64,000 nucleotides of DNA from the NCBI GenBank assembly GCA_035606695.1, contig DATNEW010000049.1, positions 1 to 64,000 on the forward strand. The letters are read 5' to 3'. Made by a program: the position numbers and the translations under genes. The notes under the pieces were generated by a model. That model made no database searches. It saw only the letters and a program-made list of their open reading frames with translations, and was not told where the DNA came from. Positions 1-64,000 of this stretch are shown here, in pieces; the first letter of the stretch is position 1, and each line of letters opens with the position of its first letter. The DNA is from Gemmatimonadaceae bacterium (GTDB lineage: Bacteria > Gemmatimonadota > Gemmatimonadetes > Gemmatimonadales > Gemmatimonadaceae).

Positions 1-75
1 GACGCGAACGACGCGAACGAAAAGAACGATACGAACGGCGCGACGCGGCGCCAAACCGACGGCGACACCGCGACG

Positions 76-1104
76 GTGAACGCCGCTCGGCGGGCATCGG
101 CGGAGTCGCATGAAGGACGCCCGCATCTGATCGTCGTCGAAGACGATCCCGAGCTCGCGCGCACGCTCGTCGATTGGCTCGAGCAGGGCCGGTATCGGAC
201 GACGCTATTCCCGAGCGGAGGAGCAGCGATCGCTCAGCTCGCGCTGCTGCAGTTCGACGGGGTGATCTGCGACGCCGACGTGTCCGACGCGAAGGGAGTC
301 GAAATGCTTCGCACGAGCAAGTCCGTTCGGCCACTCGTGCCGGTCATGATCATCACCTCCGATCGCTCCAACCAGATCGCGTCGGAGGCCGTGCGCAACC
401 ACGCGGACGAGATGCTCCTCAAACCCTTCGATCACGACGTCCTTCTCCGACGGCTCCAGGATATGATCGTCACGGGTCGCGCGGCACGCCGAGCCGGACC
501 GCGAACGGTTCTCGCGATCAGCGCGCACCCCGATGATGCGGAGATCGGTGTCGGCGGCACGCTCATGGGCCACATCGCCACGGGCGACCGCGTCATTCAT
601 CTCGTGCTGACCGATGGCGAGGGCGGCGGCGCTCGGGAAGATCGAATCGCCGAGGTGGAAGCGGCGGCGGCATCGATGGGCGTGGTGCTTCGCCGCGCGA
701 GTCTTCCGGACGGGTGTCTCGCGGACACGATGGAAACCGTCGCCGCTGTGGAGGAGATCATTCGAGAATACTCACCGTCGCTCATGTACATCCATTCCGA
801 GCACGACACGCATCAGGATCATCGAACGGCGCATCATGTGGCGATGGTCGCCGCTCGCAACGTGCCGTTCGTCTACGCGTATCAGGCGCCAAGCTCCACC
901 GTCGACTTTCGGCCGGCGCGCTTCATCGACATCGCGCGGCAACTCGACCGAAAGATCGACGTCCTGAGACTCTTTCGCTCGCAAGCGCCGATCCGGGCGT
1001 ACCTCGCCGACGATCTCATTCGCGCGACCGCGCGCTACTGGGGACGCTTCGCCGGACACAGCGTCGTCGAACCGCTCGAAGTGATTCGGCAGTTGTCACA
1101 ATGA
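76..1104 (+). CDS. Response-regulator receiver fused to PIG-L/LmbE-type de-N-acetylase
   Basis: Two domains are visible. Residues 17-127 form a CheY-like receiver with acid residues E22-D23-D24, phosphoacceptor D66 (VICDADV), T94 and K116 (LLKPF). Residues 143-340 form a PIG-L/LmbE zinc hydrolase with AHPDD at 150-154 and HQDH at 246-249. The family removes N-acetyl groups from GlcNAc-type sugars, so a phosphorylation-controlled sugar deacetylase is inferred. GTG 76 is the first start seen, but the frame stays open to base 1 with an Asp/Ala/Asn-rich stretch, so the gene may begin outside the window. Its stop overlaps the next start (ATGA). The substrate is unknown. E. coli YaiS is the closest contextual parallel. 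Confidence 0.85.
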   Translation: MNAARRASAESHEGRPHLIVVEDDPELARTLVDWLEQGRYRTTLFPSGGAAIAQLALLQFDGVICDADVSDAKGVEMLRTSKSVRPLVPVMIITSDRSNQIASEAVRNHADEMLLKPFDHDVLLRRLQDMIVTGRAARRAGPRTVLAISAHPDDAEIGVGGTLMGHIATGDRVIHLVLTDGEGGGAREDRIAEVEAAAASMGVVLRRASLPDGCLADTMETVAAVEEIIREYSPSLMYIHSEHDTHQDHRTAHHVAMVAARNVPFVYAYQAPSSTVDFRPARFIDIARQLDRKIDVLRLFRSQAPIRAYLADDLIRATARYWGRFAGHSVVEPLEVIRQLSQ

Positions 1105-2153
1105 ACGAGCGCATGGGCGACACGGAGCGCGCGCTGCGCGTGCTCGTGACCGGAGGCGGCGGACCGTCGGCGATCAGTTTCATGCAAGCCGTCTCGGGCA
1201 ACGACGTCGAGCTGTTCGCCGCGGACTGCGACCCGTACGCGTCGGGACTCTACCTGGTGCCGCGCGGCAACCGCGTGATCGTGCATCGAGGGGACGATTC
1301 ACGCTTCATCGAGCATCTCCTCGCGGCGTGCGCGGTGCATCGCATCGAGGTTCTGGTTCCGACGGTCGATCTCGAGCTGGGCAAAGTGGCGGCGGCCCGG
1401 GACGCGTTCCAGGCGGCCGGCACGGCGGTGCTCGTCGCGAGCTCGGCGACACTCGATTGTTGTCTCGACAAGTGGGACCTCGTTCGTGTCTGCCGCAGCG
1501 TGTGCCCCACGCCGCATTCGGCGCCATACGACTCCTCCTTCGACGACGTTGGGTGGGGTTATCCATTTTTCGTGAAGCCGCGTCGCGGCGCGGGCGGCAA
1601 CGGCGCGCAGCTCGTCGTGAATCCGGCGATGCTCGGCGGGCTGCCGCGCGACGGATCGCTCATCGTGCAGGAGTTTCTGACCGGCGAGGAGTTCTCGGTC
1701 GACGTGCTCTCGGATTGCGCCATGAACGTGATCGCCGTGGTCCCGCGAGTGCGCCTGCGAATCAACTCGGGCATCGCCGTATGCGGCCGAACCCTGCATG
1801 ACGAAATACTCGATCGTCAGGCGCGGTCGGTCGCGCGGCGCATTGGCTTGGCGTACATCGCGAACATTCAGTTCCGTCGCGATGCCGCGGGCGTCGCCAA
1901 GCTGCTCGATGTGAATGTGCGCTTTCCGGGAACGATGCCGCTCACGATCGCCGCCGGTGTCAACATGCCGCGCCTCGCGCTCGATCTCGTCGCGAAGCGC
2001 GCCGTGCCGCGAGATGCCGGAACGTTTCACGATGTGGGAATGGTGCGGGTGTGGCGCGAGCACTTCGTGCCGACGTCGGAATTCGACGAGCTCGTGGCGT
2101 CGGCGGCGACGGTCGCCAGTTCCACGCCGGGCGCGGCTACCAGCGCACGATGA
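1101..2153 (+). CDS. ATP-grasp (CarB/PylC-like) ligase
   Basis: A 350-residue protein with an N-terminal nucleotide-binding-like fold (VLVTGGGGPSAIS) followed by an ATP-grasp domain. The glycine-rich ATP loop is near residue 155 (FVKPRRGAGGNGA), with a QEFLTGEEFSVDV segment and the Mg-binding Asp/Asn near LLDVNVRFPG. ATP-grasp enzymes join a carboxylate to an amine, thiol or similar group through an acyl phosphate. It starts at ATG 1101 inside the stop of the receiver/PIG-L gene, so the two are probably translationally coupled and act on related substrates. Its 3' end overlaps the converging barrel gene by 17 bases. The exact substrate cannot be assigned. Confidence 0.8.
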   Translation: MNERMGDTERALRVLVTGGGGPSAISFMQAVSGNDVELFAADCDPYASGLYLVPRGNRVIVHRGDDSRFIEHLLAACAVHRIEVLVPTVDLELGKVAAARDAFQAAGTAVLVASSATLDCCLDKWDLVRVCRSVCPTPHSAPYDSSFDDVGWGYPFFVKPRRGAGGNGAQLVVNPAMLGGLPRDGSLIVQEFLTGEEFSVDVLSDCAMNVIAVVPRVRLRINSGIAVCGRTLHDEILDRQARSVARRIGLAYIANIQFRRDAAGVAKLLDVNVRFPGTMPLTIAAGVNMPRLALDLVAKRAVPRDAGTFHDVGMVRVWREHFVPTSEFDELVASAATVASSTPGAATSAR

Positions 2154-3228
2154 GCCCCACCGCCATCGACCGCCGGCTGTACGCACCGGTACGCGACGCA
2201 AGCTCCACGCGGAGGCCCTCCCACGGAGTGATCATCGCCGTCGCACCGGCGACGGCGGTCGTTGCCGACAGTCGGTCATCGAGATCGCGGACGACACCCA
2301 ATCGAATGGCAAACGGCCGCGCGGGCGCGCGTTCCCAGAACGCGCGCAGCTGCCCGCGCGCTTCGAGCGGCGATGGTTCCACACCGCGCGTCGCGACCAG
2401 CGTGAGCGTTTGACGGTCCGCGATCGCCGTCGCCGCCCCGAGGCTGAACTGCGTCGCGCCGTTCGCGCCGCTGATCGGCCGGATGCCCGCGAGCAGCGTC
2501 ACGCGCGAGGCGAGGCGATACGCCGCATCGGTCCAGAGAAAAGTCGCGCGTTCCTGCGGGGTGGACCACTCTTCCATGCGCGCGGTCATCCAGAGCGCGG
2601 TGGTCGGATGAACCACGACTCCGGCTCCGACTACACTAGCCCGCGTCGAAGCGAGCGGGTCCGCGCGCAAGACGACTCCTTCGGTGGGATCGCCGGCCGC
2701 CAGGGCGCCGACGCGCGCCAGGACCGTGACGACGGACGTGAGCTCGCCGGTGAATTCGATGTTTCCTTCGACGCCCGTCACGGCACCGCCGGGCCGGCCT
2801 GGCGCATCGATCCTCGCGCCACCGCCACTGACGTCGAGCGACCACGGTCGCTCCCACGCAAGCAGCGCCAGCGCCGAGCGCGCCTCGGCGAGCGATGGTT
2901 CGTGGGCCAAGGCCGCGCGATACCATGCTCGCGCCTCGCTGAGACGTCCAACGCCGCGCGCAACGAAGCCGCGGCCCAGCAACGGCTCGATGGCGTCGGG
3001 CTCTTCGCGTTGGAGAGCCGCAAAGCCCTCGTCCGCGCGCTCCCAGTCGCCCGCCCACGCAATCTCCCACACCGCGAGCGTGCGCGGACCCCACGTCGAG
3101 TCGACGAGCTCCGGATGCACACGCGGATCGCTGGCCGGAGTCTGAGCGGAGAGATGCTTGGGCGCGAGCGCACACAGGACCGCAGCCATCAGCAGCTGGG
3201 CTCCTCGATGACTCCGATAGCGTTTCAC
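2137..3228 (-). CDS. TPR plus outer-membrane beta-barrel protein (YaiO/PgaA-like)
   Basis: A 363-residue protein with a cleavable signal peptide (cut near LSAQ, residue 29). About 100 residues of TPR-like helices follow (WERADEGFAALQREEPDAIE, then LSEARAWYRAAL). The rest is about 200 residues of alternating polar/hydrophobic strands ending in an aromatic residue (IVRW), as outer-membrane barrels do. TPR plus barrel is the architecture of YaiO and of the larger poly-GlcNAc exporter PgaA. It lies inside the glycosyltransferase locus but on the opposite strand, 8 bases from the divergent PHP gene. Inferred role: surface polysaccharide passage or anchoring. The barrel is short for a 16-strand PgaA. 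Confidence 0.65.
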   Translation of the reverse strand: MKRYRSHRGAQLLMAAVLCALAPKHLSAQTPASDPRVHPELVDSTWGPRTLAVWEIAWAGDWERADEGFAALQREEPDAIEPLLGRGFVARGVGRLSEARAWYRAALAHEPSLAEARSALALLAWERPWSLDVSGGGARIDAPGRPGGAVTGVEGNIEFTGELTSVVTVLARVGALAAGDPTEGVVLRADPLASTRASVVGAGVVVHPTTALWMTARMEEWSTPQERATFLWTDAAYRLASRVTLLAGIRPISGANGATQFSLGAATAIADRQTLTLVATRGVEPSPLEARGQLRAFWERAPARPFAIRLGVVRDLDDRLSATTAVAGATAMITPWEGLRVELASRTGAYSRRSMAVGLIVRW

Positions 3229-3236
3229 AATGCTCC

Positions 3237-3983
3237 ATGGATGGACGCGCGATGAGCGATCTGATCGCTCTGATCGATCTGGCGGAGGATCGTCACGTCC
3301 ATTCGACCTTCTCGGACGGCGCCGATACCTTGGAGTGCAATCTTGCGGCCGCGCGCCTCGCTGGCCTCCACCGCCTGGGCTGTGTCGATCATGTGCGGCG
3401 GGACAGCGACTACGTCGGCCGGTACGTGCAAGCGGTTCGCGCGCTGTCGTCGGACGGCGTGGTGCTTACCGCGGGCCTCGAGGCGAAAATACTCGACGCC
3501 GACGGTGCGCTCGATATGCCGGACACGTTCTCACTCGCCGACGCCGTCTACATCGCGGACCACCAGATGCCGACGCGCGACGGTCCGCGGTCCCCGCGCG
3601 CCATCCGGGACGAGCTGTCCGCGGGCCGCCTGCTCGCCGCCGACGCGATCGAGCTGATCGTCGTCGCCACGGAGCGGGCGCTGCGACGATACGCCGGCAC
3701 GCCGCTGGTGATCGCGCATCTGTTCAGCATTCTGCCAAAGATCGGGGTCGAAGAGGCAGCCGTCCCGAGCGCAGCGATAGCTCGGCTCGCGACCGCGGCC
3801 GCGGACGTCGGTGCGCTGATCGAAGTCAGCGAACGCTGGCGCTGTCCTTCGATCGACACGGTGCGCGTGTTTCACCGGCACGGCGTCACGATCGTCGCGA
3901 GCACCGACAGCCATCGCGCCGAAACCATCGGTTGCTACGACTACGTTCGCTGGCTCGCGGCCGCATGCTCCGGCGATGCGTAA
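3237..3983 (+). CDS. PHP-domain metal-dependent hydrolase
   Basis: A PHP (polymerase and histidinol phosphatase) domain. The first metal motif HVHSTFSDG is near residue 20. Later motifs include CVDHVRRD, a Glu in GLEAKI, ADHQMP, IAHLF, and the C-terminal STDSHRAE with its metal-binding Asp-His. PHP enzymes hydrolyse phosphoesters. Histidinol phosphatase is one member, but no his genes are nearby, so that role is not supported. ATG 3252 is an alternative start five codons later. The gene overlaps the start of the GT2 gene by 8 bases, placing it in the polysaccharide locus, where it may dephosphorylate a sugar or lipid intermediate (inference). Confidence 0.75.
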   Translation: MDGRAMSDLIALIDLAEDRHVHSTFSDGADTLECNLAAARLAGLHRLGCVDHVRRDSDYVGRYVQAVRALSSDGVVLTAGLEAKILDADGALDMPDTFSLADAVYIADHQMPTRDGPRSPRAIRDELSAGRLLAADAIELIVVATERALRRYAGTPLVIAHLFSILPKIGVEEAAVPSAAIARLATAAADVGALIEVSERWRCPSIDTVRVFHRHGVTIVASTDSHRAETIGCYDYVRWLAAACSGDA

Positions 3984-5673
3984 GGTGCGAAAGGTTCGCA
4001 CGGCGCGGCCGCCAGGCGACCGACGACCAAGCCGCTGGGCCCTCTCGCGCGCGATGCGCCGAGATGCGACGACGCGGCGGACCACGAACGTGCGATTGCA
4101 CGTGCTCGCATACGCGCTGCTCAACGTGCTCGCGGCACAGATCGCGGTGTTCGCGCTGCTGCCGCGAGCGCCGCGCCGCGTGGACCTCACGCTGTTTTGC
4201 ATCGCGCTCGTGTTCGCGGGCGCCACGCCGGTGCTCGCGTCGGCGCTTCAATACCTCGTCATCGGACTGCATCGCTTTCATACCGGCTATCGCCGGCTCA
4301 CGCCATTTTATCCGCGCACGGCGATCGTCGTCCCGGCGTGGAACGAAGCGGCCGTGATTGGCACGACCATCGACCAGCTGCTGCACATGTCGTATCCCGC
4401 CGAGCGGTTGCGGGTCTACGTCGTCGACGATGCATCGACCGACGCCACGCCGGACATCGTACGCGCCAAAGCGCTCGATGATCCCGAGCGCGTGGTTCAC
4501 ATTCGGCGAGTCGAGGGCGGGCAGGGCAAAGCGCATACGCTCAACGCCGGCATCGATCGCGCGCTCGCGGATGATTGGGCGCAAGCCATTCTGATCATCG
4601 ATGCCGACGTGCTGTTCGAGAAAGACGCGTTGCGCAAGATGACGCGGCACTTGTCGGATCGCACGGTCGGCGCCGTGACGGCGTACATCAAGGAAGGCAC
4701 GCCGAACGCGAATTATCTCAACCGATTCATTACGTACGAATACATCACCGCGCAGGCCGCGGCGCGCCGCGCGCAAAACGTCTTCGGCGCGCTCGCCTGT
4801 TTGGCCGGCGGCGCGCAACTGCATTCGCGACAAAACATGATCGACATCGGCGGCCGCATCGACACGTCGACGCTGGCCGAAGACACGGTGACCACGTTCA
4901 AGACGCAGCACGCCGGCAACCGCGCGGTCTTCGAGCCCAACGCCGTCGTCTGGGCCGAGGAGCCGAAGGATCTCGCGGCACTGTGGAAGCAGCGCATGCG
5001 CTGGGGACGCGGCAACGTCGAGATCACGATCCAGTTCGCGCACCTGTGGACGCAGTCGAACGGATTCGGCCGCCTTGCCGGCCTACCGATCAAGATGCTC
5101 TGGTTCAGCGTGTTGCTCATGCCGATCGTCATGTTTGGATCCGCCGTCGGCCTGATCGGCTTGTATTTCATCAATGCCGGCACGGCGTGGAGCGTATTTC
5201 GCGCGCTGTGGATCTGGAGCTTGTTGGTGTACGTGTTTCAGACGGCAATGGCGTTCGCCGTCGATCCCGGCGCCGCCAAGCGATCGTGGTTTCAAGCGCT
5301 GACGTTTCCGGGAATCGTGTCGCTCGCCATCATGGCGCACAGCGCCTGCCCGCCGATCGTCGACGCGACATTGGCGCGCTGGCTGCTCGCGCTGGGCTTG
5401 GAGCCTCGTTCCAACCTGGCGGTCACGTTGTCGCTGGCCATGTATGCCTGGTGTTTTCTCTGCATTCCGGCGGCGTACGTTGGCAAGCTTTGCGCGGAAC
5501 ATCGGACGACGAAATGGCTGACGCCATTTTGCGTCTACATCGCCGGGTACGGTCCATTCCTGTGCGCGGTGACGTTCGCCGCGTATGTGCAAGAGCTCAT
5601 GAACAAGCAGGCAGTGTGGGACAAGACGATCAAGACCGGCGCCGTAGTCGTGCCGGACGCGGCGGCGAGATGA
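3976..5673 (+). CDS. Membrane processive glycosyltransferase, family GT2 (YaiP/PgaC-like)
   Basis: A 565-residue integral-membrane GT2. Two N-terminal membrane segments (about residues 40-90) precede a cytoplasmic GT-A domain carrying VPAWNE, VVDDAST, the metal motif DAD (IIDADVLFE), the base motif ED (LAEDTVTT) and the processivity motif QRMRW. About five C-terminal membrane segments follow. The whole D, DxD, ED, QxxRW set is present, so it is predicted to polymerise and translocate a beta-linked sugar such as GlcNAc or glucose. Start 3976 overlaps the PHP stop. ATG 4054 would remove a basic leader of 26 residues and is also possible. The next small gene overlaps its stop. Confidence 0.88.
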   Translation: MRKVRKVRTARPPGDRRPSRWALSRAMRRDATTRRTTNVRLHVLAYALLNVLAAQIAVFALLPRAPRRVDLTLFCIALVFAGATPVLASALQYLVIGLHRFHTGYRRLTPFYPRTAIVVPAWNEAAVIGTTIDQLLHMSYPAERLRVYVVDDASTDATPDIVRAKALDDPERVVHIRRVEGGQGKAHTLNAGIDRALADDWAQAILIIDADVLFEKDALRKMTRHLSDRTVGAVTAYIKEGTPNANYLNRFITYEYITAQAAARRAQNVFGALACLAGGAQLHSRQNMIDIGGRIDTSTLAEDTVTTFKTQHAGNRAVFEPNAVVWAEEPKDLAALWKQRMRWGRGNVEITIQFAHLWTQSNGFGRLAGLPIKMLWFSVLLMPIVMFGSAVGLIGLYFINAGTAWSVFRALWIWSLLVYVFQTAMAFAVDPGAAKRSWFQALTFPGIVSLAIMAHSACPPIVDATLARWLLALGLEPRSNLAVTLSLAMYAWCFLCIPAAYVGKLCAEHRTTKWLTPFCVYIAGYGPFLCAVTFAAYVQELMNKQAVWDKTIKTGAVVVPDAAAR

Positions 5674-5840
5674 CGTCATCCCCAAACGAAGAACCGGCCG
5701 CGCTGGATCCCGACTGGATGCGAGTCTTCGAGACGGAGCTCGCACATGACGATCGCGTAGAGCGCCGCCTCCTCGTGCGAGAACTGGCGATCGTTCTCGG
5801 CCTGTGCCTCGTGGTGGTGGCGTGGTCGATCCTGATTTAA
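5670..5840 (+). CDS. Small single-pass membrane protein of the glycosyltransferase locus
   Basis: A 56-residue ORF starting at ATG 5670 within the TGA of the GT2 gene (ATGA overlap). It has an acidic, soluble N-terminal half (EEPAALDPDWMRVFETELAH) and one C-terminal hydrophobic segment (IVLGLCLVVVAWSIL) ending at the stop. I recognise no family. The coupling to a PgaC/YaiP-type synthase recalls small accessory subunits such as PgaD, but it is much shorter, so the role of synthase partner is inference only. It is the last gene of the locus. A 149-base gap before accD shows no clear gene or terminator. Confidence 0.6.
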   Translation: MTSSPNEEPAALDPDWMRVFETELAHDDRVERRLLVRELAIVLGLCLVVVAWSILI

Positions 5841-5989
5841 AACTGTCGTGGTTCAACTGCGGAATTGCGACAACCGCTGAAAAAATCGGATAACGGCGGT
5901 CAGACCCGAGGAGAGCTCGGCCCGGGGCCAGGTTCTGCCGCTTGAAACCAACTCTAGCCTCCAGCCGCCAAGCCGATCACATTTCACGT

Positions 5990-6853
5990 ATGGCCTGGTG
6001 GACCAAAAAGGACAAAAAACCGCGCGCCCCTCGGCGCGATCGCCTCGAAATCCCCGCGGATGTCTGGGAAAAGTGTGAAGCCTGCGGCCTCACCGACATT
6101 CGGGAGAAGTTCGAGCGCAATCTCAACGTCTGCCCGAACTGCGACTATCACCGTCGCATTCGCGCGGCCGACTACTGCAACCTGCTGCTCGACGAGGGCT
6201 CGGTCGAAGAAGTCGAAGTCGATCTACGGTCCACCGACCCCCTCGGCTTCCCGGAATATCCGAACCGGCTCAAGAAAGCGATCACGAACGCCGGCGACAC
6301 CGACGCGCTGCTGGCGTGCACCGGAACGCTCGACTCGCTGCCCGTGAACCTCGGCATCATGGACTTCGCGTTCATGGGCGGGTCGATGGGCTCGGTAGTC
6401 GGCGAAAAGATCGCGCGGCTCGGCCAGCGCTCGCTCGAGCGCAAGTATCCGCTCATGGTCGTCTCCGCGTCCGGCGGCGCGCGCATGCAGGAAGGTGTGC
6501 TCTCGCTCATGCAGATGGCGAAAGTCGCGGCAATGCTCGCGCAGCTCGCCGAACGGCGGATTCCGTACATCTCGATACTGACGAATCCCACGACAGGTGG
6601 CGTTAGCGCGAGCTACGCGATGCTCGGCGACGCCATCCTCGCCGAGCCGGGCGCGGTGATCGGCTTCGCCGGTCCGCGAGTCATCAAGCAGACGCTTGGC
6701 CAGGACTTGCCCGAAGGATTCCAGACCTCTGAATTCCTGCTCGATCACGGGATGCTCGATCAGGTCACGCATCGCCGAAATCTCAAGCGGACGGTGAGCC
6801 AGCTGCTGCGTCACATGACCGGCCGGCCGGCGGCGACGGGATGGACGGCGTAG
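5990..6853 (+). CDS. accD: Acetyl-CoA carboxylase carboxyltransferase beta subunit
   Basis: AccD with AccA forms the carboxyltransferase that moves CO2 from biotin to acetyl-CoA, giving malonyl-CoA for fatty-acid synthesis in the cytoplasm. The N-terminal zinc ribbon is intact (CEACG and CPNC, about 26 residues apart), followed by the crotonase-like carboxyltransferase core with SASGGARMQEG and the PTTGGVSASYA loop. I chose ATG 5990 because MAWW followed by lysines is the usual AccD beginning. A TTG 48 bases upstream is open in frame but adds atypical residues. The 3' end overlaps folC by 13 bases. accA is not in this window. Confidence 0.96.
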   Translation: MAWWTKKDKKPRAPRRDRLEIPADVWEKCEACGLTDIREKFERNLNVCPNCDYHRRIRAADYCNLLLDEGSVEEVEVDLRSTDPLGFPEYPNRLKKAITNAGDTDALLACTGTLDSLPVNLGIMDFAFMGGSMGSVVGEKIARLGQRSLERKYPLMVVSASGGARMQEGVLSLMQMAKVAAMLAQLAERRIPYISILTNPTTGGVSASYAMLGDAILAEPGAVIGFAGPRVIKQTLGQDLPEGFQTSEFLLDHGMLDQVTHRRNLKRTVSQLLRHMTGRPAATGWTA

Positions 6854-8154
6854 CGTCTCCCGTCGCCGGCAGGGCAGCTTTTCGCGACGCGCTCGACTTC
6901 CTCTTCGCGCGCACGACCGGCGGCTTCAAGTTCGGCCTGGAGCGCACCGAAGCACTGCTCGAACGACTGGGCCATCCTGAGCGCCGCTATCCGTCGCTGC
7001 ACATCGCGGGCACGAACGGCAAGGGAAGCAGCGTGGCGACGATGGCCGCGCTCCTCGCCGCCAAAGGGCTCAAGGTCGCGACCTACACGTCGCCGCATCT
7101 GGTCGATTTTCGCGAGCGGATGATCGTGGACGGCGCGCCCATTCCGGCGGACGACGTCGTCAATTTCATCACGCGGCTCATGCCGTGCGTGGAGGAGATC
7201 GGCGCGTCGTTCTTCGAGGCGACGACGGCCATGGCGTTCGACTATTTCGCGCGCGCCGGCGCGGACGTCGCGCTGATCGAGGCCGGGCTCGGCGGCCGCC
7301 TGGATTCGACGAACGTTCTTCTGCCGATGGTCGCGGGCGTGACGTCGATCGGCCTCGATCACACCGAGTATCTGGGCGAGACACTCGAGGAGATCGCCGG
7401 CGAGAAGGCGGGCATCTTCAAGGCGGGCCGTGCCGCCGTGATCGGCGAGTGCGAGCCGCGCATTCGCGATCTGCTCGCCGAGCGCGCGCGCCGGGCGGGC
7501 GCGTCGGAAGTGCGCATCGCGTCGGAGGAAATCCGGTTCGATCGCATCGGCGTGAGCGACGCCGGCACCACGTGCAGTCTCGAATGGAATGGCCGAAGGG
7601 CGACGCTGACGACGCCGCTGGCGGGCAAGCATCAGGCGGCGAATCTCGCCTTTTCGCTCGTCATGCTCGACGCCAGCGGCGGGCCGTATCGCGTGAGCGT
7701 GGACGACGCAGCCGCGAACTTGCGCGCCGTGCGGATTCCCGGACGCTTTCAGCACACCGGACGATTCATCTTCGACGTCGCGCACAATCCCGCAGGCTCC
7801 GAGGTGCTCGCGCAGACGATTGCCGCGGTCGCGCCGATACGGCCGATTACCGTGCTGTTGTGTGTGCTCGGCGACAAGGATTGGCGAGCGATGATGCGCG
7901 TGCTCTCGGCAGTCGCCGCGCGATTCATCCTCACAATGGCGCCGACCGCTCCGGCGAGCCGAGCGTGGGATCTCGGCGACGCGTTGCGCTTCGCCCGCGA
8001 CCAGGGGTTCGATGCCGACGCGATCGCCGATTTCGACGCGGCGCTCGCGACCGCGCAGGAGGGCGAGGGAAGCATCGTCGTCACCGGGTCGTTTCACACG
8101 GTGGGCGACGCGATGGAGCGCCTGCAGGTGTCGCCGCTAGCCCAGCCAGTCTAA
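6841..8154 (+). CDS. folC: Folylpolyglutamate synthase / dihydrofolate synthase
   Basis: A Mur-ligase-family enzyme that adds glutamate to dihydropteroate and folates using ATP. The P-loop HIAGTNGKGSS lies near residue 54, followed by TSPHLVDFRERM, the DYF..A..D..L.E.GLGGRLD block near residue 130, and the C-terminal FDVAHNP motif near residue 305. Length (437) is normal. It starts at ATG 6841 inside the end of accD, the common accD-folC arrangement, so they are co-transcribed. hisS follows 9 bases downstream. folB and folK lie elsewhere in the window, near 49.7-50.5 kb. Confidence 0.95.
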   Translation: MDGVASPVAGRAAFRDALDFLFARTTGGFKFGLERTEALLERLGHPERRYPSLHIAGTNGKGSSVATMAALLAAKGLKVATYTSPHLVDFRERMIVDGAPIPADDVVNFITRLMPCVEEIGASFFEATTAMAFDYFARAGADVALIEAGLGGRLDSTNVLLPMVAGVTSIGLDHTEYLGETLEEIAGEKAGIFKAGRAAVIGECEPRIRDLLAERARRAGASEVRIASEEIRFDRIGVSDAGTTCSLEWNGRRATLTTPLAGKHQAANLAFSLVMLDASGGPYRVSVDDAAANLRAVRIPGRFQHTGRFIFDVAHNPAGSEVLAQTIAAVAPIRPITVLLCVLGDKDWRAMMRVLSAVAARFILTMAPTAPASRAWDLGDALRFARDQGFDADAIADFDAALATAQEGEGSIVVTGSFHTVGDAMERLQVSPLAQPV

Positions 8155-8163
8155 TTTTCCTGG

Positions 8164-9447
8164 ATGGCTCAAGGGGCACCCGGCGCCTTACCCGGATTTC
8201 GCGACTTCTATCCCGAACAGTTCGCTGAACGCGCACACATCACGAATGTGTGGCGCGACGTCGCGCGCCGGTTCGCGTTCGTCGAGTACGACGGACCTCC
8301 GCTCGAGCCACTCGAGCTCTACACGAAGAAGAGCGGCGACGAGATCGTGGGACAGTTGTACAACTTCACCGACAAGGGCGGTCGCGAGATCTCGCTGCGC
8401 CCCGAGATGACGCCGACACTCGCGCGCATGGCCGCGGCGAAAGCGAACGCATTGCGGAAACCGATCCGTTGGTTCTCGATTCCGCAGCTGTTTCGCTACG
8501 AGCGCCAACAGCGCGGACGTTTGCGCGAACACTTTCAGCTGAACGTCGACATCATCGGCGAGACGGACGTCACGGCGGATGCCGAGCTACTGGCGGTCGC
8601 GATCGAGATCATGCGCGGCTGCGGACTGACGGCGGGCGACGTGCGCGCGCGCGTATCGGACCGCCGCCTGCTCCGCGCGTTGCTCGCGTCACTCGGTGTT
8701 GGTGACGAGCGCATCGCCGACGTGTTCGGCATCGTCGACAAGATCGATCGACAGCCGCGGGACGTGTCGCGCGAGAAGCTGGTGGGCGTAGGTCTTTCGA
8801 ACGAGTCCATCGAGCGGCTGTTCGGATTGATGGGCGACGTCACGCTCGATCACATCGAGCGCGAGTTCGGCTCGGCGCCCGAGATCGCGACGCTCCTCTC
8901 CGATTTCCGCCGCTATTTCGCGTACCTCGAAGGTCTCGGCGTGCTGGACTGGGTGACGATCGATCTCAAGATCGTGCGCGGTCTGGCGTACTACACGGGG
9001 ATCGTGTTCGAGCTGTTCGACGCGAAGGGCGAGTTGCGCGCGATCTGCGGCGGGGGACGGTACGATAATCTCCTGCAGTCGTTGGGCGGCGTGGACCTGC
9101 CGGCGCTGGGTTTCGGCATGGGCGACGTGGTGCTCGCGGAGCTGCTGCGCGACCGGGGGTTGCTTCCGTCCAAGAGCGAGGGCCCGCAGGTGTGGGTCGC
9201 CGCGGAATCGGCGGCGTTGCAGTCCGATGTTCGGCGGGCCGCGACCGCGCTGCGCCATCACGGCGTGAGCGTCGAATACGCGCTCCGCGACCAACCGCTC
9301 ATGAAGCAGGTCAAGGCGGCGAAATCCGCCGGGGCGGCATTCGTGCTCACGCTGCGCGACTCCGCGCAGCCGGAAGGCGAACGCCATGCCTGGAGTCCGG
9401 AACCGCCGCCCGAATGGAACGACCTGCTTGCCGACCTCGGACTTTAG
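8164..9447 (+). CDS. hisS: Histidine--tRNA ligase
   Basis: A class II aminoacyl-tRNA synthetase of 427 residues. Motif 1 region follows the starting [11 protein letters not shown]. Motif 2 is [16 protein letters not shown], the histidine-specific segment is [14 protein letters not shown], and motif 3 is [13 protein letters not shown]. The C-terminal part from about residue 335 is the anticodon-binding domain (VWVAAES...[13 protein letters not shown]). It charges tRNA-His in the cytoplasm. It is placed between folC and proS on the same strand with short gaps (9 and 17 bases), consistent with one operon. Confidence 0.95.
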
Positions 9448-9464
9448 CATACTCTAAAACTACA

Positions 9465-10949
9465 ATGGCTGACGACAAAAAACTCACGACGCGCGAAGCC
9501 GACTTCAGCGCCTGGTACAACGAAGTCGTGTTGCGCGCGGAGCTGGCGGATTACTCGCCCGTACGCGGCTGCATGGTCATTCGTCCCAACGGCTACGGCA
9601 TCTGGGAGCGCATGCAGCGCGCGCTCGACGACATGTTCAAGGCCACGGGCCACCAGAACGCGTACTTCCCGTTGTTCATTCCCGAAAGCTTTCTGCACAA
9701 GGAGGCGGAGCACGTCGAGGGTTTCGCGCCCGAGACGGCCGTCGTCACGCATGGGGGCGGCAAAAAGCTCGAGGAACCGCTGATCGTTCGGCCCACGTCG
9801 GAAACGATCATCTACTCGATGTTCGCCAAGTGGGTGCAAAGCTACCGCGACCTGCCGCTGCTCATCAATCAGTGGGCGAACGTCGTGCGCTGGGAAATGC
9901 GCACGCGCCTGTTCCTGCGCACGCTCGAGTTCCTGTGGCAGGAAGGCCACACCGCGCACGCTACGCACGACGAGGCCGAGGAGGAAGCGCGGCGCATGCT
10001 CGGCGTGTATTCGGACTTCATGGAAGGCCACATGGCGATGCCCGTCGTCACCGGCCAAAAGACCAAAGCTGAGAAGTTCGCCGGTGCGCTGCGCACGTAT
10101 TCGTGCGAAGCGATGATGCAGGACAACAAGGCGCTGCAGGCCGGCACGTCGCACAACCTCGGCCAGAACTTCGCCAAGGCGTTCGAGCTCAAGTTCCAGG
10201 CGGAGCACGGTGGACAGGAGTTCGCGTGGAACACCAGTTGGGGCGTGTCGACCCGGCTCGTCGGCGGCCTCGTGATGACGCACAGCGACGATAATGGCCT
10301 GCGGATTCCGCCGCTGCTCGCGCCCATCGAGCTCGTGATCGTGCCGATCTACAAGAGCGATGAAGAGCGGAGCAGGATGCTCGAGGCGGCCGATCGCGTG
10401 AGCGACATGCTGCAGGATTGGGAGCGTCGTGATCCCGGCCGCCTGCGCGTCCATGTCGACGATCGCGAAGGTGTGAAGCCGGGCGCGAAATATTACGAGT
10501 GGGAGCTGCGCGGTATCCCGGTGCGCATGGAGCTCGGACCCCGCGATCTCGAGAAGAATCAGGGCGTGCTCGTGCGGCGTGACACTCGCGAGAAGCGGCC
10601 CATCTCGCTCGATTCGCTCGGCGAGGACGTGAGCGAGCTCCTGATGCGCATTCAGGACGACATGCTCATCGCGGCGCGCGAGCGGCGCGAGCAGAACAGC
10701 ATTCGCCACAAGATCAGCTATGACGATTTCAAGTCGCTGATGGACGACAAGGGCGCATTCGTCTATGCCGGCTGGTGCGGCAGCGAAGATTGCGAGCGGG
10801 AGATCAAGGAGGAAACGAAAGCGACGATCCGCGTTCTGCCCGACGAAGAGTTTCAGTCGGCCGAAACGCCGGGCACTTGCCTCAAGTGCGGCAAAAAGAC
10901 CGGCGGCAGCACGACGATCGTCGAAGCGCTATGGGCCAAAGCGTACTGA
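9465..10949 (+). CDS. proS: Proline--tRNA ligase, archaeal/eukaryal (ProS type 3) form
   Basis: A class II synthetase of 494 residues. It lacks the bacterial editing insertion and has the archaeal/eukaryal-type C-terminal zinc domain: WCGSEDCE and CLKCG pairs near residues 437-480, ending in the C-terminal Tyr (WAKAY) typical of this form. The catalytic core shows [50 protein letters not shown] and [15 protein letters not shown] 9465 is the only start fitting the family, since upstream in-frame sequence overlaps hisS. Its end overlaps lysA by 19 bases. This form occurs in Bacteroidota, Deinococcota and relatives, useful for placing the host. Confidence 0.95.
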
Positions 10950-12238
10950 CCACCGGCTTCAGCCGCGTCGACGGAGTGATGTGCTGCGAGGGCGTGTCCC
11001 TCGAGCACATCGTCCGCGACGTCGGCTCGCCGGTGTACGTCTATAGCGCGGCGACGATTCGCGACCGGTTCGAGCGATTGGATCGCATGCTCGCGCCGGT
11101 CGCGCATCGCATTCACTACACGCTCAAGGCGAACGCCAGCCGCGGCGTGCTCGACGTCCTTCGCGAGCTCGGCGCGGGCGTCGACGTCGTCTCGGGCGGC
11201 GAGTTGCATCGCGCGCTCGCGGCCGGATTCAAGCCGAAGGACATCATCTTCGGCGGCGTCGGGAAGACCGAGGAAGAACTGGCGCAGGCGCTCGATGCGG
11301 ACATCCTGTTCATCAACGCGGAGAGCGAAGCCGAAGTCCGGATCATCGATCGGCTGGCGGGCGAACGCGGCGTGACGGCGCGCGTGTCGCTGCGCGTGAA
11401 TCCCGAGATCACGCTCGAGACGCCGCATGACTACATCAAGACGGGCGGCAAGGGGCACAAGTTCGGCATTCCGCATGACGACGTCGTGCATGTGGCGGAA
11501 GTGACGGCGTCACTCGCCCACGTCACGCTGGTCGGTCTGGACATGCACATCGGATCGCAGCTCTCGCGCATCGATCCGTATCGCGAAGGCACGGAGCGCC
11601 TGGCGTCGATCTTCGCCGAAATTCGGCGGCGGGGAATCGACACGCTCCGGTACCTCGACATCGGCGGCGGACTCGGCGTGCGATACGACACGGAGCAGCC
11701 GCCGAACCTGCAACGCTTCGCGGAGCTCGTGCTGCCGACGGTCGCTGACACAGGCCTCGAGCTGGTGATGGAACCGGGGCGTTTCATCGTCGGCAACGCC
11801 GCGGTGCTCGTTGGGCAAGTGCTCTATCGCAAGCGGAGCGGAGGGAAGCACTACGTCGTCGCGGACGTTGGCATGACGGAGCTCTTGCGCCCCTCGCATT
11901 ACGGCGCCTTTCATCGCATACTCGCCATGCGGGAGCATGCGACGACGGCCACCGTGGACGTCGTCGGTCCGGTGTGCGAGAGCGGTGATTTTCTGGCGCT
12001 CGACCGCGAGCTCGACGACCTGGCGCCGGGCGAATACCTCGTGGTGTGCGACGTCGGCGCGTATGGCTACGTCATGGCGTCGAACTACAACAGCCGTATG
12101 CGGCCGGCCGAAGTGCTGGTCGACGGCGACCGGTATGCGGTGATCACCGCGCGCGAGCGCTACGAGGATCTCATGCGCCTCGAGATCGCGAAGCCGGAAT
12201 GGAAAGCCACCGCAGCACACGCCGGAGACCAAAGCTGA
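10931..12238 (+). CDS. lysA: Diaminopimelate decarboxylase
   Basis: A PLP-dependent fold-III decarboxylase of 435 residues converting meso-diaminopimelate to lysine. The PLP-binding lysine is in HYTLKANAS near residue 62. Further motifs are [20 protein letters not shown], the glycine-rich phosphate loop [20 protein letters not shown] and the active-site Cys motif CESGDF. ATG 10931 lies inside the proS 3' end, which fixes the operon order proS-lysA-phosphodiesterase. Its TGA shares one base with the following ATG. No other lysine genes are in the window. Confidence 0.95.
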
Positions 12239-12747
12239 TGCGCATTGGCCTGATCGGGGACACGCACGATCGCCTGCCGGCGGTCGCGGAATTGGTGAAA
12301 CAGATTCAGGCGGCGGGCGCCGGCATGGTGCTGCACGCCGGCGACTACTGCTCGCCGTTCGCGCTCCGCGCATTCGAGGAGTCGCACGTGACGCTGGCCG
12401 GCGTGTTCGGCCGCAACGACGGCGATCGCGAGGGCTTGGTCTCGCGCGCGCAATCGGCGTTCGGCGCCGAGCTGTTCGAGTCGCCGCACAGCTTCGAGAT
12501 CGGGGGCAAGCGCATTCTTCTCGTACACGACATCGGCGACATGCATCAGCGCTCGATCGACTCGCACGAGATCGTGATCCATGGAAGCACGCACCAGCAG
12601 GAAATGAAGACGCGGGGGAACACGCTCATCGTGAATCCCGGGGAAGGGTGCGGCTGGCTTCACGGAACGCCGTCGGCCGCGGTGCTCGACATGGATGCGA
12701 TGCGCGTCGAGTTTCTCACGCTGTCGGGAGCGGAATGGAAGTACTGA
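12238..12747 (+). CDS. YfcE/MJ0936-family metallophosphoesterase
   Basis: A 169-residue calcineurin-like phosphoesterase. It carries the metal-binding signature GDTHDR (residues 7-12), HAGDYCS in the mid N-terminal part, a GRNDGD variant of the usual GNCD, LLVHDIGD and HGSTHQ. Family members are compact phosphodiesterases acting on small substrates in vitro; the physiological substrate is generally unknown. The start codon overlaps the lysA stop by one base (TGATG), so it is probably translated by re-initiation. It is the last gene before a 243-base palindromic spacer. Confidence 0.85.
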   Translation: MRIGLIGDTHDRLPAVAELVKQIQAAGAGMVLHAGDYCSPFALRAFEESHVTLAGVFGRNDGDREGLVSRAQSAFGAELFESPHSFEIGGKRILLVHDIGDMHQRSIDSHEIVIHGSTHQQEMKTRGNTLIVNPGEGCGWLHGTPSAAVLDMDAMRVEFLTLSGAEWKY

Positions 12748-12752
12748 CGGCT

Positions 12753-12973
12753 GACCACGGACGAACAGCGGACAACCGCGGATCGGCACGGAGACGGCGT
12801 CAACTGCAGTCAACTGCTGTTCAAAAGCTCTTAAGAACACCCTCGGGAAACTCGGTTTCGCGGAGCGTCCCGAGGGTGTCTGACAAAAACCATTAAACTC
12901 AAAACGCCGTTCCAACGCCGTTCCAACGCCGTCTCCGTGCCGATCGGTGAACGTCCGACGTTCGTCCGTGGTC
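12753..12973. repeat. Nested palindromic intergenic element between phosphodiesterase gene and guaA
   Basis: Three nested inverted repeats fill this spacer. The outer 14-base arms are 12753-12766 and 12960-12973, perfect complements. The middle 19-base arms, 12781-12799 and 12927-12945, are also perfect. A central 12-base stem, 12837-12848 with 12868-12879, encloses a 19-base loop. Between the outer and middle arms, several further bases can pair. No ORF is carried. The long symmetric arms look like a miniature-element or REP-type insertion. The inner hairpin could also end transcription, although no T run follows it. Confidence 0.75.
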
Positions 12974-12990
12974 CATATTCCTGATCCGAC

Positions 12991-14535
12991 GTGACTTCCA
13001 GAATCCTCATCCTCGACTACGGCTCCCAATTCACTCAACTCATCGCGCGCCGCGTGCGCGAGGCGAGAGTGTATTCCGAGATCCATCCGGCGACCCGCTC
13101 ACTCGAGTGGATTCGCGACTGGAAGCCGACCGGCATCATCCTGAGCGGCGGTCCGAGCTCCGTGTACGAGGACGGCGCTCCGCTCGCCGAGCCGGCGCTC
13201 CTCGACATCGCACCGGTGCTGGGCGTGTGTTACGGGATGCAGCTCGTCGCGCACATCTCGAACGGGGCGGTGATCGCCGGGGGGCGGCGCGAATACGGAC
13301 GCGCACAGCTTCGCGTCGACGAGCCGTCGGGATTGTTCGCGGGCTTCCAGCCCGGCGACGAGATGACGGTGTGGATGAGCCACGGCGATCACGTCGACGC
13401 GCCGCCGCCGGGCTTCGTCGTCACCGCGTCGAGCGGCAGCGTCCCCATCGCGGGCATGCGCCACGAGACCAAGCCGGTTCACTGCGTCCAGTTCCACCCC
13501 GAGGTCGCGCACACGCCGCGCGGCCGCGAGGTGATATCAAATTTCTTATTCAACATATGTAAAGCGGAGCCGACCTGGACGCCCGGCGCGTTCGTGGACG
13601 GGGAGATCGAGAAGATTCGCGCCCGTGTCGGCTCGGCACGCGTCATCTGCGGGCTTTCGGGCGGCGTCGACTCGTCCGTCGCCGCGGCGCTCGTCCATCG
13701 CGCGATCGGCCATCAGCTGACCTGCGTCTTCGTCGACACCGGCTTGCTGCGCCTGCACGAACGCCAGCAGGTCGAGCAAACGATGCACGCCAACCTCGGG
13801 ATCAAGCTCGTGACGGTGGACGCGTCGACACGCTTTCTCGACGCGCTGGCGGGAGTCGAAGATCCCGAAGAGAAGCGCCGGATCATCGGCCACACGTTCA
13901 TCGACGTGTTCGAGGAAGCAACATCCGGCGCCGGGAAGGATGCCAGTTTCCTCGTGCAGGGCACGTTGTATCCCGACGTGATCGAATCGTTCTCCCCGCG
14001 CGGCGGCCCGTCGGTCACGATCAAGACGCATCACAACGTCGGCGGCCTCAAGCCCGACATGAAGTTCAAACTCATCGAACCGCTGCGCGAGCTGTTCAAG
14101 GACGAGGTGCGCAACGTCGGCCGCGAGCTCGGACTGCCCGAGGAGATGGTCGGCCGGCATCCGTTCCCGGGACCGGGACTCGGCATTCGGGTCCTCGGTG
14201 CCGTGACGCCCGACGCGCTCGACGTGCTGCGCCGCGCCGACGCGATCTATCTGGACGAGATTCGGCAAGCGAATCTCTATGACGAGATCTGGCAGGCGTT
14301 TGCCGTGCTGCTGCCCGTCCGTACCGTCGGTGTCATGGGGGACTACCGGACGTATGAAAACGTCGTGGCACTACGCGCCGTCACGAGCACGGACGGTATG
14401 ACCGCCGACTGGTACCCCTTCCCACATGATGTGCTGGCGCGTATTTCAAGCCGCATCATCAACGAAGTGCGCGGGGTCAATCGTGTCGCGTATGACATCA
14501 GCTCAAAACCACCAGCCACGATCGAGTGGGAGTGA
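12991..14535 (+). CDS. guaA: GMP synthase (glutamine-hydrolysing)
   Basis: A 514-residue two-domain enzyme converting XMP to GMP. The class I glutamine amidotransferase domain (1-190) has nucleophile C80 in GVCYGMQ and the HPEV His-Glu pair near residue 170. The ATP-pyrophosphatase domain follows with the PP-loop [11 protein letters not shown] near residue 225, then the dimerisation domain ending KPPATIEWE, the canonical GuaA C-terminus. The start is GTG 12991, directly before the conserved [10 protein letters not shown]. It stands alone after the palindromic spacer, apart from the pur genes at 28-37 kb. Confidence 0.97.
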
Positions 14536-14585
14536 ACTGACGCGTCACGGGCGATCCGCATCATCGTCTCACTCAGCTTGGACCC

Positions 14586-15572
14586 ATGAGCATACCGCTT
14601 AACGTGACGTCGCGTTCCGCCGAATTTGCCCCGCCGGCATCCAGCGTCGAGCCGCCCGCGCCGTGGACCATTGCCTGTTTGAACTGCCACGCGACGATGA
14701 GCGGTCCGTTCTGCGCACAGTGTGGACAGCGCGCGGTGCCCCCGCACCCGAGCGTGCACGAGATCGCCGGCGAAGCCTTCTCCGAGTTCACGGGATGGGA
14801 CGGCAAGTTCGTCGAGACGTTCAAGCTGCTGCTCACGAGGCCCGGCGCCGTCACGCGGCAGTTCATCGAGGGCAAACGCGTTCGCTTCATCTCGCCGGTG
14901 CGGCTGTATCTCACGATGAGCTTCATCTACTTCCTGCTCGCGTCCGCCGCACCGACGCTGGTGCCGGTGACACGTCGGGTGGACGCGGCGGGCATCCAGG
15001 TTGGCCTCACCGTCGGGCCGAATGCCGCGAAGAAAGGATCCGCGCCGGAGGTAGTGGGCAAAGCACTGGCGACCGCCGTCGCCGGCGGCAATCTCTCGAC
15101 GGCACAGCGTGACTCTGCGCTCGCGAAGGTCGGCAAGGCACCCGTGTGGCTTCGTCCAATCGCGAGGCGTGAAATCGAGGATCCGCAGGGCCTCAAGCGC
15201 AACCTGCTGGACAGCCTGCCGCGCGTGCTCTTCATGATGCTGCCGGTCTTCGCGCTGGTTCTGAACGCCTTCTATCGGCCGCACCGCTATCCCGCGCATC
15301 TCTACTTCTCGATTCACTTCAACACGCTCGTCTTCATGCTGCTCGCGATCGGCGTGCTGGCGAAATTCACGTACTCGTCCGTGGTCGCCGGGCTCGTCGG
15401 CGGGATTTGCACGCTGGCGATTCCCATCTACGGCGTGATCGCGCTGCGTGGGATGTACGGCGGATCGATCGCGGCAACCATCGCCAAGGGGCTTGGCATC
15501 GTGACGATGTGCCTCTGCGCGTCGACGGTGGCGTTGTACGGGCTCGTCTACTACGCGTCGCTCGCGCGCTGA
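14586..15572 (+). CDS. DUF3667-like membrane protein with zinc ribbon
   Basis: A 328-residue protein. A four-cysteine ribbon sits near residues 31-50 (CLNC and CAQCGQ), followed by the segment KRVRFISPVRLYLTMSFIYF, which is characteristic of DUF3667 proteins. A soluble stretch comes next, and then four hydrophobic segments from about residue 215 to the end. The biochemical function of the family is unknown. It starts 50 bases after guaA and converges on ptsN across a short palindrome at 15608-15626. It is probably an inner-membrane protein with a cytoplasmic metal ribbon. Confidence 0.7.
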   Translation: MSIPLNVTSRSAEFAPPASSVEPPAPWTIACLNCHATMSGPFCAQCGQRAVPPHPSVHEIAGEAFSEFTGWDGKFVETFKLLLTRPGAVTRQFIEGKRVRFISPVRLYLTMSFIYFLLASAAPTLVPVTRRVDAAGIQVGLTVGPNAAKKGSAPEVVGKALATAVAGGNLSTAQRDSALAKVGKAPVWLRPIARREIEDPQGLKRNLLDSLPRVLFMMLPVFALVLNAFYRPHRYPAHLYFSIHFNTLVFMLLAIGVLAKFTYSSVVAGLVGGICTLAIPIYGVIALRGMYGGSIAATIAKGLGIVTMCLCASTVALYGLVYYASLAR

Positions 15573-15607
15573 CCATCGTCGAACACGATCGTCGAACGCC
15601 GCGCCAG

Positions 15608-15626
15608 CTAGTCTAATTTAGACTAG
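15608..15626. terminator. Perfect 8-base hairpin between convergent genes
   Basis: CTAGTCTA, a 3-base spacer and TAGACTAG form a perfect stem overlapping the ptsN stop codon. It sits where the DUF3667-like gene (plus) and ptsN (minus) converge, so a bidirectional terminator is likely. The stem is AT-rich for this genome and has only a short run of T (CCTTTT) beyond it on the plus strand. Confidence 0.5.
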
Positions 15627-16075
15627 ACGCCCTTTTCCTCGAGCAGCGCCAGAAACTGCTTGGGCTCCGTCAGCTCGAGCAGCCGGCCCGGCACGTCCGG
15701 CTCCTTGCTGAACTGCGCAATTTTGCCGAGGACGGGCAAGTACTGATTCGAGACTTCTAATGGCGGCGCGACGATCAGAAAGAAGAAGTGCACCGGCTTC
15801 TCGTCGATCGCCTTGAAGTCGACGCCTTCCTTCTTGCGGCCAAACGCCACGCGCAGCTTGTTGACGACCAGCGAGCGGCAGTGGGGAATCGCGATGCCGC
15901 GCCCGATGCCCGTCGACCCAAGATTCTCACGGCGCTTGAGCATCTTGAACAACATGCCTTCGGACTTTTCGTCCAACTTGAGCAAGCCGATCAGCTCGCG
16001 GAGGATGTCATCCTTCGACGTCCCCGCAAGGTCGAGCTTGATTGCGTCTTCGCTGAAGAACTCTCGCAGTTCCAT
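15623..16075 (-). CDS. ptsN: PTS IIA-like nitrogen-regulatory protein
   Basis: A 150-residue EIIA-fructose/nitrogen (PtsN) domain. The phosphorylatable histidine is H65 in IAIPHCRS, preceded by STGIGRG, and the downstream VHFFFLIVAPP block is conserved. PtsN is a cytoplasmic phosphoacceptor that signals nitrogen/carbon and potassium status rather than moving sugars. ATG 16075 gives the usual MELREFF start. A TTG three codons earlier is possible. No ptsP, ptsO, rpoN or hpf is adjacent, so its regulatory circuit is not visible here. Confidence 0.9.
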   Translation of the reverse strand: MELREFFSEDAIKLDLAGTSKDDILRELIGLLKLDEKSEGMLFKMLKRRENLGSTGIGRGIAIPHCRSLVVNKLRVAFGRKKEGVDFKAIDEKPVHFFFLIVAPPLEVSNQYLPVLGKIAQFSKEPDVPGRLLELTEPKQFLALLEEKGV

Positions 16076-16188
16076 TTGGCGCAACCTATTGAGCCCCTAG
16101 ACGTGTGTCAAATGCTGATGTTGCTTGCAGTTGCTTCGTGTTGCTTCGACTTCGGCACGCTCTTAACTTGATCGAGTGGCACATGCGG

Positions 16189-16296
16189 CATTCCGAGCGA
16201 AGGTGCGCAGCGCCGGAGCGAGGAACACCCAGTGAAATGGCACCGTCCAGCATTCCGGGCGAAGGTGCGCAGCGCCGGAGCGAGAAACCCTCAGTG
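16189..16296. repeat. Two direct copies of the 46-base CCGAGCGAAGG...GAGCGAG repeat (family B)
   Basis: Copies at 16189-16234 and 16251-16296 differ at only a few positions and are separated by 16 bases. Each runs from CATTCCG to CAGTG and contains a palindromic GGTGCGCAGCGCC core. A third relative is at 44463-44507, inside trpF. The GTG at the end of the second copy is the most likely dus start. The element is noncoding in character and resembles a dispersed REP-type sequence. Confidence 0.8.
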
Positions 16297-17313
16297 ACGA
16301 AACGCTTTCCGTTCCCCCTGACAGGCAGTTCGGTCGACGTGCCGATGTATCTGGCGCCCATGGCCGGCGTGTCCGAGTCGCCGTTCCGGCGCCTCTGCCG
16401 CCGCTTTGGCGCCGACGTCGTCGTCACCGAATTCCTGTCCGCCGAGGGGATTCGGCGCGAGAACGAAGCGACGATCAGCAAGCTGCGCTTCGGGCCTGAC
16501 GAGCGGCCGATCGGCGTGCAGATTTTCGGCGCCGATCCGATCGCCATGGGCGAAGCGGCCGCGTTCGTCACCGACGTCTTCCAGCCCGAGTTCATCGACA
16601 TCAACTTCGGCTGTCCGGTGAAGAAGGTCGTCAAGCGGAACGGCGGCTCGGGCTGTCTCAAGGATCTCGACCTCGTGCAGCAGATCATCCGCGCCGTGGC
16701 GAAGAGCACGAGTCTTCCCGTCACGGTCAAGACGCGCAGCGGATGGAACGAGGACACGCGCGACCCGGTCGGCATCGCTCTGCGCATGCAGGACGCCGGC
16801 GCGCGCGCGTTCACCCTGCACGCCCGCACGCGCACGCAGATGTACAGCGGCACCGCGCGCTGGGAAGAAATCGCGGCCGTCGTCGCCGCGCTCGACATTC
16901 CGGTGCTCGGCAACGGCGACATCAAGACACCGGAAGACGCCGTGCGCATGCAGCGCATGACGAATTGCGCCGGCATCATGATCGGCCGCGGCGCGTTCGG
17001 GCAGCCGTGGATCTTCGATCAAACGCGCGATCTCCTCGCGGGCCGCGACAAGCGTCCCGATCCAACCGTCGAGGAGCGTTTCGCCATCGCGCTCGACCAC
17101 GCGAAGATGGCCAACGACTACGAGCCCGACCGGCGCGGCGCGGCGATCGAGTTCCGCAAGCACCTGGGTTGGTACTGCAAAGGTCTCCCGGGCTCGGCGG
17201 AGCTCCGCAAGAAGCTGCACGCGGTGACGTCGCTCGGCGAAGTCGAAGGGATCTTTGAAGAGTATTTGCGTATGCGCGATCAGTACGCGGCCGAGGTCGA
17301 CACGGCTGCATGA
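16294..17313 (+). CDS. dus: tRNA-dihydrouridine synthase
   Basis: A flavin-dependent TIM-barrel enzyme (339 residues) that reduces uridine to dihydrouridine in tRNA D-loops. It has LAPMAGVSESPFR near residue 18, the catalytic Cys in INFGCPVKK near residue 108, the VKTRSGW motif and the FMN-binding GNGDIKTPED and GIMIGRGAFG blocks. A longer frame reaches back to 16105 but would translate two copies of a dispersed repeat, so GTG 16294, 22 residues before APMAGV, fits the family best. ATG 16237 is the alternative. It is followed by larB 7 bases later. Subclass looks DusB-like. Confidence 0.93.
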   Translation: MTKRFPFPLTGSSVDVPMYLAPMAGVSESPFRRLCRRFGADVVVTEFLSAEGIRRENEATISKLRFGPDERPIGVQIFGADPIAMGEAAAFVTDVFQPEFIDINFGCPVKKVVKRNGGSGCLKDLDLVQQIIRAVAKSTSLPVTVKTRSGWNEDTRDPVGIALRMQDAGARAFTLHARTRTQMYSGTARWEEIAAVVAALDIPVLGNGDIKTPEDAVRMQRMTNCAGIMIGRGAFGQPWIFDQTRDLLAGRDKRPDPTVEERFAIALDHAKMANDYEPDRRGAAIEFRKHLGWYCKGLPGSAELRKKLHAVTSLGEVEGIFEEYLRMRDQYAAEVDTAA

Positions 17314-17320
17314 GCGTGTC

Positions 17321-18088
17321 ATGAGACGCGAGCACGTTCGCGATCTGCTCCAGCAGGTGGCGAACGGCGCGCTCGACGTGACGAGCGCGGTCGACGCGCT
17401 CGCAAACGGCGTTCTCGAGCCGCTGGAATCGCTCGGCTTCGCGACGATCGATCATCACCGCACGCTTCGCCAGGGATTTCCCGAGGTCATTTACGCGGCG
17501 GGCAAGACGCCGGAGCAGGTCACGGAGATCGCGCGGCACATCATCGCGCGCGGCGACGCCATGCTCGCTACTCGGCTCTCGGCCGACGCCGCGGAGATGT
17601 TGCGCGCGTCGCTGCCGGATATCGAGTTGAATGCGCTCGGGCGGACGGCATTTCTCCCGGGCCGCGAGCCGGCGCCGAGCGGCAAGGGAACGGTCACGAT
17701 CGTCACCGCCGGCACGAGCGATCTGCCTGTCGCCGAGGAAGCGGCCGTGACATTGCGGGCGCTGGGCGACTGCGTGGCGCGCATCACAGACGTGGGCGTC
17801 GCGGGGATTCATCGTGTGCTCGCCAAGCGCGACGAGCTTTCCGCGTCCGCCGTGGTGATCGTCATCGCGGGGATGGACGGGGCGTTGCCGTCGGTCGTGG
17901 GTGGTCTCGTGCGCGCGCCGGTGATCGCGGTGCCGACGAGCGTCGGCTACGGCGCGGCGTTCCAGGGAATCGCGCCGCTGTTGACGATGCTCAACAGCTG
18001 CGCCGCGGGTATCACGGTGGTCAACATCGACAATGGATTCGGCGCGGCGGTCGCCGCGTCGCGTATCACGCACGGCGTGTCATCCTGA
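17321..18088 (+). CDS. larB: Nickel-pincer cofactor biosynthesis protein LarB
   Basis: A 255-residue LarB with a C-terminal PurE/AIR-carboxylase-like domain from about residue 125, containing VTAGTSDLPVAEEA, GDCVARITDVGVAGIHR and VVIAGMDGALPSVVGGL. LarB carboxylates and hydrolyses nicotinic acid adenine dinucleotide, the first step to the nickel-pincer nucleotide used by LarA-type racemases. larC, larE and larA are absent from the window. The last codons and stop (Ser-Ser-TGA) lie in the beginning of a TCATCCTGA repeat, so the native C-terminus may have been altered. Confidence 0.9.
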   Translation: MRREHVRDLLQQVANGALDVTSAVDALANGVLEPLESLGFATIDHHRTLRQGFPEVIYAAGKTPEQVTEIARHIIARGDAMLATRLSADAAEMLRASLPDIELNALGRTAFLPGREPAPSGKGTVTIVTAGTSDLPVAEEAAVTLRALGDCVARITDVGVAGIHRVLAKRDELSASAVVIVIAGMDGALPSVVGGLVRAPVIAVPTSVGYGAAFQGIAPLLTMLNSCAAGITVVNIDNGFGAAVAASRITHGVSS

Positions 18089-18220
18089 GGAGCGCAGGCG
18101 GTGTGTCATCATGAGAAGTCGCGCTGTTTGTCATCCTGAAGAGCGGAGCGACGAAGGACCCCTTTCACTGACGAGAGCTCGCCTTGGTGAAAGGGGTCCT
18201 TCGCTACGCTCAGGATGACA
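18080..18220. repeat. TCATCCTGA...AAGGACC repeat cluster (family A, copy 1)
   Basis: A TCATCCTGAGG half-site at 18080 overlaps the larB stop, and a degenerate copy starts at 18107. A full hairpin covers 18129-18220: outer 11-base arms (18129-18139 and 18210-18220) and inner 17-base perfect arms (18152-18168 and 18187-18203). Related copies occur at 29383-29463 and 32073-32179. It ends 8 bases before the diguanylate cyclase start, so it may affect mRNA stability or termination between larB and that gene. Confidence 0.85.
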
Positions 18221-18228
18221 ACAGGGTT

Positions 18229-19890
18229 ATGAGTCTTCTCATCACGGCGGCAATCGCGTTCGTCGGCGGTGCGGCGTTCGTCGCGCTGCTGTTCAGACGT
18301 CGGCGCTCTGACGACGACGGGCGTTCCCGCGCCGCGCTCACGCGCGTCGATGCGCATCGCTCGTCCGCGACGTCGGGTTCCCGCCTGACGCCGGCCAAGT
18401 CCACGGCGCTCGGGCGCGAGGCACAGGAGCGATTCGAGACGCGAGAGGCGACGCGCGATCTCGAGATCCTCGATCGGTTGCTTCGAGATCTGCGCGACTT
18501 GAGCGGCGCCGACGAAGCGATCTTCTGGCGATGGGTGGAAGCGCGGCAGACGCTGATGCCGGGCGCGTGGTCGACCGAAGGGACGTCACGTCCGACGTCG
18601 TTCGACATGCGCTCGTGGGGACCGCTCGTGCGATCGAGCGCCGAGTATCGCGAGCTGCAGCTCGTCGCGCGCGACGACGGCGCACCTGAATTCGCGGCGG
18701 CGCCGGTCCTCGGCGGACCCGGGGTGTATGGCGTCCTCTCGCTCACCGCGGCGACCGGGTTGCGATTCGACGACGCCGGAGCACGCGAATGGCTGCCGCG
18801 ATTCGCCGCGCAGGTCAGCGCGCTGATCCAGCTCTTCGATCTGCGGCGCGATTACGGACGCCACATGCGCCAGGGCCAGGCGCTCCTCGATGCAGTGCAG
18901 CGCATGCATGGGCATCGGAGTGCGGAGGCGTTGGGGCAGGCACTGTGCGAGACGGCGCGCGACGTCACCTCGGCTCCGGTCGCGGGCCTCGTGCGATGGA
19001 ACGACGCCGAGAAGCACGGCGTTGTTCAGGCTACGTCGCCGTCGATCGACGTCGAGCCGGGCTTTCACGTGACGGTGGATTCGATCATCGGGCAGGCGTG
19101 CGTTGCGCAGCTGCCCTTGGTGCTCGAAGACGCGGCGTCCGCCGTGAAGGAGACCTGCCCGTACGGCGGCATGGCTCGGCCGGTTGGATCGCTGGCCATC
19201 GTCCCGGTGCAGAGCGGCAATCAGGTGATCGGCGCGTTGATCGTCGAGGGAAAGGAGCCGAGCGACGTGGGCCAGCTCGAGGCGCGCAATCTGGGGCTTC
19301 TCGCGGCGGTAGCGCGCGGTCCGCTCGAGATCATCTGGGAGATCGAGGAGGTCAGTCGTCGAGCGCGAACGGACCCGCTCACGGGCCTGTCGAATCGCCG
19401 GCACTTCGACGAGCAGCTGCGGCGCGTCGTGGCGGAGACGGATCGGTTTGGTGGAACGTGTTCGCTGATTCTGGTGGATCTCGATCACTTCAAGCAGGTG
19501 AACGATCAGTTCGGCCATGAGGCGGGCGATACGGTGCTCAAGCACGTCGCGCAGGTGTTGTGCGACGGCGTGCGCGAAGTGGACGTGTGCGCGCGCTATG
19601 GCGGCGAGGAGATCGCCATTCTGCTGCCGCAGACGTCGGAGCAGGGTGCCTACGAGCTGGCTGAGCGGCTGCGGCAGACGCTGGAGGCGCGGCCGAGTTC
19701 GCATGCGGGGCAAGGAATTCCGGTGACGGCCTCGTTCGGCGTGGCGACGTATCCGGCGCCGGTGCCGTATGGGGACTGGCTGGTGTTGGCCGCCGACAAG
19801 GCGTTGTACGAGGCGAAGGCGAGCGGGAGAAACTGCGTGAAGGTAATTCAGCCAAAGCAAGTCACTCCAGCGCTTTACAAGGCTCGCTGA
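18229..19890 (+). CDS. Membrane-anchored GAF-GGDEF diguanylate cyclase
   Basis: A 553-residue protein with one N-terminal membrane segment (LLITAAIAFVGGAAFVALLF), GAF-like regions from about residue 80 to 370, and a C-terminal GGDEF domain. The active-site motif is GGEEI at 458-462, and an allosteric I-site RxxD is at 449-452, exactly five residues upstream. The domain makes c-di-GMP from two GTP. The terminal Ile replacing Phe in GGEEF is unusual but the two acidic residues are kept, so activity is likely. ATG 18229 is chosen over upstream frames that would translate the repeat. It likely feeds the HD-GYP protein at 47.4 kb. Confidence 0.88.
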   Translation: MSLLITAAIAFVGGAAFVALLFRRRRSDDDGRSRAALTRVDAHRSSATSGSRLTPAKSTALGREAQERFETREATRDLEILDRLLRDLRDLSGADEAIFWRWVEARQTLMPGAWSTEGTSRPTSFDMRSWGPLVRSSAEYRELQLVARDDGAPEFAAAPVLGGPGVYGVLSLTAATGLRFDDAGAREWLPRFAAQVSALIQLFDLRRDYGRHMRQGQALLDAVQRMHGHRSAEALGQALCETARDVTSAPVAGLVRWNDAEKHGVVQATSPSIDVEPGFHVTVDSIIGQACVAQLPLVLEDAASAVKETCPYGGMARPVGSLAIVPVQSGNQVIGALIVEGKEPSDVGQLEARNLGLLAAVARGPLEIIWEIEEVSRRARTDPLTGLSNRRHFDEQLRRVVAETDRFGGTCSLILVDLDHFKQVNDQFGHEAGDTVLKHVAQVLCDGVREVDVCARYGGEEIAILLPQTSEQGAYELAERLRQTLEARPSSHAGQGIPVTASFGVATYPAPVPYGDWLVLAADKALYEAKASGRNCVKVIQPKQVTPALYKAR

Positions 19891-19915
19891 CGAGGCTGCT
19901 TCACGAAGATCGCTG

Positions 19916-19943
19916 TTGATTCCGGGCGCGAATCGACTAGATT
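19916..19943 (+). promoter_or_regulatory. Probable sigma-70 promoter of ssrA
   Basis: A -35-like TTGATT (19916-19921) and a -10-like TAGATT (19938-19943) are separated by 16 bases. The first base of the tmRNA acceptor stem lies 10 bases downstream of the -10. Position and sequence both fit a housekeeping promoter. Confidence 0.7.
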
Positions 19944-19952
19944 CAGTGTTAC

Positions 19953-20308
19953 GGGGGCGACTGGCTTCGACGGGGTAAGTGAAGCCGTGGCTGCGTGCCC
20001 AGGTCGTGGAGCACCTGGTAAAACACTCCGCAACATTCCAACTGCGAACAACAACTTCGCCCTTGCCGCGTAACTTCTAGTTACGCCCGCAAGTGCCTCT
20101 GAGGAAGCTCGCCCGGGGCGGCTTCTTAGGTATCGGAAATCCGGGTTGGCTGGTGCGTACGCCTTCGGCGTACCGGCGAGACGAAGAGGGCTTACTCGCG
20201 AGTGGGTCGTCTGCCAACCAGCGCGCGGGGACATCTAACGGCGGACTACGCACGTAGGAGCTGTGGTCGATCTATTCTCGGACCCGGGTTCAATTCCCGG
20301 CGCCTCCA
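19953..20308 (+). ncRNA. ssrA: Transfer-messenger RNA (tmRNA)
   Basis: The tRNA-like ends are clear. The 5' GGGGGCGACTGG pairs with 3' CGCCTCC (one G-U pair), and the T-arm GGGTTCAATTCCC is followed by the acceptor strand and discriminator A at 20308. The CCA end is not encoded. The tag frame begins with GCG at 20044 and reads ANNNFALAA before TAA (20071-20073), giving the usual LAA-type degron recognised by ClpXP. With SmpB it rescues stalled ribosomes. A T-arm alone might suggest a tRNA, but the tag and the 5' signature identify tmRNA. Confidence 0.96.
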
Positions 20309-20331
20309 CTGAAATCGGATGTAGCAACGTT

Positions 20332-20360
20332 CAACGGCGTCCAGACTCTGGGCGCCGTTG
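20332..20360 (+). terminator. Rho-independent-type hairpin after ssrA
   Basis: CAACGGCG (20332-20339) pairs with CGCCGTTG (20353-20360) around a 13-base interior that can pair further. A weak TTT follows at 20365. It begins 24 bases after the tmRNA 3' end and lies before the converging HTH gene, so it probably ends ssrA transcription. Confidence 0.6.
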
Positions 20361-20384
20361 TGCGTTTCAGACCGTTACTCGTTT

Positions 20385-21179
20385 CTAATTCCAGAACGTT
20401 GAAGGCATGTCCTGGGCGACGTCGGTGATGCGACTCAGCGCCCGCGACCTGAGCTGATCCACGACCCAGGAAGTCGGCTGTCCCGCGATCTCGCGCAGCG
20501 TGACATCGGTGAGGCGGCGCGCCAGCCGCGCCAGCGTATGGTGATGCACGCCCAATTCAGTCGCGACAACCGGCCAACTGTCGCCCGCGGCTCGGAGCCC
20601 GGTGCCGCGCACGAGCAACAGCCAGCCGAGAAAATCCTCGAGACGCAGCCCGTCGTCGGGCACGATGCGGCGCCATTGATGCCAGAGCGTCGAGCGGTCG
20701 CACCCGACCCGCGTCGCGAGCATGCCGATCGAAGCGGCATCTCGCGGTTCATCACAGGCAATGCTCAGCGCGTGCCCCAACGCCGAGGGAACGGTCGTCG
20801 TTGCGCGAATGCGTTGCCCGACGCGAATGAACCACGCACGCACGAGCGCACGACACACCACCCGCCGCAACCGTCGCTCGAATGCATGTAGTCCAACAAG
20901 ACTATCGCGGAAGAGCTCCCGGTCGTCGTGACCTTGATCGTGCACGGAACCGGTGACAACGACGAGCGGAACGAACGGCGCGCCGTCGCGCAATGCCGCG
21001 ACCTTCGGCGTCAGCTCGCCGAGGGAAATCCATGGGTCGGCAACGATCGTGCACCGGGCCGTGCGATGCAACTCGTTGAATCGACTCCACTCCGTAACGA
21101 GGGTGACCTGCCCGACGTCGTGCAACGCGACGCCGGCACGCCGCACGAGTTGCGGCTCCGTGGCAAAGATGATGATCAT
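20385..21179 (-). CDS. HTH transcriptional regulator with pseudo-receiver-like N-terminus
   Basis: A 264-residue protein. The C-terminal 110 residues contain two helix-turn-helix units in an AraC-like arrangement (ASIGMLATRVGCDRSTLWHQ and WPVVATELGVHHHTLARL). The N-terminal 110 residues have receiver-like alternation, with an Asp in TIVADPW and a Thr in LVVVTG, but the usual Lys is not evident. ATG 21179 is used because upstream frame sequence overlaps the divergent acetyltransferase gene. It probably regulates itself and the GNAT gene through the phased repeats at 21233-21265 (inference). Ligand unknown. Confidence 0.65.
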   Translation of the reverse strand: MIIIFATEPQLVRRAGVALHDVGQVTLVTEWSRFNELHRTARCTIVADPWISLGELTPKVAALRDGAPFVPLVVVTGSVHDQGHDDRELFRDSLVGLHAFERRLRRVVCRALVRAWFIRVGQRIRATTTVPSALGHALSIACDEPRDAASIGMLATRVGCDRSTLWHQWRRIVPDDGLRLEDFLGWLLLVRGTGLRAAGDSWPVVATELGVHHHTLARLARRLTDVTLREIAGQPTSWVVDQLRSRALSRITDVAQDMPSTFWN

Positions 21180-21232
21180 CGCGCACCTCCGGGTTCGAGC
21201 CGCGGCCGATCGCGACGCACTGTAGCGCGCCC

Positions 21233-21265
21233 GCGTGAGCAGTGCGTGAGCGCTGCGTGAGCAAT
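21233..21265. promoter_or_regulatory. Three 11-base phased direct repeats between divergent genes
   Basis: GCGTGAGC occurs at 21233, 21244 and 21255, each exactly 11 bases apart, about one helical turn, within the 124-base gap between the HTH regulator (start 21179, minus) and the GNAT gene (start 21304, plus). Same-face spacing is what a cooperative regulator would need. An operator is inferred and no binding data exist here. Confidence 0.45.
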
Positions 21266-21303
21266 CAGGCTGTCGCCGAGTGTTATTGATTCTCCGGGCC
21301 CCA

Positions 21304-22131
21304 ATGCATCTCATCCGCTTCCCAAGCGCGGCGCGCTTTCGAGCCGCCGCCGACTCGTTTCTCCTGCGCCACGAGGCGCAGCACGGGCTCATGCTCGGTA
21401 TCCTCGGCGAGCTCGCCGAGCTGCCGCCCGGCGGACTCGCGGTCGTCGCGATCGACAACGGCGGGAGCGCGGAAGTGCTCGGCGTCGCGTTTCGGCTGGA
21501 CACCCGTTTGCTCGTCTCGCGCGTCGAGCCGGACGCGCGAGACGAATTCGCTCAGCTGCTCCGCAAGGAGCCGTGCAGTGCCGTCGTGGGCAACGCCGAG
21601 ACGGTGCGCGCGGTGACGGCGGCGATGGCCCGCGCGATCGAGCATTCGCTGGCGCAAGGCGTGTACGTAAATCGCCGCGTGATGTGGCCGGACCGGCATC
21701 CGACCGGCGCACGCCGGCTGGCGACGCCAGGTGATGAGGAAACTCTAATCGCATGGCACATCGCGCTCAGCGCGGCCATCGGACAGCGCGAGACGCTCGA
21801 GCATGCACGCGAATCGATCGCGCGCCGGATCGCGTCGCACGCGCTGCATGTCTGGGAAGACGGCGGTCGTATCGTCTCGAGCGCGGCGGCGGTCGGCCGG
21901 ACCGCGCACGGCGTGAGGATCAATCTCGTCTACACGCCGCTCGAGCTTCGCGGCCGCGGCTACGCGTCGATGCTGGTGGCCGATCTCACGGACGAGCTGC
22001 TGCGCGACGGGCGCGAGTTCGTCTTCCTGCACACCGATCTCGCGAACCCGACCTCGAACAGGATCTACCAGCGACTCGGCTACGAGCGCGCGGGTGATTT
22101 TCTCATGGCGTCGTTCGAACCCGCGAACTAA
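21304..22131 (+). CDS. GNAT-family N-acetyltransferase
   Basis: A 275-residue protein. The C-terminal half carries a GNAT domain with the acetyl-CoA pyrophosphate loop in LELRGRGYASMLVADL (motif A) and NPTSNRIYQRLGYERAG (motif B), typical of GCN5-related acetyltransferases. The N-terminal half resembles a degenerate GNAT copy, as in tandem GNAT proteins. ATG 21304 follows the phased repeats. A GTG at 21280 would add eight residues. The end overlaps the converging flippase-like gene by 4 bases. Substrate unknown. Confidence 0.8.
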   Translation: MHLIRFPSAARFRAAADSFLLRHEAQHGLMLGILGELAELPPGGLAVVAIDNGGSAEVLGVAFRLDTRLLVSRVEPDARDEFAQLLRKEPCSAVVGNAETVRAVTAAMARAIEHSLAQGVYVNRRVMWPDRHPTGARRLATPGDEETLIAWHIALSAAIGQRETLEHARESIARRIASHALHVWEDGGRIVSSAAAVGRTAHGVRINLVYTPLELRGRGYASMLVADLTDELLRDGREFVFLHTDLANPTSNRIYQRLGYERAGDFLMASFEPAN

Positions 22132-23162
22132 TCGTCCGCGCTCTCGGGCGACCGCGAATGCAGATCGAGCCCGCGATCCTCGGCGCGCACGACCTGCTTG
22201 CGCTTGAAGATGAACTCCGGCGCGAGGGCGATTCCGAGCAGGGTGACGGGAATGATCTGCTGCGTTTGAATGAGGAACGCGACGGCGATCGCCTGATCCT
22301 TATCCATTCCGAACCCGACGGCCGTCAGCGCATACACCGCCTGGAACACGCCGACGTTGCCAGGCGTCGCGCGCACGGCGAAGCCGAGGTTGACGGCGAG
22401 CAGCGCGGCGACGGTACCAACGGGCGACAGATTGAAATGCGCGGAACGCGCGGTCAACGCGTAGGTCCACACTTGCAGCGCCCAGATCGACACCGAGATC
22501 AGGAGCGCCATGCCGAATCGGGGGCCGGTGGAAATGCCGCCGATCGTATGACCGAAGTGGCGGAAGTAGTTCGCGACGCGAGACCGCCATCCGATCGCGC
22601 CTGTTACTTCGGCCGCGAGCGGCGCCGCGGATTCGGCGATGTCCGGGCGGCGGACCAGATAGACGAGGAACACCGCGATGAGCGCGAGCCCGGCCCACGC
22701 GAACGGCTTGGCGCGCGAAAGCGACGACGGCAGATCGAGGAATGAGACGGCCAGCGCGAGCATCACGACGTACCCGATCAGCTCGAACATTCGCTCGAGC
22801 GCGAGCGTCGCGAGCACCTTCGCGCTCTGCACGTGGGCGGCTCGGGCAACGAACACGACGCGCGCCGCTTCGCCGCCGTTGGCGACGAGCACGTTGTTGA
22901 GACCGGCGCCGGCGAACGTCGCCTTGAGCGCCATCCACAATGACGGCGCGCCAACGGGGCGCAGGAAGATCCACCAGCGCACGCCTTTCAGCGCCAGCGA
23001 CAACAGGTTGACGAGCGCCGCAAGCAGCAGAATGGTGCGATTGGCGCTCACGATACTCTGCCACGTCGTCTGCCAATTGACCTTTCGCGCAAACAACACC
23101 AGCGCCGCGATGATGACGACGCTTAGCAACAGTCGGATGCTGCGCGAAACGGCTTTCTTCAT
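22128..23162 (-). CDS. Lysylphosphatidylglycerol synthase TM-region / UPF0104 flippase-like protein
   Basis: A 344-residue integral-membrane protein with about eight hydrophobic segments and the UPF0104 hallmark pattern: KGVRWWIFLRP after the second segment, then GGEAARVVFVARAA and an ERMFELIGY motif in a central helix. The family includes the membrane half of MprF and predicted lipid or polyprenol-sugar flippases. It is the last gene of a minus-strand trio with a NodB deacetylase and a GT4 glycosyltransferase, suggesting glycolipid or cell-envelope sugar assembly (inference). It has no aminoacyl-transferase domain, so it cannot itself make lysyl-PG. Confidence 0.82.
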   Translation of the reverse strand: MKKAVSRSIRLLLSVVIIAALVLFARKVNWQTTWQSIVSANRTILLLAALVNLLSLALKGVRWWIFLRPVGAPSLWMALKATFAGAGLNNVLVANGGEAARVVFVARAAHVQSAKVLATLALERMFELIGYVVMLALAVSFLDLPSSLSRAKPFAWAGLALIAVFLVYLVRRPDIAESAAPLAAEVTGAIGWRSRVANYFRHFGHTIGGISTGPRFGMALLISVSIWALQVWTYALTARSAHFNLSPVGTVAALLAVNLGFAVRATPGNVGVFQAVYALTAVGFGMDKDQAIAVAFLIQTQQIIPVTLLGIALAPEFIFKRKQVVRAEDRGLDLHSRSPESADD

Positions 23163-23201
23163 GCGGTGGTCAGGCGATGGTCAGTCGTGATCAATCAGTG
23201 A

Positions 23202-23894
23202 TCAATCGGCGTCGAACAGCTCGAATTCGAAACCCTGAGCCAGCAGACGATCGACAATCAAGGGCACTGCGCGTGCCGTTTGCGTCCGATCCCCTTGAGG
23301 ATCGTAGCCGTCTCCGTCGTGCAAGAGAAGGATCGACCCGGGACGAGCTCCGTCGACGGTACGCTGGGCGATCACGTCGACGCCCGGCCTGTCGGAGTCC
23401 CACACGCCGAGCGACCACCCGACGGTCCGCTGGCCGAGCGAGCGCGCGATCGCCGTGACCCAGGGCGCACGGAAGCCGTGCGGCGCGCGAAAGAGGTGCG
23501 GCGTCACGCCCGACGCCCGCTGAATCGCCTCGGTGCCGAGCGTGAGATCGCGCCGCACATAGGCCGGCGACTTGAAGTGCAGCTTGCGATGAAACCAGCC
23601 GTGATTGCCGATCGAATGTCCTTCATCGGCGACGCGCCGCACGAGATCCGGCCACTGCTCGGCGTGGCGGCCGAGGATGAAGAACGTGGCCTTCACGCCG
23701 CGATCGCGCAGGGCGTCGAGGATGAATGGCGTCGCATTGGGATTGGGCCCGTCGTCGAACGTGAGCGCGACGCGTTTTCCGCCGCCGGACACGTGCGTGA
23801 TGGGTTTGCCGAAAACGAAGCTGTTGCGGTGAAACGCGCCGTGCGCGGCGCCGCCGATCACGACGACGCCGGCGCCCAGACTTTCGAGAATCAT
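23202..23894 (-). CDS. Polysaccharide deacetylase (NodB domain)
   Basis: A 230-residue carbohydrate esterase family 4 domain. Motif 1 is LTFDDGPN near residue 44, motif 2 is HSIGNHGWFH near residue 92 with the two metal histidines, motif 3 is LFRAPHGFR, and motif 4 includes GSILLLHDG. These metal enzymes remove N-acetyl groups from chitin-like, GlcNAc or peptidoglycan chains. A hydrophobic N-terminal segment (LGAGVVVIGGAAHGAF) may act as a membrane anchor. It sits 18 bases downstream of the glycosyltransferase and 39 bases before the flippase-like gene, so the three are probably one transcript. Confidence 0.92.
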   Translation of the reverse strand: MILESLGAGVVVIGGAAHGAFHRNSFVFGKPITHVSGGGKRVALTFDDGPNPNATPFILDALRDRGVKATFFILGRHAEQWPDLVRRVADEGHSIGNHGWFHRKLHFKSPAYVRRDLTLGTEAIQRASGVTPHLFRAPHGFRAPWVTAIARSLGQRTVGWSLGVWDSDRPGVDVIAQRTVDGARPGSILLLHDGDGYDPQGDRTQTARAVPLIVDRLLAQGFEFELFDAD

Positions 23895-25098
23895 GCGGCG
23901 GTGTGCCGTGCGCTATGCGCTAACGGCGACGTTTCCGAGAACGCCCTGATACACGTCCAGCACGCGAGACGTGACACGCGACCACGAATATTCGAGCGAA
24001 TTCTGACGCCCGGTGGTGCCGAGCTGAATCGCCAGTCCTTCGTCGTCGAGCACGCGCACGAGCGCGTCGGCCAATGCGTCGCGGTCGCCGCACGGCACCA
24101 TGAGCGCCTCACGCTCGTTCACCACGACGTCCTGGAAGCCGAGGATGTCGGAGCACACGACGGGCGTCTCGCACGCCATGGATTCGAGCAGCGTGATGCC
24201 GAACGAGGCCTTGGTGGTGGGGCAGGCGTACACACTACTATGGGCGTAGTAGCTGGGACGTCCCTCGAGGACCGAGCCGACGAAGACGATGTCCTTGTCG
24301 CCGTTCGCCTGCTTGTAGTAGTGCTCGCGCAGCGGACCGTCGCCCACGACCACGAGCCGCGCCTGGCGGCCGTTCGTGCCCTTCGACTTCACCTTGCGGA
24401 ACGAGTCGATCAGCGTCGTGAGTCCGTTGCGCGGATCGAAGCGGCCGAGGAAGAGAATCGTCGGAACGTCCTTCGAAATCCCCGGCGGGGGAGGAGCGCT
24501 CGGATGAAAGACATCGGTGTCGATGCCGTTCGGAATGATCTGCCAGTCCGCCTCGAAATACCGATTGAGCGCGACGGTCGTGCTCTTCGACACCGCGATG
24601 GGCGTGGCGAGCATGTCGAGCCGTTTCTGGAAAAAGCGGTTGAACGCGGTGTATCCGACCGAGCGATCGAAGTACGTATGGAAGGTGCCGACGACCGGGA
24701 TGCCGAGTCGGTCCGATTCCTCGATGGCGAGCAGCGGAAGCACGGGCGTGAGCGGCGAGTGCACGTGCACGATGTCGTACTTGCCCTCACGCAGCACGCG
24801 GCGCATGTCGCGGCGGAGATTCCACCCGACTGTGATGCGTGCCTGTGAGCCGTTGCAATAGACGGGCTGGCTGCGACCCAGGCGAATGACGTGTGGCTGC
24901 TCTTGAGCGCCCGGGATGTGGGACGTGATGACGTCCACATGGTGTCCGCGGCGGCGCGCTTCGCGGGCGAAGAAGTGCACGTGCTCGCAAACGCCGCCCA
25001 GATGCGGATAGTAGTACTCGGTTACCAGCGCGATCCGCAGCGGATTGGGATCGCTCGGCAGGAACTCGAGGTCCGGGAGGTTGGGCAGCGTCGGGTGG

Positions 25099-27930
<2,832 letters not shown>

Positions 27931-27983
27931 GCTTCGTCACGGGAAACGGCCCGGCTCCGAACTGCTCGCGTGCGATTCGTTCG

Positions 27984-29363
27984 CTAGCAGCCGCAGCCAA
28001 ACCGCAGCTTGTCGGGATCCGTTGGGGGCGGCGTCGGGTAATCGCCTGAGAAACACGCATGGCAAAAGCCGTGCGGGCCGGATGGGACCGATTCGAGCAT
28101 TCCATCCAGCGAGAGATATCCCAGCGTATCGACACCAAGGTGCTTCGCGATTTCGTCGGTCGTATAGTTCGCGGCGATGAGCTCTTCGCGCGACGGTGTA
28201 TCGATCCCGTAATAGCATGGCCCGGTGACGGGCGATGAGCTGACGCGCATGTGAACCTCGCGCGCGCCGGCGGCGCGCACGAGTGCAACGAGCCCGCGGG
28301 TCGTCGTGCCGCGCACGATGGAGTCGTCGACCATCACGACGCTCTTGCCGTCGAGCACTTCACGCACCGGGTTGTACTTGACCTTGACCTTGGCGTCGCG
28401 CCCGGCCTGCGTCGGCTGAATGAACGTGCGGCCGACGTAGTGATTGCGAATCAATGCGAGCTCGTAGGGCAGGCCGCTCTCCTCGGCGAATCCGAGCGCG
28501 GCGGAATTCGACGAGTCGGGCACGCTGAACACGAGCTCCGCGGCCGGCGCGGGACATTCCTGCGCCAACCGCCGCCCGAGTGCGCGGCGCGCGCGGTCGA
28601 CCGAGCCGCCGTAGACGCGGCTGTCGGGGCGCGCGAAATACACAAACTCGAATACGCACCGATGCAGATCGCGCTTCGGCATGGGAAACGACGATTGAAT
28701 CTCCCCGCCGCGCACGGACACGATCTCGCCAGGCTCGACGTCGCGCAGAATCGTGGCACCGACGATGTCGAGCGCGCACGTCTCCGACGCGAACACGATC
28801 GCGTCGCCGAGCTTGCCCATGGCCAGCGGACGCCAGCCGCGCGGGTCGCGCGCCGCGAGCAGCGTGTCGCCCATCGCGACGATCAGACTGAACGCGCCCT
28901 CGACACCATTGAGGGCATCGGCCAATCGTTCGGCCGGCGTCGGTGCGTTCGATTTCGCGAGGCGATGGACGATCACCTCGGAATCGTTCGTCGACGAAAA
29001 GATGGAGCCGTTGTCCTCGAGCTCCATGCGCAACTCGGCGGCATTGATCAGGTTGCCGTTGTGCGCGAGGGTGATGTAGCCGCCTTTCGAGCGAGCGACG
29101 ACGGGCTGCGCGTTCTCGATCGTCGACGATCCCGCGGTCGAGTACCGCGTGTGGCCCACGGCCGAGATGCCGGGGATCTTCGACAGCTCGCGGGCGAGCG
29201 TGTCGGAGAGCGTCCCCATGCTGCGGACCGCGTGTGCGGTGCCCTGCGGGTCGATCGATACGACGCCGACCGATTCCTGTCCGCGATGCTGCAGTGAATA
29301 AAGCCCAAGCTGCGCGATGTGAGTCGCGTCAGGGTGGCCATGAACTCCGAATATACCGCACAT
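27984..29363 (-). CDS. purF: Amidophosphoribosyltransferase
   Basis: A 459-residue enzyme for the first committed step of purine synthesis (PRPP plus glutamine to phosphoribosylamine). The N-terminal nucleophile is C2 after Met removal (MCGIFGVHG). The Ntn glutaminase shows LQHRGQES, GHTRYSTAG and NGNL. The phosphoribosyltransferase domain has the PRPP loop VVMVDDSIVRGTTT near residue 340. The tail contains a cysteine-rich end (CGC), as in B. subtilis-type Fe-S PurF. An 88-base gap to purL is occupied by a family A repeat. No purine riboswitch-like fold was recognised upstream. Confidence 0.96.
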   Translation of the reverse strand: MCGIFGVHGHPDATHIAQLGLYSLQHRGQESVGVVSIDPQGTAHAVRSMGTLSDTLARELSKIPGISAVGHTRYSTAGSSTIENAQPVVARSKGGYITLAHNGNLINAAELRMELEDNGSIFSSTNDSEVIVHRLAKSNAPTPAERLADALNGVEGAFSLIVAMGDTLLAARDPRGWRPLAMGKLGDAIVFASETCALDIVGATILRDVEPGEIVSVRGGEIQSSFPMPKRDLHRCVFEFVYFARPDSRVYGGSVDRARRALGRRLAQECPAPAAELVFSVPDSSNSAALGFAEESGLPYELALIRNHYVGRTFIQPTQAGRDAKVKVKYNPVREVLDGKSVVMVDDSIVRGTTTRGLVALVRAAGAREVHMRVSSSPVTGPCYYGIDTPSREELIAANYTTDEIAKHLGVDTLGYLSLDGMLESVPSGPHGFCHACFSGDYPTPPPTDPDKLRFGCGC

Positions 29364-29382
29364 TGGGTTTGTCTATTATTGC

Positions 29383-29463
29383 GTCAGCCCGAGGCGCGAA
29401 GGGCCGAAAGGATCTCATCCGCGTGGATGTGGACGAGGTCCTTCGGTTCGCTCAGGATGACAA
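29383..29463. repeat. Family A repeat, copy 2 (purF-purL junction)
   Basis: The right arm carries GAAGGACC / TCAGGATGAC in the same order as copy 1, and the left arm is an imperfect inverse (GTCAGCCCGAGG...CGAAAGGAT). The TGA stop of purL at 29452-29454 lies inside the TCATCCTGA part, read on the minus strand. It fills nearly the whole gap between the two purine genes. Confidence 0.75.
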
Positions 29464-31740
29464 AGTAATTGCCGATTGCGCCATGATCCTGGGAATTGCT
29501 TCGTGATACGCTTCGTCGAGCACGCGCAGCTCGGCGCTGAATTGTCCTTCACCCGTCTTGATTGCGAGCTGACTTCCTCGAGCGCCGACCAACCCGATCA
29601 CGCGCGCGGGGACGCCATGTTTGCCGGCGATCTGCAGCAGCGTATCGGGCATGGTGGTCGTCACGATCGCGCGCGCCTGTGCTTCGCCGAACAACACCGC
29701 GCGGCTGGGAAGCTCGCTCCACGCCGTGAGGTCGATCGTCGCACCCCGCTGCGTTTCACGATCCATCATGCAGCACTCGGCGAGCGCCACCGCCAGTCCG
29801 CCGTCCGCGACGTCATGCGCCGAGAGGGCGATGCCGCCCTGGCACGCCTCGACCAACGTTTCGATGAGTGCCTTCTCGGCGTCGAGATCGCACGGCGGCG
29901 GGGAACCAGCCACCGTGTCGTGAATGCGCGCGAGATACTCGCTCGCCCCGATGTGCGCCGTCGGCGCCCCGAGGAGAACGATCGTGTCGTGCTCATCCTG
30001 GAAGTTGGCGCGCGTGATGTGGGCGACCGATTCGATCAAGCCGACCATCCCGATCACGGGCGTGGGATACACCGCGCCGTTCGGATTCTCGTTGTAGAGC
30101 GAGACGTTGCCGCCCGTCACCGGCGTGCCGAGCGCGTCACACGCCTCGGCGATGCCGCGCACGGCCTCGCGCAATTGGAAATAGACTTCGGGACGACGCG
30201 GATTGCCGAAGTTGAGATTATTGGTAATGGCCATTGGACGCCCGCCGGTACACGCGACATTGCGCGCGGCCTCGCACACGGCGATCTGCGCACCGACGCG
30301 CGGGTCGAGATAGGCGTATCGGCCGTTGCAATCCGTCTTCACCGCGATCGCGCGCTCGGTGCCGCGCACGCGAATCACCGCGGCGTCGCCGCCGGGCCCG
30401 ATCACGGTGTTGGTGCGGACGCTGGTGTCGTATTGGCGATAGACCCACGTCTTCGACGCGATGGTCGGCGACGACAGCAGTTGCGTAAGCGTCCAGACCG
30501 GATCGCGTTCTTCCGGGCGCTCCGGAATCGTCGACACTGGTCGCGCACGCAGCCGGCTGATCTCGAGGCTCTCACGCGCGTCCGGTGTGTAGGTCGGACA
30601 GTCTGTCACGAGCCGCGTTCCGGGGAATTCCGCGACGACGCGGTCGCCCTCAGTGACGCGATACACCGGTTCAGCGATGACTTCGCCGATCACCGATGCC
30701 GTGAGCTCCCACTTTTCGAGAATGGCGCTGACTTCGTGCTCGCGGCCGCGCTTCGCCACGACCAGCATTCGCTCCTGTGATTCGCTCAGCAGAATCTCGT
30801 ACGGCGTCATGCCTGTTTCGCGCACCGGCACTTTGGTCACGTCGATCGTCACACCGACGTCGCCGCGCGCGGCCATCTCGGCCGACGATGACGTGAGGCC
30901 CGCGGCACCCATGTCCTGAATGGCGACGATCGCGCCGCTGCGAATCAACTCGAGGCTTGCCTCGAGCAGCAGCTTCTCGGTGAAGGGATCGCCCACCTGG
31001 ACGCGCGGGCGTTTGGCATCGCTCTGCGCCGACAGATCTTCCGAAGCGAACGACGCGCCGTGAATCCCATCGCGCCCGGTGCGCGCGCCAACGGCGATGA
31101 TCGGATTACCCACGCCCTGCGCCACGGCGCGAATGAGCTCTTCTTCCTTCAGGAGGCCAACGCACATCGCGTTGACGAGTGGATTCCCTTCGTATGAGGG
31201 ATCGAAGGCGATCTCGCCGGCGACGGTCGGAATGCCGACGCAGTTGCCGTAATCGCCGATGCCTTTCACCACGCCCGCGAAGAGGTAGCGAACACGCGGC
31301 GAATCGAGCGAACCGAATCGCAGCGAGTTGAGCATCGCGACGGGGCGGGCGCCCATGGTGAAGACGTCGCGCAGGATGCCGCCGACGCCGGTCGCGGCGC
31401 CCTGATACGGTTCGACGGCCGACGGATGATTGTGCGATTCGATCTTGAAGGCGACCGCGAGGCCGTCACCGATCGAAATGACGCCGGCGTTCTCGCCGGG
31501 CCCCTGCAACACGTACGGCGCTTTGGTCGGCAGCGTCCGCAGCAGCGGGCGAGAATGCTTGTACGAACAGTGCTCGCTCCACAGCGCGCTCACGATTCCA
31601 AGTTCCGTGAACGTCGGCACACGACCGAGCATCGCGACGAGGCGCTCGTACTCCTCGGGCGTCAGCCCGTGCTCGGCGACGAGCGCGGGAGTGATGACGG
31701 GATCGCCGGGGCGCGACTCGACGCGCGAAGTGAGTGGCAT
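29452..31740 (-). CDS. purL: Phosphoribosylformylglycinamidine synthase subunit PurL
   Basis: A 762-residue small-type PurL of the PurS/PurQ/PurL complex that turns FGAR into FGAM with ATP. Recognisable parts are [12 protein letters not shown] near residue 35, [25 protein letters not shown] and the second-half [12 protein letters not shown] 31740 gives the family-typical beginning. An in-frame upstream codon at 31791 would intrude on the preceding gene. The last codons (Leu-Ser-Ser-stop) are supplied by a family A repeat, so the original end may have been a few residues different. Confidence 0.95.
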
Positions 31741-31747
31741 GCGGTGG

Positions 31748-32188
31748 CTACGGCTTCTTCGTGGGTGGCGCGGTCTTGGCCGTTGGAGCACCGCCGCGTC
31801 GAGCGTCGGTGCGCGAGATCATGACTGGCGAGCTGCTTTTGCCGGTGTACTTGCGACTGGGCGAACGAAACACGGCGTCGACGACCTTGCCGCTGTCGAG
31901 CACGACGAGATCGTTCATGCCGCACGTCCGCTCGCAGCCGTTCTTGTAGAAGAGATACGTGTGACCGTCCGACGTCCGCGTCGAGAGCGGCGGACCCAAT
32001 TTCGCGACGACCTGCGCCTGCGTCATGCCGGGATCGATGGCGGCCGTTTGCGCATTCGCCGCGCGTGCGATCGTCATCCCGAGGAGCAGAGCGACGAGGG
32101 ATCTCGCGTGCACGAGGGAGGGAAGTCCCGTCGACCGAGAGGGTAGATGCCTCGGTCGTTTCGCGCCTGTCGGGATGACGGCCATCAT
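31748..32188 (-). CDS. BamE/SmpA-like secreted protein, N-terminus made from a repeat
   Basis: A 146-residue protein inserted between purQ and purL. After a predicted signal-peptide cut (AANAQ, near residue 47), about 60 residues match the BamE/SmpA fold pattern: [14 protein letters not shown], then [19 protein letters not shown], with two cysteines. The C-terminal 35 residues are basic and Pro/Ala-rich. ATG 32188 overlaps the purQ stop (ATGATG). Codons about 4-38 are encoded by a family A repeat, including the hydrophobic core [13 protein letters not shown] at 32113 would give a compact signal peptide by itself. Function unknown; a periplasmic or outer-membrane role is inferred. Confidence 0.6.
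32073..32179. repeat. Family A repeat, copy 3 (inside a coding sequence)
   Basis: Perfect 10-base ends GTCATCCCGA (32073-32082) and TCGGGATGAC (32170-32179) enclose a partly palindromic interior that includes GAGCGACGAGGGATC. It has the same architecture as copies 1 and 2, with CCC in place of CCT. It lies wholly within the 5' part of the BamE-like gene. Confidence 0.75.
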
Positions 32189-32877
32189 GCCCCCACTTTA
32201 GCAAGCATTGATTCAAACATGCTCAATCCGTCGTCGGAGCCGAGCAGCGCGTCCACGGCGCGTTCCGGGTGGGGCATCATGCCAAGCACGTTGCCGGCTT
32301 CGTTGACGATGCCGGCGATCGCGCGCATGGACCCGTTTGGACTCCACCATTCGTCGGCGTCGCCCGGGCCGCCGGCGTAGCGCAGCACGACGCGACCGTC
32401 GCCCTCGAGGCGATCGAGCGTCGCGTCGTCCGCCGTATAGCGTCCGTCGCCGTGCGCGATCGGAATGCGGATGATGCTGCCGCGCTCGTACCGATTCGTG
32501 AACATCGTGTCGGTGGACTCGACTTTCAGCCGCACCAGCTCGCACACGAACTTGAGGCTTGCGTTGCGCAGCAGCGCGCCGGGCAGCAGTCCGGCCTCGC
32601 ACGCGATCTGGAATCCATTGCAGATCGCCATCACCGGCCCGCCGCGCTTCGCGAACGCGACGACGTCCTGCATCACGGGACTGAAGCGCGCGATCGCACC
32701 GGCCCGCAAGTAATCGCCGTAGCTGAATCCGCCCGGCAGCACGATCACGTCGCATTGCTTGAGATCGTGATCCTTGTGCCACAGGTACACCGCTTCTTCG
32801 CCGAGTTGTTCGACGACGGCGTGATAGGCGTCGTAGTCGCAGTTCGAGCCGGGAAACGTGACGATGCCGAATTTCAT
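32185..32877 (-). CDS. purQ: Phosphoribosylformylglycinamidine synthase glutaminase subunit
   Basis: A 230-residue class I glutamine amidotransferase that supplies ammonia to PurL. Nucleophile C86 sits in AICNGFQ and the His-Glu pair in [10 protein letters not shown]. The N-terminus [15 protein letters not shown] is diagnostic. ATG 32877 is chosen because the longer frame upstream overlaps purS in another phase. It lies 10 bases after purS, and its stop overlaps the following BamE-like gene. Confidence 0.96.
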
Positions 32878-32887
32878 AAGATGCCGA

Positions 32888-33151
32888 TCATGGCGTACCG
32901 CCATCGACGCCCGCGATCTCGAAGTCTTCCGTGACCGGATTCGCCAGCAGCCGCTCACACATGTCGCGGGTCGACTGCTCCGCGGCGCCGCGATCGGCTG
33001 CTTCGATCTCCACGATGACGTGGCGGCCAATGTGCACGTCGCGCACGGCGCCGAAGCCGAGCGAGTGCAGGGCGTCGGCGACCGTACGGCCTTGCGGATC
33101 GAGAATTCCGCGGCGCGGCGTGATGTGAACGGCGACCTTATATCGGTTCAT
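32888..33151 (-). CDS. purS: Phosphoribosylformylglycinamidine synthase subunit PurS
   Basis: An 87-residue PurS with the family beginning [18 protein letters not shown], then the [10 protein letters not shown] motif and a C-terminal NPVTEDFEI. It dimerises and bridges PurL and PurQ. Length is typical. Its start overlaps the end of pssA by 4 bases, so it is translated in the same transcript as the phospholipid genes. Confidence 0.95.
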
Positions 33152-34416
33152 TCAGCAGGGCCTGATGGAGGAAGTGGGGGTGTCGATGACGACGGCGATT
33201 CAGACGGAGGAGCACCGTCCGGCGTGCTGCCGCCTGATGTCGTGCCGCGCGGACGGTTGCTCTTGCCGCCGCGACGACGACGGCGGCGCCGCTGCGCCTG
33301 ATTCGCGCCTCCGTCCGACTTTCGTTCGTCGCGGTCCGCGGCTTCGTCGGCCGATTGGCCGAGTGCGGCCTCTTCGGCTTCGTCTTCATCGATCTCGATG
33401 GGCGCGACCGGCACGCGACCGAACTGCGTGCGGCGCTCCTCGCGGCGGCGAGGCCGTTCGCCACGATCACCCCGGTCTCGATCACCCCGATCACTGCGAT
33501 CACGATCACCACGATCGCGATCACCACGATCACGATCACCACGATCGCGATGATCGCCGCGATCGAGCCGTTGCGATCTCGAACTTCGTTCCGGCCCCTG
33601 ATCCCAGAATATCTCTTCCGGCGTCGTCGAATCACCGAGCAGCCCGATGATCATCCACTTCACGATGCCGTACAACACGTACGCCAGGAGCGCCGGGAAA
33701 ATGAACTCTCCGGCGCGAAATACGAGCAGCACGACGGAGCCGGCGACGAGAACCGTTCCAAAAAGGCGTTTGAGGCTGTTGAAACCGATCGACGGAAACG
33801 CGGGGTAGGGCACGTCGCTGATCATCAGCGCCGCGAGCACTCCCATGAGGCCGCGCAGGATCGCGTGCCACGGCAAATCGCGCAGCGTCGTGCTGTCGGT
33901 GAACAAAATCACCGTCTGGTTGTAGAGCGGCGTCTGCGCAAACCAGTAATAGGTCGCGAGCGTCAGGCCCGCGGCTGGACTGGGCAAGCCATGAAAATGC
34001 GTTTTCGCGCGGCCCGCCTGCTCCACGTTGAAGCGCGCCAGCCGCATGACCGCGCACGCACTGAAGATGAACACGAACAGCCATTCCCATTGTCCACGAT
34101 TGGGAATGCCCATGTACATGATCAGCGCCGGCGCAAACCCGAATGAGATCGCGTCGACGAGCGAGTCGAGCTCTTCGCCGAAGCGACTGCCCGTGCCCGT
34201 CGCGCGCGCGACGCGCCCATCGAGCGCGTCGGCGATGCCGCCGAGCACGATGAAGCCTGGCGCGCTGGCGATGTCGCCGCGGTAGGCGAGGATGATCGCA
34301 TAGATGCCGCACATCAGGTTCGCGAGCGTGAGGCCGTTCGGCAGCAGCACGACGGCGCGCCGCACGCCCTGTCGTTCGCTCGCTCGTCGCGATCGATTGC
34401 GTGGAGGTACGTTCAT
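33148..34416 (-). CDS. pssA: CDP-diacylglycerol--serine O-phosphatidyltransferase with long Arg-Asp-Gly tail
   Basis: Residues 20-275 form a membrane CDP-alcohol phosphatidyltransferase. The catalytic pattern D-G-x2-A-R-x8-G-x3-D-x3-D runs from D66 to D88, and about eight hydrophobic segments follow. It makes phosphatidylserine for the Psd step encoded just downstream. Residues about 280-422 are an unusual hydrophilic tail: tandem RDRGD units, an acidic patch, a run of Arg (RRRRRRRR) and a Pro/Ser-rich end. Typical bacterial PssA of this type ends near residue 250-280. The tail is probably cytoplasmic and disordered, and might bind nucleic acid or lipid head groups (inference). Confidence 0.9.
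   Translation of the reverse strand: MNVPPRNRSRRASERQGVRRAVVLLPNGLTLANLMCGIYAIILAYRGDIASAPGFIVLGGIADALDGRVARATGTGSRFGEELDSLVDAISFGFAPALIMYMGIPNRGQWEWLFVFIFSACAVMRLARFNVEQAGRAKTHFHGLPSPAAGLTLATYYWFAQTPLYNQTVILFTDSTTLRDLPWHAILRGLMGVLAALMISDVPYPAFPSIGFNSLKRLFGTVLVAGSVVLLVFRAGEFIFPALLAYVLYGIVKWMIIGLLGDSTTPEEIFWDQGPERSSRSQRLDRGDHRDRGDRDRGDRDRGDRDRSDRGDRDRGDRGERPRRREERRTQFGRVPVAPIEIDEDEAEEAALGQSADEAADRDERKSDGGANQAQRRRRRRRGGKSNRPRGTTSGGSTPDGAPPSESPSSSTPPLPPSGPAE
33461..33572. repeat. Tandem ~15-base repeats encoding the PssA RDRGD tail
   Basis: Units built from GATCACGATCACCAC and GATCGCGATCACCAC follow one another, giving an in-frame RDRGD pattern on the minus strand. The period is a multiple of three, so unit gain or loss would change tail length without a frameshift. 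Confidence 0.85.
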
Positions 34417-35066
34417 TTACCCGCCAGCTCAGCGACCACGGTGACCCCCGCATAGGTGACGTCGCCGACCTTGACGCGGAGCTTCGAGTCCGCCGGCAGA
34501 AACACATCGACGCGCGAACCGAAGCGAATGAGGCCCATGCGCGTTCCCTGCGTGACGCGCTCGCCTTCCTTGGAATCGGTCACGATTCGCCGCGCGATGA
34601 GCCCGGCGATCTGCCGCACGAGAATGTGGTTCGTCCCCGTCTCGATCCCGATCGACGCCTGCTCGTTCTCCATGCTGGCGTTCGGCGCCGCGGCGTTGAG
34701 AAACTTGCCGGCGCGCTTCTCGACGTAGCGCACGACTCCGCTGACCGGATATCGATTCACGTGCACGTTGAACACGTTCATGAATATCGAAACCCGAACG
34801 ACGGTGCTCTTCATGAACGTCGGCTCCTGGACCTCGGTCACCATCACGACTTTGCCGTCGGCGGGCGAGATCACGAGTTGTTCGCCGCGCTCGCCTATCC
34901 GAACCGGATCGCGGAAGAAGTACGCGACCCACAGCGCGATGAGCGTCAGCCCGAACGCGAGCAGCCACACCGGCCACGAGCGGCGCGTGAGCGCGACGCC
35001 GAACGCGCCGAGCGCAATGAGCGCCGCCACGACGATGAACGTGATTCCTTCGCGGGCAAAGTTCAC
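34413..35066 (-). CDS. psd: Phosphatidylserine decarboxylase, short form
   Basis: A 217-residue Psd converting phosphatidylserine to phosphatidylethanolamine. Two hydrophobic N-terminal segments (residues 8-48) precede the domain with [21 protein letters not shown], and the self-cleavage Gly-Ser at 183-184 (RFGSRVD), where Ser184 becomes the pyruvoyl group. The short form with an FGS-type site is common outside the Enterobacteria. It overlaps purC and pssA by 4 bases each, so PssA and Psd are made together in a purine transcript. Confidence 0.94.
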
Positions 35067-35989
35067 AGGCTCTCCGTGATGTGGAGCTCAGTCCCCGTAA
35101 TGCGTTTGAACGCGTCCAGATATCGCGCGCTCGTGGCGCGAACGACGTCATCCGGCAATGTGGGGGGTGGCGCTTCGCCGTTCCATCGGCCGGCCCGCCG
35201 CTCGCCATCGAGGTAATCGCGCAGCGGCTGCTTGTCGAAGCTCGGCTGCGACCGGCCCGGCTGGTAGTGCTCGGCGGGCCAGAAGCGCGAGCTGTCGGGA
35301 GTGAGCACTTCGTCGATCAAGGTGATGGTGCCTTGGGCGTCGCGACCAAACTCGAACTTCGTATCCGCAATGATGATTCCGCGCTCGGCGGCGATCGACC
35401 GTCCGCGCTCATAGACCAACCGGCTGAGTCGCTCCAGCTCGGTGGCGACCGCGGGTCCGACGGACTCGGCCATGCGCGCGATGGTGATGTTCTCATCGTG
35501 GCCCGTTTCGGCCTTTGTCGCGGGGCTGAAGAGGGCAGGGTCGAATCGCTCACTCTCGCGCAGATCGGGAGGCAGTGACTCGCCGGCGAGCGTGCCCGAG
35601 GCCCTGTACTCCCTCCACGCGGAACCCGACAAGTATCCACGAATGACGCACTCGATGGGAAAGACCTCGGTGCGACGGCAGAGCATTGCGCGGCCCACGA
35701 GACTGGGCCGATGCTCGGCCAGTGCGGGCACGTCGGCGATGATCTCGTCCGCGTCGGCGCTGATCATGTGATGCCGGACCTGACCCTCCAGCTGGCGAAG
35801 CCACCATGCGGTGATTTGCGTGAGCACGGCACCCTTGAACGGAATTGGCTCGGCCATCACGACGTCGAACGCGCTTACACGATCGGTGGCGACAAGCAGT
35901 AGACGGTCTACATCCACGGCATAGACTTCGCGCACCTTGCCGCGACGAACATGTTCCAACGGCAGCGGCTCGAGCTGAGCGATCGTCAT
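35063..35989 (-). CDS. purC: Phosphoribosylaminoimidazole-succinocarboxamide synthase (SAICAR synthase)
   Basis: A 308-residue SAICAR synthetase joining CAIR and aspartate with ATP. The N-terminal [12 protein letters not shown] phosphate loop, [31 protein letters not shown] and the IADTKFEFG motif are all present. The length is the longer type, with a C-terminal extension containing [10 protein letters not shown] as in yeast Ade1-type enzymes. It overlaps psd and purB by 4 bases. Confidence 0.96.
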
Positions 35990-37440
35990 ACGCGCACCTC
36001 GACCGGACGGTCCGCGCCCTGGTCGATGCGCGCCGAGCCGGAGAGCAGCGGCTCGACGACCTGGCTCAAGAATTCGTCGACCTGCTCGGGAGCGCGGCCG
36101 ACGAAGCGCTCGGGATCGAGCGCCGACTCGAGATCCGCGATCGGAACACCGAACGCCGGATCATTCGCCAGGCGCTCCAACATGTCGTTCTTCTCCGCGC
36201 CGTTCTTGAGCGCGCGCGCCGCTTCGATGCTGTGCTGGCGAATGCGCTCGTGGGCGACCTGGCGGTCTCCGCCGGCGCGCACCGCGCGTACGATCAACTC
36301 CTCGGTCGCCATGAACGGCAGCTCGTCGAACAACCGCCGCCGAATGCGCGCCGGGTGCACCTCGAGCCCGCGCGAGACGTTCTCCATCAGGATGAGAATG
36401 GCGTCGGTGGCGAGGAAGCTCTCGGGAATGACGAGCCGGCGGTTGGCGCTGTCGTCGAGCGTGCGCTCGAAGAACTGAACGCCATGCGTGAGATTTGCGT
36501 TCGGCTCGAGCGTGACGACGAAACGCGCGAGCGACGCGATGCGCTCGCAGCGCATGGGATTCCGCTTGTACGCCATCGCGGACGAACCAATCTGCTCCGT
36601 CTCGAACGGCTCCTCGATCTCGCCGGTGGATTGCAGGACGCGCACGTCGCCGCTGAACTTCATCGCGCTCGACGCAATTCCAGCGACGACGCCGAGGACC
36701 TGCGCGTCGAGCTTGCGCGAATACGTTTGCCCGGAGACGGGAATCGACGACGTGAAACCGATCTTTCGCGTGACCAGCTCGTCGAGCTTCCGCACCTTGT
36801 CGTGATCGCCGCCAAAGATCTCGAGAAAGCTCGCCTGCGTGCCCGTGGTGCCTTTGACGCCGCGGCAGGGAAGCGTGGCGATACGATGCTCGAGGTCCGC
36901 GAGGTCGAGCACCAGGTCCTGCATCCACAGCGTCGCGCGCTTGCCCACCGTTGTCGGCTGTGCCGGCTGCAGATGCGTCGAACCAAGCGTCGCCTCGGAG
37001 CGCCAGGTCCGGGCAAACGTCGCGAGCCCGCGCAGCACGTTCAGCACCTTGCCGCGAAGAAGCTCCATGCCGCGCCGCATGAGGATGAGATCCGCGTTGT
37101 CCGTGACGAACGCGCTCGTCGCGCCATAGTGAATGAAACGGCGTGCTTCGGGCGCGACATCGGCGAACGCGTGCACGTGCGCCATCACATCGTGGCGGAA
37201 GCGTCGCTCGTACGCCGCGACCGCATCGAAGTCGATGTCGTCGAGATGCGCGCGCATCTGCGCGATCGCCTCGTCCGGAATGTCGACCCCCAGCTCCTTC
37301 TCGGATTCCGCGAGCGCGAGCCACAATTGACGCCACAGGCCATGACGCATGGCGGGCGACCACAGCTCGAGCATCGCGGTCGAGGCATACCGGGACGCGA
37401 GCGGCGACGAATACTGTCGATGCGAGTGCTCTAACGTCAT
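35986..37440 (-). CDS. purB: Adenylosuccinate lyase
   Basis: A 484-residue fumarase/aspartase-superfamily enzyme that releases fumarate from SAICAR and adenylosuccinate. It has [15 protein letters not shown], the [14 protein letters not shown] segment and the signature [14 protein letters not shown] near residue 290. The sequence style (MRCE after KRNP) resembles the eukaryote-like branch of PurB. Overlaps of 4 bases with htrA upstream and purC downstream support one transcript. Confidence 0.95.
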
Positions 37441-38840
37441 CGCACCGCGAATGGATCGGTCACGAACAATTGCCCCTGGCGGTCGATGACGAGACGAAGA
37501 TAGCTGCGGCTCCCGAGCCGATCGATGACGCGCTGCACATCCTGCGCGCTCGCGATCGGCACGTTGTTGATCTGGACGATGACATCGCCCTGCTGCAGGC
37601 CCGTCTGCTCGGCGATCGTCTGACTGATGTTGTAGATCATCGCGCCCGCCGCGCGCCGCAGGCCGCGATCCGCCGCGATCGCCGGCGTCACGGTGATCAG
37701 CTGCAGGTCGCGCAACACCTGAACCTTCGGCGCGCTGACTTCCGGCAGATCGGTGACGTTGACATTGACATCGAGCTCGCGGCTGCCGCGCCGAATGTGC
37801 AATCGCGCGGGCGAGCCGACCCGCAAGTCGAGCAACGCGGCCTGCCAGTCGAACGGATTGCGAATGACTCGCGTGCCCTCGCGCGCGATCACGTCCCCTG
37901 GTTGAATGCCGGCGCTCGCGGCAGGCGAACCCGGGGTGACACTCGCCACCACGGCGCCTTCAGCAATGATGTCCCGCGGATTGGTGGACTGCCGCTGCTG
38001 CAATCGCACTCCGATCCAGGGACTGCGAATCGACCCGTGACTCAGCAGATCGTCCACGACGCGCGCGACACGATTGATCGGAATCGCGAACCCCAGACCA
38101 ACCGATCCGCCGCTCGGCGAAAAGATGCTGCTGTTCACGCCGATGACTTCGCCGTCGGCATCGACGAGTGGTCCACCCGAGTTGCCGGGATTGATCGCCG
38201 CGTCGGTTTGAATCATGTCGAAGTACGAAGCCTGGCCCTCGCCGGGCGCGACGAGGTTGCGCTGCGTTGCGCTGATCACTCCCACGCTCACACTCGGCTC
38301 GCTGTTGCCCAGGTAGAAGCCGAATGGATTGCCGATGGCGATCGCCCATTCGCCGACGACGAGACTGTTCGAGTTGCCGAGCTTCACTTCGGCCAGGCCT
38401 TTCGCATCGATCTTCACGACGGCGATGTCGTTCGTCTCGTCCTGGCCGAGGATCTTTGCGGGGAAGACTTTGCCGTCGCGCATCATCACGGAGACTTTGC
38501 TGGCGCCCGCGACGACGTGCGCGTTCGTGACGATGACGCCGTCGTTGCGAACCACGAATCCGGTGCCCAGTCCCGCCTGCGTGCGCGCTTGTGGGCGCCC
38601 GCCAAAGAGCCAGTCGAATGGATCCTGCGGCGCTTGCTCCAGCACTTCGGTCTGCACGGTCACGACGGATGGCGAGACCTTCGCGACCGCGGCGGTGAGC
38701 GCGTTCTGCCGGCTCTGGGACACCTGCATGTTGGGCGGAACGTTCACGCCCGACGTTTGCGCCGCGGATTCCCGCGGCGACCGCGTGCATCCGATCGCGA
38801 CGGCGAGAAGAATGAATCGGGAGAAGGAGAGGCGTTTCAT
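37437..38840 (-). CDS. Trypsin-like periplasmic serine protease with two PDZ domains (DegP/HtrA family)
   Basis: A 467-residue HtrA protein. The signal region MKRLSFSRFILLAVAIGC ends in a possible lipobox (AIGC), so it may be a lipoprotein or simply exported. The catalytic triad is His in TNAHVV, Asp in NDIAVVK and Ser in GNSGGP. Two PDZ domains follow from about residue 270 and 375. It degrades or refolds damaged envelope proteins. ATG 38840 fits the signal peptide and overlaps the truA stop (ATGA). A frame extending further upstream lacks a signal peptide. Confidence 0.93.
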   Translation of the reverse strand: MKRLSFSRFILLAVAIGCTRSPRESAAQTSGVNVPPNMQVSQSRQNALTAAVAKVSPSVVTVQTEVLEQAPQDPFDWLFGGRPQARTQAGLGTGFVVRNDGVIVTNAHVVAGASKVSVMMRDGKVFPAKILGQDETNDIAVVKIDAKGLAEVKLGNSNSLVVGEWAIAIGNPFGFYLGNSEPSVSVGVISATQRNLVAPGEGQASYFDMIQTDAAINPGNSGGPLVDADGEVIGVNSSIFSPSGGSVGLGFAIPINRVARVVDDLLSHGSIRSPWIGVRLQQRQSTNPRDIIAEGAVVASVTPGSPAASAGIQPGDVIAREGTRVIRNPFDWQAALLDLRVGSPARLHIRRGSRELDVNVNVTDLPEVSAPKVQVLRDLQLITVTPAIAADRGLRRAAGAMIYNISQTIAEQTGLQQGDVIVQINNVPIASAQDVQRVIDRLGSRSYLRLVIDRQGQLFVTDPFAVR

Positions 38841-39625
38841 GTCGGCATCAGATACAACTCGCGCGGATACATCACGCGATCGAGAAAGAGGGCGTGCGGC
38901 GGTGCGGGCGGTGACACGTCGCTGTTGTCGGCCGCGTCGAGCAACGCGACGAGGTCGTCGTGTGAACGGCGACCCGAGGCGATGTCGAGCATGGTTCCGA
39001 CGAGAAAGCGCACCATGTGATGGAGAAAGCGATTGGCTTCGATCTCGAACACGAGCCCACCCGGACGGTCGCGCCACCGTGCCTCCGCGACCCGACAGCG
39101 ATGGTCATCGTGCGCGGGCGCCGTCCCGAGTACGGCGAAGCCCCGAAAGCAGTGATCGCCCATGAGGTGAGCGGCCGCCGCATCCAGAGCGCCCCGATCC
39201 AAGGGCTGCCCGAATGCCAGCTCGTACCGATCACGGAACGGCGAATGCGCCTCGTCATCCGTACCGACGTAGTAGCTGTACCGCCGGCTCACTGCACTGT
39301 AGCGCGCGTGAAAGTCCTGCGTCATCTCGATCGCCTCGGCGACCCAGATGTCTCGTGGAAGCACCGCGTTCAGCGCGCGCCGCAACTTCTGACCGCGACC
39401 CGCTTCCACCCATCGCTCCGGCACTCGAACGCCGACCGCCTGACCTCGCGCGTGCACGCCGGCATCGGTCCGGCCGGACCCCAGCGCCGCGATATGTTCG
39501 GCGCACAACCGCTCCAGAGCCAGCTCCAGAACGCCTTGAACGGTCCGTTGGTCCGGCTGCCGCTGCCACCCGCTGAATTCGCTCCCGTCGTAGTGCAACA
39601 CGAGCTGCACGGTGCGCTCGGCCAT
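38837..39625 (-). CDS. truA: tRNA pseudouridine(38-40) synthase
   Basis: A 262-residue TruA isomerising uridines at positions 38-40 of tRNA anticodon arms. The catalytic Asp is in GSGRTDAGVHARGQ near residue 52, with LHYDGSEFSGWQRQP at the start and NRFLHHMVRFLVGTM in the C-terminal half. ATG 39625 gives the standard beginning. Longer frames reach into the divergent promoter region. It is the first gene of the long minus-strand run of purine, lipid and envelope genes. Confidence 0.95.
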   Translation of the reverse strand: MAERTVQLVLHYDGSEFSGWQRQPDQRTVQGVLELALERLCAEHIAALGSGRTDAGVHARGQAVGVRVPERWVEAGRGQKLRRALNAVLPRDIWVAEAIEMTQDFHARYSAVSRRYSYYVGTDDEAHSPFRDRYELAFGQPLDRGALDAAAAHLMGDHCFRGFAVLGTAPAHDDHRCRVAEARWRDRPGGLVFEIEANRFLHHMVRFLVGTMLDIASGRRSHDDLVALLDAADNSDVSPPAPPHALFLDRVMYPRELYLMPT

Positions 39626-39727
39626 TGCTCGAAAGCTACCCGCACCGAGGGGAGTGTCAAGCAATGCGGGAGCAATGCGCGAGGTCGAAAAGACATGCAA
39701 GCGAGTGACGAAAGCGATTGACATTGC

Positions 39728-41059
39728 GTGAGCTACGCGCTCACATTGACTTCGCAGATGCCCCCGCGCACGCTCGCCTCTCTCGCCCACGCGCTGACCG
39801 TTTCCGGCAGCACCGATGCGGCGCTTCAAGCGTTGGGCGAAGCGTTGTCGGAAGTCGATCGCTTCGCTCAGCTGGCCCTCGTCCGTTTCGATGAACGGAA
39901 GGGGATGCTCCGCGATCGCCTACTGGTCAACGGTTCGCGTATCGACTGTACGACGCTCGATACCACCTTCGATCATTTACCGACGCGCGAACGCGTCGCG
40001 ATCGAGGCGGGCGGCCAGTTCGTGGAGTTCGGCGATGCCAGCGACGAATTCGGCCGGCTGTTCGCCATGCCGGGCCTTGGCGAGTCCGGGTGGCTGAACG
40101 TGCGCGGGCTGCGCTACGACGGACAGTTGAGCGGCCTATTGCTGCTGTACGAGTCGCGAAAGCTCTTTGGCGCGCGCACGGCCGAGCGGTTTCTGCCGGC
40201 GATCGCTCTATTTGAACTTGCGTATTTAAGATTTCTCGAACGCACGGCGCGTGAGGAGGCGGTGCGCACGCTCGAGGACGTCACGGAACGCGTGCACGGC
40301 GACTACGAGCTCAAGCTCGCCGAAGTCGAAGCGCGCCTCATGGACGTGAGCAACACCCAGTTGGCCGAGAACAGCGCGCGAATTCTCACGCTGGAGCGAG
40401 AGCTGGCGCTGGCCACCGACGACGCTCGCCGCGCGCTCAAGCGTGCCGCCGCGGTCGACGCGACCGTCGGCTCCGCGGTCGAACAGCTCGAGAAGGCGCA
40501 CGTCGAGCTGCATCGCCGAAGCGAAGCACTGCGACAGAAGACGCGCACCATGTATCTGATCGACAAGGTGCTGACCCTCGATGCCTCGACCGACGATCCG
40601 CGCCAACTCGCCGACGGCTTGCTGTCGCTCGTCGGCGACGACATGCACGCGCATCGCTGCTCGCTCATGCTGTGCACGCCGGGCGGCGATCAGTTGTACA
40701 TCGCCGCCGCGAAAGGCGTGGCGCCCGGCATCACCGAAGGTGTTCGCGTCTCGATCGGTCACGGCGTGGCGGGTCGCGTGGCCGAGAGTCGCGAGCCGCT
40801 TCTCGTGCGCGACGTGGCCGAGGCGAATCAGCATCCGTTGCTTCGCGATCAGTACTTCACCACGGGCTCGTTCATCAGCTTCCCGCTCGTCTATCACGAC
40901 GAGCTGGTGGGCGTCGTGAACCTCGCGAATCGCGCCATGCACGGCGTCTTCGTCGAGGAGGACGTCGATCGCGTCCGACTGCTCGGCCTCGTCATCGCGC
41001 TCGTCGCATCGAACGCGCGGCTTCCCGAACGGCTCGTCGAAGCGCTCAGTGTCCGCTAG
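39728..41059 (+). CDS. GAF - coiled coil - GAF sensory protein
   Basis: A 443-residue soluble protein without an obvious output domain. Residues about 10-170 look like a degenerate GAF domain, 175-265 a long heptad-rich coiled coil (repeated ALATDDARRALKRAA-type pattern), and 280-435 a clear GAF domain (YIAAAKGVAPGITEGVRVSI, then GVAGRVAESREPLLVRDVAE). GAF domains bind small ligands or mediate dimerisation. The GTG start at 39728 opens the trp cluster, and the stop overlaps trpD by 11 bases. It may regulate cluster products or partner proteins through the coil (inference). Confidence 0.75.
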   Translation: MSYALTLTSQMPPRTLASLAHALTVSGSTDAALQALGEALSEVDRFAQLALVRFDERKGMLRDRLLVNGSRIDCTTLDTTFDHLPTRERVAIEAGGQFVEFGDASDEFGRLFAMPGLGESGWLNVRGLRYDGQLSGLLLLYESRKLFGARTAERFLPAIALFELAYLRFLERTAREEAVRTLEDVTERVHGDYELKLAEVEARLMDVSNTQLAENSARILTLERELALATDDARRALKRAAAVDATVGSAVEQLEKAHVELHRRSEALRQKTRTMYLIDKVLTLDASTDDPRQLADGLLSLVGDDMHAHRCSLMLCTPGGDQLYIAAAKGVAPGITEGVRVSIGHGVAGRVAESREPLLVRDVAEANQHPLLRDQYFTTGSFISFPLVYHDELVGVVNLANRAMHGVFVEEDVDRVRLLGLVIALVASNARLPERLVEALSVR

Positions 41060-42098
41060 CACGCCTCCGACCGCCCCGAATCCGCTCCTCGCGACCGTTC
41101 GCCGACTGACGCTCGGCGAGGCCGCGTCGCCCGACGAGTTGAGCGCTGCGTTCGACGTCATCTTCGCCGGTGATGCCACGCCGGCGCAAATCGCCGCACT
41201 GCTGGTCGGACTGAGAGTCCGCGGTGAATCGCCGCGGGATCTCGCCGCCGCCGTGCGCGCGCTGCGTCGCGTGATGATCGCGTTGCCCGCCGAGGAACCG
41301 GATGCGTTGGTGGATACCTGCGGGACCGGTGGCGGCACGATCAACACGTTCAATATTTCGACAGCCGCCGCGCTGGTCGTGGCCGGTGTTGGCTTGCGCG
41401 TCGCGAAACATGGCAATCGTTCGTTCACGACCCAATGCGGCAGTGCAGACGTGCTCGAAGCGCTCGGCGTTTCGATCGACGCGCCCGTTCACACCATGGA
41501 GCACGCACTACGCAGCGCCGGCATCGTGTTCATGTTCGCGCCGCTCATGCATCCGGCCATGAAGAACGTTGGCCCCGTTCGGCGCGAGCTTGGCGTACAA
41601 ACGATCATGAACCTCGTCGGGCCGCTGGCGAATCCGGCGAGTGCGGGGCGCCAGGTCGTCGGCGTATCGGACGCGCGGCGACTGCACTTGATCGCCGGCG
41701 CGCTCAGCGAACTGGGCTCGGTGCACGCGATGGTCGTGCACGGCGAAGGAATGGATGAGATCTCGCCCTTCGGTCCGACCGACGTCGTGGAGATGCGCCA
41801 GGGCCACGACCCGCTCGAGTGGACGATCGACCCGAAAGACTTCGGCTTCGGCCGAGGTTCGCCCGCGGACATCGTCGGAGGACCGCCCGCGGACAACGCG
41901 GCCACAGTGCTCAGGGTGCTTCGCGGCGACGGCAACGAAGCATCGACGGCAGCGGTCGCGCTCAATGCCGCGGCGGCGATTTATGTGGCAGGTGGTGCGG
42001 CCACGTTCGCGGAAGGCGTCGAGGTTGCGCGAGCGGCGATTGGAGCGGGGGTCGGTTTGGCGGCGCTGGAGCGGCTCAGAGTGGCGTTTCGGGGCTAA
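41049..42098 (+). CDS. trpD: Anthranilate phosphoribosyltransferase
   Basis: A 349-residue enzyme joining anthranilate to PRPP in tryptophan synthesis. The PRPP motif is DTCGTGGGTINTFNIST near residue 90, with KHGNRSFTTQCGSADVLEALG, HPAMKNVGPVRRELG and NPASAGRQVVGV as further signatures. The GTG start at 41049 lies inside the end of the GAF gene. trpE/trpG are not in the window. It is separated from trpC by a repeat block and the opposite-strand lexA, so trpD and trpCFBA are not one simple transcript. Confidence 0.95.
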   Translation: MSASTPPTAPNPLLATVRRLTLGEAASPDELSAAFDVIFAGDATPAQIAALLVGLRVRGESPRDLAAAVRALRRVMIALPAEEPDALVDTCGTGGGTINTFNISTAAALVVAGVGLRVAKHGNRSFTTQCGSADVLEALGVSIDAPVHTMEHALRSAGIVFMFAPLMHPAMKNVGPVRRELGVQTIMNLVGPLANPASAGRQVVGVSDARRLHLIAGALSELGSVHAMVVHGEGMDEISPFGPTDVVEMRQGHDPLEWTIDPKDFGFGRGSPADIVGGPPADNAATVLRVLRGDGNEASTAAVALNAAAAIYVAGGAATFAEGVEVARAAIGAGVGLAALERLRVAFRG

Positions 42099-42297
42099 AC
42101 GGCGCGGAAAATCGAACGGAAACTACGAACGGAAAGAGCGAGTGGAAGAACCGAATGGAAAAGGCGACTGAAAACTACGAATCAGTCGCAGTTTCCAGTC
42201 GCCTTTTCCGTTCGATCTTTCCAATCGCCGTTTCCGTTCGCTCTTTCCAATCGCCGTTTCCGTTCGCTCTTTCCATTCGCTCTTGCAGTTGCGCCGT
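42099..42297. repeat. Composite inverted/direct repeat block between trpD and lexA
   Basis: A 14-base perfect inverted pair (42157-42170 and 42196-42209) forms a long hairpin. To its right, a 26-base unit beginning TTTCCAATCGCC is repeated exactly at 42218-42243 and 42244-42269, then partially. To its left are inverted variants built from GAACGGAAAGAGCGA. No ORF of interest is present. It may end transcription from both trpD and lexA, which converge here. Confidence 0.8.
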
Positions 42298-42906
42298 CTA
42301 ATATCTCCGCAACACCCCAACGACGATCCCCTGGATACTGATGTCATTCTCGTGAACGTAGATGGGCGTCATGGTCTCATTCGCCGGCTGTAGGCGTATG
42401 CGTCCGTCGCGCTCTCGATAAAACTTCTTCACCGTAGCAGAGCTACCGTGAAGCATCGCGATCACCATTTCGCCGTTATCCGCGCGTTGCCGCTCGTTCA
42501 CCACCACAAAGTCGCCGTCGCGAATCTGCTCGTCGACCATCGAGTTGCCTCGCACGCGCAGCACGTAATGATTGCCGCCACGGCCAATCATCGCGTCGGG
42601 CACCGTGAACGTCTCGTTTTGCTCGAGAGCCTCAATCGGCATACCGGCCGCGACTGTGCCGAGTAACGGCAGTTCTACCGCGCGCGGGGTCGCCTCGCTG
42701 GGCAGGATTTCGATCGCGCGGCTCTCGTTGTAACTCCGCTTGATATAGCCCTTGCGCTCGAGGTTGGTCAGATGCTCGTGCACCGTCGCGAGCGAGTTGT
42801 AGCTGAACTGCTCGGCGATTTCCTCAAAGCTTGGCGCGAAGCCGTTTTGCTCCGTGTAAGCCGTGAGGTAAGTTAGGATTTCACGCTGACGCTTTGTGAG
42901 CGGCAT
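42298..42906 (-). CDS. lexA: LexA repressor
   Basis: A 202-residue SOS repressor. The winged-helix DNA-binding domain spans 1-65 (LTKRQREILTYL, then SFEEIAEQFSYNSLATVHEHLTNL). The self-cleavage site is A87-G88 (VAAGMP), and the catalytic dyad is S122 (GNSM) with K160 (TVKKF). RecA filaments trigger its cleavage after DNA damage. It lies between trpD and trpC on the opposite strand, divergent from trpC. No SOS box could be named, because the operator sequence of this lineage is not known to me. Confidence 0.95.
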   Translation of the reverse strand: MPLTKRQREILTYLTAYTEQNGFAPSFEEIAEQFSYNSLATVHEHLTNLERKGYIKRSYNESRAIEILPSEATPRAVELPLLGTVAAGMPIEALEQNETFTVPDAMIGRGGNHYVLRVRGNSMVDEQIRDGDFVVVNERQRADNGEMVIAMLHGSSATVKKFYRERDGRIRLQPANETMTPIYVHENDISIQGIVVGVLRRY

Positions 42907-42942
42907 AGGCTGACACCCGTTCAGCTTATATGATGGATAGAC

Positions 42943-42970
42943 TCGGGGTAGTTTACCGAATAAGCCCCGA
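42943..42970. promoter_or_regulatory. Inverted repeat in the lexA-trpC divergent gap
   Basis: TCGGGG (42943-42948) is mirrored by CCCCGA (42965-42970), and an inner GGTA / TACC pair lies at 42947-42957. It sits between the divergent lexA (start 42906) and trpC (start 42999) genes, where a lexA operator would be expected. This is a candidate only. The pairs overlap, so both cannot form at once. Confidence 0.3.
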
Positions 42971-42998
42971 ACACTAGAATATCCGAAGAAGGACCGAA

Positions 42999-43820
42999 GT
43001 GCAAGCTTCTTCTGTGTGGACGCCTCCGGGCGGGACGTTGGGCGGGATCATCGCCGAGGCGAAAGCACGCGTCGAAGCACTCCGAACGCGTACCGCCGAG
43101 CTCGAGCGCCACGTCGCGAATGCGCCGCAGGCGCCGGGATTCTCCGCCGCCCTCACGGGCTCGCACGTCGGCGTCATCGCCGAGGTGAAGCGGCGCTCGC
43201 CGTCGAAGGGGTGGATCAACGCCGAGATTTCGGCGCCAGACCAGGCATGCGCCTACGAGCGCGGCGGGGCGGCCGCGATCTCAGTGCTCACCGAGCCGGC
43301 GCACTTCGGCGGCTCCGTCGACGACCTGCTCGCGGTGCGCTCGCACGTCGCGGTTCCAATTCTCAAGAAGGACTTTCACGTCGATCCGGTCCAGCTGCTC
43401 GAGGCGAAAGCGATCGGCGCGTCGGCGGCGCTGCTCATCGCCCGCGCGCTCTCGCCTGGCGACCTGCCGCAACTCGTCGCCTTCGCGCGAAGCATCTCCC
43501 TCGAGGTGCTCGTGGAGATTCGCGATGCCGAGGAGCTGCGGCGCGCACTCGACGCCGGTGCGGCGGTGATCGGCATCAACAATCGAAATCTCGAGACACT
43601 CGTCATCGACCCCGCCACGTCGGAGCGGCTGCTCGCCGAGATTCCTCGCGACGTCGTCGCGATCGCCGAGAGCGGCGTGAGCGGTCGAGCCGACGTCGAG
43701 CGATACGCACGCGCCGGCGCGGATGCGGTGTTGGTAGGCTCAGTGATTTCCGCCGCCGCCGATCCATCGGCGATGGTGCACACGCTTGCGAGTGTCGAGC
43801 GGATTGGCCGTGGCGCCTGA
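42999..43820 (+). CDS. trpC: Indole-3-glycerol-phosphate synthase
   Basis: A 273-residue TIM-barrel enzyme. The catalytic segment VIAEVKRRSPSKG is near residue 55, followed by SVLTEPAHFGGS, PILKKDFHVD, and the C-terminal IGINNRNLET and IAESGVSGR. It closes carboxyphenylaminodeoxyribulose phosphate to indole-glycerol phosphate. The start is GTG 42999, with a purine-rich GAAGAAGGA Shine-Dalgarno-like run just upstream. It overlaps trpF, and trpB follows. Confidence 0.96.
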   Translation: MQASSVWTPPGGTLGGIIAEAKARVEALRTRTAELERHVANAPQAPGFSAALTGSHVGVIAEVKRRSPSKGWINAEISAPDQACAYERGGAAAISVLTEPAHFGGSVDDLLAVRSHVAVPILKKDFHVDPVQLLEAKAIGASAALLIARALSPGDLPQLVAFARSISLEVLVEIRDAEELRRALDAGAAVIGINNRNLETLVIDPATSERLLAEIPRDVVAIAESGVSGRADVERYARAGADAVLVGSVISAAADPSAMVHTLASVERIGRGA

Positions 43821-44517
43821 GATCAAGTTCTGCGGCCTGACACGCGCCGAGGATGTGCGCGAAGCGGTGGCGCTCGGCGCTTCGTACGTCGGCGTGATCT
43901 TCGCCGGCGGGCCCCGAAATCTTACGCCGGCACGGGCGCGCGAGGTGCTCGGCGAGGTGCCGGGCCGCGTGAGGCGTGTGGGCGTCTTTGGCGATCAATC
44001 GCCGGAAGAGATCGCGACAGCGGCGTTCGAGGCGAGCCTCTCCGTCGTTCAGCTGCACGGTGCGTCTGATCCGATGCGCATCTCGCGGATTCGCGACCAA
44101 TTCACCGGCGAGGTCTGGCCGGTGCTGCGAGTGGCCGGTGCTGAGCTGCCGCCTGAGGCGGCCGAACTCGCTTACGCGGGTGACGGATTACTTCTCGACG
44201 CTCTCGTTGCGGGAGGGTTGGGCGGGACCGGCGTTACGCTTCCGTGGGACGCGCTGTCGGCCGCGATTGCGCGATTGCGGTCCGGGGTGAAAATCGTCCT
44301 TGCTGGAGGCCTTCGCGCCGAGAACGTCGCGCAGGCGATCGGTGCGCTCGACCCCGACGTCGTGGACGTGTCGTCGGGCGTTGAGCAACCCGGTTCGCCG
44401 GGCGTCAAGGATCATCAACGAATGCGCGCGTTCCGCGACGCGGTCGAAAGTGTATCCGCGGAATTCCGAGCGAAGGCGCGAAGCGCCGAAGCGAGGAACA
44501 ACCAGAGTCCAAGATGA
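43810..44517 (+). CDS. trpF: Phosphoribosylanthranilate isomerase with repeat-derived C-terminus
   Basis: A 235-residue (beta/alpha)8 isomerase. It has [12 protein letters not shown] at the start with the catalytic Cys, [27 protein letters not shown] and the phosphate-binding [10 protein letters not shown] and [16 protein letters not shown] 43810 overlaps the trpC stop; TTG 43804 is an alternative. The family normally ends soon after GVKD.....F. Here the last 17 or so residues ([17 protein letters not shown]) are encoded by a copy of the family B repeat, before the stop that overlaps the trpB start. Confidence 0.94.
44463..44507. repeat. Family B repeat copy inside the trpF 3' end
   Basis: This 45-base stretch begins ATTCCGAGCGAAGG and contains the GGCGC-GAA-GCGCC hairpin and the GAAGCGAGGAAC end, matching the two copies at 16189-16296. 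It is in frame with trpF and ends 7 bases before the trpB start. Confidence 0.8.
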
Positions 44518-45698
44518 CCATCGTACAGCAGGATCGATTCGGACTGTTCGGCGGCCGATACGTGCCCGAGACGCTCATCCCCGCGCTCGAGGAGCTCGAG
44601 GCTGCGTACGACGCCGCGTGCGACGATTCATCGTTCCGCGCCGAGCTCGACGACATGCTCAAGAACTACGTGGGCCGACCGTCCGCGCTGACCAGCGCGC
44701 CGCGATTCTCCGAGCTCGTGGACGCGCAGGTGTGGCTCAAGCGCGAAGACTTGAACCACACGGGCGCGCACAAGATCAACAACACCGTCGGACAGATCCT
44801 GCTGGCGCGTCGCATGGGCAAGACGCGCATCATCGCCGAGACGGGGGCGGGGCAGCACGGTGTGGCGACGGCCACCGTCTGCGCGCGCTACGGGATGCAG
44901 TGCATCGTGTACATGGGCGAAGAAGACATGCGGCGCCAGTCGCTCAACGTCTTTCGCATGCGGCTCATGGGAGCAAAGGTCGTCGGCGTCACGAGCGGCA
45001 CGCGCACGCTCAAGGACGCGACGACGGAAGCGATCCGCGACTGGGTCACCAACGTCAATGACACGTATTACATCATCGGGTCGGTCGTGGGACCGGCGCC
45101 GTATCCGCGTATGGTGCGCGACTTCCAATCGGTGATCAGCACCGAGGCGCGCGCGCAAATGCTGGAGCGCGTCGGGAGACTGCCGAAGACAGTGGTCGCG
45201 TGCGTCGGCGGTGGATCGAATGCAATGGGCGCGTTTGCCGCGTTCATCGACGATCGCGACGTGGAGCTGGTCGGTGTCGAAGCGGCCGGCGACGGACTGG
45301 ATACCGATCGGCATTCAGCGTCGCTGTCACGCGGCAAGCCCGGCGTGCTGCATGGCTCGCTCAGTTACCTCCTGCAAGATGAACGAGGCCAGGTGCATCC
45401 GGCACACTCCATCTCGGCCGGTCTGGACTATCCTGGGGTGGGACCGGAGCACTCGTATCTCAAGGACAGCGGCCGCGCGACGTACGTGGCGGTCTCCGAC
45501 GCGCAAGCGCTCGAGGGTTTTCGCTTGCTCAGTCAGCTCGAGGGCATCATTCCCGCACTGGAAACGGCGCACGCGGTGAGCTGGATCGCTTCGCAAAAAG
45601 GGCGGTGGAGGAAGAATGAACCGGTACTGCTTTGCGTGAGTGGCCGCGGGGACAAGGACGTGGCACAAGTCAGTGAAATGAATATTTTGGAATCGTGA
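44514..45698 (+). CDS. trpB: Tryptophan synthase beta chain
   Basis: A 394-residue PLP enzyme condensing indole and serine. The PLP lysine is in [14 protein letters not shown] near residue 83. Other signatures are [25 protein letters not shown], the PLP phosphate loop [10 protein letters not shown] and [13 protein letters not shown]. This is the classical TrpB1 type that works with TrpA. Unusually, trpA is not next: two signalling-type genes, coupled by 4-base overlaps, stand between them. Confidence 0.97.
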
Positions 45699-47440
45699 CC
45701 TCGCTTCCGCCGTCCGCCCCTTCGTTGGCCTCGGGATCGCCGCGCGGCATGGAGCCGGGCCAGGCTCCGTTTTCGCCGGCGCCGATCCGGGAGCTGCTCC
45801 GCCTGATCGTGAAGGCGGCGCGTGCGCACCAGTTGTATCTGCCGAACAATCCGATCTATCAAGGCGCGATCAACACGCTGCGTGCGGGCTTCACGCCGAT
45901 CTGGGCCGAGACGGACGAAATCGCCCTCGCGATCACCGAGAGCGACATCCGCTGGTTCGACGCCACGGTCTCGGAGACGACCACCGCCGCCGCCCGGTCG
46001 TCCGAGAACCTGGCGTGGCTGTTCTACAAGGACGGCGTCCGCGAGCTCAAGATCGCCAAGGGCTTCGAGGACGCCGAAGTGATCAAGTTCCTCGAAATCG
46101 TCCAGCGCGCGCGCAAGGGATCGGCGGACGAAGACGATCTCGTGACGATGCTCTGGGAAGCGGATTTTTCACTTCTTAAATATAAATACGTTGATCTCCT
46201 GCAGGAAGGCGGCGGCGGCGGCGAGGATCTGGCCGACGGCACCGACACGGTACCCGCCGAACCGGGCGCCGTGCGCCAGGCGGCGCAGGAAGCGGTGGAG
46301 GAGTCGCGCGCCGGCGGCATCGTCAACATGGCGGACTTCGATTCCACGCTCTACTTCCTCGACGAGCGTGAAGTCGAATACCTGCAGGACGAAATCAAGC
46401 GCGAGTACCAGCAGGACCTCCGCACCAACGTCGTCTCGGTGCTCCTCGACATCTTCGAGGCCCAGGCCGATTCGGAAATCCGCCTGGAGGTGCTCGACGA
46501 CGTCCACACCCTCATGGTGTATCTCCTCACGACGGGACATTTCCGCGGCGTCGCGTATGTGCTCAAGGAAGCGCAGCAGTCGCTGCAGCGCGCAACCGAC
46601 ATCACCGAGGACCAACGCGCCAAGCTTGCCGCGCTGCCCGACCGCCTGAGCGCTCCCGAAGCGGCGTCGCAGCTGCTTCAGGCGTTGGACGCCGCGCCGA
46701 CGCTCCCGCCGCAGGACGAGCTGGTCGAGCTCTTCGACCAGCTTCGACCCGCCGCGCTGTCGACGGTCTTCCTGTGGCTTGGCTCATCGCACAACGACCG
46801 ACTGCGCCCGTTGCTTCAGGCAGCGGCCGGACGCCTCGCCGCGGCGAACACCGCGGAGCTCGTGCGGCTCATTCAGGCGCCCGAGCCCGAGGTGTCGGCC
46901 GAGGCGATTCGCCGCGCCGGCGCGCTCAAGGCGCAGGCGGCGGTGCTTTCCCTGAGCAAGATTCTGACGGAACCCGACGTGCAGCGCCGCCAGCTCGCCG
47001 TGCAGGCGCTGACGGAGATCGCCTCGCCTGGTGCGCTGCAAGCACTCGAGAAATCGGTCGAGGACGACGATCGCGACGTGCGCATCACCGCCGTGCGCGC
47101 GCTGACCGCGAAGGTCTATCGCCCGGTGCTGCCGCGGCTCGAGGCGGTGGTGAAGGGCAAGGCGGTGCGTGAGGCGGACCTCACGGAGAAAATGGCATTC
47201 TTCGAAGGCTACGGCGCGTTGTGCGGTGACGGCGGCGTTCCGCAGCTTGACAATATTCTAAACGGCAAGGGATTCCTTGGCCGCCGCGAAGATCCCGAGC
47301 TGCGCGCGTGTGCGGCGATTGCGCTCGGCCGCGTCGGTACGCCGAAAGCGCGCGAAGCATTGCAGAAGGCGTCGACCGAAAAAGAGATCGTCGTGCGCAA
47401 CGCGGTGAACAAGGCGCTGCGCGGCGGAGGACCGACGTGA
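45695..47440 (+). CDS. HEAT-repeat protein with LYP-type N-terminal domain
   Basis: A 581-residue protein without a catalytic domain. Residues about 31-130 form an alpha/beta domain ([18 protein letters not shown], then [20 protein letters not shown]). It matches in pattern the N-terminus of the next gene product. Residues 135-370 are helical, with an acidic linker containing GGGGG. From about 385 to 577 there are HEAT/PBS-type helical repeats ([20 protein letters not shown], then [19 protein letters not shown]). It is translated from GTG 45695 overlapping trpB. A scaffold or regulator of the adjacent HD-GYP protein is a reasonable inference; there is no evidence of an enzyme role in tryptophan synthesis. 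Confidence 0.78.
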
Positions 47441-48900
47441 CGACGCCCCGCATGGCGCCTCCCGGCGCGGCCGGCGGCGAAGGCTCGGGCGATTCGTTCA
47501 TTCGTCGCGCGGGCCGCCAGCTCATCTTCGCGGCGTACGGTGCGCTGCGCGCCGTGAAGCTCTATCCCGTCGAGAACGCGGCCGTTCAAAAAGCGCTCGC
47601 CGAGCTCGCGAGCCAGAGCAACGAGCTGCTCGGCAGCGAGGGCGAGCTCGAGCTGCGGATGTCGGGCGAATTCATCTTCGTCAATCAGACGCGCTTGCGG
47701 CTGGACCTCGACAACTTCGCGAGCTTTAGTCACCTATTGGCACTATTTCGTGCCGCGGGCATTGGTACGGTCACGGTGTCCGATGGCGTAACCCCGAAGG
47801 ACTGGCTCGTCTTCCTGTCGCTCTTGCAAGCGCCCGGCGTGGACGATCCGGCGGAACGCCTGCTGCAACTCGGCGACAAGCTCGATAGCGCGGGTGTCGC
47901 GGCATTCACGTTCGCGCCGCCGGCGGAGCCGGGCGAAGGCAACAAGGAAAAGGCGAAGGAGCGGGCCAAACGCACCTACGCGCAATCCGTCGCCGCGACG
48001 CGGGACCTCATGTCGTCGGTGCGGATGGGCGGCAGCCCGAACATCAAGAAGATCAAGCGCGTGGTGCAGGGCATCGTCGACCAGATTCTGAGCGAGGAGA
48101 CGTCGCTCATCGGGCTCACGACGATTCGCGACTACGACGAGTACACGTTCACGCACAGCGTCAACGTCTGCATCTTCTCCGTCGCCCTTGGCAAACGCCT
48201 TGGGCTGAACAAGCTGCAGTTGTACGATCTCGGCATGGCCGCGCTGTTCCACGACATCGGCAAGTCGCGCGTGCCGCAATCGATTCTCAACAAGTCCGGC
48301 GGGTTGACGGACGAAGAGTGGCGCCTGATTGCGTCGCACCCGTGGCTGGGCGTGCTCGCGCTCTTCCAGGTGCGTGGCGCGCAGGAGCTGCCGTATCGCT
48401 CGATGATCGTGGCGCACGAGCATCACATGAAGCGCGACCTCACCGGCTATCCTCGTCCGATTCGGGCGCGCCAGCTCAGCATGTTCAGCAAGATCGTCGC
48501 GATCGCCGACGGCTTCGACGCCGCCACGTCTCGGCGTTCATACCAGACCGTGCCGTTCACGCCCGCCCAGGTCATGCTCGAGATGCGCGACAATCCGCGC
48601 CGCGGCATGGACCCGGTCATCGTCAAGGCGTTCATCAACCTGACCGGCATCTACCCGGTGGGGACCCTGGTGGTGCTCGATACATTCGAGCTGGGCATCG
48701 TGCACGCGGTAAATCCCCTGCAGGACATGCTGTCGCGGCCGATCGTGCGCGTCATCAGCGACGCGCAGGGCAACCTCGTGCATCCGGGCGATCTGGTGGA
48801 CCTGGCGGACCGGAACGCCGACGGCGTGTTCCTGCGTACCATCATCAAAACGGAAAACCCTGATCGATATGGCGTCCGCGTCGGTGACTATTTCACCTGA
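47437..48900 (+). CDS. HD-GYP phosphohydrolase with LYP-type N-terminal domain
   Basis: A 487-residue protein. Residues 24-122 are an unnamed domain (KLYPVEN, then LLALFRAAGIGTVTVSDGV). An HD-GYP domain follows with the HD pair at 272-273 (FHDIGKS), HEHH at 327-330, the GYP signature at 337-339 and IADGFDAATSRRSYQ. HD-GYP proteins hydrolyse c-di-GMP or related dinucleotides, so it may oppose the GGDEF enzyme at 18.2 kb. GTG 47437 overlaps the HEAT gene stop, and the end overlaps trpA by 32 bases. The usual HHE is replaced by EHH-M, so metal binding may differ. Confidence 0.88.
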   Translation: MTTPRMAPPGAAGGEGSGDSFIRRAGRQLIFAAYGALRAVKLYPVENAAVQKALAELASQSNELLGSEGELELRMSGEFIFVNQTRLRLDLDNFASFSHLLALFRAAGIGTVTVSDGVTPKDWLVFLSLLQAPGVDDPAERLLQLGDKLDSAGVAAFTFAPPAEPGEGNKEKAKERAKRTYAQSVAATRDLMSSVRMGGSPNIKKIKRVVQGIVDQILSEETSLIGLTTIRDYDEYTFTHSVNVCIFSVALGKRLGLNKLQLYDLGMAALFHDIGKSRVPQSILNKSGGLTDEEWRLIASHPWLGVLALFQVRGAQELPYRSMIVAHEHHMKRDLTGYPRPIRARQLSMFSKIVAIADGFDAATSRRSYQTVPFTPAQVMLEMRDNPRRGMDPVIVKAFINLTGIYPVGTLVVLDTFELGIVHAVNPLQDMLSRPIVRVISDAQGNLVHPGDLVDLADRNADGVFLRTIIKTENPDRYGVRVGDYFT

Positions 48901-49711
48901 AGCCTCCCGCGAGGCATCGGGCACGGCATCAACTGCCGAGCGCGGGATCGAGCACACGTTCGCGAAGTTGCGCGCGTCGAAGACGCGTGCGCTCGTCCCG
49001 TACATCACCGCCGGGCATCCCGATCTCGAGCGCAGCGTCGAGCTCCTGATCGCGCTCCAGGAATCGGGCGCCGACGTCATCGAGCTCGGGCTGCCGTTCT
49101 CCGATCCGATGGCCGACGGTCCGGTGATTCAGGCGAGCTCGCAGATGGCGCTCGATCAGGGCATGAGCTTCGATCGCCTGCTCGAGATGGTCGCGAAAGC
49201 CAAAGCGCGAGTCCCCTTGGTGCTCATGAGTTATCTCAATCCGATCATGGCCGCGGGTTCCGACGCACTCGAGCGCGCGGCCGATGCGGGCATCGGTGGA
49301 CTGCTGCTCATCGACCTTCCGGTTGGATCCGACCCCGAGCTCGAGTCGCGCATTGGCTCCGGCCCGTTGTCGTTCATCCGGCTCGTGGCGCCGACGACGC
49401 CCGAGGCGCGCATGAAGGAAATCGCGGAGCATGGCAGTGGCTTCGTGTATCTGATCAGCAGCTTGGGCGTGACGGGCATGCGCGATACGCTGCCGCCAGA
49501 ATTATCCGACACGGTGAAGCGCCTGCGCGGCGCGACGACGTTGCCGGTGTGCGTGGGCTTTGGCGTGTCGCGGCCCGAGCAGGCGGCGCAGGTGGCGCGC
49601 ATCGCGGACGGCGTGGTCGTGGGCAGCGCGATCGTGCGCGCCGCGGGCGAAGGCGTCGAGCAGGCGGCACGACTCGCCGCGGAGATGCGGGCCGCGATCG
49701 ACGGCGCGTGA
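48869..49711 (+). CDS. trpA: Tryptophan synthase alpha chain
   Basis: A 280-residue TIM barrel splitting indole-glycerol phosphate into indole for TrpB. The catalytic Glu and Asp motifs are VIELGLPFSDPMADGP near residue 70. Further signatures are PLVLMSYLNPIM, FIRLVAPTT, LISSLGVTG and VCVGFGVSRPEQAAQV. ATG 48869 is within the last 32 bases of the HD-GYP gene. About 20 extra N-terminal residues precede the conserved core. Its stop overlaps folB (GTGA). Confidence 0.96.
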   Translation: MASASVTISPEASREASGTASTAERGIEHTFAKLRASKTRALVPYITAGHPDLERSVELLIALQESGADVIELGLPFSDPMADGPVIQASSQMALDQGMSFDRLLEMVAKAKARVPLVLMSYLNPIMAAGSDALERAADAGIGGLLLIDLPVGSDPELESRIGSGPLSFIRLVAPTTPEARMKEIAEHGSGFVYLISSLGVTGMRDTLPPELSDTVKRLRGATTLPVCVGFGVSRPEQAAQVARIADGVVVGSAIVRAAGEGVEQAARLAAEMRAAIDGA

Positions 49712-50082
49712 GCGCGACGGAGCGGCGCACGCACCAGACCACGCTCGAGATCACACTCGAGGCCATGCGCTTCGACGCGCTGGTAGGCATTCTACCCAAC
49801 GAGCGCACGACGCCGCAGCCGATCGAGATCGACCTCACCGTCGACGTCGGGCCGGGCGATTCGGTCGTCGACTATCGCGAGCTGTACGACGTGGCCGCCG
49901 CCGTCATGCGCGCCGCGCCGATCGATTTTCTGGAAGAGATTGCGGATCGCGTCGCCGAGGGCGCGCTCGCCGTGAATGGCCGCATTTGTCGCGCGCGCGT
50001 CGCGGTTCGGAAACCGCGCGTCGCACTCGGTGGGCCGTTGGCGTACGCGCAAATCGTCGTCGAGCGCCGCACGAATGATTGA
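49708..50082 (+). CDS. folB: Dihydroneopterin aldolase
   Basis: A 124-residue FolB cleaving dihydroneopterin to hydroxymethyl-dihydropterin. It has the DALVGILPNERTTPQPIEID start, DYRELYDV, FLEEIADRVAE and VRKPRVALGGPLAYAQIVVER, where the Lys and Tyr of the active site are expected. GTG 49708 overlaps the trpA stop. folK overlaps its end by 8 bases, so folate and tryptophan genes share a transcript. Confidence 0.93.
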   Translation: MSATERRTHQTTLEITLEAMRFDALVGILPNERTTPQPIEIDLTVDVGPGDSVVDYRELYDVAAAVMRAAPIDFLEEIADRVAEGALAVNGRICRARVAVRKPRVALGGPLAYAQIVVERRTND

Positions 50083-50494
50083 CGTCGCCTACATTGCGCT
50101 CGGCTCCAATCTCGGCGATCGGCATGCGCACCTCGCGCGAGCGCGCGCCGCGCTGGGAGCGCTGCCGCACAGCCGAGTGCTCGCCGAGTCGGCGATCGAG
50201 GAGACCGCCCCGATCGGCTTGCTCGAACAACCACCATTTCTCAACCAGATGATCGCGCTCCAAACGACGCTGTCGCCGCGCGAGCTGCTCGTGATGCTGC
50301 AGGACATCGAGCTTCGCGAGGGCCGAGTGCGGAACGTGCGATGGGGGCCGCGCACGATCGATCTCGACATCGTTTGCTTCGATCAACAGACCATGCAAGC
50401 GCCGGGGCTCGAAGTGCCGCATCCCGAGCTGGCGAACCGCGACTTCTGGCGGCGCGAGCTCGCCGAACTGCGTGGGGGCGCCGGCCCGGCATGA
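50075..50494 (+). CDS. folK: Hydroxymethyl-dihydropterin pyrophosphokinase
   Basis: A 139-residue HPPK transferring pyrophosphate from ATP to hydroxymethyl-dihydropterin. It starts with YIALGSNLGDR, then EETAPIG and FLNQMIALQT, and carries the ATP/Mg motif VRNVRWGPRTIDLDIV near residue 85. Length is somewhat short but all motifs are present. ATG 50075 overlaps folB, and the stop overlaps the HD gene (ATGA). folP is not in the window. Confidence 0.95.
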   Translation: MIDVAYIALGSNLGDRHAHLARARAALGALPHSRVLAESAIEETAPIGLLEQPPFLNQMIALQTTLSPRELLVMLQDIELREGRVRNVRWGPRTIDLDIVCFDQQTMQAPGLEVPHPELANRDFWRRELAELRGGAGPA

Positions 50495-51027
50495 GCGAGA
50501 TCATCTTCCCGGCGTGGGCGCAGGTGAGCGACAAGCGGCGCAAGCACATCACGCGCGTCATCGCGATGCTCATGGAGTGGGCCGACGAGCTAGGGGTCTC
50601 TTCGGAAGAACGCGAAGCGTGGTACTCCGCCGGATTGTTGCACGACGCGCTGCGCGACGCGCCCGAAGCGGACTTGCGCGGCCTGGCTCGCGATGCGGAG
50701 CGCGAAGCGGAGCTGTTGCACGGACCGGCGGTGGCGAATCTGCTCGCGTCGCGCGAGGAAGCGACGGAATCCGTCCTGCGCGCAATCCGCTACCACACTG
50801 TCGGCGCGCCGGATTGGGATCGCACGGGAAAGGCGCTGTACATGGCGGATTTTCTCGAACCGGGACGCAACTTCTCGCGCACCGATCGCGCGTTTCTCGC
50901 CGTGCAGGTTCCGCACGACTTCGACGGCGTGTTCAGACAAGTCGTGCGAGCGCGGCTCGAGCATGCCTTGCGCGAGGGGTACACACTCTTTCCCGAAACC
51001 GTCGGCCTCTGGAACGCGGTGCGATGA
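50491..51027 (+). CDS. YqeK-like HD phosphohydrolase (symmetrical Ap4A hydrolase family)
   Basis: A 178-residue HD-domain protein. YqeK-family motifs are visible: KHITRVIAMLMEWAD, GLLHDALRDAPEADL, LLHGPAVANLL, AIRYHTVGAPDWDRTGKALYMADFLEPGR. YqeK enzymes split diadenosine tetraphosphate symmetrically to ADP, and are usually encoded near nadD, rsfS and a LytR_C gene. Here folK takes the nadD place. It overlaps folK and the next gene by 4 bases. Confidence 0.85.
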   Translation: MSEIIFPAWAQVSDKRRKHITRVIAMLMEWADELGVSSEEREAWYSAGLLHDALRDAPEADLRGLARDAEREAELLHGPAVANLLASREEATESVLRAIRYHTVGAPDWDRTGKALYMADFLEPGRNFSRTDRAFLAVQVPHDFDGVFRQVVRARLEHALREGYTLFPETVGLWNAVR

Positions 51028-51452
51028 CCGGCAGGGGAATTCTTGGCGTGGTCGCGCTCGGGTTGGTGCTCATCGGCGCGGATACGCTGTGGCATTCTAC
51101 AGGAAGCCGTGCCGCGAAGGACCCGACCGGCGGACCGGAGGTGCACGCGCCGCCGGGCACACGCGTTCGCGTTCAAGTACTGAACGGAACGCGAACGCGC
51201 GGTTTGGCTCGGCGCGCGACGATGCTGCTGCGCGATCGTGGATTCGATGTGCTCGAGAACGGAACGGATGCGACGCCGCGCGACACGACGATCGTGTACG
51301 ATCTCACCGGCCATCCCGACTGGGCGCAGCGCGTCGCGCGTGGGCTTGCTCCGGCGCGCGTCGAGGCGCGCCCGGACAGCTCACGCTACCTGGACGTCGT
51401 CGTCGTGCTTGGCGCGACGTGGCGGCCGCCGGCCCAGCCGTTCTACCCGTAG
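51024..51452 (+). CDS. LytR_C-domain protein with membrane anchor
   Basis: A 142-residue protein. One N-terminal hydrophobic segment (GILGVVALGLVLIGADTLW) is followed from about residue 48 by a LytR_C domain: VRVQVLNGTRTRGLARRATMLLRDRGFDV, cut here to its key VLNGT...GLA...L..RGF pattern. The domain is found at the end of LytR-CpsA-Psr cell-wall ligases, but no catalytic LCP domain is present. It probably faces the periplasm and its function is unknown. Its end overlaps the converging rlmN by 72 bases. Confidence 0.75.
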   Translation: MTGRGILGVVALGLVLIGADTLWHSTGSRAAKDPTGGPEVHAPPGTRVRVQVLNGTRTRGLARRATMLLRDRGFDVLENGTDATPRDTTIVYDLTGHPDWAQRVARGLAPARVEARPDSSRYLDVVVVLGATWRPPAQPFYP

Positions 51453-52481
51453 CTGTCCGCACGCCGCGGCGATGTCGATGCCGCGGCTCTTTCGTACCGC
51501 GACCTCGACACCGAGCTTCCGCAGCTCGCGCGCGAACTTGACGATCTTGTCGGTCGGCGTCGGTGTGAAGCCGCGCGCTCCGCCCGGATGCAGCGGGATG
51601 AGATTCACGAACGCCTTGCACTCGCGTGCGAGCTGCGCGAGTTGCAGGGCGTGCTCTTCGGCGTCGTTCACACCGCCCAGCATGACGTACTCGAAGGTGA
51701 CGCGGCGGTCGAACACCTTCGCCGCGTCGATCACCTGCGCGAGCGGAAACTTGGTGTTGATCGGCATGAGCTCCTGCCGGAGCGCGTCGTTCGGCGCGTG
51801 AATCGAAATCGCCAGGCGGAACTGCTCGGGACGCTCGCCAAGCGCGACGATGCCCGGCAGCACGCCGACGGTGGAGATCGTGATGTGTCGCGCACCAATG
51901 CCCAAGCCGTCGGGATCGTTGAGCGTCGTCAGCGTGGCGTCGACAGCGCGCCAATTCATGAGCGGCTCGCCCATGCCCATGAAGACGATGTTCGTGATGT
52001 TGATCGGCGGCTCGAGCAAGCGCATCTCGCGCACCTGACTCGCGATCTCGAACATCGACAGGTTGCGCGTGAAGCCCATCGCGCCGGTCGCGCAGAACGC
52101 GCATTGCAATGCGCATCCCGCCTGCGACGAGATGCAGAGCGTGACGCGATCGCCTTCGGGGATCGCGACGGTCTCGATCGCTTCGTTGTCGGCGAGCCGG
52201 AAGAGAAACTTCTCGGTGCCGTCGTTCGATTTCTGTCGCGCCGCGATCGTGAGCCGCGGCAGCTCGAACGCGGTGTCGAGCAATTCGCGCAACCGAACCG
52301 GAAGCTCCGTCATCGCATCGAAGGACGGCGCCGGATTCTGCCACAGGCGCCGTGCGACCTGCTTCGCGCGGTATGCCGGCTCACCGATGGTCTCGAGAAA
52401 GCGCGCCAGACTGTCGCGAGCAGACGCGGGCGTCAGATCCAGGAGATTGACTTTGCCGGTCGGCCGCTCGGAAGGCTTCAA
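51381..52481 (-). CDS. rlmN: 23S rRNA (adenine-2503-C2) / tRNA (adenine-37) methyltransferase
   Basis: A 366-residue radical-SAM methylase. The [4Fe-4S] motif CxxxCxxC is C123, C127, C130 (AGCALQCAFCATG), and the methyl-carrier cysteine is in KSRGIDIAAACGQL near the C-terminus. NIVFMGMGEPLMN and the SAM-binding region are present. After the conserved end, about 20 basic and Asp-rich residues (RRPPRRAKHDDD) lie in the 72-base antisense overlap with the LytR_C gene. The last motif is intact, so the overlap should not affect catalysis. Confidence 0.95.
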   Translation of the reverse strand: MKPSERPTGKVNLLDLTPASARDSLARFLETIGEPAYRAKQVARRLWQNPAPSFDAMTELPVRLRELLDTAFELPRLTIAARQKSNDGTEKFLFRLADNEAIETVAIPEGDRVTLCISSQAGCALQCAFCATGAMGFTRNLSMFEIASQVREMRLLEPPINITNIVFMGMGEPLMNWRAVDATLTTLNDPDGLGIGARHITISTVGVLPGIVALGERPEQFRLAISIHAPNDALRQELMPINTKFPLAQVIDAAKVFDRRVTFEYVMLGGVNDAEEHALQLAQLARECKAFVNLIPLHPGGARGFTPTPTDKIVKFARELRKLGVEVAVRKSRGIDIAAACGQLRVERLGRRPPRRAKHDDDVQVA

Positions 52482-53368
52482 CGGAACACTCGAGAAATCA
52501 GAAACTGGTAGCTGGCGCCGAACCCTGCCGCGCCATCCTCACGACCGAAGGCGATGTCATAGTTGGCATAGCGCAGACCAACGCCCAGGCGCAGTCGCTG
52601 CGCGGTCGATCCGTACGCCGACGTCTGCGAAACGCCGGCGCTCACGTCCAGCTGACGAAAGCTGGCACTGGTGAACGCATAGTCGTCCCGGCCGCGGCCC
52701 GTGGTCCGGCTCGCCGAATAGCCGGCGCGGAGCGTGAGGATTGAATCGCGTCGAACGACCGGCATGTCAGCGCCGAGCATGTATGTCGGCGTCTCGCGGC
52801 CATGGTTCACGGAGAAGAGGAACGTCGAGGCCGCCAGGCGCACCGGCGTTCCAGCGACGCCGTCTACGCTGACGCCGCCATCGAGCGCGAGCGAGTGGGA
52901 GTGACTCAGGTCGAGCGTCGCCCAGCGATACCTGAGCGCAGCGCCATAGGAGATGTTGTGCTGTCGCGCCGACAGTCCGCCCGAGACCACCGACGTGCCG
53001 TACGGAATCTCTCCAAGGGACTGCGGGTCGGTCGCCGTGCGAATGATGTCACTGACCGACGCGTTCGCGAACGTCATCGTTGCCGTGAGCGTCGGCGACA
53101 CACGCAACTCGCCGCCGATCATCTGCAGGCGAATGCCTTGTTCTTGCGGCGTCGTGAGTCCCGAGAAGCCGATCGCGGCGTGGTCGCCGGGGTTTAGCGC
53201 GCCGTTGGCTGGATTCCAGAAACCGCCGGGCATGGTGCGGCTGAGCGGCGGCGAGTCGGCGAGCAGGCCCAACGGAAACTCCAGCAAGTCCCGCCCAGGC
53301 ACTTGCTGCGCCACGGCGGCGCTGGTGAGACCCACGAACGCCGCGATGGCGAAGATGAAGCGGGACAT
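52478..53368 (-). CDS. Outer-membrane beta-barrel protein, unassigned
   Basis: A 296-residue protein with a signal peptide (MSRFIFAIAAFVGLTSAAVA, cut at AVAQQ). A chain of amphipathic beta strands follows, ending in a Phe-Arg terminus (ISRVFR). The pattern (alternating residues, GxxxR-type turns, few Cys) fits a porin-like barrel of about 12 strands. I recognise no family. It begins at ATG 53368 and overlaps the rlmN start by 4 bases, so both are read from one promoter in the 81-base gap before aspS. Confidence 0.6.
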   Translation of the reverse strand: MSRFIFAIAAFVGLTSAAVAQQVPGRDLLEFPLGLLADSPPLSRTMPGGFWNPANGALNPGDHAAIGFSGLTTPQEQGIRLQMIGGELRVSPTLTATMTFANASVSDIIRTATDPQSLGEIPYGTSVVSGGLSARQHNISYGAALRYRWATLDLSHSHSLALDGGVSVDGVAGTPVRLAASTFLFSVNHGRETPTYMLGADMPVVRRDSILTLRAGYSASRTTGRGRDDYAFTSASFRQLDVSAGVSQTSAYGSTAQRLRLGVGLRYANYDIAFGREDGAAGFGASYQFLISRVFR

Positions 53369-53449
53369 ATACTTGAGCTTATTGTATTCAACGCCGAGGG
53401 TCAACCCGAATCACTACCATCGCGCCCCTTGCATACGTACCATTCCTTG

Positions 53450-55249
53450 ATGCACACGGACCATCTCGCCACGGCCCTTCGCACCCATCTGTGCGGCGCG
53501 CTCCGCACGACCGACGTCGGTAAGACTGTTCGCCTCGGGGGTTGGGTGCATCGCGCCCGCGATCTGGGCGGCCTCGCGTTCGTGGACCTGCGAGACCGGG
53601 CCGGTATCGTGCAGGTCTCGTTCGATCCGCGCACCGCGGACGCCGGCGTGGTGAGCGCGGCGGCGGCGCTCGGTCCCGAGACGGTCGTGCTCGTTGACGG
53701 CGAAGTCGTCGCGCGTCCGCAAGCCATGCGCAATCCCGAGCTCGCGACCGGCGAGATCGAGGTGCGCGCCACGGGTCTTCGTGTGGTTGGTCCGGCCACG
53801 CCGCCCGCGATTCCCGTCGCACGCGCGCGCAACGAGAATCTCGCCGCGGAGGAACTGCGTCTTCGGCACCGCTTTCTCGATCTGCGCCGGCCCGAGCTGC
53901 AAGAGAACATCATCCTGCGCCATCGCTTGATGCAGGTGACGCGCCGATATCTGAGCGAGCACGGGTTCTTCGAGATCGAAACACCGATTCTCACCAAGCC
54001 CACGCCCGAGGGCGCGCGCGACTACCTCGTTCCAAGCCGCGTACACGCCGGCGAGTTCTACGCGTTGCCGCAGTCGCCGCAGCTCTATAAGCAATTACTC
54101 ATGGTGTCGGGGTTCGACCGCTACTTCCAGATCGCGCGTTGCTTCCGCGACGAGGATCTGCGTCAGGACCGGCAACCCGAGTTCACGCAGATCGACATCG
54201 AGGCGTCGTTCATCGCGCAGGAGGACATCATCCGGCTGAGCGAAGGCCTCATCGCCGCGCTCTGGCGCGAGGCGGGGCAGGACGCGCCCGACACGTTCCC
54301 GCGGATGACGTACGCGGAAGCGATGGAGCGCTACGGCTCCGATCGCCCGGACACGCGGTACGAATTGGAGTTGTTCGATGCGAGCGACGTCTTCCGCGGC
54401 GCCGACTTCGGCATCACGCGCTCGGCGCTCGAGGCGGGCGGCCGCGTGCGCGGGCTGCGTGTGCCCGGCGGCGCGACGCTCTCGCGCAAGCAAGTCGACG
54501 AGATCGAGGCCGACGCGAAAAAGGGCGGCGCTATGGGCTTGCTGCGGCTCAAGTTCGCGAACGGCGCCCTCGAGGGACCGGCGGCGAAGTTTCTGGGCGA
54601 GGATGCGTCGGCGCGCCTGGGGCTCGCCGACGGCGACCTGGTACTCTTCGTGGCCGGCTCCGATCGCGTCTCGAGCGCGTCGCTCGACCGTGTCCGCCAG
54701 AACGTGGCGCGGAGATTGAATCTCGTGCCGGCGAACGAGTCACGCTTTCTGTGGGTCGTCGACTTTCCCATGCTCGAAAAGGATCCGACTACGGGCGCGC
54801 TCAGCCCGGTGCATCATCCATTCACGTCGCCGAATCCGGAGGACGCGCACCTGCTCGAGAGCGCGCCCGACCGCGTGCGCGCGCAGGCGTACGACTGTGT
54901 GTGCAACGGCACGGAGCTCGGCGGCGGCAGCATTCGTATCAGCGATCCGAACGTCCAGGCCCGGGTCTTCAGTCTGCTCGGCATCGACGAGGCGACGGCG
55001 CAGGCACGATTCGGCTTCCTGCTCGAGGGACTGCGCGCCGGAGCGCCGCCGCACGGCGGCATCGCGTTCGGATTCGACCGCATCGCCATGCAGCTGGCGA
55101 ACGCCGGCTCGCTACGGGACGTCATCGCGTTTCCCAAGACCACCGCGGCCCGCGCATTGTTCGAGGGTGCGCCGTCGGTCGTGCCCTCGGACGACCTCAA
55201 CGACTTGCACATCAGCGTGACTGTAGAGAAATCAGGTGAAGCGACGTGA
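53450..55249 (+). CDS. aspS: Aspartate--tRNA ligase, bacterial type
   Basis: A 599-residue class IIb synthetase. The N-terminal OB-fold anticodon domain contains [23 protein letters not shown]. Motif 2 is [20 protein letters not shown], the GAD insertion occupies about residues 290-430, and motif 3 is [13 protein letters not shown]. It charges tRNA-Asp. ATG 53450 fits the family start. Upstream frame residues are in the divergent promoter region. Its stop overlaps the phoH-like start. Confidence 0.95.
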
Positions 55250-56241
55250 GTGACGATACCGTCACGCAGCGAATCTCCGCGGAAGGGGCCGACCCACTCA
55301 CGCTGGCCGGCGTGAACGACGCCAATCTGATCGAGTTGTCCCGCCTGGGAGGCGTGCGCGTCACCCTGCGCGGCGATACGCTGACCATCACAGGGACGCG
55401 TGATTTCGTCGATCGCGCGTCGCACATCGCGAGTCGGATGATCGACGCGGCGCGCCAGCGCCGCGACCTCACGCCGGACGATGTGCTGCGCATGGGCGAC
55501 ATCGTCGACGGCGGCATCGATGAAGACGACGACGGCGATGAAGCGGGCGGCAACGGCGCCGGTGGCAACGGAGCCGGGCCGCGCATCGCGCTGCCGGGCG
55601 TTCGCAAAGTCATTCAGCCCAAGACGCCGGGCCAGGCCGAGTATCTGAAGAAGATTCAGGAAAACGACATCGTCGTCGGCATCGGGCCCGCGGGCACGGG
55701 CAAGACCTACCTCGCGGTGGCGGCCGCGGTCGACGCGCTGACGCGAAAGCGCGTGCGGCGCATCGTGCTCGCGCGGCCGGCGGTCGAAGCCGGGGAGAGC
55801 CTGGGCTTTCTTCCGGGCGACATGCAGGCGAAGGTCGATCCGTATCTCCGCCCGCTGTACGATGCGCTCGACGAGATGATGCCGTTCGAGCGCGTGCAGC
55901 GCGCGCTCGAGCAGCGCGTGATCGAAGTGGCGCCCCTCGCGTTCATGCGCGGCCGCACGTTGGGCGACGCATTCGTGATCGTGGATGAAGCACAGAACGC
56001 CACCGCGATGCAGATGAAGATGCTGCTCACGCGTCTGGGCGTGAATTCGAAAATGGTCATCACCGGCGACAAGACGCAGGTCGACCTCCCGAAGCGCGAA
56101 GACTCCGGCCTGCTCCAGGTCGAGCGCATTCTGCCCGGCATCGACGGCATCGGGTTTCACTATTTCACCGAGGTCGACGTGGTCCGCCATCGGCTGGTCC
56201 GCGACATCGTCCGCGCCTACGCTGCCGACGCCGGGGAGTAG
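55246..56241 (+). CDS. PhoH-like (YbeZ) ATPase
   Basis: A 331-residue PhoH-family protein. A small N-terminal KH-like region (to about residue 85) and an acidic Gly/Asn-rich linker ([16 protein letters not shown]) precede the NTPase domain with Walker [10 protein letters not shown] near residue 145, [17 protein letters not shown], Walker [11 protein letters not shown] and [11 protein letters not shown]. YbeZ acts with the endoribonuclease YbeY in rRNA maturation, and ybeY is two genes downstream. GTG 55246 overlaps aspS. Confidence 0.92.
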
Positions 56242-56266
56242 CGACGCGGCGCGGCGGCGTCCGGCC

Positions 56267-58405
56267 ATGTTTCACGCGGCGCGAATCGCCGTCGCCGTCG
56301 CGCTTGCCGTCCTCACGTACGCGTTATTTCCGGCGTCCCCGGCGATCGACTTGCCGGTGTACGAGGTTGGTTCCGTCGCCGCGGACAACGTCATCGCCCC
56401 GTTTCGTTACAGAGTTCTAAAGACCCCGGCGCAGTTGCGCACGGAGCAGGACGCGGCGGTGCGGTCGGTCGAACCGGTATTTCTTTACGTCCCCGCGGCG
56501 CTCGACAGCGCTCGGCAGTCGCTCGAGGCGTTCGCCTCGGCCATCGCGTCCGCCGCGCACACCCCGCCGCCGTACGCGGCGACGGCGGTCCAGCGCGCCG
56601 CGCAAAGCTGGGGTATTCGGCTGAGCAGCGGCGAAGCCACGTATCTCGCGAACGAAACGCGCCGCAAGGCGCTGCTGCTCTCGCTGGGCCGCGTGTTCGA
56701 TCGCTGGCTCAGCGCCGGCGTCGCACAGAGCGGCGCGCTCGACTCCCTGCGCGGCGAAGTCGTCGTTCGCGTCGGCAACGAAGATCGGCGGGTGCCGAGC
56801 GACAGCATCACGACGTTCAACATGCTCGTGAGCCGCGCGCGCCTGCTGCACCCGGACCCGGGGTCGGCAACCGGCGATTCGGTCTATACACGATTGCTGG
56901 CCACGTTTTTCCATCCCACCATCGTTCCGGATCACGCGACGACGGAGATGCGCCGGGATGAGGCGCGCCGCTCCGTTCCGACCGCCCAGTACGACGTCCT
57001 CGCCGGCGAGAAGATCATCGGCGCGAACGAAGTCGTGGGTCGCGAACAGAACGAAAAGTTGCGCGCCCTGCGCGACGCATCCGACGCGTATCGCGGATCG
57101 ACGCGCAGCGGACGGCGCATCGTCGGGGCGGTGCTGTTCGACTTCGTGCTCATCGCGCTGATCGGACTGACGCTCGTCGTGTTTCGGCCCGGCGTCTATG
57201 CGAACTTTCGCAGGCTGCTCACGGTCGCGGGCTGCTCCGCGCTCGTGATTGCCGGCGGCGCCATCGTGGCCCATCTCCGTCCGATTCATCCCGAGCTCGT
57301 GCCGGTCGCACTCGCCGCGGTGATTCTGAGCGCGTTGTTCGATCGCCGGGTCAGCATGGTGACGGCCACGGTGCTCGCGACGCTCGTCGCCGGCCAGAGT
57401 GTGTATCGCGGCACCAACGCGCTCTTCATCAATCTCGTCGGAGGCGTGGTCGCCGCGTTCGCGGTCGGCGAGATCAGCCGCCGCAATCAGTCGTATCGCT
57501 GGATGATGGCCATCGGCGCCGCATACATCGTCACCGCGACGGCGATCGGCTTGACGCTCGACCTGCCGTCGCGCGACATCCTCGTCTCGGCGGGATTCGG
57601 CATCCTCAACGCGTTTGCGTGCGTGCTGATCGGCGTGATGCTGCTGCCCATGGCCGAGGCGTTCACCGGCATCGAGACCGATCTCACGCTGCTCGAATGG
57701 TCGGACCTCAACCGGCCCCTCATGCAGCGCTTGAGCCTCGAGGCACCCGGGACCTACGCGCATACGATCGCGATCGCGAATCTCGCCGAAGCGGCCTGTC
57801 GCGCGATCGGCGCGAACGCGCTCCTGGCGCGCGTTGGCGCATATTATCACGACATTGGAAAGATCGCGAAACCGCAATTCTTCGTCGAGAATCAAGCGAA
57901 GGGGCGCAATCCCCACGATGCGCTGCAACCCGGTGCGAGCGCGCGCATCATACGCGATCACGTGCACCAGGGCCTCGAGCTCGCCGCCGAACACAAGCTG
58001 CCGCGCGCATTGCGCGCGTTCATCACCGAGCATCACGGCACCGGCACCATCACGTACTTCCTCGACAAGGCGCGACGCGACGACGCGGCGACCGCGTCCG
58101 ACGAATTCGTCTATCCGGGGCCGCGCCCGAAAAGCGCGGAAACCGCGGTGGTGATGCTCGCCGACGGCATCGAAGCCGCGGCACGCGTGCTCCACGAGCC
58201 CACGCCCGCACGCATTCGCGACGTCGTCGAGCACATCGTTCGCCAGCGTGTCGACGATGGGCAACTTGCCGACGCACCGCTGACGCTGCGGCAGCTGGAG
58301 ATGATCAAGGACGTCTTCGTTCGCGTGCTCGTTGGCATGTATCACAACCGCATCGACTACCCGGCCGCGGCCGGCGGCGTCGGTTCCGAGTTCGCGTCCG
58401 CATGA
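56267..58405 (+). CDS. 7TM-HD (PgpH-like) c-di-AMP phosphodiesterase
   Basis: A 712-residue membrane protein. The architecture is one N-terminal TM helix, an extracytoplasmic 7TMR-HDED domain (about 25-270), a cluster of seven TM segments (about 285-465) and a cytoplasmic HD domain. The HD site shows APGTYAHTIAIANLAE, YYHDIGKIAKPQFFVEN and ITEHHGTGTITYF. PgpH hydrolyses c-di-AMP to pApA. The phoH - pgpH - ybeY order is conserved in many bacteria. No DacA-type cyclase is in the window, so the signal source lies elsewhere. Confidence 0.92.
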   Translation: MFHAARIAVAVALAVLTYALFPASPAIDLPVYEVGSVAADNVIAPFRYRVLKTPAQLRTEQDAAVRSVEPVFLYVPAALDSARQSLEAFASAIASAAHTPPPYAATAVQRAAQSWGIRLSSGEATYLANETRRKALLLSLGRVFDRWLSAGVAQSGALDSLRGEVVVRVGNEDRRVPSDSITTFNMLVSRARLLHPDPGSATGDSVYTRLLATFFHPTIVPDHATTEMRRDEARRSVPTAQYDVLAGEKIIGANEVVGREQNEKLRALRDASDAYRGSTRSGRRIVGAVLFDFVLIALIGLTLVVFRPGVYANFRRLLTVAGCSALVIAGGAIVAHLRPIHPELVPVALAAVILSALFDRRVSMVTATVLATLVAGQSVYRGTNALFINLVGGVVAAFAVGEISRRNQSYRWMMAIGAAYIVTATAIGLTLDLPSRDILVSAGFGILNAFACVLIGVMLLPMAEAFTGIETDLTLLEWSDLNRPLMQRLSLEAPGTYAHTIAIANLAEAACRAIGANALLARVGAYYHDIGKIAKPQFFVENQAKGRNPHDALQPGASARIIRDHVHQGLELAAEHKLPRALRAFITEHHGTGTITYFLDKARRDDAATASDEFVYPGPRPKSAETAVVMLADGIEAAARVLHEPTPARIRDVVEHIVRQRVDDGQLADAPLTLRQLEMIKDVFVRVLVGMYHNRIDYPAAAGGVGSEFASA

Positions 58406-58857
58406 GTCTCGACGTCGACGTCACCACGAATGGCATTCGCACGTCGGTGGGCCGCGTGGGCCTTGCCGACGCGGCGCGTGCGGCACTGCGTGCCGAGCGG
58501 ATTGGAAACGCGCTGCTGTCGGTCACGCTGCTCGATCGCGCGGGCATCGCGCGCATGAATCGCCGGCATCTGGATCACGCGGGAGCGACCGACGTGATCT
58601 CGTTCGGTTTCGCGCGTGCGACACCGCGCGACCCGGTGATCGGCGACATCTACATCTGTCCCGATATTGCTCGCGCGAATGCGAAAGAGCGTGGGGTCTC
58701 GCCGCGCGAGGAGCTCGTTCGGCTCGTGGTGCATGGGACGCTGCACGTGCTGGGCTACGATCATCCCGAGTCCGACGATCGCGAGAGATCGGAGATGTGG
58801 CGGCGTCAGGAGCGCGTCGTGCGCAGGCTGGCAGCACGGGGCCGCGTCGCGCGATGA
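58402..58857 (+). CDS. ybeY: Endoribonuclease YbeY (rRNA maturation factor)
   Basis: A 151-residue metalloendoribonuclease involved in 16S rRNA 3' processing and ribosome quality control. The zinc motif HGTLHVLGYDH (three His) is near residue 110, preceded by DVISFGFA and GDIYICPD. ATG 58402 overlaps the preceding stop, and the end overlaps the CBS gene (ATGA). The C-terminal 25 residues are basic. Confidence 0.95.
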   Translation: MSLDVDVTTNGIRTSVGRVGLADAARAALRAERIGNALLSVTLLDRAGIARMNRRHLDHAGATDVISFGFARATPRDPVIGDIYICPDIARANAKERGVSPREELVRLVVHGTLHVLGYDHPESDDRERSEMWRRQERVVRRLAARGRVAR

Positions 58858-60113
58858 GCGAGCTCTCGGCCTGGATCCTCGGGATCGTCGCGGCGGGAGC
58901 GGCAACGCTCTTCGCGACGGCGGACAGCGCGTTGCTGGCGTTTCACGCGGCGGAATCGAGTGCGCTCGATTCCGCCGTGGTGATCGAGCGCGAGCGCCGG
59001 CATCGCGCGCTCTCGATGGCCCGCGTGCTGGCGTACATCGTTGCCGGCGCCGCGTTCGCGCAAGCGTTGGCGCTCGAGACGTTCGGCATGTGGTCGCGCG
59101 TGCTCGCGATCGCGGTGGTAACGCTCGTCGTCTGCACGCTGTGCGAGGGTGTGGCGCGCGCCATCGGGCACGCCGACCCCATGTCGATTCACGCGCGGCT
59201 GATGGGCGTCACGCGAACCGTCGGGTGGCTGCTGCGACCCGCGGTCGCACTCGGAGCCGCGCTCGAGCGTGCGCTCGCGGTGATCATTCCGGAGAGCGAA
59301 CGAGAGGCCGAACGCGAAGCGTCGACCGAGCAGTTTCGCGAAGTCGTGGCCGCGGAAGCGGACGTCTCTTCGGCCGAAGAAGAGTTGATTCACGGCGTCT
59401 TCTCGCTCGGCGAAACCGAAGTGCAGGAAATCATGGTTCCGCGCGTGGACATCGTCGGCATCGACGACGTGACGCCGTGGTCCGAGGTGCTCGATCGCAT
59501 TCGGAGCTCGGAACACGCGCGCTTTCCGGTGTTTCATGAAACGCTCGACGAAGTCACCGGCATTCTCTACGCGAAGGACGTGCTGCCGTCGATCATCACC
59601 GACGAAGAGCCCGAAGCAGGGTGGCTCTCGCTCGCGCGTCCACCGGCGTTCATCCCGATCTCGAAACGCATCGACACGCAGCTTCGCGAGTTTCAGGCGA
59701 CGCGCACGCACATCGCCATCGTGAGCGATGAATACGGCGGCACGGCCGGGCTGATCACCATCGAAGACATTCTCGAGGAGATCGTCGGCGAGATTCGCGA
59801 TGAATATGACGTCGAGGAGCCCGAGATCCAGCAGGAAGGAAACCGGTGCTACTGGGTTTCGGGTCGCGTCCCGCTCGACGACTTGCGCGAGCGATTGAAC
59901 TGGGAGTTCGACCTCGAGGACGTCACGACCGTGGGCGGTCTCGTCTACTCGATGTTTGGCCGCGTGCCGCGCGCCGGCGAGTCGATGACGTTCACGGGCT
60001 TTCGCATCGTCGTCGAACGGGTGCGTCGGCGGCGCATCGAGCGGGTGTACTTCGAGCGCCTGCTGCCGGCCGAAAAGGGCGCGAAGGGCGGCGATGACGA
60101 GGAGCGCGGCTGA
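58854..60113 (+). CDS. CNNM/CorC-type membrane protein with CBS pair and CorC_HlyC domain
   Basis: A 419-residue protein. Weak N-terminal membrane segments (residues 5-115, DUF21-like but with poor motif match) lead to a CBS pair ([15 protein letters not shown], then [26 protein letters not shown]) and a C-terminal transporter-associated domain ([11 protein letters not shown]...[18 protein letters not shown]). CNNM/CorC proteins are linked to magnesium and cobalt transport or its regulation by nucleotides on CBS. It is followed directly by a related CBS gene with one shared base. Confidence 0.85.
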
Positions 60114-61078
60114 TGAAGCTCAGCCTTCCCCTCATCGTGCTACTGATCGCGGTCGCGTGGCTCACGGCAGGCGGCATGGCCGTGCGTTCGGTAAGCCGCA
60201 TCTGGCTGCGTCATTGGGCCGAGCGGCAGCTGCGCGGCGCGGCGGCGGCGGTGGCGTATCTCGAGCGGCCGCATCGACTGCTCACCGCCGCCAACATCGG
60301 CGTCGCGATGGTGCTGCTCATCTCGGGCATGATCATCGGCGTGTCGGGGCGCGGCATCGGCGTGATCTGGGCGGCGTTCGCGTTCGCGGGATTCGTCATC
60401 GTCGTCGGCCAGATCGTTCCTCGCGCCATCGCCCGCCGGTGGCCCGCGGCGGTCGCGCCGTTGGCCCTGCCGCTGCTGCGGTTGATGGACGTCGCGACGG
60501 TGCCGGTGATCGCCGTCGGGCGCGCCATCGCCCGCATCTTCGTCACGGAGCGGCCAGAACAGCGCCCGCTGGCCGATCGCGATCCCATTCAAGATCTCTT
60601 ACGCGAAGGCGAGCTGGAAGGGATCGGCGAGCATCAGGAGATCGCGATCATCAGCGGCGTCGTGGAGTTCAGCGAGAAGGACGTGCGCGAAGTGATGACG
60701 CCGCGCTCGGAGATCTTCGCGCTGCCCGACGGCGTCGATCCGCACACGCTCGCGTCGCAGATCGCGCAGTCGCGCTGGAGCCGCGTGCCGATCTATCACG
60801 GCACGCTCGACCAGATCGTCGGGATGGTCCACGCCTTCGACGTCATCAAGGCGGAAGGCGACATGCCGAAGACGCTGCGCCCGGTCGCCTTCTCGACTCC
60901 CACCGCTCCCTGCAACGAGCTACTCTTCCGCATGCTTCGTGAACGACTGCATATCGCGATCGTGCAGGACGGTGGCCGCACCGTGGGACTCGTGACGCTC
61001 GAGGATTTGCTCGAGGAGCTCGTTGGGGACATTCGCGACGAGCACGACGAGCCCGAGCCGCCACGCGTGAGCAAGTGA
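60113..61078 (+). CDS. CNNM/CorC-type membrane protein with CBS pair
   Basis: A 321-residue partner-like relative of the preceding gene. Four hydrophobic N-terminal segments (about 5-145) include GQIVPRAIARRWP, the DUF21 signature region. A CBS pair follows (VREVMTPRSEIFALPD, then IAIVQDGGRTVGLVTLEDLLEELVG) and ends at an acidic tail. It lacks the C-terminal CorC_HlyC domain. The overlap of one base with the previous gene and 4 with meaB suggests one transcript. A heteromeric transporter with its neighbour is possible. Confidence 0.83.
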   Translation: MKLSLPLIVLLIAVAWLTAGGMAVRSVSRIWLRHWAERQLRGAAAAVAYLERPHRLLTAANIGVAMVLLISGMIIGVSGRGIGVIWAAFAFAGFVIVVGQIVPRAIARRWPAAVAPLALPLLRLMDVATVPVIAVGRAIARIFVTERPEQRPLADRDPIQDLLREGELEGIGEHQEIAIISGVVEFSEKDVREVMTPRSEIFALPDGVDPHTLASQIAQSRWSRVPIYHGTLDQIVGMVHAFDVIKAEGDMPKTLRPVAFSTPTAPCNELLFRMLRERLHIAIVQDGGRTVGLVTLEDLLEELVGDIRDEHDEPEPPRVSK

Positions 61079-62190
61079 CCGCGGCAATGAGTGGCGCGAC
61101 GATGGATCGCGAAGCGAAGCTCCTCTCCGACTTCGACGCCGGCCACAAAGCGGCGCTCGCGCGCGCCGTGAGCATCGTCGAAAATCATCGACCGGGATTC
61201 GATCGCCTGCTCGCGCGCATGCAGGCGCGCATCGGCCGCGCGCGGCGGATAGGGATCACGGGGCCGCCGGGAGCAGGAAAAAGCACGCTGACGTCGCATC
61301 TGGTGCAGGCGTATCGCGCGGCGGATCTCTCGGTGGGCGTGGTCGCGGTCGATCCGACGTCACCGTTCACCGGCGGCGCGCTGCTCGGCGATCGCATTCG
61401 CATGGAGTCGGTGGCGCTCGATCCCGGCGTCTTCATCCGCTCGATGGCAACGCGCGGCTCGCTCGGCGGCCTGGCCGCGGCGACGCGCGAGGTGGCGGAC
61501 GTGTTCGACGCATTTGGTATCGATCGGATACTAATTGAGACCGTCGGCGTGGGGCAGAGCGAGTTGGACATCGCGCGCACGGCCGACACGAGCGTCGTCG
61601 TGCTCGTTCCCGAATCCGGCGACTCCATTCAGACGCTGAAGGCGGGCCTGATGGAGATCGCCGACGTGTTCGTCGTCAACAAGGCGGATCGCCCCGGCGC
61701 CGACCGGCTGCGCAACGAGCTCGAGCTGATGCTCGGGCTGCGCGACGGCAACACGCTCAAGCACGTGCCCGCGCACCACGGCGTCGACCTCGGCCGCGCC
61801 ATGACGAAGGAAGAACAGTTCGCGATGAACCCCGGGCGCGCCGCCCGCGCCGCGTCGAAGGAACGCGACGCCGATCACTGGACGCCGCCGGTGTTGCGCA
61901 CCGTCGCGCAGAAAGCCGAGGGGATCAGCGAGGTCGTGGACGCGCTCGACGCGCACTTCGGATATCTTGAGAGAAGCGGCATGCTGAGCCGCCGCCGTCG
62001 CGCCCGGTTGCGCGAGCGCGTGGTGGACGTCGTTGAACAGCGGGTACGCCGCCGATTGTGGCATGATCACGGCACGACCGAATGGCTCGACGCGCAGCTT
62101 CCGGCATTGGAGGCGGGGGCGACGAATCCGTTCGACGTCGCCGACGCGCTGTTGGCGCGGAGCGGGAATCTTCTCACGCGGACTACGTAA
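61075..62190 (+). CDS. meaB: MeaB/ArgK-type G-protein chaperone for a B12 mutase
   Basis: A 371-residue GTPase. Walker [10 protein letters not shown] is at 63-71, with [18 protein letters not shown], the ETVGVGQSE switch region and the base motif NKAD near residue 202. A dimerising helix pair ends the chain. MeaB gates adenosylcobalamin entry to, and protects, methylmalonyl- or isobutyryl-CoA mutases. The neighbouring gene encodes just such a mutase. GTG 61075 overlaps the CBS gene; ATG 61087 is an alternative. Confidence 0.95.
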
Positions 62191-62192
62191 TC

Positions 62193-63905
<1,713 letters not shown>

Positions 63906-63946
63906 GTTTCCGTCGTTCTCGCGATACTTCAACAACGCTTACAACC

Positions 63947-63974
63947 GCGGCGCGCAAAAACTCTTGCGCGCCGC
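63947..63974 (+). terminator. Strong hairpin after the mutase gene
   Basis: GCGGCGCGCAA (63947-63957) pairs perfectly with TTGCGCGCCGC (63964-63974) around a 6-base loop. It starts 42 bases after the mutase stop. No T run follows, so it may act with Rho or as an RNA 3'-end stabiliser. Confidence 0.55.
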
Positions 63975-64000
63975 TGTCGCACGTCGTAGCGTCGCCACGT

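What the first reader, a model, noticed from the sequence alone, without database searches (positions are those of the whole stretch)
76..5840. Polysaccharide locus with a YaiS/YaiP/YaiO-like core extended by receiver, ATP-grasp and PHP proteins
The window shows a PIG-L deacetylase, a processive GT2 and a TPR plus beta-barrel protein within 6 kb. In E. coli, yaiS (PIG-L), yaiP (GT2) and yaiO (outer-membrane) are neighbours of unclear role. Here the trio is joined by an ATP-grasp ligase, a PHP hydrolase and a small membrane protein, mostly with 4- to 17-base overlaps. I infer a phospho-regulated synthesis, modification and export system for a deacetylated amino-sugar polymer, perhaps with an amide-linked decoration by the ATP-grasp enzyme.
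Basis: partly seen in the sequence, partly recalled or inferred. Interest (0 to 1): 0.72.

Follow-up and report, generated by a model that had tools for sequence, protein, structure and literature searches.

The report
Conserved signal-controlled sugar-polymer synthesis cassette
Five neighbouring genes (a signal-controlled sugar deacetylase, a ligase, a phosphatase, a polymer synthase and a tiny membrane protein) recur together in distantly related soil and water bacteria, which points to an undescribed way of building a chemically decorated surface polysaccharide; here they are joined by an outer-membrane-type export protein.

Summary
The six genes are real, but the TPR/β-rich gene lies on the minus strand, inserted between the ATP-grasp and PHP genes. 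RR-PIG-L, ATP-grasp, PHP and processive GT2 genes lie in one cluster in 19 other loci, usually with a single-TM microprotein directly after GT2, in Actinomycetota and Thermoleophilia. Leifsonia and Rhodothermia keep all four parts but place one elsewhere in the genome. The gene trees agree (Mantel r 0.74-0.89) and the catalytic residues are conserved. Histidine kinases and response regulators border most loci, which fits the receiver domain fused to PIG-L. The cassette is rare and patchy, so probably horizontally spread. The GT2 is PgaC/hyaluronan-synthase-like rather than YaiP-like. The PIG-L is YaiS-like. The exported protein shows no YaiO similarity, but it recurs in a relative beside BcsB and GGDEF-EAL genes. 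Best reading: a two-component-controlled, synthase-dependent exopolysaccharide system in which an amino-sugar precursor is deacetylated, re-acylated by the ATP-grasp ligase and dephosphorylated before or during polymerisation. Polymer identity and reaction order are inferred. I found no description of it in the papers searched.

The parts
1..1104 (+). RR-PIG-L: receiver domain fused to a PIG-L (CE14-type) deacetylase; GTG start at 76, frame open to the contig edge
   Evidence: Pfam PF00072 1.9e-17 and PF02585 6.7e-24; E22, D23, D66, K116 of the receiver and H151, D153, D154, E156, H246, D248, H249 of PIG-L invariant in 10 sequences; no TM segment
1101..2153 (+). ATP-grasp ligase of the PRK12767 / PylC-like group
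   Evidence: PF15632 2.6e-27, PF21360 2.3e-9; closest solved structure 2pn1 3.9e-27, PylC 0.0012; 44-48% identity to cassette homologues; 4-base overlap with RR-PIG-L
2137..3228 (-). Exported TPR plus beta-rich protein, putative outer-membrane export part; opposite strand, diderm loci only
   Evidence: weak TPR matches, TPR helices modelled but beta part not, amphipathic-beta signal z=2.8; homologue 40% in G864 beside ATP-grasp and PHP genes; TPR-barrel-like gene beside GT2 in Rhodothermales L064
3237..3983 (+). PHP-type metallophosphoesterase
   Evidence: PF02811 1.1e-3, PRK08392 6.2e-16; 42-53% identity to 10 cassette homologues with H20, H22, D27, H52, E82, H109, H161, D224, H226 invariant
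3976..5673 (+). Membrane-embedded processive GT2 synthase
   Evidence: best NCBIfam PgaC_IcaA 2.8e-37, below its equivalog cut-off; DD, DxD, ED and QxxRW invariant in 15 sequences; AlphaFold pLDDT 81; full-length fold matches hyaluronan and cellulose synthases
5670..5840 (+). Single-TM microprotein, putative GT2 partner subunit
   Evidence: 4-base overlap with GT2; TM segment at residues 32-56; family with a (D/N)RRxERxL-type motif before the TM helix found after GT2, or after PHP in Leifsonia, in most loci

Best explanation
A two-component-controlled, synthase-dependent exopolysaccharide system. A phosphorelay (histidine kinase and response regulators beside most copies) acts through the receiver domain on the fused cytoplasmic PIG-L deacetylase, which removes an N-acetyl group from an amino-sugar precursor (a nucleotide-, phospho- or lipid-linked GlcNAc-type sugar). 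The ATP-grasp ligase joins a carboxylic acid, perhaps an amino acid, to the freed amine through an acyl-phosphate. The PHP enzyme removes a phosphate from the intermediate or from a side product. The PgaC/hyaluronan-synthase-like GT2, with the single-TM microprotein as subunit, polymerises and extrudes the chain. In diderms a TPR/beta outer-membrane protein, and in one relative BcsB, carries it out. Shown: gene linkage, co-inheritance, intact active sites, processive GT2 motifs and fold, no TM segment in the three soluble enzymes, two-component neighbours. Inferred: substrate, reaction order, amide decoration, export, control of PIG-L by phosphorylation.
For: Four-gene core in one cluster in 19 loci besides the window. 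Leifsonia keeps RR-PIG-L > ATP-grasp > PHP > small TM > RR > HK at one place with GT2 elsewhere; three Rhodothermia genomes keep ATP-grasp > PHP > GT2 with RR-PIG-L on another contig at E about 1e-137. Gene trees agree, Mantel r 0.74-0.89, p<=0.001. Active sites conserved. GT2 nearest PgaC, hyaluronan and cellulose synthases. Kinases or receivers confirmed by Pfam in L063, L065, L068, L069, L135 and L162. GlmS overlaps PHP in L062, pointing to hexosamine supply. BcsB and GGDEF-EAL in L176. A divergent Arthrobacter plasmid keeps TM-anchored PIG-L > ATP-grasp > PgaC-like GT2 with 1- and 4-base overlaps.
Against: No polymer or enzyme activity is known for any member. GT2 also resembles MftF, which decorates a small molecule. 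The three cytoplasmic enzymes do not by themselves show that the product is a polymer. GlmS and BcsB linkage each rest on one genome. The beta-barrel is not modelled confidently. PHP is missing between ATP-grasp and GT2 in the Bacteroidetes locus L082 and in L007.
Confidence: 0.55

Rival explanations
1. The cassette makes a small glycoconjugate (mycothiol-, bacillithiol- or mycofactocin-like), not a polymer: GT2 glycosylates an acceptor, PHP dephosphorylates it, PIG-L deacetylates the sugar, and the ATP-grasp ligase adds an amino acid.
For: The enzyme set matches the glycosyltransferase / phosphatase / PIG-L / ligase logic of mycothiol synthesis (established pathway knowledge); PIG-L's best NCBIfam match is BshB1; in L068 the GT2's second-best NCBIfam match is MftF, 3.2e-31; the modifying enzymes have no TM segment.
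Against: GT2 is multi-TM with QxxRW and aligns over its length with hyaluronan and cellulose synthases; exported TPR/beta protein and BcsB neighbours in diderm loci.
Confidence: 0.2
2. PIG-L and ATP-grasp modify a lipid-linked primer or cell-envelope glycolipid that GT2 extends, and PHP is its phosphatase.
For: In the divergent Arthrobacter operon PIG-L carries three N-terminal TM helices, placing it at the membrane; eukaryotic PIG-L acts on a lipid-linked GlcNAc (established knowledge).
Against: The cassette PIG-L has no TM segment; no lipid-processing gene was noticed recurring beside the cassette.
Confidence: 0.13
3. A plain YaiS/YaiP/YaiO-type locus in which ATP-grasp and PHP are chance neighbours.
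For: PIG-L resembles YaiS (31% over 159 aa).
Against: ATP-grasp and PHP are among the most consistently linked parts and recur in phyla far apart; GT2 is closer to PgaC than YaiP and the exported protein has no YaiO similarity.
Confidence: 0.03

Closest known systems
PNAG systems pgaABCD / icaADBC
   Same: PgaC-like processive GT2, TPR plus beta outer-membrane protein, small membrane partner, deacetylase in the operon
   Different: GT2 is below the PgaC/IcaA cut-off (128.6 against 422 bits); deacetylase is a cytoplasmic PIG-L fused to a receiver, not exported PgaB/IcaB; ATP-grasp and PHP have no PNAG counterpart; the microprotein is single-TM and short (mostly 46-69 aa)
E. coli yaiS-yaiP-yaiX-yaiO
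   Same: YaiS-like PIG-L beside a GT2 and an outer-membrane protein; E. coli has an acyltransferase gene (yaiX, disrupted by IS2 in K-12) where this cassette has an ATP-grasp ligase, so both fit deacetylate-then-reacylate (inference)
   Different: GT2 nearer PgaC, no YaiO homologue, no receiver domain, no PHP or ATP-grasp
Bacterial cellulose (bcs) and hyaluronan synthases
   Same: Full-length GT2 fold; BcsB and GGDEF-EAL in one relative
   Different: PIG-L, ATP-grasp and PHP absent from those systems; no PilZ domain found in the GT2
Mycothiol and bacillithiol pathways
   Same: Glycosyltransferase, PIG-L deacetylase and amide-forming ligase logic
   Different: Membrane processive GT2, ATP-grasp instead of MshC/BshC, receiver control
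PRK12767 ATP-grasp plus phosphatase pairs in capsule-type loci
   Same: ATP-grasp adjacent to a phosphatase: PHP in Sinorhizobium and G114, HAD in Roseibium, Palleronia, Ruegeria and probably Rhizobium gallicum
   Different: No RR-PIG-L or processive GT2 of this type noticed there

Membership tests
PNAG (pga/ica) biosynthesis | GT2 scoring above the PgaC/IcaA equivalog cut-off | tested here: not met
   128.6 bits against cut-off 422.3
PNAG (pga/ica) biosynthesis | exported CE4 deacetylase PgaB/IcaB | tested here: not met
   the deacetylase is a PIG-L without TM segment; no significant PgaB match
PNAG (pga/ica) biosynthesis | product is poly-beta-1,6-GlcNAc | not testable with these tools
   needs chemistry
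YaiS/YaiP/YaiO locus | PIG-L homologous to YaiS | tested here: met
   31% over 159 aa, 5e-19; profile 118 bits
YaiS/YaiP/YaiO locus | GT2 closest to YaiP | tested here: not met
   PgaC 100 bits, YaiP 45 bits
YaiS/YaiP/YaiO locus | YaiO-family outer-membrane protein | tested here: not met
   no BLAST hit to YaiO; only a weak GltE TPR match in NCBIfam
Synthase-dependent exopolysaccharide systems (general) | processive membrane GT2 with D, DxD, ED and QxxRW motifs | tested here: met
   invariant in 15 sequences; HAS/BcsA-type fold
Synthase-dependent exopolysaccharide systems (general) | TPR plus beta-barrel outer-membrane exporter in diderms | tested here: inconclusive
   TPR yes, signal-like N-terminus yes, amphipathic-beta signal modest, barrel not modelled
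Synthase-dependent exopolysaccharide systems (general) | makes a secreted polymer | not testable with these tools
   needs experiment
Receiver-regulated enzyme (response regulator with enzymatic output) | conserved acidic pair, phospho-acceptor Asp and Lys in the receiver | tested here: met
   E22, D23, D66, K116 invariant in 10 sequences; L168 and L169 have a diverged N-terminus, without a Pfam receiver match in L169
ATP-grasp PRK12767 / PylC-like ligases | ATP-grasp fold residues and family profile | tested here: inconclusive
   PRK12767 profile 2.6e-45 but below equivalog cut-offs; ATP-site positions conserved; substrate unknown

The most novel reading that the evidence does not exclude
A new class of synthase-dependent polysaccharide whose amino sugars are deacetylated in the cytoplasm under direct two-component control and then given amide-linked (aminoacyl or other acyl) groups by an ATP-grasp ligase, making a polymer decorated before polymerisation rather than after export.
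Probability: 0.3. Interest if true: 0.78.

Novelty: new variant of a known kind. Interest (0 to 1): 0.6.

Why it matters
It is a compact, recurring and apparently undescribed cassette spanning monoderm and diderm phyla, with cultured carriers (Cellulomonas chitinilytica and C. biazotea, Leifsonia, Solirubrobacter taibaiensis). It would give a testable case of a receiver domain controlling a sugar deacetylase directly, of ATP-grasp chemistry in polymer decoration, and of one synthesis core used with and without an outer-membrane exporter. It may also suggest a role for E. coli YaiS/YaiP/YaiO.

Tried and rejected
Chance-neighbour hypothesis: rejected by recurrence. YaiP/YaiO homology as the core: rejected. 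RR-PIG-L as the sole marker: rejected, because receiver-PIG-L fusions occur in another family of the same class without ATP-grasp or GT2 nearby (mostly 26-33% identity). Leifsonia GT2 genes first looked like orphans; the rest of the cassette is elsewhere in those genomes. TPR/beta protein as a genus-typical gene: rejected, 2 of 179 family genomes, and the other one lies with ATP-grasp and PHP genes. AlphaFold on three sequences did not model the barrel. PHP against plasmids, no match. PHROGs on the exported protein, no match. BcsB-like gene in the window or C46, no match. Literature searches for this gene set found nothing that describes it; the 2020 survey of synthase-dependent EPS operons (PMC7112194) has no mention of PIG-L or ATP-grasp in its main text.

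Full report
WHAT IS THERE. The window is the start of contig C49 of an unnamed 5.9-Mb genome. Six ORFs fill bases 1-5840 before accD, folC and hisS (the last three named by me from their translations): RR-PIG-L (<1-1104 +), ATP-grasp (1101-2153 +), TPR/beta-rich exported protein (2137-3228, minus strand), PHP (3237-3983 +), GT2 (3976-5673 +) and a 56-aa single-TM protein (5670-5840 +). The RR-PIG-L frame is open to base 1 inside a (GACGCGAAC)n repeat. Contig C46 begins with the same repeat on its other strand and carries mreB-mreC-mreD-PBP2-rodA and a LuxR-type response regulator (gene names are my reading of the translations), so C46 reversed probably lies just upstream (inference).

IS IT A UNIT? 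One scan of about 85,000 species genomes with the GT2 returned 18 relatives at 47-55% identity, mostly Actinomycetota, plus Rhodothermales and Bacteroidetes. RR-PIG-L, ATP-grasp, PHP and GT2 lie next to each other in L063, L065, L066, L068, L069, L071, L076, L077 and L086, usually with short overlaps or gaps under 100 bases, at roughly 40-56% identity to the window for PIG-L, ATP-grasp, PHP and GT2. Independent scans with the ATP-grasp profile found 10 of 198 genomes in the order of Cellulomonas and 3 of 149 in the class of Solirubrobacter, each count including the centre genome. Of the 11 non-centre hits, 10 lie in the full cluster (L161-L164, L166-L171); the other, L165, has RR-PIG-L and ATP-grasp but no PHP or GT2 nearby. 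That makes 19 clusters besides the window.

SPLIT CASES. The Leifsonia genomes with a lone GT2 carry RR-PIG-L > ATP-grasp > PHP > small TM > RR > HK elsewhere, checked in three (RR and HK there by resemblance to the Pfam-tested L065 neighbours). In Rhodothermia, 4 of 196 genomes including the centre have the GT2; the three new ones carry ATP-grasp > PHP > GT2, and each has RR-PIG-L on another contig at E about 1e-137. Keeping all parts when they are not linked is stronger evidence for joint function than linkage alone. Trees of the four proteins over 20 genomes are correlated (Mantel r 0.74-0.89, p<=0.001), as expected if the set moves together; related organisms alone also raise such correlations.

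RARITY. In the window's own phylum sample the GT2 occurs in 1 of 298 genomes (E<=1e-50), the ATP-grasp in 2 and PHP in 2; the second genome, G114, has the ATP-grasp and PHP genes side by side. No other of the 58 near relatives sampled has an RR-PIG-L match at 1e-30. This patchiness suggests horizontal spread (inference).

THE EXPORTED PROTEIN. It is found in 2 of 179 genomes of the family. The other, G864 (L176), carries ATP-grasp (53%), a BcsB-family protein (PF03170, 1.9e-18), a GGDEF-EAL protein, PHP (53%) and the TPR/beta protein (40%) in one stretch; GT2 and RR-PIG-L were not found on that contig. In Rhodothermales L064, GT2 > small TM > TPR/beta-like gene faces RR-PIG-L; its similarity to the window protein is mostly in the TPR part. 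No such gene was seen in the actinobacterial loci, as expected for cells without an outer membrane. Its C-terminal part has an amphipathic-beta signal (z 2.8; homologue 2.9; controls below 0) but AlphaFold failed on it, so 'barrel' remains probable, not shown.

ACTIVE SITES. GT2: DD, DxD, ED and QxxRW invariant; the fold aligns over its length with hyaluronan synthase and cellulose synthase, while the top hit, a mannosyltransferase, covers a shorter stretch. Receiver: acidic pair, phospho-acceptor D66 and K116 invariant. PIG-L: HPDDxE and HxDH invariant. PHP: nine metal-ligand positions invariant. ATP-grasp: nucleotide-site positions conserved. None of the three soluble enzymes has a TM segment.

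REGULATION. Histidine kinases or receiver proteins were confirmed by Pfam next to the cassette in L063, L065, L068, L069, L135 and L162, and similar ORFs occur in most others. A kinase > receiver > PIG-L phosphorelay is the natural reading but has not been tested.

MECHANISM. The expected cytoplasmic location of PIG-L, ATP-grasp and PHP argues that they work on a precursor and not on exported polymer. PRK12767-type ATP-grasp genes in unrelated capsule-like loci are also paired with a phosphatase: PHP in Sinorhizobium and G114, HAD in Roseibium, Palleronia and Ruegeria, and probably in Rhizobium gallicum. That suggests a phosphorylated intermediate and that the phosphatase type is exchangeable (inference). 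GlmS overlapping PHP in L062 points to hexosamine. A divergent Arthrobacter plasmid operon keeps only PIG-L (here TM-anchored), ATP-grasp and a PgaC-like GT2, suggesting that deacetylation, ligation and polymerisation are the core. E. coli has yaiS (PIG-L), yaiP (GT2), yaiX (acyltransferase, disrupted in K-12) and yaiO; both layouts fit 'remove acetyl, add another acyl' (inference).

COMPARISON AND NOVELTY. Sequence tests exclude membership in PNAG and in a YaiS/P/O locus as such. It works like a synthase-dependent exopolysaccharide system, but its regulatory and modifying enzymes differ from those of the described ones. I found no paper that describes the set, but subscription papers and preprints were not searchable. 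Verdict: new variant of a known kind; the product is the open question.

Noticed in passing
window 1-75 and L003 (G000:C46) 1-60: Both contigs begin in a (GACGCGAAC)n / Asp-Ala-Asn repeat on opposite strands; C46 carries mreBCD-mrdA-rodA and a LuxR-type response regulator and is probably the upstream neighbour.
   Followed up: partly
window 5670-5840; L062:3918-4067; L065:5275-5451; L127:6701-6856 and others: Single-TM microprotein family with a (D/N)RRxERxL-type motif follows GT2 with a 4-base overlap; in Leifsonia it stays with the cassette although GT2 has moved.
   Followed up: partly
L007:8710-12945 (Arthrobacter sp. StoSoilB13 plasmid): Sigma-factor-like gene followed by TM-anchored PIG-L > ATP-grasp > PgaC-like GT2 > secreted protein of unknown family: a divergent relative without PHP or receiver.
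   Followed up: partly
L008-L013 and L017: PRK12767-type ATP-grasp genes in capsule-like loci are paired with a phosphatase, PHP or HAD, as if the two phosphatase folds replace each other.
   Followed up: partly
L176:3770-7395 (G864): BcsB-family and GGDEF-EAL genes lie between the ATP-grasp and PHP genes in a relative of the window genome.
   Followed up: partly
L018-L030 and L047-L059: Receiver-PIG-L fusions at mostly 26-33% identity occur in another family of the same class with no ATP-grasp or GT2 nearby; role unknown.
   Followed up: no
L063:7440-10461: Two GT2 genes in tandem at the end of the cassette, both 53% identical to the window GT2.
   Followed up: no
L168 and L169: Cassette copies whose PIG-L has a diverged N-terminus (no Pfam receiver match in L169), followed by two genes; those of L169 match no Pfam family.
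   Followed up: no
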